A stretch of DNA of 28,657 nt from a virus. The stretch lies in the IMG/VR virus record IMGVR_UViG_3300017773_000092, positions 1 to 28,657 of that record; one strand, written 5' to 3'. Shown here piece by piece: positions 1 through 28,657 of this stretch. Each line of letters opens with the position of its first letter. The first letter of the stretch is position 1. The translations under genes and the position numbers were made by a program. The notes below the pieces were generated by a model that was given only the letters and a program-made list of their open reading frames with translations, made no database searches and was not told the origin of the DNA.

Positions 1-156
1 AACTTCGCAATGGATAACAAGGCAGATTTAAATGCCAAAGTTAGAGTAATTAGTGCCTCCGTTCAGGCCGAAAGGGATTTACTGAATGGAGTCAATGAAT
101 ACATTGCGCTCATGGAGTTTATCCGTACTCTATGTGGCATAGGAGTAGGGCAATAG
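1..156 (+). CDS. Hypothetical protein, C-terminal fragment
   Basis: Reading frame 1 is open from the first base of the window to the TAG at 154-156 and gives at least 51 residues. It is rich in charged residues with heptad-like hydrophobic spacing (ISASVQAERDLLNGVNEYIALMEFI), so it probably forms helices or a short coiled coil. The 5' end may lie outside the window; an ATG at position 10 could also be the true start of a 48-aa protein. The next gene begins 48 bases downstream with its own TATA box. I do not recognise the family and propose no function. Confidence 0.5.
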   Translation, partial: NFAMDNKADLNAKVRVISASVQAERDLLNGVNEYIALMEFIRTLCGIGVGQ

Positions 157-161
157 ACATG

Positions 162-170
162 TTTATATCC
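162..170 (+). promoter_or_regulatory. TATA-box promoter of the replication operon
   Basis: TTTATATCC starts 43 nt before the ATG at 205. A box in this place predicts a transcription start near 190, giving a short leader that contains the GGTGA ribosome binding site at 192-196. This differs from the other early promoters, where the spacing leaves no leader. Confidence 0.55.
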
Positions 171-204
171 TATGTAGTTTAACGGTAGAATAGGTGAAAA
201 GGTA

Positions 205-1422
205 ATGGCCGAATATGAAAGTGTAGCAAAGCAAGTAGGTACTACTCCTAACGCAATCGAGCGTAGGGTTGGTATGGTACTTAGGGACAATCAATCTGCA
301 TGGGGTTCTATGACAGATGGTGAAAGACAGAATAGAGCAATCCGTATCGCTGCTCGTCAACTATTGACAGAAAAGCGTAAAATCGAATCCTCCGGATGTC
401 AAGTACTTCGTGGGTGTTTCGTTGCATCGCCGCCCTACAAGGATTGGGCTAAGATGGCGTACAAAAAGATGAACACTACACTATCAAGTCTTGACGAGGG
501 TGGTATTGATTCTTTGATTACGAGCGGTGCTATTGTAACATACACTGCTGCAGAATCTGGTTACACACGCAAGGCTAATCCGTCTTTGATGTCAAAGTCT
601 GACTTTACATCTGGACTTGCTGAAGCGAATGTAGATTCTTTGCCTAAGGGTACTGTTAGTCATGATGACCTTGGCATTCACTACTACATCGTGGCAGACA
701 ATACTATGCCTAAGTATCCATCTGGTGATGCTAACTATCGCTATGGTTCGCCTCGCCCTGAGTCTGAGCCTGAGCGTACATGTTTGTTCCTTGGTGCTTT
801 AGATACTTACGATGTCAATGATGTTCGTTTGTATGAAATTAAGTTTAGTGGTAACGATGCTCTAGAGCAACAACCTACATTTGTTCCTGGAGTTATTCCT
901 GTAAAACCTGGCAAGGACAATGCTAAAACCGGTAACGGTAGAGCATGGACTCGCAAAGGTGTTTCTATCTTTAGTGAAGATGAAGAGGCGGCATCAGTAT
1001 TGCCTTCTGCACCATTCGCTATTGTTGATGGTAAGCCTAGTGGTTTCATGGTTGACATTCTTACTGATGTATTACCGTCATTCAATGAGTTGCTTCCATA
1101 CTATGATGCGCACCGTGACGATGAAGATTGGTGGAGTCAAAGTGTTGGTCTAATGGGTGAAGTATCACACATAGATACACTCGACAATGGCGCATCTACT
1201 ATCGTAGTCGGCGACCTTGAAGATTTCACTGCACCATCCATAGAGGTTAGAGTACCTGCCTCACATGCACATCTGATTGACTTTGCTGTTGGTTCTACTA
1301 TCCTTATCACCGGTGGTGTTTGGAAGACTAACGACGGCGAGCCTCGTATGTCAGTCAGTGGTTGGTTTATTGTCGATGGCATCACACCGTCTGAAGATTC
1401 TGTTGAAGGATGGGATGCTTGA
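205..1422 (+). CDS. Putative ssDNA-binding protein with C-terminal OB fold
   Basis: A 405-aa protein. The C-terminal part (about residues 315-395) reads like an OB-fold barrel: strands such as GEVSHIDTL, STIVVGDLED, IEVRVPAS, then VGSTILITGGVW and MSVSGWFIV, as in RPA/SSB-type domains. The last residues are acidic (PSEDSVEGWDA), as in many SSB tails that recruit partner proteins. The N-terminal 60 residues are helical and polar with a possible HTH-like segment (VAKQVGTTPNAIERRVG). The ATG at 205 follows a GGTGA Shine-Dalgarno at 192-196. It is the first gene of an overlapping operon with a recombination-type ATPase and a sliding clamp, which fits a role in coating ssDNA at the viral fork. The assignment rests on fold-like pattern and context; the middle region (residues 90-300) is unrecognised. 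Confidence 0.6.
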   Translation: MAEYESVAKQVGTTPNAIERRVGMVLRDNQSAWGSMTDGERQNRAIRIAARQLLTEKRKIESSGCQVLRGCFVASPPYKDWAKMAYKKMNTTLSSLDEGGIDSLITSGAIVTYTAAESGYTRKANPSLMSKSDFTSGLAEANVDSLPKGTVSHDDLGIHYYIVADNTMPKYPSGDANYRYGSPRPESEPERTCLFLGALDTYDVNDVRLYEIKFSGNDALEQQPTFVPGVIPVKPGKDNAKTGNGRAWTRKGVSIFSEDEEAASVLPSAPFAIVDGKPSGFMVDILTDVLPSFNELLPYYDAHRDDEDWWSQSVGLMGEVSHIDTLDNGASTIVVGDLEDFTAPSIEVRVPASHAHLIDFAVGSTILITGGVWKTNDGEPRMSVSGWFIVDGITPSEDSVEGWDA

Positions 1423-2342
1423 TGGCGTGGGGTCAGTCTACTGCTGCAGCAGATGAATCGCCTAAGTATGGGCGTGAACATATGCGGGCTGTGTTTGAGC
1501 GTCAAAAGGCCAGACAGAATAGTACTCCTGTTCGTATGGCGTTTGTTGGTAAAGAAAATACCTGCAAAACCGGTTTAGCCTTAGACCTTGCTAATACAGA
1601 TAAATTGATTACTATATTCGATTTTGACAATTCTGCTTCGGAAACGGTTGCACATCTCTATCCCGATAGCGATAATATAAACATACTATCTCTATATGAT
1701 GAAACCGATGAATCTATCTTTAACGAAGATAACACTACTAATTGGGTTAATCTTGTTGAAAAGGTCGGTTGGTTCGTTAATCTCCTTTCCGAAGATATAC
1801 AGGAAAATCCTGATGCTCATGGTGCTGTTATCTTTGACGGTGGTTCTACCTTCATGAAATGGTGTGAGTTTGCTATGACCGGTACTCTACTAAAGCGTGG
1901 CGTTATCAAAGAAGAGGGTGACTCCTTCAACCAGAAGGAATGGCGTACACGCAATCAACTGTTTAGAGATATTATCAACCGTGTTCATGGATTGTCTATT
2001 GATAAGGTATTCTTTACTTTCCATCTAAAAGACCACAAAACATATGTTGATGTGGGCGGTGGCTCTAAGGGTCTAATGAAGATTGGTGAAAAGGTTGACT
2101 GGGTTGATGGGACACAAAGATTAGTCTCGCAACAGATTTTCCTAGCACGATTCCGCAATAAGGCTGATGATGCTGCTGGTGTTTCTGGTGACGATACACT
2201 CGATAAGGATGAGTGGGTTGTTAGAGCAACAATAGAAGAAATGAAAGGTCGTGGCATGGAACTTGTCGGTACTACTAAGGATTTACTACATATCAAAGGT
2301 GGCAAGGTAACATGGAACGGGCTACCAGAACTAAAGTGGTGA
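1422..2342 (+). CDS. Sak4/RecA-like P-loop ATPase (AAA_24-type)
   Basis: A 306-aa ATPase. Residues 43-50 (GKENTCKT) form a Walker A loop in which the usual second glycine is a cysteine. VIFDGGS at 136-142 is the likely Walker B strand, preceded by the strand LITIFDFDNSASE, as in phage single-RecA-core ATPases of the Sak4/AAA_24 group. These act in recombination or annealing together with SSB, and the gene follows the SSB-like gene directly. I chose the ATG at 1422 because it overlaps the upstream TGA as TGATG, typical of coupled translation; an in-frame ATG at 1410 would add four residues (MGCL). Its stop lies in the ribosome binding site (GGTGA) of the next gene. A DnaB- or RadA-type replicative role is possible but less likely given the small size and lack of an N-terminal domain. 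Confidence 0.6.
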   Translation: MAWGQSTAAADESPKYGREHMRAVFERQKARQNSTPVRMAFVGKENTCKTGLALDLANTDKLITIFDFDNSASETVAHLYPDSDNINILSLYDETDESIFNEDNTTNWVNLVEKVGWFVNLLSEDIQENPDAHGAVIFDGGSTFMKWCEFAMTGTLLKRGVIKEEGDSFNQKEWRTRNQLFRDIINRVHGLSIDKVFFTFHLKDHKTYVDVGGGSKGLMKIGEKVDWVDGTQRLVSQQIFLARFRNKADDAAGVSGDDTLDKDEWVVRATIEEMKGRGMELVGTTKDLLHIKGGKVTWNGLPELKW

Positions 2343-2346
2343 GATA

Positions 2347-2589
2347 ATGGGAGTATATTTGCACGACGGCGGGGATAACCCTGAAGATAATGATGCGGTT
2401 AGACCCTACCAAATAGAGGTTCTAAATACTGAGTTAGATAAACTTACTGATATGCTATATGAAGTTAGGGAATCTGTCAAACAATGTAGTGAAACTATTA
2501 ACCAGATGGCACGATACATTGCTGATAAGGAAGGAAAGGGTGCAGGTCTAATGTTTGACCTACCCGTACTAAGGAAGGTGAAAGAATGA
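2347..2589 (+). CDS. Small coiled-coil hypothetical protein
   Basis: An 80-aa protein. The first 20 residues are acidic (DGGDNPEDND); residues 20-65 have a heptad pattern of hydrophobic residues (IEVLNTELDKLTDMLYEV), suggesting a coiled coil; the end is basic (LRKVKE). A GGTGA site at 2337-2341 overlaps the previous stop codon. Its own stop overlaps the start of the clamp gene as ATGA. Position between the ATPase and the clamp suggests an accessory replication factor, but there is no recognisable domain. Confidence 0.6.
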   Translation: MGVYLHDGGDNPEDNDAVRPYQIEVLNTELDKLTDMLYEVRESVKQCSETINQMARYIADKEGKGAGLMFDLPVLRKVKE

Positions 2590-3425
2590 AAATAGATACC
2601 CGTTTATTAACAAGTATGCTTAACAGAACAAAAAGAATCCAGAATGTTGGAGGAAAGCCGCAACCGCAGGTAACGGCGTGTGTTTTGGTAGGTTACTCGG
2701 ATAGAGTTACTACTACATCTTTGGTTCGTGACGGTAAAACAAGTCTATCACACTTCGCTATTCCATCGGAGTCTATGGGGCGTGATGCTGTATCTCTACC
2801 TATACCAGATATTGACCGTGTACTAGGTGTTCTAAACTCACATGGGTCACCGGTAAAGATTGAGTACGATGACAATAAACTTCTATTTACATCGGGTAAA
2901 AAGAAAACCCGATTGACTGCATCCCTAAATGGTCTTGCATTCCCGCATTCTCAGGAAACTATTAACGAATGGGGCGTAAAGTCTGAGGAATTGTCAACAA
3001 AGTTTATCTTTGCCGAATCCGGCTTCAAAGGGTATTTGATGTCCGATGGTTCGGTTAGAGAACCATCTTACGAATGGAAGGTTGATGCTAACGAATTGTT
3101 TGAGGCACTACGATGCGACAACATGAATGGCCAGAAACTAAACCGATATACTGTAAGCATTCGTGATTCGGTTATTAGGGTTGGTGTTGGCGAGGAAATG
3201 AAAGGATTTACCGTTGTGGAGTTTGCTAACTCAGAACCAGGATTGGCTGCGCAAAGTTTTGAAATGGATTGGGACTTTGAGGGCGGATTGGATAATGTTC
3301 TCGCTGGTATATCCGGTGACATTACTATACACATTCTTGACTTTACTAAAGAGAAACAGGGTATGCGAATGGTAATCGACCTTGGCGAGCGTGGCTATGT
3401 ATATCAGGCTGGCGTTATTAGATGA
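2586..3425 (+). CDS. DNA sliding clamp, PCNA-like
   Basis: A 279-aa protein, slightly longer than cellular PCNA (about 245-260 aa). It shows the repeating clamp pattern of an alpha helix followed by beta strands. The first half contains SLPIPDIDRVLGVLNS followed by VKIEYDDNKLLFTSGKKKTRL. The second half contains KVDANELFEALRCDN followed by YTVSIRDSVIRVGVG, a ligand-type helix/strand unit typical of PCNA and DnaN domains. The C-terminal MRMVIDLGERGYVYQAGVI matches the final strands. It would encircle DNA and tether the PolB encoded about 2.3 kb downstream. The start overlaps the upstream stop (ATGA), and its own stop overlaps the PLP enzyme start (ATGA). No clamp loader gene is visible in this window; the virus may use host RFC or encode it elsewhere. 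Confidence 0.65.
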   Translation: MKIDTRLLTSMLNRTKRIQNVGGKPQPQVTACVLVGYSDRVTTTSLVRDGKTSLSHFAIPSESMGRDAVSLPIPDIDRVLGVLNSHGSPVKIEYDDNKLLFTSGKKKTRLTASLNGLAFPHSQETINEWGVKSEELSTKFIFAESGFKGYLMSDGSVREPSYEWKVDANELFEALRCDNMNGQKLNRYTVSIRDSVIRVGVGEEMKGFTVVEFANSEPGLAAQSFEMDWDFEGGLDNVLAGISGDITIHILDFTKEKQGMRMVIDLGERGYVYQAGVIR

Positions 3426-4333
3426 GTCTAAACCGAGGCGTTCTAATCAATGGTAGTAACTTAACCCCAGTGGAAACACTGGGTAAGTGTTGGGTAAAGC
3501 GTGAAGATAAAGCGTTCAAAGTAAGTGATAGTGAGCCTAGTGGACTAAAGGTAAGACAGTTTCTTGTTATGGCTGAAGAACAGCCAGACGACCCTATGGT
3601 TGTTGGTTGTGCGTCATATTCAGCAATGCAAATCTATGTTGCTTGGGCGGCAAAAGAGGCTGGTGTTTCGGCGCATATCTTTGTCCCGAGAAGAAAAGAA
3701 AGGACTATGGCTACTCAATATGCAGAATCTATGGGTGCTACTATCCACGAGGTTTTTCCTGGGTATGCTAATGTCTATCGTAAGCGAGCACGAGACTTTG
3801 TTAAGGAAATAGGTGGTTGTGTCCGTTGGGATTCTAAAAGAGCGATTTATGATACCGCCTTACAAACTATAAACCTACCACCCGATGCAAAGAGGATTAT
3901 TGTTCCTACGGGCTCGGGTTTAACAGCAGCCGGTGTAATGGTTGGTCTTGCAATCCTAAAAAGAACCGATGTTGAAGTGGTTGCTGTATGCGTCTCCGAC
4001 CTTGCTGATGAAGAAAACATATATCACAATGCCGACTTTATGGTGGGTGAAATGACCGGTCATTACACCGACCCGATTCTGACCCCCAGAATGCCCGTTC
4101 TGCGTATGGAAAGGGCCGCAGGGGGTTATGACCACTGGGTGTTTAGAACATTGCCCTACGGTGATGTTTTAGACCCATTTTATACTGCAAAGGCGTTTGA
4201 CTATCTTATCGCAGGTGATGTCCTGTGGGTATCTGGGATGAGGCCGGTAGAGGCATGCCCTAAAGAATGGCAGGAATTATATCAGGATTACCAAAAAGAA
4301 TTAAATGACCGCAGTACACCTGTTAGCAACTAA
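3422..4333 (+). CDS. Fold-type II PLP enzyme (ACC deaminase / cysteine desulfhydrase-like)
   Basis: A 303-aa protein of the tryptophan-synthase-beta superfamily. WVKREDKAFKVSD leads into SGLKVRQF, where Lys43 sits where the Schiff-base lysine lies in ACC deaminase and D-cysteine desulfhydrase (GGNKxRKLE). The loop GCASYSAMQ (62-70) corresponds to the SN(H/Q) loop but lacks the conserved Asn. VPTGSGLTAAG (161-171) is the PLP phosphate-binding loop, and FYTAKAFDYLIAGDVLWVSG matches the family's C-terminal end. The gene is translationally coupled to the clamp (ATGA overlap) and sits just before an amino-methyltransferase-like gene. Cellular relatives degrade D-cysteine or ACC. In a virus, fold-type II PLP enzymes have been proposed to build amino-acid-derived DNA base modifications; that role here is inference. 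A metabolic helper role is the alternative. Confidence 0.8.
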   Translation: MSLNRGVLINGSNLTPVETLGKCWVKREDKAFKVSDSEPSGLKVRQFLVMAEEQPDDPMVVGCASYSAMQIYVAWAAKEAGVSAHIFVPRRKERTMATQYAESMGATIHEVFPGYANVYRKRARDFVKEIGGCVRWDSKRAIYDTALQTINLPPDAKRIIVPTGSGLTAAGVMVGLAILKRTDVEVVAVCVSDLADEENIYHNADFMVGEMTGHYTDPILTPRMPVLRMERAAGGYDHWVFRTLPYGDVLDPFYTAKAFDYLIAGDVLWVSGMRPVEACPKEWQELYQDYQKELNDRSTPVSN

Positions 4334-4378
4334 TCTTTATTCGTTCTTATATGGGGCCGAAGAATAGCATAGAACATG

Positions 4379-4390
4379 TTTATATGGTAT
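4379..4390 (+). promoter_or_regulatory. TATA box, leaderless type, of the methyltransferase gene
   Basis: TTTATATGGTAT begins 29 nt before the ATG at 4408, which puts the expected archaeal transcription start at or next to the A of the ATG. There is no Shine-Dalgarno between them. A second similar element (TTATATGGGG, 4347-4356) lies 32 bases upstream. The T-rich stretch at 4331-4349 may terminate the preceding operon. Confidence 0.65.
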
Positions 4391-4407
4391 AACTATTATC
4401 CTATAAC

Positions 4408-5358
4408 ATGGCAAAGAATGTTGATGGGCTCCAACAACGCTTCATGGATAATCCTTTCTCAATAATCAATACCGCTACTGACCGTTGGCAAAGCAGAAAG
4501 CGGGGTTGGATAGCACTCGGTATCGAATCAGAAGTAGGTAGGGATGCACGAGCATTTAATATCAAAGAATGGATGGGTGATACCGAAGATGTTCAGGTAG
4601 CAACCCAAAGTGATACTTCTATCTTTGACCCCGCTCTATGTGAAATACTTTACACATGGTTTGTACCTGAGAAAACTAGGGATTCCCATTCGCCTATTGA
4701 TAGACCCGTAGTTCTCGACCCGTTTGCTGGTGGTTCGGTGCGTGGTATTGTTGCATCCCAGATGGGCTTAGACTATGTGGGTATAGAATTACGCCAAGAA
4801 CAGGTTGATGCTAACCGTATTCAATTTGGTCGTATTGGAGGTAAAGATGGTGCTAATTGCACATGGGTTCAAGGGGATTCGGCAAAGCGTCTACCCCAAC
4901 TTGGTGATGAATACGACATGCTTTTAACATGTCCTCCATATGGTGATTTGGAAGTATATTCCGATGACCCTGCTGATATTAGTAATATGGATGTCGATGG
5001 GTTCGATGAGGCATATGCCGACATAATGGCTAAAGCACTATGTAAGATGCAACCGAATACATTTGCTTGTGTAGTGGTCGGTGACTATCGAGATAAAAAG
5101 GGCTATCTATGTAACTTTGTTTCTAAGACTATTGCCGCATGTGAAGTGCATGGCTTTAGGTTATTCAACGAGATTATCCTACAAAATGTAGTCGGCACAC
5201 TAGCACTTAGGGTGGCCCGTCAATGGGAAACCAATCGCAAGATAGGTAAAATGCACCAGAATGTGTTGGTGTTTTACAACGGTGACCCACGCAAAATGAA
5301 AGACCATTGGCACAAGATGAATGAAGTAGACCAAAAGACGCTGGCGGAGTGGTTGTAA
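4408..5358 (+). CDS. DNA amino-methyltransferase-like protein with CPPY motif
   Basis: A 316-aa Rossmann-fold SAM-dependent enzyme. Motif I is VLDPFAGGS (residues 102-110), followed by the acidic end of strand 2 in YVGIELR. Motif IV is LLTCPPYGDLEVYSDD (172-187), so the catalytic D/N/S of the DPPY motif is a cysteine. VVVGDYRDKKGY and HQNVLVFYNGDP near the C terminus are family-like strands. These motifs place it with phage N4/N6 DNA methylases of the 'DNA methylase / ParB-associated' kind. No separate target recognition domain is obvious. It is monocistronic with its own TATA box and lies between the PLP enzyme and a small HTH protein. It may methylate DNA, or, given the altered motif and the PLP neighbour, transfer or finish another group; the latter is inference. 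No restriction endonuclease gene is adjacent. Confidence 0.75.
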   Translation: MAKNVDGLQQRFMDNPFSIINTATDRWQSRKRGWIALGIESEVGRDARAFNIKEWMGDTEDVQVATQSDTSIFDPALCEILYTWFVPEKTRDSHSPIDRPVVLDPFAGGSVRGIVASQMGLDYVGIELRQEQVDANRIQFGRIGGKDGANCTWVQGDSAKRLPQLGDEYDMLLTCPPYGDLEVYSDDPADISNMDVDGFDEAYADIMAKALCKMQPNTFACVVVGDYRDKKGYLCNFVSKTIAACEVHGFRLFNEIILQNVVGTLALRVARQWETNRKIGKMHQNVLVFYNGDPRKMKDHWHKMNEVDQKTLAEWL

Positions 5359-5365
5359 GCAACTC

Positions 5366-5373
5366 TTTATAGG
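5366..5373 (+). promoter_or_regulatory. TATA box upstream of the HTH gene
   Basis: TTTATAGG begins 30 nt before the ATG at 5396. Unlike the other early genes with this spacing, an AGGTGAT ribosome binding site (5386-5392) is also present just before the start. Confidence 0.5.
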
Positions 5374-5395
5374 CTTAATGTATAAAGGTGATAGC

Positions 5396-5719
5396 ATGGC
5401 AAGGATATTGATTGACATAGGCGAAGATGGTAGTATAGAGGCGGAGTTACCGCAAAGTGTTGCTATTGGTGATGTATTAGAGATTAAAGGTGTAAATGTG
5501 GATGGGGTACAAAACAACTCCGTTCTTTTGATTATTAAAGCATGTATGGTTGAACCTCAGAAACTATACCGTGACGAAGCATGGTTAAGAAACGCATACC
5601 TATCAGACAACAAGACGATGGCAGAACTTGGTGCTATGTTCAATGTATCACCAATGACTATCTGCACATGGTTAGAAAAGTTTGGTGTTGAAACACGAAG
5701 CCGTGGTCGCCGTAGTTAA
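5396..5719 (+). CDS. Small helix-turn-helix DNA-binding protein
   Basis: A 107-aa protein. Residues 1-50 are beta-rich (ARILIDIG, SIEAELP, VLEIKGV, SVLLIIKA), possibly a small barrel. Residues 63-95 form an HTH: WLRNAYLSDNKTMAELGAMF followed by NVSPMTICTWLEKFG, the 'N-x-S-x-x-T-I-x-x-W-L' recognition-helix pattern seen in homing-endonuclease and resolvase-type HTHs. The tail is basic (RSRGRRS). I chose the ATG at 5396 because AGGTGAT lies 4 nt upstream; an in-frame ATG at 5378 would precede that site. It could be an early transcription regulator or a specificity partner for the adjacent methyltransferase. Neither role can be decided from the sequence. Confidence 0.65.
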   Translation: MARILIDIGEDGSIEAELPQSVAIGDVLEIKGVNVDGVQNNSVLLIIKACMVEPQKLYRDEAWLRNAYLSDNKTMAELGAMFNVSPMTICTWLEKFGVETRSRGRRS

Positions 5720-5736
5720 GATAGTCTATCACTACA

Positions 5737-5748
5737 TTTATATGGTAT
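5737..5748 (+). promoter_or_regulatory. TATA box, leaderless type, of the polB gene
   Basis: TTTATATGGTAT, identical to the elements at 4379 and 8061, begins 30 nt before the ATG at 5767. No Shine-Dalgarno follows it. The predicted transcription start coincides with the start codon. Confidence 0.65.
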
Positions 5749-5766
5749 GTAGGCATAGTATATTTG

Positions 5767-8043
5767 ATGATAGTAGAGCGGCAGGGCAACCGTAATGTCT
5801 TGGTAAGGCATAGGGATAGTGACGGCGAGCGTAAAGAAACTATGCTTAAAGGTTACTATCCTTTTGGTTACCTATTAGATGAAGATGCTGAACACCTACC
5901 GGCTCTATCCAAAGAATCAGGTTATACTGGTGTATATGGTGAATCGCTAACTAAGGTTACTATGGGTAATCCTGCTGATGTTGGCGATTTGAAAAACCAA
6001 TTCGATAAGACATGGGAATGTAACATACCGTGGACTAATCGTTGCTTATCTCTATACAACCAATCTAATTCCCCAATTGAAAATTACAACCACCGTATCT
6101 GGTATTTGGATATGGAGTGGTCGATGGATAGTGAGCGTATAACCGTCATAAGTGTATATGATAGTTACAAAGAAAAGATGTGGACTTGGGCCGTAGTACC
6201 ACCCGAAGACTTTAATGAAAGCCCGACGACTTTAGATTTCCTTAGATTCAAAGAACATCCCGATTGGCAGAATGGAAGTAAATCAATTTCTGAATACAAA
6301 TACTCACAAGCACCAATTAGATTATTCCAAAACGAAGCCGATATGCTATGGTCTTTCGTTAAACAAATGCAGAAATGTGACCCCGACATTATTACCGGCT
6401 GGAATGTAGTAAATGCAGATTGTAGAGTACTAATTGAAAGATGCCAGGCAAATGGTATAGACCCCAAAAAGATGTGTGGTGGCTCATCCCGCACCATTAG
6501 ATACAATTATAGTGATTGGGCTCAACCTATTGGTGGTCGGTTGGTTATTGATTTGATGCTTGCCGTGTGTAATTTGTGGCAATTAAAGAATGGAGCACTA
6601 CCTAACAAGAAATTAGATACCGTAGCCGACTTGCTGTTAAACGACAAGAAGTTACCGCTTTCCGACGGCCATAACACATATTACTCCGATTTCCATACAT
6701 ACCTTGACTACAACATACAAGATGTAGCACTACTACCTCAATTAAATGAAAAGGTAAATGCTATCAATCACTACCTTGCTATTCAACATATCGTACAATG
6801 TGATATTCAGACAACACCGTTTGTCACTCGGTTATTCACGGTAATGGCTATCAATGATGACAAGTTTAACTATTGCATTCCGTCAAAACCACAATTTCAA
6901 CATGAAGCATATAGTGGTGCTGACATTATGGAACCCGAGCCTGGAGTCTATGAGGGTGTTGCTATCATGGATATTAAGGCTATGTATCACTCTAATGTCA
7001 ATTTGCATAATATATCATGGGAAACGCTCGACGACGACGGTAAGGACTGTGGTAATGGTACTTCGTTTAGCCAAAGCAGATTGGGTTTGTTAGGTCGCCA
7101 AATGGATTACATGACTGTTCTTCGTAATGACTATAAGCGTTTGAAAGCCGGTGCTAAAAGTAAAGCGGAGGAGGATAGATGGGATGCTATGCAGTACGCC
7201 ACTAAATCACTCGTTGCATCTATGTACGGGGCAGCCGGTGATTCTAAGTATGGTTTGTATCATCCGAAAGTAGCCGCCGCCATCACATTTACCTCACGCC
7301 AAACACTATTCCGATTGCGTGACGAGTGCGAATTGCGTGATATGAAGGTAATATACGGACATACTGATTCTGTATTCGTTTTGTGTGATTCCCCCGAATT
7401 GGGCAAAATACATATTGCAAGTATTAACGATGACATGTCTCCTATTATTACGGAGTTTGAAAAGTGGTGTTCGTCTATGCTAATCGTTGCCAAGAATCGT
7501 TATGCCGGTATGACTAAGTGGACTGAGGGCGAATATCACGACCCTAAGTTATATGTCAAAGGCATAGAATTGAAACAAAATAGGCTTCCTGCTATTATGA
7601 AGCGGGTTATGTCGGAAACAATAGAGGGTCTTTTGACCGGTATTAGTGAGGGCCAAATGACTACTAATCTTACTTCGTTAATAACAGGCGTTGTGAAAGG
7701 CGAGGTTGATGGTAAAGACCTGTGCATCAACGCTAAACTATCTAGGAATCTAGAGGAGTATAGTGTGTTGGGCGAATCACGAGCAGGTGCGGCGTGGGCT
7801 AACAAGCACCTCGGAAAGGGTTACCGTAAGGGTAGTAACTTTTTATCCACGCTATCTATTGATGGCTCGTACATAGCATTTTGTGACCCCAAAGAAATAG
7901 AAGGAATAACTACTATTGGGTACAAACACCTAGCCGAGCGATTTATTATTAACAAAGTGCGACCCTATTATCACATTGCATGCTTCGATATGCAACCGCT
8001 AGTAAATGCTCTAAACGGTGTATCAGATGTATCGTGGCTATGA
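5767..8043 (+). CDS. polB: Family B DNA polymerase
   Basis: A 758-aa replicative polymerase, full length and without an intein. The 3'-5' exonuclease motifs are present: Exo I YLDMEW (D115, E117), Exo II NVVNADCRVL (D218) and Exo III YNIQD (Y315, D319). The polymerase motifs are A MDIKAMYHS (D402; usual form DxxSLYP), B KSLVASMYG (K480, with Ala at the usually conserved Asn, residue 484) and C YGHTDS (H532, D534; usually YGDTDS). The thumb motif KGIELKQNR (KGxExxR-like) follows. Both polymerase metal-binding aspartates (D402, D534) and the exonuclease acids are retained, so the enzyme should be active. An in-frame TTG at 5764 is rejected as the start because the ATG at 5767 has the 30-nt TATA spacing. 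It would work with the clamp and SSB-like protein encoded upstream and the primase downstream. Confidence 0.93.
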   Translation: MIVERQGNRNVLVRHRDSDGERKETMLKGYYPFGYLLDEDAEHLPALSKESGYTGVYGESLTKVTMGNPADVGDLKNQFDKTWECNIPWTNRCLSLYNQSNSPIENYNHRIWYLDMEWSMDSERITVISVYDSYKEKMWTWAVVPPEDFNESPTTLDFLRFKEHPDWQNGSKSISEYKYSQAPIRLFQNEADMLWSFVKQMQKCDPDIITGWNVVNADCRVLIERCQANGIDPKKMCGGSSRTIRYNYSDWAQPIGGRLVIDLMLAVCNLWQLKNGALPNKKLDTVADLLLNDKKLPLSDGHNTYYSDFHTYLDYNIQDVALLPQLNEKVNAINHYLAIQHIVQCDIQTTPFVTRLFTVMAINDDKFNYCIPSKPQFQHEAYSGADIMEPEPGVYEGVAIMDIKAMYHSNVNLHNISWETLDDDGKDCGNGTSFSQSRLGLLGRQMDYMTVLRNDYKRLKAGAKSKAEEDRWDAMQYATKSLVASMYGAAGDSKYGLYHPKVAAAITFTSRQTLFRLRDECELRDMKVIYGHTDSVFVLCDSPELGKIHIASINDDMSPIITEFEKWCSSMLIVAKNRYAGMTKWTEGEYHDPKLYVKGIELKQNRLPAIMKRVMSETIEGLLTGISEGQMTTNLTSLITGVVKGEVDGKDLCINAKLSRNLEEYSVLGESRAGAAWANKHLGKGYRKGSNFLSTLSIDGSYIAFCDPKEIEGITTIGYKHLAERFIINKVRPYYHIACFDMQPLVNALNGVSDVSWL

Positions 8044-8060
8044 GTATGGTAGTGGGTATG

Positions 8061-8072
8061 TTTATATGGTAT
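8061..8072 (+). promoter_or_regulatory. TATA box, leaderless type, of the Cas4-like/primase unit
   Basis: TTTATATGGTAT begins 29 nt before the ATG at 8090, the same sequence and spacing as at 4379. No ribosome binding site lies between the box and the start codon. Confidence 0.65.
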
Positions 8073-8089
8073 AGTGCGGTAGTGATAAT

Positions 8090-8947
8090 ATGACCCAAAC
8101 CCCAAAACTGACATACAACCCAAAGGAACTCGATAGGGAGTTAAAGATGAGTAAGTCGTCTTTTGTTCTTTTCAATATGTGTCCCCGCAAGTATTGGTGG
8201 AATTACATAGCACTGCCTGACCTTAGGCCACCACCTACCGAGGCTATGAGGCGTGGTACTGCTATACACAAGGCTATGGAACCTATCATCGAAGCACCTA
8301 AAGATACCAAGAAAATAAAGAAGGCAGATGCCTCTATTGTTAAGGAAGGGTTTGGTGGCGATTTTGGTTACGAAATAATGAAGGAATTATTATCCGATTT
8401 AGAGGATAAAATTGGTCCTTGGGAATTATTGCAAGCGGAAATGAAGATGACCGTAAAGGATAAACGCAAGGACATTTGGCTCGTAGGTGCTATTGACGGT
8501 CTACTGCGTACCGAGGATGGAAAGGTTATCCTAGTCGAATTAAAAACAGGTAATATGAATGACGGCAAACTATCCCGTACTAGAAGGGAGTTGGCATTCT
8601 ATACCTATATGCTCAATATGATAGACGAGTGGCCCATGCCTACACATTTCCTATACATTGCTCCAGATGCCGCTAATGAAAAGACATTGGACAAACTAAT
8701 GAAGCAAAAGAAAAAGGTTGTCGGATGTGGTATAACACAGGGTATGTATGTTTTAGAGCCTATATCCGTTCGCACTATTAATGCGTTTCTCAAAGTGTAT
8801 AATAGAACCGTCGATTCACTAAAGGAACGAGATTACCCTATCAATTGGAATGATTACTTTTGCACTCAATACTGCGACTATGTGGTTCAATGTGAACCGG
8901 AGACGCATGGGTTATGCCCCGACCCCACCATCGAGGAGGAGGAATAA
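8090..8947 (+). CDS. Cas4/RecB-like PD-(D/E)XK nuclease with Fe-S cysteines
   Basis: A 285-aa nuclease of the PDDEXK_1 (Cas4/AddB/RecB) group. Motifs in order are: a first cysteine in FNMCPRKYWW (C31); RRGTAIH (H60), the family's conserved histidine motif; VGAIDG (D136); ILVELKTG (E150, K152), the catalytic ExK; and RRELAFYTYML (Y171), matching QxxxY. The C-terminal cluster has C258, C262, C268 and C276. C31 plus three of these could hold a 4Fe-4S cluster as in Cas4. Such proteins resect DNA ends as 5'-3' or 3'-5' exonucleases. In a virus this is most simply recombination or replication-end processing with the Sak4-like ATPase and SSB. No CRISPR array or cas1 is nearby, so an adaptation role is not supported. 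Confidence 0.88.
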   Translation: MTQTPKLTYNPKELDRELKMSKSSFVLFNMCPRKYWWNYIALPDLRPPPTEAMRRGTAIHKAMEPIIEAPKDTKKIKKADASIVKEGFGGDFGYEIMKELLSDLEDKIGPWELLQAEMKMTVKDKRKDIWLVGAIDGLLRTEDGKVILVELKTGNMNDGKLSRTRRELAFYTYMLNMIDEWPMPTHFLYIAPDAANEKTLDKLMKQKKKVVGCGITQGMYVLEPISVRTINAFLKVYNRTVDSLKERDYPINWNDYFCTQYCDYVVQCEPETHGLCPDPTIEEEE

Positions 8948-8949
8948 AT

Positions 8950-9192
8950 ATGGAAGATATACTAAGATTTTGCGGTTACGATAATGCTTATGATTTAATT
9001 AAAGACCACACCGACCCCTTAGAGTTAATGGAATTATTAGAGGACTTAATTAAAAACCCTTTAGATGCACCTGATTTTGTCAAAGAAACGGTAGAGGAAA
9101 TAGCAACGGATATTTTCGAGTGGGTAGACCATGAACAAATAAAGGCTGACGCAGACGAAGAAGCCTACCAAAGATATAGGGATGGTGATTAA
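8950..9192 (+). CDS. Small acidic hypothetical protein
   Basis: An 80-aa, strongly acidic and leucine-rich helical protein (DPLELMELLEDLIKNP, ETVEEIATDIFEWVDHE). I chose the ATG at 8950 because it is preceded by a purine-rich ribosome binding site (GAGGAGGAGGAA, 8932-8943) and follows the Cas4-like stop by two bases. A longer reading from 8914 would run through the nuclease gene. Acidic small viral proteins are often inhibitors or DNA mimics, but nothing specific supports that here. Confidence 0.55.
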   Translation: MEDILRFCGYDNAYDLIKDHTDPLELMELLEDLIKNPLDAPDFVKETVEEIATDIFEWVDHEQIKADADEEAYQRYRDGD

Positions 9193-9657
9193 ATGTCTGA
9201 AACATGGTATATAGGTGACCCTTGTTATGTCATTCCCGATGAAAGGTGGAGCGAGTTTTGTGATGTGCTTAGTAAGCATGGCTATCGAGATGTTGACATT
9301 GTTTGGGATGGCGTGACCATGCCGATTCGCTCCAATGGTGGAGATGGTTCATGGTCTTTCGGTAGTCTTGGGTCGTTTTGTGTCGATGCCGGTATATTTA
9401 CTGTTATTCCCATGAGCCTCATAGAATCCTATGAAACGGAATTAGAAGCAAGACGACTTGGTATCATAATGAAAAGCAAGCCGACATTGCGAGTGGAAGA
9501 TGGTATAATCTATATCAATGATGAGCCTGACGACAGTGTTGGCGAGTGTTGGCAGTGCGGTCATATAGAACAAGGTTTAGATGATGGGTGGTCTTGTGAA
9601 AATGGTATATGTACCGGTTGTGACAACTGCTTCGAATGTGGGTGTGAAGAAGAATGA
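9193..9657 (+). CDS. Hypothetical protein with C-terminal cysteine-rich zinc-binding region
   Basis: A 154-aa protein starting directly after the previous stop, with GGTGAT at 9183-9188 as ribosome binding site. The N-terminal half (WYIGDPCYVIPDERWSEFC, later GSWSFGSLGSFCVDAGIFTVIP) is a compact beta-rich domain that I associate with small proteins of unknown function in phages. The C-terminal 40 residues carry paired cysteines: CWQCGH, WSCENGICTGC, NCFECGC. This gives eight or more cysteines in CxxC-type spacing, enough for one or two zinc knuckles. It lies in the same unit as a 50-aa zinc ribbon and the primase. Function unknown; nucleic-acid or protein binding through zinc is a guess. Confidence 0.6.
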   Translation: MSETWYIGDPCYVIPDERWSEFCDVLSKHGYRDVDIVWDGVTMPIRSNGGDGSWSFGSLGSFCVDAGIFTVIPMSLIESYETELEARRLGIIMKSKPTLRVEDGIIYINDEPDDSVGECWQCGHIEQGLDDGWSCENGICTGCDNCFECGCEEE

Positions 9658-9695
9658 TGCAAATGTTGATATACCCCAGTGTGTAACCAGAATAT

Positions 9696-9848
9696 ATGGA
9701 AACCGTAACCGCATGCAGTAAATGTAGTAGTGAGCATATAGAACAGGACATAATGGTTCTCGCAATGGGTCAGGAAGGAAAAACACCAAAAGAAATAGTG
9801 GTTGTGAAGTGTAATGACTGTGGCGAGCAACATCAACTTTCCTCGTGA
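9696..9848 (+). CDS. 50-aa zinc-ribbon protein
   Basis: This small gene runs from ATG 9696 to TGA 9846-9848 and encodes 50 residues. It has two CxxC pairs, TACSKCSSEH (C7, C10) and VKCNDCGEQH (C39, C42), separated by a strand pair (PKEIVVVKC), the classic zinc-ribbon layout. The pattern resembles haloarchaeal HVO_0476-type small zinc fingers. The 3' end overlaps the primase start by 35 bases. It fills what would otherwise be a 156-base gap between two genes on the same strand. The fit of the motif spacing makes chance unlikely. It may bind DNA or RNA polymerase; the role is unknown. Confidence 0.65.
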   Translation: METVTACSKCSSEHIEQDIMVLAMGQEGKTPKEIVVVKCNDCGEQHQLSS

Positions 9849-10854
9849 AATAGGACTAAAGCGTAGAGTGTGTAAATCCCAATCCGAGTTTATGGAGTAT
9901 GTCCGTAGGCTAGTCGGTAAGTCATCGGTATATACCTCACTCTATTCTTTTACTAGGTCTGATTCAAATAAACCTTGGCGCATGGATTATACGAGTGCTA
10001 CCATAGATAAGGCATGGTGGGACTTTGACAGTGGTGACAAGGGTGGTATCGAACAGGTCAAACAAGATGTGGCTAAACTCATCAAACGGTTATCCGGAGA
10101 TGTATCAGTGGTTGCTACGGGAAGGGGTTTTCATGTGTACCAATTCTTCGAACGACCCGTCACCGGTTACGAGTGGAGAAACCATTTGAATCGCTATCAA
10201 CGGAATATGGCTAAGGGATTAGTTACTCTAGATGGCGTTGGTTTGCCCGAGAAGCTTGTTCGCATTCCTAATACATACAACCCAAAACGAAGTCGTTGGT
10301 CGGTATGTATAGACGCAACCGAGTTCTCGAACAATCCTGACACATATCCTATTCCCCAAAAGCCAGACCCGCATTCGTTTTCAATATGCCCGCTATTAGG
10401 GGTCAGAAACACCCCAGAATCGTTTGATTTCGTTATGTGGGTACATGACAACCCCGCACCCACGAATGGCGCAGAAACGCATGGAAACGGCAATCTTATT
10501 ATTTCCATAGATAAGTCGGCGGGTATGGGAGATATACCTATACCGCCGTGTATATCCGATGCTACTCAAAGAGAGAACCCTAATCACTATTCACGCATAG
10601 CCCTCGTGCAACATCTTTCCGAAGAATTGCGTTGGTTCTCTAACCCCGATTCTTTGACACCCGAGCAATGGTTGGATATAGAGCAATCTATCCTTTCGTA
10701 CATAGAAACATTGAATTGGCGAGATTTTAGCGTTGCCAAAAGTCGCCAAGGCATTAGGTCGAATATGAAATACAAACAATCGCCTACTTGTCGTGCCATG
10801 CAGTCTCGTGGTATGTGTGGTGGAAAGTGTTGGAGATACGACGGCACATTCTAA
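9814..10854 (+). CDS. Archaeo-eukaryotic primase fused to a PriL-like Fe-S C-terminal domain
   Basis: A 346-aa single-chain primase. The N-terminal AEP catalytic core shows WWDFDS (D70, D72), GRGFHVYQFF (H107) and the later acid and nucleotide-binding residues in LDGVGLPEKLVRIPNTYNPKR (D140, R150). The C-terminal part (about 240-346) resembles the large-subunit C-terminal domain: IPIPPCISDA (C246), then NHYSRIALVQHL (H258, R261), then SPTCRAMQSRGMCGGKC (C326, C335, C339). These four cysteines fit a 4Fe-4S cluster. Small- and large-subunit functions fused in one chain are known from the Nanoarchaeum equitans primase. It would make primers for PolB. The start at 9814 overlaps the zinc-ribbon gene; a slightly later start cannot be excluded. 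Confidence 0.85.
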   Translation: MTVASNINFPREIGLKRRVCKSQSEFMEYVRRLVGKSSVYTSLYSFTRSDSNKPWRMDYTSATIDKAWWDFDSGDKGGIEQVKQDVAKLIKRLSGDVSVVATGRGFHVYQFFERPVTGYEWRNHLNRYQRNMAKGLVTLDGVGLPEKLVRIPNTYNPKRSRWSVCIDATEFSNNPDTYPIPQKPDPHSFSICPLLGVRNTPESFDFVMWVHDNPAPTNGAETHGNGNLIISIDKSAGMGDIPIPPCISDATQRENPNHYSRIALVQHLSEELRWFSNPDSLTPEQWLDIEQSILSYIETLNWRDFSVAKSRQGIRSNMKYKQSPTCRAMQSRGMCGGKCWRYDGTF

Positions 10855-10863
10855 GTACTACTA

Positions 10864-10871
10864 TTATATGA
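10864..10871 (+). promoter_or_regulatory. Possible TATA box upstream of the 60-aa zinc ribbon gene
   Basis: TTATATGA begins 32 nt before the ATG at 10896 in the 41-base gap after the primase. It is weaker than the other boxes and lacks the GGTAT extension. A GGAG ribosome binding site lies at 10890-10893. Confidence 0.4.
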
Positions 10872-10895
10872 GTCTTCGTGTTATAGAGTGGAGTA

Positions 10896-11078
10896 ATGAG
10901 CAGCTTGGATATTACGAAAAATAAAATCTTCGAGTGTTTAGATTGTGGCCAGCAATGGGCTGAAGACAAAGTGACAAAGGTAGATTTTTGTCATTGGTGC
11001 ATGTCAACTAAGGTAGAGTTGGTTTGTGATATGACTAGCCAATTGCACTTGCTACATCACTCAGAAGCACAGTGTTAA
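10896..11078 (+). CDS. 60-aa zinc-ribbon protein
   Basis: A 60-aa protein with two cysteine pairs, FECLDCGQQW and DFCHWCMSTK, spaced by about 16 residues, forming a zinc-ribbon-like fold. The first half resembles small rubredoxin-like or transcription-factor zinc ribbons. A GGAG site precedes the ATG. The C-terminal 20 residues (MTSQLHLLHHSEAQC) are less typical. It lies between the primase and the ERCC4 nuclease. Function unknown. Confidence 0.55.
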   Translation: MSSLDITKNKIFECLDCGQQWAEDKVTKVDFCHWCMSTKVELVCDMTSQLHLLHHSEAQC

Positions 11079-11104
11079 AACCTTACTCGAATTAAAGATG
11101 TAGT

Positions 11105-11827
11105 GTGTTATTCATAGACGATAGAGAAAACCCTAAAGTCTCAAATAAAGTTTTAATGGCACTCGGGGACAATAACCTTAATCCTGAGGGTCGTGCTAAG
11201 CTAGAAAGGCTGTCCGTTGGCGATTACACTATTCCAGATATGGGATGGGGCGTAGAGGCCAAAGAAATTAATGACTTATATCATTCAATTAAAGGTAATG
11301 GTCGTTCAAGAACGGTCAATGCGCAGCTTGTTGATTTGGCTGACAATTTTGATGTTGCTTTTCTTGTAGTATATGGCACTCAATTAAAACCATTCGTAAA
11401 AGGAAGAAAACCTACTAGGCAAGAAATGGCTATTAGAATACAGCGAATGAATGCAACCATCAAAAAATATAAAGAAACCTTGCATATTCGCCACCCAAAA
11501 ATTAAGTTTATGCAAGTCGATAGTATGGATGACTTCGTTGAGTGGATAAAGACTAACTATACTCAAATGATTATCCAAGGAAAGAGAAATATGCACCCAT
11601 TTTTAACGGGGGGTGTTATGGAAGAAACTGACCCACGGATAAGAATGTTGTGTGGTGTTCAAGGCATTACGCCGCATATAGCAAAAGACCTATTGGCTAA
11701 ATATGGCTCAATACAAAAAATACTCGATAAAAAAATAACCCAGAAAGAGTTAATGAAAACTAAAGGGATAACTAGACAACGAGCTAAACAACTAAAGAAT
11801 GCTTCTAATTTGTGGGAAGATGGTTAA
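11105..11827 (+). CDS. ERCC4/XPF-family nuclease with C-terminal helix-hairpin-helix
   Basis: A 240-aa structure-specific endonuclease of the XPF/MUS81/Hef nuclease superfamily. The N-terminal core has FIDDREN, LSVGDYTI (GDY at 39-41), then WGVEAKEINDLYHSI (E51, K53, D57), then a helix with Q74, matching the VERKxxxD active site except that Arg is Ala (EAK). The C-terminal domain (about residues 178-238) carries helix-hairpin-helix motifs: LCGVQGITPHIAKDLLAKYGS and TKGITRQRAKQLKNA. Such enzymes cut forked or flapped DNA and would process recombination or replication intermediates. The start is GTG at 11105, with no clear ribosome binding site; TTAAAA at 11075-11080 might be a TATA element for a leaderless message. 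It is the last gene of the + strand block. Confidence 0.88.
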   Translation: MLFIDDRENPKVSNKVLMALGDNNLNPEGRAKLERLSVGDYTIPDMGWGVEAKEINDLYHSIKGNGRSRTVNAQLVDLADNFDVAFLVVYGTQLKPFVKGRKPTRQEMAIRIQRMNATIKKYKETLHIRHPKIKFMQVDSMDDFVEWIKTNYTQMIIQGKRNMHPFLTGGVMEETDPRIRMLCGVQGITPHIAKDLLAKYGSIQKILDKKITQKELMKTKGITRQRAKQLKNASNLWEDG

Positions 11828-11871
11828 TATGACGCATCGTGATTGGGATGATAAGCCCGAACCCTACATAT

Positions 11872-12018
11872 CTATTTTTTTTCTTGTTTTGTGCTTAATC
11901 CTTTTATTAGTTTGATTAAACCAGACCCAAGAAAAAAGTAAAATGCTAATTCTAGCAGAACTACGCCTATCATAATAGGTAAGGGCATGCACTGGTCTAA
12001 AACACAAATATCGCTCAT
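11872..12018 (-). CDS. 48-aa single-pass membrane protein (possible holin-like)
   Basis: This small gene begins at 12018 with an ATG that overlaps the stop of the giant tail gene as ATGA, a strong sign of translational coupling, and ends with TAG at 11874-11872. The 48-aa product has a hydrophobic stretch (residues about 12-39, PLPIMIGVVLLELAFYFFLGSGLIKLI) and a basic tail (KGLSTKQEKK), giving one membrane helix with a cytoplasmic C terminus by the positive-inside rule. It is the last gene of the virion operon, where lysis genes often lie, but with no endolysin next to it the holin idea is inference. It overlaps the + strand terminator. Confidence 0.6.
   Translation of the reverse strand: MSDICVLDQCMPLPIMIGVVLLELAFYFFLGSGLIKLIKGLSTKQEKK
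11875..11890 (+). terminator. Oligo-T terminator at the end of the replication half
   Basis: Eight T residues followed by CTTGTTTT lie 48 bases after the ERCC4 stop codon on the + strand. Archaeal RNA polymerase terminates at such T tracts without needing a hairpin. It sits where + and - strand transcription units converge. Confidence 0.6.
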
Positions 12019-15000
12019 AGATTCCGTGTTCCCCCGCCCTTTAGACCTAAGAATCGGTATGTGTCCGAGCGACCACTAATAGCGGCCCTAACAAACTTAA
12101 CATCAACTTTGTGTAATACTACCGAGCAATACTGTGCGGTAGTAGTGTCTTGGCCTTGATTTGCCTGTCTTCTTAGTGTTAGTTTGATAGTGTTTCCAGG
12201 AGTCTCCGCACCGGATAGTGGGCCACTAATAATAGCAATATCTCTATTACTAAATGGGCTTTCTAGGCTTACCGTAGAGGTCATTGAAGCACCTGTCTCC
12301 ACACACTCTAGGGTAGCAAATAGGGCTACGCTACCTGACGCAGCATCTAGTGAGGAAATACCACTAACTACTATTTGTTGTCCCATTACATCACTAGGTA
12401 CGGTTACTCGTAGTGTGTGTTGGTGAATAAAGCCCTTTGTGTCTGCATCATTATCGGTAAGGCCTGGGAAAACTGCACCTTCTTTTGAAACAATAGAACC
12501 ACGCTTTTTGTCCCACACTATGTCGGCCCCTTCGACAGCCTTTGTTACTTGGGTTGGTGCGCCACTATTTTTAGAACCGAGAATACTAAAGTCCCCATCT
12601 TGCAAACCGTATTGGTTGTGCATATCCATTTTACCTGAAATCCTATTCATTAAATCCGGAGTTGTATTATTAACTCCTACCGCATTACTACCAAGCATTT
12701 GTCCGGCAATATCACCGGATGATACACCGGCAAAGTTTCTGTTTCCTACAGGCGTGTATTGGTTTAAAGAAATACCCTCGCCTAAAACTGGGCCTAAAAC
12801 TGGGCCTCCGCCTAGTGGTGGTGCAAGTGGTGGTCTATAACCTCCACCGCCCCCAGGCCCACTTCCTCCGCCTCCGCCACCAGGAGATGGTTGGGGTGAA
12901 TATGGTATTGTTCCAGGAGTTCTTCCTTTGTTTATTTCGGGTAATATATATGATGCCAAGTTAGGTAGTGCTTTAGATTCGTCTTGCTCTAATGTCAAGA
13001 TAAGTTTTCCAATATCGTATGATTGCGCAGCCCAATTAACAGATTTAATAGAAAATGGAGTAGGGTTTGAAAGACCAAGGTTTGCATCGGTATAAGTTAC
13101 CTTTGTCGATGGATAAAAGTTTATGTCATCGACTACACTGATTCGTGGAGCAAAATAAATCGGTGCGTCTTGAGCCGTAGGGACACCCGCTATATTTCTA
13201 ACACCAAGTGGGAATGGTGAATATCCTCTATTAGTACCGGTAGTAAATCCGGGCATATCTTCTTTATTTGCGTAGTATGGGTCGGAAGTAGGTTTTCCGT
13301 TTCTATGTCTCAATAAAGAGCGCAGATATTCGGCGTTGATAGAAACAACAATTCTTTCATTACCAGTAGCACCGTTTGCACCTGTCCAATAGGTTGAAGG
13401 GATTTCGACTTCGTAGAAACCACTATGCTTAAACTTCAAAAAGGTTTTTGAACCATAACCGTCTGTAATAGAGTGACCGGTTGAATTATCAGAAAAACTT
13501 GTATTAGGGTCGTATAGTGCTAGGTAGAACTCTACATCTTCGGGTGTAGCTTCATCCTCGTCATAGGTTTGGGCTAATTGTATTCCGACTCTAAGTTGTT
13601 GTCCGGCAGCTGCGTTAGATGTTTTAGGCATATTTTTAGGGATATGGACTATTTGAACAGCATCGAAAACAGATTTTAAGCCGACCCAACCATAGTAATG
13701 TTTTGCTGGTTCGTCACCGGTATTGATATAACTTACGCCACCACCGTTGCTGTGACCAGTAGTATTTCTATTATAAGCATTAGCGGTACTACCAGTCCAT
13801 GAAATGTTTCCATCTAATGCGTTTTGCATTCCTGAAAAGTGTATTCCATTCCACCATGAAGTCCAACCTTGCGCTACTAGCCCAGCGATTAGTGGGGTAT
13901 TTACACTTCTAAGTGCTGGGTCTTGGATATACCCATGTCTAGCACCGAATAGCATAAGGTCGGATTCGGTTGACTGGATAGTTGGTTGGGCGGTAATTCT
14001 TAGTGGTGAAACTTTACTCTTTTCGTATGTTGATTTTGCTATTGCTAGTGCCTCGCTATGAGATACTACATTAGGCAACTCCACCATTTTCCATCTTACT
14101 TCTGTTCCTTTACTTGCAGTTGGGTAATCTACAAACGATGAGCCGTTATTGTAAAAAATTCTTACATTTGAAACAGCAGCGGTAGGTGAACCAACTATGT
14201 CGGATATTCTAAGATTGTCTCGTGTAAATACATGACCGGATGAATATGCTGGTCGGAAATCTATTCGCCCATCTCTACCGGTAACATAAGTAAAAATTGT
14301 TGTTGTGTTTTCGGTTCCGACTTTTGCTGAATCGCTCATATCTGTTAAAATTGCTAATACACTCTTTCCTCTAGCATCAGATATTCCACCGTAGTTATCC
14401 CAATCTAATACACCACCAGATGTTGCTGTGTATGCACGAGTAGAACCTGCTACGCCAGTTTGTGTTGTAGTCATTCTTCTAGTGATAGGACAATTCTTTA
14501 TGCTAAAGGTAATTGGCATTGTAAATTGACTTAGGTGTGTTTCGCTGTTTGCTAATACACCTAATGCTCGCAATTTGTCATGTGAGTAAAATGTATGTCC
14601 CTCTTTGCTTTCAATAAATCCGTTTAATCCTAATTGGAATCTTAGTGCTAGTGGTGCAGATATACCGGAGTAAAATACTATTTTATCGTAACCATCAGTG
14701 ATATTGTTAATCGAGTCATTATATTTTAGTGTAAAGGGTATTCCTGTTGTTGTTGCGGCTGATTGGGTGTAAGTCCTCCAAGCATTAAACAATCGTGACT
14801 TTATTTCTTCTAGAGTCATTTGTGTTTCATCTAAGTCAAACATGTGTATATTGCTTAGGGTATTTGTTGAGGTGTTATTTGCGCCCCAATAGTAAAACAA
14901 TAGATTTCTTTCTTGGGTATTGGTATTGCCTGATGTTCTTTCTATTTCGACCATACCTATTCCCTTTGATGGGAACTCGGAAGTATCATCAAGGACTATT

Positions 15001-18000
15001 GCGTTTGAACCTTGTGCATAGGTATTTGATGACATGTTAGAACCAGCACTAAAGAAGTTATACCAATTCGGGTGATTGGATAAGTCTCCATCACGAACCG
15101 TCTTGGGTGATGCTGCTGCTTCTTGCCAATAATCATCTATTAGTGCGGGGTGACCTTCTGTTTCAACAACAAGGTCACCTAATGTTTTTCGACCACCACT
15201 CTTTTGTCCTGCTCTGCCACCGTTTGATTCGGTGTTTAGATTAAAGAACTTAGAAAAATCTATTATTAAAAATGCACCGGCTTTATCCTCCCAGTTTTGG
15301 TGCGCTGCATCCCCTAGTGCATCGGAGCCTAATGATGACCACGAATTGCCACTATACGGTTCTATTTCGGCATCACATTCCCATATGTCACAATCCATAC
15401 CTATTGCTAAATCAATGTAGTTTATAGCAACACCATCAATATCTTCTTGGTCGGTATATTGAAGTGTTAGTGAATAGTTATCTGGTGTAGGGTGTAAAAG
15501 ACCAAAACTATTTTTTCTTATGTGTCCGTCGGCATTTGCTTCGCCGTTGTTTCTCATATCGGCCCAAAGAACCCAAATGTGTTTATAATCATCGGATATG
15601 GTTCTAATTCTAATAGTTGAGCCTACGGCGTGTGTTAAAGAAATAAACTTACACCCATCTAATCTAATATAACCACCCGAGTTTGTAGCACCAGAAAAGG
15701 AGAACGAGTCAACTACACCTTGTGGACTTACTAATTCGGCTACGCCTCCGGCATCTAAAACTGCTTCTATGGCCCCTGTGCGACCTATATCTGTAAAAAC
15801 ATTTGTTGAAGTAGGAACAATCACCGAAGTTGTAGTTAGTCCTGCGTATGCTGGTGTTTCGTCGATTTTTCCAAACATCTTTTTGAACCACAACGACTTA
15901 GGTAAATCACGCATCCACATAGCATGGTTGACACGGTTTTTTACTAAAGCAAAGTCGCCGTCTGTATTAAAGGTAGTACCACTAGAAGTAGTGTGTAGGT
16001 CAAAATATCCGTAATCCCAATAAACATTCCACGGCCCTGCACCAGAGGTGAATGCACTTAGGCCGGTATATGTTGCTGAAGCATTGACTTTAGCCCAAGG
16101 CACATTGGTAAAAAGGTAGTAATCAAAACCTGTACCTGCATAATTAGTTACCTTTTCAATACCATACAACTCAAAAACATCATTACTTATACCACTAATG
16201 TAAGTTCCGGTTTTATTAAATGTAATGTGGCCTAACTCAAGATTATCTGGAACGGTAGTAAATGAACCAGCATCAAGCAAAAATGCTGCATAGTCGGTTG
16301 ACGAACCATCTTGCTCCCATCTTACTGCGTAAGTTGTCTGTGCGTTTGCTAATGGTGGGCCACCCGCTACGGAAAATATGTTGCTATCGCTATCGAAGGT
16401 AACTGCATCCACTAACTTGTTTGTACCATCTATTGATGTATTATTGTCGGCAGTACCATAGATATTGACCGTATCGGTTGCAGCAAGACCATGTGAAGGC
16501 ATAGACACACCGGTTTTGCTAGAAACTAATGACCCATCAGCGTTTTGCATAGGGAATAGTACTTGTGACCTTTCGTAAAGCCAATTTAACTCTACATCGT
16601 TAGGTGCAGATGCGTCTTCGTTATTATACAATTGGATGGGGTGAGCTGAATGTAATGTTGTTCGTTGGTCTTTCTTTTCTAAATAGTCTAGTGATGAAGC
16701 ACTAGCCGATGAATACTTTTCAAAACCAATCGAGTCGTCGTGAAGACTTAGTCTTACTGCGCCAAAGTAAAGAGCATCCGATAATGCCTCGGCAGAACCC
16801 CTTTTGGCTATTGATTTATCGGTGTCGTCATTGAATAATCCTTGACCAATATCCCAAGTTGGTATTTGTCTATCTAATAATTTAGCGGGGTCGGTGCATG
16901 AAATGCTTATCATTTTATTTTGTTGTTTAGCTGTTTGTCTTACCCTAACGCTGTTTATATTACCTGACATTATAAACCTATCATCGTTATTTCTTGCTAT
17001 CATAAACAGATATTCTGCTGCACCCCCACCACTTATTAGTGGGTATATGTCAAGGTTATTTGCATCATCACTAACCTCTACGGACAAATCCGAGAAATTG
17101 TTAGATGCCATATTGTATGCCATAGTAGTAAGAACCGGAGTACCCGAATGTCCGCTTGGATATGCGGTATCAGCCGTAGCGATTGCTGGAGCACCACCAC
17201 CAGCACTAGCGGTTTTTCCGAGATGATGTGTTACATTTCTTCCGAATGCAACCCTGTCAACCATAATAATTTGTTGCCATGCGTACACATTGGTATTGTT
17301 CTGTGTGTGACCGTCATCAAAATCTCTACCCAAGCAAGATAACCTCCAACCGTAGAATTGTGATGGAGTCCAAGGAGTACCATCTGGAGATGCTGTGAAT
17401 GCGGTCACAGCACCACTTTCTGTTCCGTTGACAAAGAGTTGGTATGATTGATTAGTAAAATCTATTACTACATCAAAATCAACCCATAAATCTTCCATTT
17501 CAATAGCATCTGTACTAACTAATCCGGCTGGTTTGCTATAAACGGTTTCGGTTTTGTTGTAAAGAGCGTGTGCTAACTTGGTATAGATTGTTGACCAATC
17601 AATTTCTATCTTGATTGCTGGGTTGCTTGCACTACCGTCTGCGGTCTTAGTTACGCCGGTTGAAGCAAAGGTTGTAGTTTCCGAGTCGAATCCTATACTA
17701 AGATAGTTTAGTGGGGATTTTGTTTTTACATTTGCATCATCAAACGAGCCGGTTGTCTCTAATCCAGAAAAACTTTGTGCGCACAATCTAATGTGAAATC
17801 TATCTTTATTTCCCATAGCGTTTAGAGTTCCATCGTAAAGCGTGAGGATTTGTTCGCCATGAGTCGCAAATGTTCTAAATGCTTTTTCACAAAACCACTT
17901 AGTATCTAATACCATAAACGGCTTTCCACCCAAAGAAGTTATTGGAACACCAATACCTTCTCTATGTGTTAGATTTGCGGTTTCTCGTGCAAAGGATTGC

Positions 18001-18692
18001 CATTGGAACATACCGGTCATATATGCTTCACGACGAAGTACTTGTTTCATTGATGCACCACTACTTGCTGCTGCCCCAATATCAATATGATTTCCAGCTT
18101 GGCTATGTTTATTACTACCGCTAGTTGCGCTGTAATCTTTAATGTCACTTCTTCCGTATGAACCATCGTTGTCTATTGGGTAATAGTATTTAGTACCGGT
18201 TCTATACGGGTTATTTACCATCATGTAGCCGTCAGCACTGGTAGCACCGGTCATAGCATTAGTTGTTGTGGCGGTAGTAGCCCTATTTTGATGGAAAAAG
18301 GATTGTGGGGAGCGAGATGTGGCTCTACCTTCCCAATTTTCACCACCACCTAATCTAATGGTGTCCTTTGTAATATATTCGTGTACGCCGTTGTTATGCA
18401 ACTCCCCGCCCATCTCTGATTTTCCATAAGATGCAGCAACGGGATAATAGTTAGTAAGATGTGAACCACCGCCTGCTTGTGCCGCATAACTTTGTCTTTC
18501 GATTACCGAATATCGGTATGTAGGATTTAATACGGCTTCACCATTAATTGTGTTGCCTGCGTGGGATAGTGTGTGGTCTATTGTAAAAGAGTCAACGCTA
18601 TTTTTATCATCGGCAATACATTGCGAGCCATTAAAGTCGTCATAGTAACCACTAATCCAAGCCACATATTTATCTGTAATTTTCCTTGTCAT
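12015..18692 (-). CDS. Giant tail hub / tail tip protein (2225 aa)
   Basis: An uninterrupted 2225-aa protein directly downstream of the tape measure gene, where tail hub and tip proteins lie. Residues about 290-470 look like a LamG/concanavalin-type beta sandwich (DVVIDFTNQSYQLFVNG). Around 590-615 KMISISCTDPAKLLDRQIP resembles the barrel of gp27-like hubs, and about 1547-1590 (VVSHSEALAIAKSTYEKSK) matches the region before the last hub domain in phage tail proteins. Residues about 1930-1972 are a Gly/Pro-rich flexible linker (SPGGGGGGSGPGGGGG, then PVLGPVLG), followed by a beta-rich C-terminal domain (about 1975-2225) that may bind receptors. It is probably a fused hub plus fibre. A GAAGTGAAG ribosome binding site precedes the ATG. 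Domain limits are by eye. Confidence 0.75.
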   Translation of the reverse strand: MTRKITDKYVAWISGYYDDFNGSQCIADDKNSVDSFTIDHTLSHAGNTINGEAVLNPTYRYSVIERQSYAAQAGGGSHLTNYYPVAASYGKSEMGGELHNNGVHEYITKDTIRLGGGENWEGRATSRSPQSFFHQNRATTATTTNAMTGATSADGYMMVNNPYRTGTKYYYPIDNDGSYGRSDIKDYSATSGSNKHSQAGNHIDIGAAASSGASMKQVLRREAYMTGMFQWQSFARETANLTHREGIGVPITSLGGKPFMVLDTKWFCEKAFRTFATHGEQILTLYDGTLNAMGNKDRFHIRLCAQSFSGLETTGSFDDANVKTKSPLNYLSIGFDSETTTFASTGVTKTADGSASNPAIKIEIDWSTIYTKLAHALYNKTETVYSKPAGLVSTDAIEMEDLWVDFDVVIDFTNQSYQLFVNGTESGAVTAFTASPDGTPWTPSQFYGWRLSCLGRDFDDGHTQNNTNVYAWQQIIMVDRVAFGRNVTHHLGKTASAGGGAPAIATADTAYPSGHSGTPVLTTMAYNMASNNFSDLSVEVSDDANNLDIYPLISGGGAAEYLFMIARNNDDRFIMSGNINSVRVRQTAKQQNKMISISCTDPAKLLDRQIPTWDIGQGLFNDDTDKSIAKRGSAEALSDALYFGAVRLSLHDDSIGFEKYSSASASSLDYLEKKDQRTTLHSAHPIQLYNNEDASAPNDVELNWLYERSQVLFPMQNADGSLVSSKTGVSMPSHGLAATDTVNIYGTADNNTSIDGTNKLVDAVTFDSDSNIFSVAGGPPLANAQTTYAVRWEQDGSSTDYAAFLLDAGSFTTVPDNLELGHITFNKTGTYISGISNDVFELYGIEKVTNYAGTGFDYYLFTNVPWAKVNASATYTGLSAFTSGAGPWNVYWDYGYFDLHTTSSGTTFNTDGDFALVKNRVNHAMWMRDLPKSLWFKKMFGKIDETPAYAGLTTTSVIVPTSTNVFTDIGRTGAIEAVLDAGGVAELVSPQGVVDSFSFSGATNSGGYIRLDGCKFISLTHAVGSTIRIRTISDDYKHIWVLWADMRNNGEANADGHIRKNSFGLLHPTPDNYSLTLQYTDQEDIDGVAINYIDLAIGMDCDIWECDAEIEPYSGNSWSSLGSDALGDAAHQNWEDKAGAFLIIDFSKFFNLNTESNGGRAGQKSGGRKTLGDLVVETEGHPALIDDYWQEAAASPKTVRDGDLSNHPNWYNFFSAGSNMSSNTYAQGSNAIVLDDTSEFPSKGIGMVEIERTSGNTNTQERNLLFYYWGANNTSTNTLSNIHMFDLDETQMTLEEIKSRLFNAWRTYTQSAATTTGIPFTLKYNDSINNITDGYDKIVFYSGISAPLALRFQLGLNGFIESKEGHTFYSHDKLRALGVLANSETHLSQFTMPITFSIKNCPITRRMTTTQTGVAGSTRAYTATSGGVLDWDNYGGISDARGKSVLAILTDMSDSAKVGTENTTTIFTYVTGRDGRIDFRPAYSSGHVFTRDNLRISDIVGSPTAAVSNVRIFYNNGSSFVDYPTASKGTEVRWKMVELPNVVSHSEALAIAKSTYEKSKVSPLRITAQPTIQSTESDLMLFGARHGYIQDPALRSVNTPLIAGLVAQGWTSWWNGIHFSGMQNALDGNISWTGSTANAYNRNTTGHSNGGGVSYINTGDEPAKHYYGWVGLKSVFDAVQIVHIPKNMPKTSNAAAGQQLRVGIQLAQTYDEDEATPEDVEFYLALYDPNTSFSDNSTGHSITDGYGSKTFLKFKHSGFYEVEIPSTYWTGANGATGNERIVVSINAEYLRSLLRHRNGKPTSDPYYANKEDMPGFTTGTNRGYSPFPLGVRNIAGVPTAQDAPIYFAPRISVVDDINFYPSTKVTYTDANLGLSNPTPFSIKSVNWAAQSYDIGKLILTLEQDESKALPNLASYILPEINKGRTPGTIPYSPQPSPGGGGGGSGPGGGGGYRPPLAPPLGGGPVLGPVLGEGISLNQYTPVGNRNFAGVSSGDIAGQMLGSNAVGVNNTTPDLMNRISGKMDMHNQYGLQDGDFSILGSKNSGAPTQVTKAVEGADIVWDKKRGSIVSKEGAVFPGLTDNDADTKGFIHQHTLRVTVPSDVMGQQIVVSGISSLDAASGSVALFATLECVETGASMTSTVSLESPFSNRDIAIISGPLSGAETPGNTIKLTLRRQANQGQDTTTAQYCSVVLHKVDVKFVRAAISGRSDTYRFLGLKGGGTRNL
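12781..12804. repeat. Perfect tandem duplication of 12 bp
   Basis: CCTAAAACTGGG occurs twice in a row and encodes PVLG-PVLG next to the glycine-rich linker of the giant tail protein. It keeps the frame and looks like a recent slippage duplication that lengthens the linker. Confidence 0.8.
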
Positions 18693-18706
18693 TTACTTCA
18701 CTTCCA

Positions 18707-21700
18707 CTATACTCCGGCACTATTTAGTGGTACACCTGCTTGTACCAACTGACTCATAACGCCACTTGTCACTTGTTCTATTGCATCTCCTATTGTTATG
18801 CCGTTAAAGTTATTTGTCATAACTAACTCGACATTGGAATATAAGTTTTCTACGCCTTTATTAACAACCTGCTTCATCATGTCGCCGGTTAGGTTAGAGG
18901 ATTTGCCACCAAAGAATAATTCTTCTCGTGCGTTAGCAAAGGAGCGCATTTTTTCTTCGGCGGTAGTGAATCCGTCGCCTGCTGCGTCGATACCATCTAT
19001 AATACCTCCGTTTTGGTAAAAGGTGTCGGCTGCCATTATAGCATTATTACCCATTTGTAAAAAGAACTCTCGACCTCTATTGGTTAGGTCACTCATTTTA
19101 ATAGTACCATCATTAAGTGCTTCTAGTAATTCTTCAGTAGTTTCAATTATCATTTCTTGGTCTTCATAAACATTAACTGTTTCATATTGCTTTGTTCTTT
19201 CGGCTTGACCACCAGGCATATCACTAACCGGAGATTGACCAGAAACCTCTACTTGCTTTGTTCCTGTTTTTACCCGCTTCGTGTATCTTGCTAGGTCAAA
19301 ACCTTCTCCACCAAATGAAGCATCTTCGGGAGCATATACATTCGGGCCAGTAATCATTCCGTTATTTAGTGCATCTAAAGTTCTTGAGATTTTTTGTGAA
19401 TCACTCAGACCTTTTATTTGCTCGCCAAACTCTGCAATAGCACCTTGTTTTAATACACTTTCAAACTCTACTAATGCGTTAATGTCGTTTTGAATCATAG
19501 AGTAAAACGGGTCATCGGCAGCATATATTGATTGGTCTTCTAAAAGCTCCCCCATTGCTGTACTGCTAAGTGCAAGAGCATCATTAAACTCCTGTAATGA
19601 CATTGTTGTTAGGTCAATTGTTTCGGGGAAGTCTTCTCCCGCTGCTAATATCCCTTCGGGAACTGTGTAAGATTGTGATTCCTCTAAAGACATATCAGCA
19701 AGTAATTGTCCGGTTGCGGCTAATGAAGCATTCATGCCATCGACGGCTACTATTGCTTCGGTTGATTCTTGGACTAATGACCCAATTGCTAAAGCGGTAA
19801 AAACTAATGCTGCGCCTACACCTGTTAATACTAATGTTACGCTTAACGCTGCGTTCATTCCCATGATAGAAAATGCAGCCAAATCGGCCATAGTCTTAAT
19901 ACCCATCATTTGAGCAGTCATTATACCCATTTGGATGATTGCCGGTATCATACTCATGGTCATTAAAATCATGGATATGCGCATAGATTCGTTAGCATCA
20001 TCAGTTAGTCCTATGTGGTGGCCTAGTGTACCAACGGCCATAGAAAGCACCCCAGACATCATTCCTAGACCATTGTATGCGGCACTCATTCTATGTATCG
20101 CAACGGTTTGTGTTTCAACACCGGTAAGTAACTTTCTTTCTTCGATTATTAACATCTTTTTCTGGAAAAGTGAAATCGCTTCGGCTTCACTTAAACCGCC
20201 CCTCACTGCTGTGAGTGCTGCTATTGCTTCTATTTCGGCAATGGTAAGGAACATAAGTTCTTTCTTTTCCATGCCTAAAGATTCCATTTGCATAATTATT
20301 TCTTCATTAAGCATTGCTGCTCTAGCATCAACACTAATCATTTCTTCCTTTGCAAGAATACCAAGTTCATCCTCTATTCGGATTCGCCTTAACACCGATA
20401 ATTCACCCTCAGCCTTGTTAATTCTCACTTGTGTTTCTTTTAATTCTATTTTATTTTTCTCTTTAGTAGACTCGAAGTGAGCGGAGCGAGCATGTATTTT
20501 TCTTTCTAAGGTAACCGCTAGTAGGTGTTCTTTTGTAAGTTGTTTTTCGACTGCATCTATATTTTCACCTAACCTCATTCTTTGAGTATCGGTTAATGTT
20601 TTATTCATAACTATCAATGTGCGGATTGCGTTTCTTTCACCCTCAGCCATTGCGGTTGCAGTCATTTGTAAAGCGGCTAGTTCTGTTCTCCTATTTATTT
20701 GTCTGTCTAGCAAAACATTTCTTTCATGAACCAAATCATTAAGTATTTGTTCTCTATTAGCAATACCAATTCGTTTCTGGTCGGCCATATCAATTTTAAC
20801 GCCTTGTATTTCTAACAACTCGTTGTATTCCATTTGCTTAGCGTTTATCAGATTTGCTACGACAAGTTGTTCTTGTTGTATATCTAATCCTACTAAACTA
20901 AGGTTTTTTGCATTTTTAAGATTGTCTGTACGAATAAGTTCTTCGCCACCAACTGCTCGTAAAACCGCATTGTATGTTTTCATAGCAATGGAGACCGATT
21001 TTATTTGCATCATCATATCAAATACTTTACCAAATGCACCCAAGTAGTTTTGCATTTGAACAACAAATACGCCCATCTTACCGAACATAGGTATTGTTGA
21101 TAATTCCATAAATGCGACATTGATTCTTGTTTGGAACTTAACGAACTCGGTCATCGTGGGAAGTAATCCCTGACCCATTTGTGCTTGCACATGCTCTAAG
21201 TCTGCAAGTGCTTCTTTATATTTAGTTGACGCATCTTCAGTAACACGGTTAACTTCTTCTTGTGCGGTTGCTTGATTGTTCATCGCATCTTCGTGTAACT
21301 CGGTCATCCTAGTCGAGTTCTGAATTAACTTTACGAATCTAACATAGTGGTCGTTACCAGCAACGGTCTGGACAATGTTTTGTCTTTGCTCAGCAGTTAG
21401 TTGTGGGAAAACATTTGCTAATTCTAAAACTATTTCAGACATTGGGCGTAATGCGCCTGATGCGTTTTTGGTTTCGATACCATATTGCTTTAGTAAATCG
21501 TTGTTATTTTGTATGTTAGAACCTAATCTAGCGTATATCATACGCAATGCTCTACCGGCTTTACCCTGTTCTTCACCTGCTTCAATCAATGTAGCCGACA
21601 TAGCGGCCATCATTGCCATTGATTCGCCCGTTTGGTGAGCTTGGGCAGCGAATTGATTCATAACGAATGTAATTTGCTTTAAGTTGGCTGCGGAACGGTT

Positions 21701-22282
21701 CTCAACAGTGTTTAGTTGGTCTAAAATCTCTAATGTATTACCCATTACAGTTTTTCTTTGGTTTTCCGCATCAAGTAACTTGAATTGTTTAGCCGTTAAA
21801 TCACCATACATGAAGCCGGTTTGCTGCTGTAAGTTAATCATACGCTGCATTGCTTCTTCTGTACCCATACCGGAAATCAAAGCAAATTGCTGGCCTAACT
21901 CGGTAGCAGTAGCAGTAGCCGCTTCACCAACTACCGCAGACAACTGTGCCATTCGGGAACCAGCGGATAGTGCTTGTTCAGCAGTAAATCCAAATGCCGC
22001 ACCGGTGTCGATAATTTCCGCTGCTAATTCTTTGTTTTGACCGGCGAACTTCTCGAACTCGATAGTCGCTTCGGAAAGTGCTATACCTAAAGGTAGTATT
22101 TGGTCAACTATACCACTAATTGTTTCTCCAATACCCATTAGGGATTGTCTAACACCATCTACTGCATCAAGCATTAGCGATTCGACAACCGCCATTTGTG
22201 CGTCAACATCTTTGATAAGGCGAGCCGCTTGGAATGTTCCTATGATGTCGAAGAATACCCTTGGGCCACTTACCATTGCCAT
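18707..22282 (-). CDS. Tail tape measure protein
   Basis: A 1191-aa protein. Residues about 70-380 match the TP901 tape measure domain: AAEIIDTGAAFGFTAEQALSAG, NQFAAQAHQTGESMAMMAA, then AGRALRMIYARLGS and a RQNIVQTVAGNDHYVRF segment, all typical of this family. Residues about 480-660 are a long coiled coil rich in Arg, Lys and Glu. Two hydrophobic stretches follow (about 767-794 and 810-837, e.g. ALSVTLVLTGVGAALVF), which may insert into the host membrane during DNA entry. The first residues read MAMVSG; GGGGGTG precedes the ATG at 22282. It sits directly after the chaperone pair, the standard order. From the usual rule of about 0.15 nm per residue, the tail may be 150-180 nm long, which indicates a long non-contractile (siphovirus-like) tail, since no sheath gene is seen. 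Confidence 0.93.
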   Translation of the reverse strand: MAMVSGPRVFFDIIGTFQAARLIKDVDAQMAVVESLMLDAVDGVRQSLMGIGETISGIVDQILPLGIALSEATIEFEKFAGQNKELAAEIIDTGAAFGFTAEQALSAGSRMAQLSAVVGEAATATATELGQQFALISGMGTEEAMQRMINLQQQTGFMYGDLTAKQFKLLDAENQRKTVMGNTLEILDQLNTVENRSAANLKQITFVMNQFAAQAHQTGESMAMMAAMSATLIEAGEEQGKAGRALRMIYARLGSNIQNNNDLLKQYGIETKNASGALRPMSEIVLELANVFPQLTAEQRQNIVQTVAGNDHYVRFVKLIQNSTRMTELHEDAMNNQATAQEEVNRVTEDASTKYKEALADLEHVQAQMGQGLLPTMTEFVKFQTRINVAFMELSTIPMFGKMGVFVVQMQNYLGAFGKVFDMMMQIKSVSIAMKTYNAVLRAVGGEELIRTDNLKNAKNLSLVGLDIQQEQLVVANLINAKQMEYNELLEIQGVKIDMADQKRIGIANREQILNDLVHERNVLLDRQINRRTELAALQMTATAMAEGERNAIRTLIVMNKTLTDTQRMRLGENIDAVEKQLTKEHLLAVTLERKIHARSAHFESTKEKNKIELKETQVRINKAEGELSVLRRIRIEDELGILAKEEMISVDARAAMLNEEIIMQMESLGMEKKELMFLTIAEIEAIAALTAVRGGLSEAEAISLFQKKMLIIEERKLLTGVETQTVAIHRMSAAYNGLGMMSGVLSMAVGTLGHHIGLTDDANESMRISMILMTMSMIPAIIQMGIMTAQMMGIKTMADLAAFSIMGMNAALSVTLVLTGVGAALVFTALAIGSLVQESTEAIVAVDGMNASLAATGQLLADMSLEESQSYTVPEGILAAGEDFPETIDLTTMSLQEFNDALALSSTAMGELLEDQSIYAADDPFYSMIQNDINALVEFESVLKQGAIAEFGEQIKGLSDSQKISRTLDALNNGMITGPNVYAPEDASFGGEGFDLARYTKRVKTGTKQVEVSGQSPVSDMPGGQAERTKQYETVNVYEDQEMIIETTEELLEALNDGTIKMSDLTNRGREFFLQMGNNAIMAADTFYQNGGIIDGIDAAGDGFTTAEEKMRSFANAREELFFGGKSSNLTGDMMKQVVNKGVENLYSNVELVMTNNFNGITIGDAIEQVTSGVMSQLVQAGVPLNSAGV

Positions 22283-22293
22283 ATTAACACCCC

Positions 22294-22590
22294 CTATTGA
22301 TTTTCAAAGTCCGTCAGCATTTGTATTGCATCACTTTCCGATATGGCATTATTTTTAGCCGCTTGCCTCGCTTGGTTGCGACGAGCAATAACACCTTTGA
22401 TATTGGATGATGAGTTAGACTTACCTTTAGAAGTTGCGTCTGAGATTTGCCTTGAAACCTCACTAGCAATCTCAACATCTAACTCTAGTCTATGCAATCC
22501 TCCCATACCGTGGTACTTCTCGTATAAGTCCGAGGGAAGAACCCCCTTGAAAGCACTTGCTAGTAATGGTGCTACTCGGGGGAAGAGTCC
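22294..22590 (-). CDS. Tail assembly chaperone, T part (expressed by -1 frameshift)
   Basis: This frame is open from a stop just upstream of the slippery site down to TAG at 22294. Read from the slip point it gives 98 residues (GLFPRVAPLLASAFKGVLPSD...), joined to the 113 residues of the upstream frame for a 211-aa GT fusion. The first ATG in the frame is only at 22506 (70 aa) and lacks a good ribosome binding site; the 28 codons between the slip and that ATG are open and protein-like (SDLYEKYHG), supporting frameshift expression. The sequence is helical, with a Ser/Lys/Asn-rich linker (TSKGKSNSSSN) and basic helix (IARRNQARQAAKN). In lambda-like tails the T domain brings the tube protein to the tape measure. 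Confidence 0.7.
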   Translation of the reverse strand, partial: GLFPRVAPLLASAFKGVLPSDLYEKYHGMGGLHRLELDVEIASEVSRQISDATSKGKSNSSSNIKGVIARRNQARQAAKNNAISESDAIQMLTDFENQ

Positions 22591-22928
22591 AAAGGGATTG
22601 CGCCCTCTGGGTCATCGCCACGGACAAATCCGAGAATAGTACGCATTTCTTCTGAAGTTAATGAGTTCAAATCAAAATCTTCTTCTAAAATACAGTTAGG
22701 AACCCACGATGTCATTTGGTCTTCTAGTGAACCACCAAGTTCTTCGATATGAGATAAAAATACTTCGTTTTGCTCGATAGTCCAATCTTCGGGATTTCCG
22801 AAATCACGGCATTTGCGTACCGCTTTCGCTTGGATGCTTTCAATTTTAATTTTTTCAAGACCCGAGGCTTGGCGTACCCAAACCTTTGTTCCGTCTCCTA
22901 ATTCAATTTCCTTTTTTAGTACTGGCAC
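22572..22928 (-). CDS. Tail assembly chaperone, G part
   Basis: A 118-aa protein between the virion protein genes and the tape measure gene, the classic place for the lambda gpG analogue. It starts with a beta-rich stretch (KKEIELGDGTKVWVRQASG), as in phage chaperones, then helices (LEKIKIESIQAKAVRK, EQNEVFLSHIEELGG, SLTSEEMRTILGFVRG), and ends in an acidic tail (DDPEGAIPLDSSPE). The helix-rich fold and the acidic end fit this role: binding the tape measure during tail assembly. The reading frame passes over the CCCTTTG slippery site five codons before its stop. The start overlaps the small lysine-rich gene upstream by 26 bases. Confidence 0.7.
   Translation of the reverse strand: MPVLKKEIELGDGTKVWVRQASGLEKIKIESIQAKAVRKCRDFGNPEDWTIEQNEVFLSHIEELGGSLEDQMTSWVPNCILEEDFDLNSLTSEEMRTILGFVRGDDPEGAIPLDSSPE
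22590..22596 (-). promoter_or_regulatory. Programmed -1 ribosomal frameshift slippery site CCCTTTG
   Basis: Read on the - strand, the zero frame is ATC CCT TTG GAC, so the heptamer is C CCT TTG, an exact X XXY YYZ slippery sequence in the correct phase. A slip of -1 puts the tRNAs on CCC TTT and continues in the T frame. The zero frame ends at TAG 15 bases further on. Confidence 0.7.
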
Positions 22929-23040
22929 TTTTCTTCACACTCTTCTTTTCTTTCTTCTCTTTCTTTGGTGGGATTACTTCGTAATCACCATTTTCTTTAA
23001 TTCTGTACACTGTACCATCCGGTTCAGTCCATCCTTCCAT
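22903..23040 (-). CDS. 45-aa lysine-rich small protein
   Basis: A small gene from ATG 23040 to TGA 22905-22903. The first half (EGWTEPDGTVYRIKENGDYEVIPP) looks like a short beta hairpin; the rest is almost all Lys, Glu and Ser (KKEKKEKKSVKKSASTKK). A GAGGTG ribosome binding site overlaps the upstream stop codon and lies 7 nt before the ATG, which supports it as real. Its end overlaps the chaperone G start. It may be a small tail or assembly factor; unknown. Confidence 0.6.
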   Translation of the reverse strand: MEGWTEPDGTVYRIKENGDYEVIPPKKEKKEKKSVKKSASTKKGN

Positions 23041-23050
23041 CTAAAACACC

Positions 23051-23539
23051 TCAAGCGATTGTTTCTTGGTAGGTAATGTAGACGCTTGCTTCGCCGCCGG
23101 TTAAAGCCGCTCCAGCAATTGTGAGAAGTACATTTTTAGCAGCAGGTAGTTTTGTGCCTTTAGCGCAGAACTCCCATCCAATAGTAGCCCCAGTCAAAGC
23201 CGCATCGTCGAATGCAGTAGCAGCCATAATTGAATCTGCAACACCTGTGTGTCCTAATGCAATTGTAGCGGAGCCGCTTGAAGCAAATGCTAAGTCTATA
23301 TCAAGATAAAAACACTTTAGGATTGCGCCAGCAGGTAATTGCTGAGCAGTTCCAAACAAATCTGCTGCTAAAGTCTTAGCCGCAGTATCTCCACCATTAA
23401 TATCAAAGGAATAAGAAAACTTTAGAGTTTTCTCGATAGTGTTTGCTGTTTTAGCATCAGTAATTTGGTCATCCTTAATGTGTTCATTTCTGATTACATT
23501 GTTAAGGTATTTGTTAGATTGGGGACTTCCATATGCCAT
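23051..23539 (-). CDS. Virion structural protein, probable beta-rich surface or decoration protein
   Basis: A 162-aa protein. The first 40 residues are polar and helical (NVIRNEHIKDDQITDAKTANTIEKT). The rest is beta-rich with small residues (SGSATIALGHTGVADSIMAATAF, LPAAKNVLLTIAGAALTGGEASVYITYQE), a pattern common in phage head decoration or minor virion proteins. It has its own promoter-like element, TTCATATACTC (23585-23575), and an AGAGGA ribosome binding site, so it is probably made in large amounts. No match to a named family from memory. Its last strand (VYITYQE) is similar to the end of the 63-aa protein upstream (AYITYED). Confidence 0.6.
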   Translation of the reverse strand: MAYGSPQSNKYLNNVIRNEHIKDDQITDAKTANTIEKTLKFSYSFDINGGDTAAKTLAADLFGTAQQLPAGAILKCFYLDIDLAFASSGSATIALGHTGVADSIMAATAFDDAALTGATIGWEFCAKGTKLPAAKNVLLTIAGAALTGGEASVYITYQETIA

Positions 23540-23574
23540 GATAATTCCTCTGTTATTTGTCCTTACTTGCGCTG

Positions 23575-23585
23575 GAGTATATGAA
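23575..23585 (-). promoter_or_regulatory. Late TATA-like element upstream of the 162-aa virion gene
   Basis: TTCATATACTC on the - strand begins 46 nt before the ATG at 23539 in a 67-base gap. The same 11 bases stand before the tail tube gene. A start about 26 nt downstream would give a leader of about 20 nt containing AGAGGA. Confidence 0.55.
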
Positions 23586-23606
23586 TGCTCGCTCTAGTAT
23601 TCCCCA

Positions 23607-23798
23607 TCACTGGTCTTCGTATGTGATGTATGCAGTAACTAAGTTTGATGTTCTGTTACGAATCATGTCGATGGAAATAATTTTATCACCATTAGCAAGT
23701 GCTCGTAGCGCAGTTTGAAGGGATGCGTCAATAGTACCCAAATCACCAACTACTTCAACAACTGTGAGTTTAGTCTTGTCGGTAATGGTGTGAGACAT
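23607..23798 (-). CDS. 63-aa hypothetical virion-cluster protein
   Basis: A 63-aa protein with strand-helix-strand character: KLTVVEVVGD, a helix ASLQTALRALANGD, then KIISIDMIR and LVTAYITYED. GAGGTGA is 4 nt before the ATG, and it starts 9 bases after the tail tube stop. It ends like the next protein's last strand. It may be a minor tail or decoration component; function unknown. Confidence 0.6.
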   Translation of the reverse strand: MSHTITDKTKLTVVEVVGDLGTIDASLQTALRALANGDKIISIDMIRNRTSNLVTAYITYEDQ

Positions 23799-23807
23799 TT
23801 AATCACC

Positions 23808-24848
23808 TCAAATACTGGAAGTTGCGTTTATTACATCACAAGTTGCCATACAGGAGGCGGAGGCATCGTATAGTGCGGTGAAACCTAGAGACATTGTTTG
23901 TGTGTCACGACCAGATACATTGCTTGATGGTGCATCCCACTGAACAGCGTAAAGTTTAATGGTAGTGGTGTGAGCTCCTGTTGCGGTAAAAACAAGTGTA
24001 ATTGCTGGGTTGCCGCTTCCAGGTTGATATACACTGTTTGCTCCACCGTCAATAATGTTACCAAAAATTGGTTCGTCTAGGCTAGTGGCGTGAACTGGGT
24101 TAATAAACTCAACTGTTCCTGTAATTTCACGAAGTTGTGGTGGTGCTTCACGGACACATGTATCGCTACCAAGTGCGAAAGATGCGTCAACATCACGGTT
24201 TAAATTAAACTCAATGTCAACGGATTTTACGATTGTTGATTTAGCAGACCCCTTAAACTTAACTTCAGCTGATTGGAAGTGAACTGGTTCGCCAGCATCA
24301 GGCACTGTTGCACCTGATTCAGCCGCTAGTGCAGCTGGGGATGAAACGGAATCTTCGCCTTCGGCTTTACCTACGAAATCAACGCCCATCATTACATATT
24401 CACCAACCGCTCCTTTAATAGAAACACGGTTAATGCTTAGGGATGTGTAGGAGTGTTCCTTTTCATCACGCATAACAATTACTTGATATACGGGGAATGC
24501 TGTTGCTGCTGCACGACCTTCATCATGTGTGATTTCGGTCATTGCGTGTGTGTATGGGTCTCCTGAACCTGTTGTGGCTACCTTAGGAAAAATACCTTTT
24601 AATACTAAAGCAGCGAAACCGGAATCGTCAAGGGCCATGTTGATAGAACCTTCGCCATATCTCTTTCCAGTCTTTGTCTTTGTTGCCCCATATCGTGTCA
24701 TGTCTGAGCGAGTATTTACATCGAAAACGGTTTGGAATGATTCATCGTCTATTAAACCATAAAATTGTGAACCACTACCTACTGTTCCGAATGATGTTTG
24801 TTGACGCAGTAAGACACCACGATTGCCTGTTCCGATTGTGTAAGCCAT
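23808..24848 (-). CDS. Major tail tube protein
   Basis: A 346-aa protein with the layout of long tail tube proteins of siphovirus-type phages. The start MAYTIGTGNRGVLLRQQTSFG and later GSINMALDDSGFAALVLKGIFPKV with PYTHAMTEI match what I know of this family. It is followed by INRVSIKGAVGEYVMMGVDFVGKAE and an immunoglobulin-like or second tube-like half ending in LGFTALYDASAS. It lies between the tail terminator and the chaperones, the expected place. It has its own TATA-like element TTCATATACTC 48 nt upstream, as fits a protein needed in hundreds of copies. A major capsid protein is unlikely given the position. Confidence 0.78.
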   Translation of the reverse strand: MAYTIGTGNRGVLLRQQTSFGTVGSGSQFYGLIDDESFQTVFDVNTRSDMTRYGATKTKTGKRYGEGSINMALDDSGFAALVLKGIFPKVATTGSGDPYTHAMTEITHDEGRAAATAFPVYQVIVMRDEKEHSYTSLSINRVSIKGAVGEYVMMGVDFVGKAEGEDSVSSPAALAAESGATVPDAGEPVHFQSAEVKFKGSAKSTIVKSVDIEFNLNRDVDASFALGSDTCVREAPPQLREITGTVEFINPVHATSLDEPIFGNIIDGGANSVYQPGSGNPAITLVFTATGAHTTTIKLYAVQWDAPSSNVSGRDTQTMSLGFTALYDASASCMATCDVINATSSI

Positions 24849-24885
24849 AATAACAACCCTTAGTTAATGTCTCCTATTATTGGGC

Positions 24886-24896
24886 GAGTATATGAA
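24886..24896 (-). promoter_or_regulatory. Late TATA-like element upstream of the tail tube gene
   Basis: TTCATATACTC on the - strand begins 48 nt before the ATG at 24848. It is identical to the element upstream of the 162-aa gene and overlaps neither coding region except at its upstream edge. It would give the tail tube gene its own transcript inside the virion operon. Confidence 0.55.
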
Positions 24897-24897
24897 C

Positions 24898-25944
24898 TCA
24901 CCTACGCTGTAATGGAATGCGCCTTAGTAAATCAAACCTGAGTTGGTGAACACAAACTGTTTCATCGTCATCTAATTTTGTGTCTAAAGTTAACTCGTAA
25001 CCTAGAATAGCATCTTTGTTAAAATCAAGACCTAAATTAGTCATTATCTCATCGAACACATCACCGGCTAGATTCATACAATAACGATATGCGTTGGCAT
25101 AGTTAGTGCCTCGTGTTAGCATAAATACCTCTACTTGGCTCATATCATCTATTCTATGACCACCAAGCGCACTAATTTCATTTGATGAAACTGATTTAAT
25201 TACTACATGTATAGATGGTGCGGCTATTCTACTTATCATTGATGTACTTATATCATAACCATACTTGATGGATGACGAATCGACCATTGTTAGATATGGT
25301 CTTGTGGAGTTTTGTAGTACCTCTACCATTTTTAGACCACCCCTATGTAGCGTATCTGTGACAAAGGGACTAGGAGCCATTTCATCTGGTGAAAACGCCC
25401 CATCTGTTGACGCATAAACATTGTACCAATCTACGGAACCATTCGTATTTCCCCACTCGATACTACGACTAGAGCCTGATGCACCAGCAACACTTATGTA
25501 GGCTGATACAGCATCATCATCTTCGATGATTTCATGGCGATATAACTTTGCGTTACCGCTAGAATCCATAGTTAATCTTATGATAGTCAATTCGTTTTTT
25601 AAGTCTAACCCACTAAATGTTGTAGTGGTAGTACCCACAAGCTTTAGACCATCATCACCGTTGGCTTTAACACTAACAGTTTTTGAACCATTGTCAAGTT
25701 TCATTAAAACATGGTCGGTTGCAGGCGTTGTATTATATTTAATCATAGCCCAAAGTGTATATGCTACCTTTCCTGATGCGGGGCTATTAGTCATTGTTTG
25801 GTCGGTAACGACCCACGCCCCATCACTCGTACTACCGCCCGAGCCGGTTTTACTCCACGCTATTAATTCATTCCCATTCTGAACAGCAGGGTCTGTCCCT
25901 TCCATTCTAAGTTGCCAAAACATTGTTTTATCTGCTACTACCAT
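24898..25944 (-). CDS. LamG-like domain fused to a tail-terminator-like domain
   Basis: A 348-aa protein. Residues about 1-195 look like a concanavalin/LamG sandwich: YTLWAMIKYN, TDHVLMKLDNGSKTVSVKA, LTIIRLTMDSSGNAKLYRHE, VDWYNVYAS. Residues about 205-348 have the features of tail terminator or completion proteins: a first helix (LKMVEVLQNST), HVVIKSVSSNEISALG, SQVEVFMLTRGTNYANAYRYCMNLAGDVFDEIM and a final strand (ETVCVHQLRFDLLRRI). The terminator closes the tube and meets the head connector, which matches its place between the neck and tube genes. AAGGTGATT precedes the ATG at 25944. The lectin-like module could show at the neck surface. Moderately sure of the parts; the fusion is unusual. 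Confidence 0.6.
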   Translation of the reverse strand: MVVADKTMFWQLRMEGTDPAVQNGNELIAWSKTGSGGSTSDGAWVVTDQTMTNSPASGKVAYTLWAMIKYNTTPATDHVLMKLDNGSKTVSVKANGDDGLKLVGTTTTTFSGLDLKNELTIIRLTMDSSGNAKLYRHEIIEDDDAVSAYISVAGASGSSRSIEWGNTNGSVDWYNVYASTDGAFSPDEMAPSPFVTDTLHRGGLKMVEVLQNSTRPYLTMVDSSSIKYGYDISTSMISRIAAPSIHVVIKSVSSNEISALGGHRIDDMSQVEVFMLTRGTNYANAYRYCMNLAGDVFDEIMTNLGLDFNKDAILGYELTLDTKLDDDETVCVHQLRFDLLRRIPLQRR

Positions 25945-25948
25945 TTAA

Positions 25949-26615
25949 TCACCTTGCATTATATCCTAAGTGTTTTCTTAAAAACGCATTCATTCTTGGT
26001 TCGAAGTGAACATCGAAATACTTTTCGGCTATGCCTATGAAGTCATAGCGTTTGATTGGACTTGACCCACCAATACCTGGGAATTGGAATGGTCTTCCTG
26101 CCTTTTGTAAAATAGGGAACTTGGCAAAGCGTGATGAACCTCTAAATGAAGATGTGTTCCAAACAACCTTCTTTTCTTTTTTGTTCATGTCAAAACCATA
26201 ATCCCACGGCCCCTTTTGCTGTGAATAAAGTACTGCTAAATCTACACCACTACCACCACCATTGTCACGACGAGGCCCTAGTGGTTCTGGGGCAACATAC
26301 ATTCTAGAGCCAGCATATTGTCCGTGTTCAATATCCCTTACATCTATTGCGTCGGAAATAATACCGTAGGCTTCGTTTTTTAAACTAGATTCAAAGTGAA
26401 GACCATCAAACTTTGCATCATCAGCAGCTTCACGCATAACATCGTGGATTAAATCTTTAAGCTCGTGTTTTAGTTTATATTTGATGTCTTGCATGTATTG
26501 GGTTAATTGGAGTTTGTTCATTCGCATTCCAAAGCCCATACCCCTACCATTGGAATCCCAACTCGCTCTAGTGTCCCAACCACCAGAACCACCCATACGG
26601 GTCGAGCCTCTACCC
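25949..26615 (-). CDS. HK97 gp10-like neck protein
   Basis: A protein of about 222 aa (ATG at 26617, overlapping the upstream TAA as TAATG). The first 35 residues are Gly-, Ser- and Met-rich and disordered. Helices follow (QYMQDIKYKLKHELKDLIHDVMREAADD), and then a region with VDLAVLYSQQKGPWDYGF, FRGSSRFAKFPILQKAG and a C-terminal helix (AEKYFDVHFEPRMNAFLRKHLG). This arrangement fits gp10-like head-tail joining proteins (a helix, a beta sheet with a loop holding a Y/Q-rich motif, and a final helix). Its place between the connector and the terminator agrees. The end coordinate is set to 26615 here only to exclude the overlap; the start codon is 26617-26615. Confidence 0.55.
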
Positions 26616-26616
26616 A

Positions 26617-27093
26617 TTAGTCAAGCCTCCATATTTGTTGGCTTGGTAAATATAATTTAGTGTATTCTTGATATGTCATAATATCCGAGGCATCACCATA
26701 TGATTCTACTCTAGTATAGTTTAGTTTTTCAACTACCTTTACAAGATTTTTCATTTGTGATTCCTCTATTGGATTCAAAACAGTTACCTTTGTTATGCCA
26801 TCCATATGTTCTGATTTGTTGCGTTCTTTTAGTAGGTGTGTGTGCAAACCTTTGCTACGCCATTCTTTGCGTACATAGGTGTTTCCTACCAATACAAAGC
26901 GTCTATCGTGCATCATTAGGGATGATGTGTATGCAATGGCTACATTATCGGCAAATAACACCCAATAAACCATATCGTCATATAGTGGTGGATAGCCCTT
27001 TTCGATAGGCGTTAAAATTGGACTACCCCAAATAGCCTCTAAATCATCGTGCATTAGAATAAGCTCGATGTGAAAATTAGCATTGACATCCAT
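26617..27093 (-). CDS. GNAT-family N-acetyltransferase
   Basis: A 158-aa GNAT-like enzyme. Strand FVLVGNTYV leads into motif A, RKEWRSKGLHTHLLKERNK (R79, G82, H84), the R/Q-x-x-G-x-G/A type acetyl-CoA pyrophosphate loop, with the last Gly/Ala position replaced by His. Later strands (ITKVTVLNP, YTRVESYG) fit the fold's second half. I prefer ATG 27093, which overlaps the connector stop as TGATG, over TTG at 27096. Its own stop overlaps the gp10-like start (TAATG). So it is embedded and coupled within neck genes, which hints that its target is a virion or host envelope component. The substrate is unknown. Confidence 0.75.
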   Translation of the reverse strand: MDVNANFHIELILMHDDLEAIWGSPILTPIEKGYPPLYDDMVYWVLFADNVAIAYTSSLMMHDRRFVLVGNTYVRKEWRSKGLHTHLLKERNKSEHMDGITKVTVLNPIEESQMKNLVKVVEKLNYTRVESYGDASDIMTYQEYTKLYLPSQQIWRLD

Positions 27094-27635
27094 CAATCTA
27101 CACTCCCCATATGTGCTAGACGGCGAAGGTTATCAAGACCACGCTGACGAAGCACATTGGAGCGCATTCCACCTTTTTCATATTCTACACCCGATTGGAA
27201 AACGGATTCATCTTCAAGATAGTAGGCGGCTGCTAGGTCGGCACATACTTCACGGAGGATATGTGCCATTTCACCTTCTTGTACGGGTACATCGTCTGCA
27301 TGGTCAAAAGAAACTCCAGTGACCCCTGTGAGTGTATGTGTGGATTTGCCTGTCCAAGCAAAAGAATCACCGTCAATGTTACCATTACCTGCTGAAGCAA
27401 AGTCTGTACCGCTTGTTAAAACAATGCTTGTAGCACCGGCGGCTATTGCACCGTCTAATGTGGTTTCTCCTATTTCACGACTAGGTGTTGTTCTTCCATA
27501 TTGAACAAACTCCTGGTCTATGTCTATTGTAGCCCTGCGTATTGCACTTGTTAATCTGCTTCCTGCTCGTGTTCGTTGAGCGGAGTCTAGCCCTAATCTA
27601 GAGCCAGCGTCAGATTCGGTGCAATAATAAACCAC
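27093..27635 (-). CDS. Head-tail connector protein (gp6-like) with inserted beta domain
   Basis: A 180-aa protein beginning with GTG at 27635. The N terminus (TRAGSRLTSAIRRATIDIDQEFVQYG) and C terminus (VCADLAAAYYLEDES, GVEYEKGGMRSNVLRQRGLDNLRRL) are the helices of gp6/gp15-type head-tail adaptors. Residues about 55-118 are a separate beta module (ATSIVLTSGTDFASAG, IDGDSFAWTGK, THTLTGVTG, ADDVPVQ) of a kind found in many phage structural proteins. The adaptor ring would sit below the portal. The stop overlaps the GNAT start. No good Shine-Dalgarno is seen, and it follows the previous stop by one base, suggesting translational coupling. Confidence 0.7.
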   Translation of the reverse strand: MVYYCTESDAGSRLGLDSAQRTRAGSRLTSAIRRATIDIDQEFVQYGRTTPSREIGETTLDGAIAAGATSIVLTSGTDFASAGNGNIDGDSFAWTGKSTHTLTGVTGVSFDHADDVPVQEGEMAHILREVCADLAAAYYLEDESVFQSGVEYEKGGMRSNVLRQRGLDNLRRLAHMGSVD

Positions 27636-27636
27636 T

Positions 27637-27789
27637 TTACATCAACCCGCCCACATCAATTCCAAGTGAAGCAACCATAGCAAAGAAAGCATATTTCAAA
27701 TACTTAGCCATTACAGACAATTCAAAAACTGCTTGTTCAAGCAAACGCACCCTTTCGTCAAGGGATTCAAATTGTTCTTCGCTAACCAT
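27637..27789 (-). CDS. 50-aa coiled-coil plus membrane-helix protein (XhlA-like layout)
   Basis: A small gene from ATG 27789 to TAA 27639-27637. The first 27 residues are a short coiled coil (EEQFESLDERVRLLEQAVFEL) followed by a hydrophobic segment, KYLKYAFFAMVASLGIDVGGLM. This layout (coiled coil then one TM helix) is that of XhlA-type haemolysin/holin-like proteins and of several small phage membrane proteins. It overlaps the TGA region of the SAP-domain protein by spacing of one base and is followed by the connector gene. Role not certain; possible lysis or membrane-anchoring factor. Confidence 0.55.
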   Translation of the reverse strand: MVSEEQFESLDERVRLLEQAVFELSVMAKYLKYAFFAMVASLGIDVGGLM

Positions 27790-27790
27790 T

Positions 27791-28081
27791 TCACTCAACA
27801 ACATCTTTTATTTCTTCGATTCTAGCCAAAAGTTCTGCTTTAGTACCTTTAACTTCTAAACCGTTTTCATTGCATAAAGCAATCAAGTCATCCTTTTTCA
27901 TTTTCTTTAGTGATGAAAGGGAAGGTAGTGATTTAGAGGCATCGACTAAATCTTCGGCTAAATCAAGTACTTCATCTAGCGTAATCTTTCCATCGGCCAT
28001 TAGTTTTTTGTATGCTTGATAAGCACCCAACCCTAAACCAGCCGCAATAGCAGCATATAGCATAATCATTTCTGTTTCCAT
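27791..28081 (-). CDS. Membrane-anchored SAP-domain protein
   Basis: A 96-aa protein. Residues 5-24 (MIMLYAAIAAGLGLGAYQAY) form one membrane helix, residues 34-50 an amphipathic helix, and 57-91 (SLKKMKKDDLIALCNENGLEVKGTKAELLARIEE) the SAP helix-linker-helix with the conserved L and G-x-K-x-E-L pattern. SAP domains bind DNA. The ATG at 28081 is preceded by AGGTGAT overlapping the upstream TAG. A membrane helix with a DNA-binding domain in the neck gene cluster suggests tethering DNA to the membrane, or a role in DNA packaging or entry; that is inference. Confidence 0.65.
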   Translation of the reverse strand: METEMIMLYAAIAAGLGLGAYQAYKKLMADGKITLDEVLDLAEDLVDASKSLPSLSSLKKMKKDDLIALCNENGLEVKGTKAELLARIEEIKDVVE

Positions 28082-28089
28082 AGTATCAC

Positions 28090-28260
28090 CTAATCTTTAT
28101 ATTCAATCGCCCTCATCAACGAGTGAGGTATGACTGTGAAGTGACTAGCGGCCTCGCTCCTATAAAGTTTGTACCCATAAGGCGTCTCTTCTATTAGTAT
28201 GTTTGCGAAACACCTTTCGGCGGGGACAAATACTATCTTTCCAAATCTCTTTTTACTCAT
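28090..28260 (-). CDS. 56-aa hypothetical protein
   Basis: A small gene from ATG 28260 to TAG 28092-28090, with AGGTGA a few bases upstream. The product (KRFGKIVFVPAERCFANILIEE, YGYKLYRSE, SHFTVIPHSLMRAIEYKD) is strand-rich at first with a helix at the end. Its start lies inside the last codons of the 36-aa gene upstream, showing a coupled order. Function unknown. Confidence 0.55.
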   Translation of the reverse strand: MSKKRFGKIVFVPAERCFANILIEETPYGYKLYRSEAASHFTVIPHSLMRAIEYKD

Positions 28261-28363
28261 TCTTTTCACCTGTTATCAAGTCTTTTTTTTGCTCTTTTTC
28301 CGCTAAATCTAATTGCTTAGACTTTGCATCAAACCATGTATCTAGTAAATTGCATCTTGTCAT
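28253..28363 (-). CDS. 36-aa hypothetical protein
   Basis: ATG 28363 with GAGGTGA five nt upstream, ending at TAA 28255-28253 inside the start of the next gene. The product is a charged helix (LLDTWFDAKSKQLDLAEKEQKKD). It is too short for a family call, and I include it because of the ribosome binding site and overlaps. Confidence 0.45.
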   Translation of the reverse strand: MTRCNLLDTWFDAKSKQLDLAEKEQKKDLITGEKNE

Positions 28364-28364
28364 T

Positions 28365-28532
28365 TTAGTCACCTCTTAGTGATTCTATGTGTTCAGCCGT
28401 AGGACATAAGCATATGTCCGTAGGCCATAAATCTAATCGCAGGTAATCTTCTCCGCCGTCATTGTGTAATACATGACCGTTCTTGAGAACTTCACGGTAG
28501 TTTTCCAATAATACTTCGTAATAACTCTTCAT
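28365..28532 (-). CDS. 55-aa hypothetical protein
   Basis: ATG 28532 overlaps the stop of the upstream gene as ATGA, with GGTGA upstream. The product (MKSYYEVLLENYREVLKNGHV, then DYLRLDLWPTDICLCPTAEH) has a helix then a small strand-rich end with two close cysteines (CLC). No family recognised. Its own stop lies within the ribosome binding site of the following gene. Confidence 0.5.
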   Translation of the reverse strand: MKSYYEVLLENYREVLKNGHVLHNDGGEDYLRLDLWPTDICLCPTAEHIESLRGD

Positions 28533-28657
28533 GATAACTTCACCATAATAATTGCGTTTGCGGGATTTCCACCGCCATTTTTTATTCTATACTTTGTCCC
28601 GCTTGCGGCATGGTCAACTACTTTATGCTTTATCTGTAAAGTATCACCATCTGCAAG
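28529..28657 (-). CDS. C-terminal end of a beta-rich protein, probably virion
   Basis: The frame is open from the window edge to TGA at 28531-28529 and gives 42 residues (LADGDTLQIKHKVVDHAASG, TKYRIKNGGGNPANAIIMVKLS). It is strand-rich with small residues, like the end of a decoration or structural protein. The rest lies beyond the window. It overlaps the next gene's ATG by ATGA. Confidence 0.55.
   Translation of the reverse strand, partial: LADGDTLQIKHKVVDHAASGTKYRIKNGGGNPANAIIMVKLS

Follow-up and report, generated by a model that had tools for sequence, protein, structure and literature searches.

A PLP enzyme and a CPPY methyltransferase-like protein as a widespread viral gene pair that may modify DNA bases

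What do a PLP enzyme and a methyltransferase-like protein do side by side among the replication genes of an archaeal virus? An earlier note on this DNA, the 28,657 nucleotides of virus record IMGVR_UViG_3300017773_000092 that we call the window, had read the two genes, together with a small HTH gene behind them, as a possible new DNA base-modification cassette, the alternative being a metabolic gene that happens to lie nearby.

The genes of the locus

The genes lie in a replication operon; the virus is an archaeal tailed one, its nearest named relatives being haloarchaeal tailed viruses. The three ORFs described earlier are all present on the forward strand, in the order PLP enzyme (3422–4333, 303 aa), CPPY enzyme (4408–5358, 316 aa) and HTH protein (5378–5719, 113 aa), and are followed on the same strand by a family B DNA polymerase (PolB; 5764–8043, Pfam DNA_pol_B E 3e-32). 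The ATG of the PLP gene overlaps the stop of the preceding gene in an ATGA at 3422–3425, and both this overlap and the PLP–CPPY order are kept in 3/3 close relatives (L013, L014 and L017), in agreement with the translational coupling first noticed. Both genes are under purifying selection, with a dN/dS of about 0.13–0.27 for the PLP gene and about 0.08–0.13 for the CPPY gene. No restriction endonuclease was recognised among the window proteins scanned with Pfam and PHROG, the record being a fragment; a PDDEXK_1 protein at 8090–8947 is kept in the replication block of relatives.

The preceding gene (2586–3425, forward strand) had been called a sliding clamp, an identification that could not be confirmed: there is no Pfam match and no profile match to a clamp in the PDB, and support is equally absent from tblastn and from hhalign against approximate PCNA sequences. 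The only hit, a weak one by hhalign, was to the uncharacterised gp101 of HVTV-1. A divergent clamp is plausible, since the gene sits in a replication operon with PolB, an ERCC4 nuclease and, in relatives, an RFC small subunit. The C-terminal QKTLAEWL of the CPPY enzyme (5332–5355, forward strand) resembles a PCNA-interacting (PIP) peptide, through which the enzyme may ride on a clamp; TLAEWL is invariant in the four close viruses while the residues preceding it vary, and among the relatives there is one further WL terminus (L094), which looks like chance. The HTH protein has a weak HTH_23 match and matches PHROG HTH/HNH families at about 1e-7; its orthologues make it common to all four close viruses, outside which it is not found beside CPPY. 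We therefore rejected it as a general part of the module, to which it probably does not belong.

The PLP enzyme bears the marks of fold-type II (PALP) that had been attributed to it. Its Pfam PALP (PF00291) match scores 54.4 bits (cut-off 35); the Schiff-base lysine K43 and the glycine-rich GSG phosphate loop (164–166) occur in 109/109 family members, as do R27/D29 and Y254/K257; and the structure model that had been called for (pLDDT 93.9) has the type II fold, closest to ACC deaminase and D-cysteine desulfhydrase (Z 22–24; against 1j0a, Z 23.7, rmsd 3.4, 269 aligned). A single-protein query against phages matched only Staphylococcus phage Alsa_1, because the family is very divergent; phmmer with the window enzyme found no match in the PDB while a profile of the family did, and the alignment across all subclades was too diverse for scanning and was divided into subsets. 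The fold and the weak family matches would also suit an ACC-deaminase or D-cysteine-desulfhydrase metabolic gene with a methyltransferase as its chance neighbour. The scores, however, lie far under the curated cut-offs (27.9 vs 289.4 bits for TIGR01275; 21.1 vs 550 for NF010646), and the S-N-H/Q loop of those enzymes, which holds the substrate carboxylate, is absent, being S67-A68-M69 in the window and mostly G-G-A in relatives. As the gene also accompanies CPPY, or is fused to it, in many viruses (described below), the metabolic bystander is nearly excluded, and we regard it as very improbable.

The second protein was said to be methyltransferase-like with a TCPPY motif around C175, and so it is. 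Motif IV reads T-C175-PPY and the SAM-binding motif I DPFAGGSVRG (104–113); the enzyme matches Pfam N6_N4_Mtase (38.7, cut-off 26.7) and PHROG 12517 (E 7e-86), and its model (pLDDT 83.5) has a methyltransferase fold whose nearest solved structures are the tRNA m2G methyltransferases aTrm11 (5e71, Z 17.4), TrmN and Trm14. The (D/N/S)PP(Y/F/W) motif IV of DNA N6A/N4C amino-methyltransferases is missing: Cys replaces the catalytic D/N/S in the window, and CPPY is found in 320/322 relatives. Most CPPY enzymes are fused to a ParB-like DNA-partition domain, absent from that of the window. In phages, the genes sit in replication or packaging regions, and many are solo in complete genomes, for example, B054, phiFL3A, HCTV-2 and Funu2.

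Pairing and exchange of partners across viruses

Had the two genes failed to co-occur in relatives, the idea of a cassette would have fallen; they do co-occur. In IMG/VR, CPPY is adjacent or fused at 87/95 PLP-family loci, a frequency that excludes chance neighbourhood; among the 177 loci fetched first, for which the queries were mostly CPPY proteins, PLP matches likewise abut CPPY or are fused to it in nearly every case. In four proteins (Pam4, ZS04, R6L and L268), the PLP domain is nested within the CPPY enzyme, inserted after helix 2 and before strand 3, and in L165 it is fused C-terminally; a few window-like PLP enzymes (L262–L264) come without CPPY. Many phages that are unrelated to one another carry the pair as neighbours or as a fusion, and here it is found in an archaeal virus. 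Co-occurrence, fusion of the genes and translational coupling give the PLP–CPPY module good support as a putative base-modification cassette, the HTH gene dropping out of it. The claim of novelty did not hold, as the cassette is widespread in phages and not peculiar to the window virus, and a version with a SAM decarboxylase also exists.

In that version, a separate and supported clade of CPPY enzymes has SpeD, the SAM decarboxylase, as its partner, coupled at 73/80 loci and with its catalytic motifs intact in 60/60. The SpeD of P2559S is a bona fide AdoMetDC, shown by experiment to make decarboxylated SAM (PMC9992855). Spermidine synthase is absent from P2559S, ZRG1 and four contigs. No locus contained both PLP and SpeD, nor did any of the nine phage records checked, and SpeD was not found in the window virus. 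The exchange of partners is mirrored in motif I, where 111/111 PLP-coupled enzymes have R112 and 75/75 SpeD-coupled ones have F112 and D109 (R112 to F, G109 to D); the D109 count is biased, since FAGD was part of the pattern used to collect the SpeD set, whereas R112F lies outside that pattern. Judging by its position in the motif, R112 may lie near the SAM carboxylate. PLP-coupled and partnerless enzymes have the normal SAM pocket in common, and no CPPY column separates the two, which lends no support to a pocket tailored to a donor made by the PLP enzyme.

Proposed chemistry and competing explanations

Conservation, coupling, fusion, the exchange of partners, covariation in the pocket and the folds suggest what the module might do. 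We see about as much reason to believe as to doubt that it hypermodifies DNA bases with a SAM-derived C3/C4 group. The CPPY protein, our proposed DNA-base alkyltransferase, would take the C-gamma side of SAM instead of the methyl and attach a 3-amino-3-carboxypropyl (or aminopropyl) group to the base, where an exocyclic nitrogen is the likeliest site. The PLP enzyme would capture the amino group of this moiety as an aldimine and alter the moiety, for example, by deamination, epimerisation or decarboxylation; free SAM is a less probable substrate for it than the group already transferred to DNA. In the sister clade, SpeD would pretreat the donor by making decarboxylated SAM, in place of the PLP step, which would explain the absence of spermidine synthase from phages with SpeD and a "methyltransferase." In the archaeal virus, the pair would be expressed with the replisome, and the purpose would be anti-restriction. 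The fullest form of this proposal is tentative, and we lean against it as a whole: CPPY enzymes would put SAM-derived aminocarboxypropyl or aminopropyl groups on bases in archaeal and bacterial viruses, PLP enzymes would reshape the base-linked amino acid, and in the archaeal virus the clamp would guide the work behind the fork. Counting against the C3/C4 reading are the many partnerless CPPY enzymes, which could simply methylate, and the window-like PLP enzymes that lack CPPY; also, we know of no fold-type II PLP enzyme that is a decarboxylase.

The matches of CPPY to many methyltransferase models and its solo genes in complete phages would also be expected of an ordinary, if odd, DNA amino-methyltransferase, the PLP enzyme being co-inherited for a separate SAM- or amino-acid-related job such as SAM-degrading counter-defence. 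We think this unlikely given the strict coupling, the nested PLP domain, the exchange of PLP for a SAM decarboxylase and the Cys that has ousted D/N/S in all but two of the relatives; moreover, a SAM destroyer beside a SAM user would be self-defeating. The nesting would also agree with a division of labour in which the PLP enzyme, and not CPPY, cracks SAM to a vinylglycine species bound to PLP and attaches the C4 unit to the base in the manner of Mur24 or SbzP, leaving CPPY to recognise the target and flip the base, and PLP enzymes acting with SAM, Mur24 among them, are known (PMC10491745). Yet the SAM motif I of CPPY is intact with or without PLP, and the SpeD clade works without PLP. To our knowledge, moreover, the PLP enzymes that use SAM in this way are of fold-type I, and we consider the idea rather improbable. 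The tRNA methyltransferase folds closest to CPPY could point to RNA (or protein) in place of DNA, a target that the ParB-like domain on most CPPY enzymes, the replication or packaging surroundings in phages and the proximity to PolB in the window render distinctly improbable.

C3/C4 transfer from SAM is established for RNA and for natural products and, as far as we found, is not demonstrated on DNA, our literature searches for aminopropylated DNA having returned nothing. If true, our preferred C3/C4 reading would mean a new DNA-modification chemistry, in which a PLP enzyme serves a DNA base or acts upon it; the amines could be used as handles for labelling DNA, and restriction might be evaded by a new route. 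The cultured Croceibacter phage P2559S and Mycobacterium phage Vincenzo, whose PLP enzyme is gene 2, make SAM-derived DNA modification testable.

Comparison with known systems

With ACC deaminase and D-cysteine desulfhydrase (1j0a, 4d9c and 1rqx), the PLP family shares the type II fold, K43, RxD, the GSG loop and a C-terminal DPxYxxK; it differs in its 19–20% identity, the shorter length of most members, the replaced carboxylate loop and the coupling to CPPY. The CPPY enzymes, in turn, have the Rossmann methyltransferase fold, motif I and xPPY position of N6A/N4C amino-methyltransferases and of aTrm11/TrmN; what sets them apart is the catalytic Cys, a TrmN-like succession of motifs (I to IV) and the frequent ParB fusion. 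Iyer et al. (2013) reportedly predicted a class of phage DNA modification with "modified S-adenosyl methionine derivatives"; their modules may include SpeD and ACC-deaminase-like partners, and part of the PLP/SpeD–CPPY picture was probably foreseen there.

Two characterised systems come close in logic and, like Mur24, serve as chemical precedents for our reading. In microcin C, MccD and MccE combine an aminopropyl/ACP transferase with a PLP enzyme, and both possible sequences of transfer and decarboxylation have been discussed (PMC10491745). The likeness lies in the pairing of a methyltransferase-fold transferase with a PLP enzyme, and the differences are that the target there is a peptide-nucleotide phosphate, whereas we propose DNA for CPPY, and that MccE is called a decarboxylase domain while the window enzyme has an ACC-deaminase-like type II fold. 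In Synechococcus phage S-B43, CmoA, CmoX and CmoY produce carboxymethylcytosine in phage DNA, and no N6/N4 carboxymethyltransferase was reported by its authors (PMC12783734). There, as we propose for the SpeD clade, SAM is modified by a phage enzyme and a methyltransferase-fold enzyme then delivers the enlarged group to the base in DNA; tailoring of that group at a later stage is a further likeness to our proposal. The transferase there has a C5 cytosine methyltransferase fold and uses Cx-SAM, unlike the amino-methyltransferase-like CPPY with its PLP or SpeD partner. A dedicated SAM-modifying partner is found in the SpeD clade, in whose place the window virus has the PLP enzyme, and it is the SpeD–CPPY clade that is the direct analogue of CmoA/CmoX.

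The PLP–CPPY pair in the window and in other viruses

The three open reading frames proposed in the earlier note are borne out on the plus strand of the window, coding for a PLP enzyme (3422-4333; Pfam PALP), a CPPY enzyme (4408-5358; Pfam N6_N4_Mtase) and an HTH protein (5378-5719); the PLP gene is indeed coupled to the preceding gene, starting inside its stop (ATGA), and K43 of the PLP enzyme and C175 of the CPPY enzyme are as described there. The source record is a virus fragment of 28.7 kb that encodes an ERCC4 nuclease (Pfam) and a family B polymerase whose closest counterparts belong to haloarchaeal tailed viruses; relatives additionally carry a clamp-loader-like AAA protein. It comes from a tailed virus of archaea that plausibly belongs to the magroviruses of PMC10768690 or lies close to them. 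Three IMG/VR contigs (36, 61 and 68 kb) have the gene order upstream protein, PLP, CPPY, HTH and PolB in common, with the PLP start again overlapping the upstream gene's stop, and both enzymes are under purifying selection.

PLP–CPPY is a real and widespread, putative viral DNA-modification module. Among named phages, tblastn found CPPY relatives in 25 records: in Vincenzo, the CPPY gene is overlapped by a PLP gene annotated "carboxylate deaminase"; in Pam4 and Erythrobacter phages, the two domains form one long protein; and in P2559S and ZRG1, a SAM decarboxylase (SpeD) gene overlaps the CPPY gene. Scans with the CPPY alignment A1 gave at least 584 confirmed matches in IMG/VR and 156 confirmed stretches in GTDB genomes, and 80 loci were kept from each. 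Across 177 loci, fetched mostly by CPPY queries, PLP matches lay with very few exceptions at the CPPY gene, mostly overlapping its stop. The co-occurrence that the earlier note proposed to check also appeared in the reverse test, seeded from PLP alignments A3 and A4: a CPPY enzyme was adjacent or fused in 87 of 95 loci, counts that include near-duplicates and are not independent events. Seemingly deviant motifs in PLP loci were CPPYWNLE, CPPYHNLE and CPPYGNIE. Among the eight loci lacking an adjoining CPPY gene, two are contig ends and one (L266) has CPPY ~3.5 kb off; the remainder, all with window-like PLP enzymes, have no CPPY anywhere in records of 12-63 kb.

Some loci depart from the common arrangement. 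Window-like PLP enzymes in L262, L263 and L264 (~3980-4880), records with no CPPY enzyme, may have a different substrate; dCTP-deaminase/dUTPase-like genes lie near the PLP gene and, in L262, a phosphoribosyltransferase-like gene. In Microcystis phage Mae-JY30 (L007 6747-7457), the PLP gene is misannotated "DNA modification methylase". In Staphylococcus phage Alsa_1 (L009 1891-4651), a DNA methyltransferase that lacks the CPPYxDLE motif is encoded a few genes away from a distant PLP homologue, and in halovirus HCTV-2 (L005 3554-5782) the gene after that of the ParB-CPPY enzyme codes for a second methyltransferase in place of PLP or SpeD.

Domain fusion and the PLP pocket

The PLP domain interrupts the CPPY fold after helix 2 and before strand 3 in Pam4, ZS04, R6L and L268, and is fused C-terminally in L165. 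Because the helix-to-strand loops of this fold are on the side opposite the active site, the nested fusion argues for joint work, not a shared site; that the two enzymes work together is very probable. In two phage records (L001 5044-7530; L002 2326-4761), the PLP domain is inside the CPPY methyltransferase domain and the whole protein is annotated just as PLP enzyme or just as DNA methyltransferase.

ACC deaminase and D-cysteine desulfhydrase are the nearest folds to the PLP model (pLDDT 93.9), at Z 22-24, and the family profile also found both in PDB. Invariance of R27, D29, K43, GSG, Y254 and K257 shows the PLP site to be intact. In those two enzymes an S-N-H/Q loop holds the substrate carboxylate, whereas in the PLP family here the loop is replaced; most members are ~230 aa long. 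A larger substrate, other than a free amino acid, would fit.

Possible links to replication

The preceding gene (2586-3425) had been taken for a sliding clamp, a reading unsupported by Pfam, PDB profile search and hhalign, which detected no homology of its protein to clamps; the protein has weak profile similarity to HVTV-1 gp101. The last two residues of the CPPY enzyme and of PolB (5764-8043) are WL, in the window as in all three relatives, which is suggestive of a shared clamp-binding terminus. In the window the CPPY enzyme ends in QKTLAEWL, a sequence similar to QVGLTSWL, the PIP peptide of Pfu PolB; all four viruses share TLAEWL exactly, with variation in the residues before it. In bacteriophage contig L260 (3950-6760), PLP and CPPY directly precede a gene that is likely a beta clamp, its Pfam score falling just short of the cut-off. 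We hypothesize that modification is coupled to replication. A uracil-DNA glycosylase gene lies near the L260 stretch.

Donor, order of reactions and known systems

A scan seeded with two SpeD-coupled CPPY enzymes gave 80 loci, in 73 of which SpeD is immediately downstream of or overlaps the CPPY gene; this translational coupling runs through a whole clade (L008 5512-7150; L010 5524-7366; L276-L355). ESHxxxH[TS]xPE and a downstream Cys are kept in all 60 distinct SpeD proteins. P2559S SpeD makes decarboxylated SAM, since an E. coli strain deleted for speD regains spermidine when supplied with it; the study's authors assign it to polyamine synthesis (PMC9992855). With this activity, and with no spermidine synthase in P2559S, ZRG1 and the four contigs examined, we infer that the overlapping CPPY gene is the obvious consumer of decarboxylated SAM. 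The argument is strictly valid only for P2559S, since SpeD homologues from other phages decarboxylate ornithine or arginine (PMC10407285). Directly upstream of the P2559S pair (L008 4701-5480) is an ASCH-domain protein, a possible modified-base reader.

In a labelled set of 322 loci that includes some redundancy, motif I reads DPFAGGxVRG or DPFCGGxVRG in all 111 PLP-coupled CPPY enzymes; of the 136 partnerless ones, 130 retain its Arg. All 75 SpeD-coupled enzymes have D.FAGD[ST][VA]FG, and the changed SAM loop of their clade reads GD[ST]VFG; FAGD was part of one scan pattern, biasing the D109 counts, and F112 was not. Loss of Arg and gain of Asp is the change expected for a carboxylate-less donor, if the residue contacts the carboxylate as we infer. 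The SpeD-coupled sequences form one supported clade on a 166-sequence tree, surrounded by partnerless enzymes, and the PLP label needs ~25 changes. No CPPY alignment column was found to track PLP presence; the transferase's donor therefore seems not to depend on whether PLP is present, and this favours the PLP enzyme acting after transfer by CPPY rather than before.

An adduct larger than methyl is somewhat favoured, and the chances are about even that the full scheme, with CPPY placing a SAM-derived aminocarboxypropyl or aminopropyl group on a DNA base and PLP working on its amino-acid part, is right. By analogy, an amine-bearing base may be reached in two ways, by CPPY with PLP and by SpeD with CPPY. 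In the microcin C system, too, a transferase of methyltransferase fold is teamed with a PLP enzyme, maturation proceeding by ACP transfer and then decarboxylation, or the reverse (PMC10491745), and CmoX puts a group from a SAM analogue on phage DNA (PMC12783734); the PLP–CPPY module would be a variant of phage SAM-derived modification.
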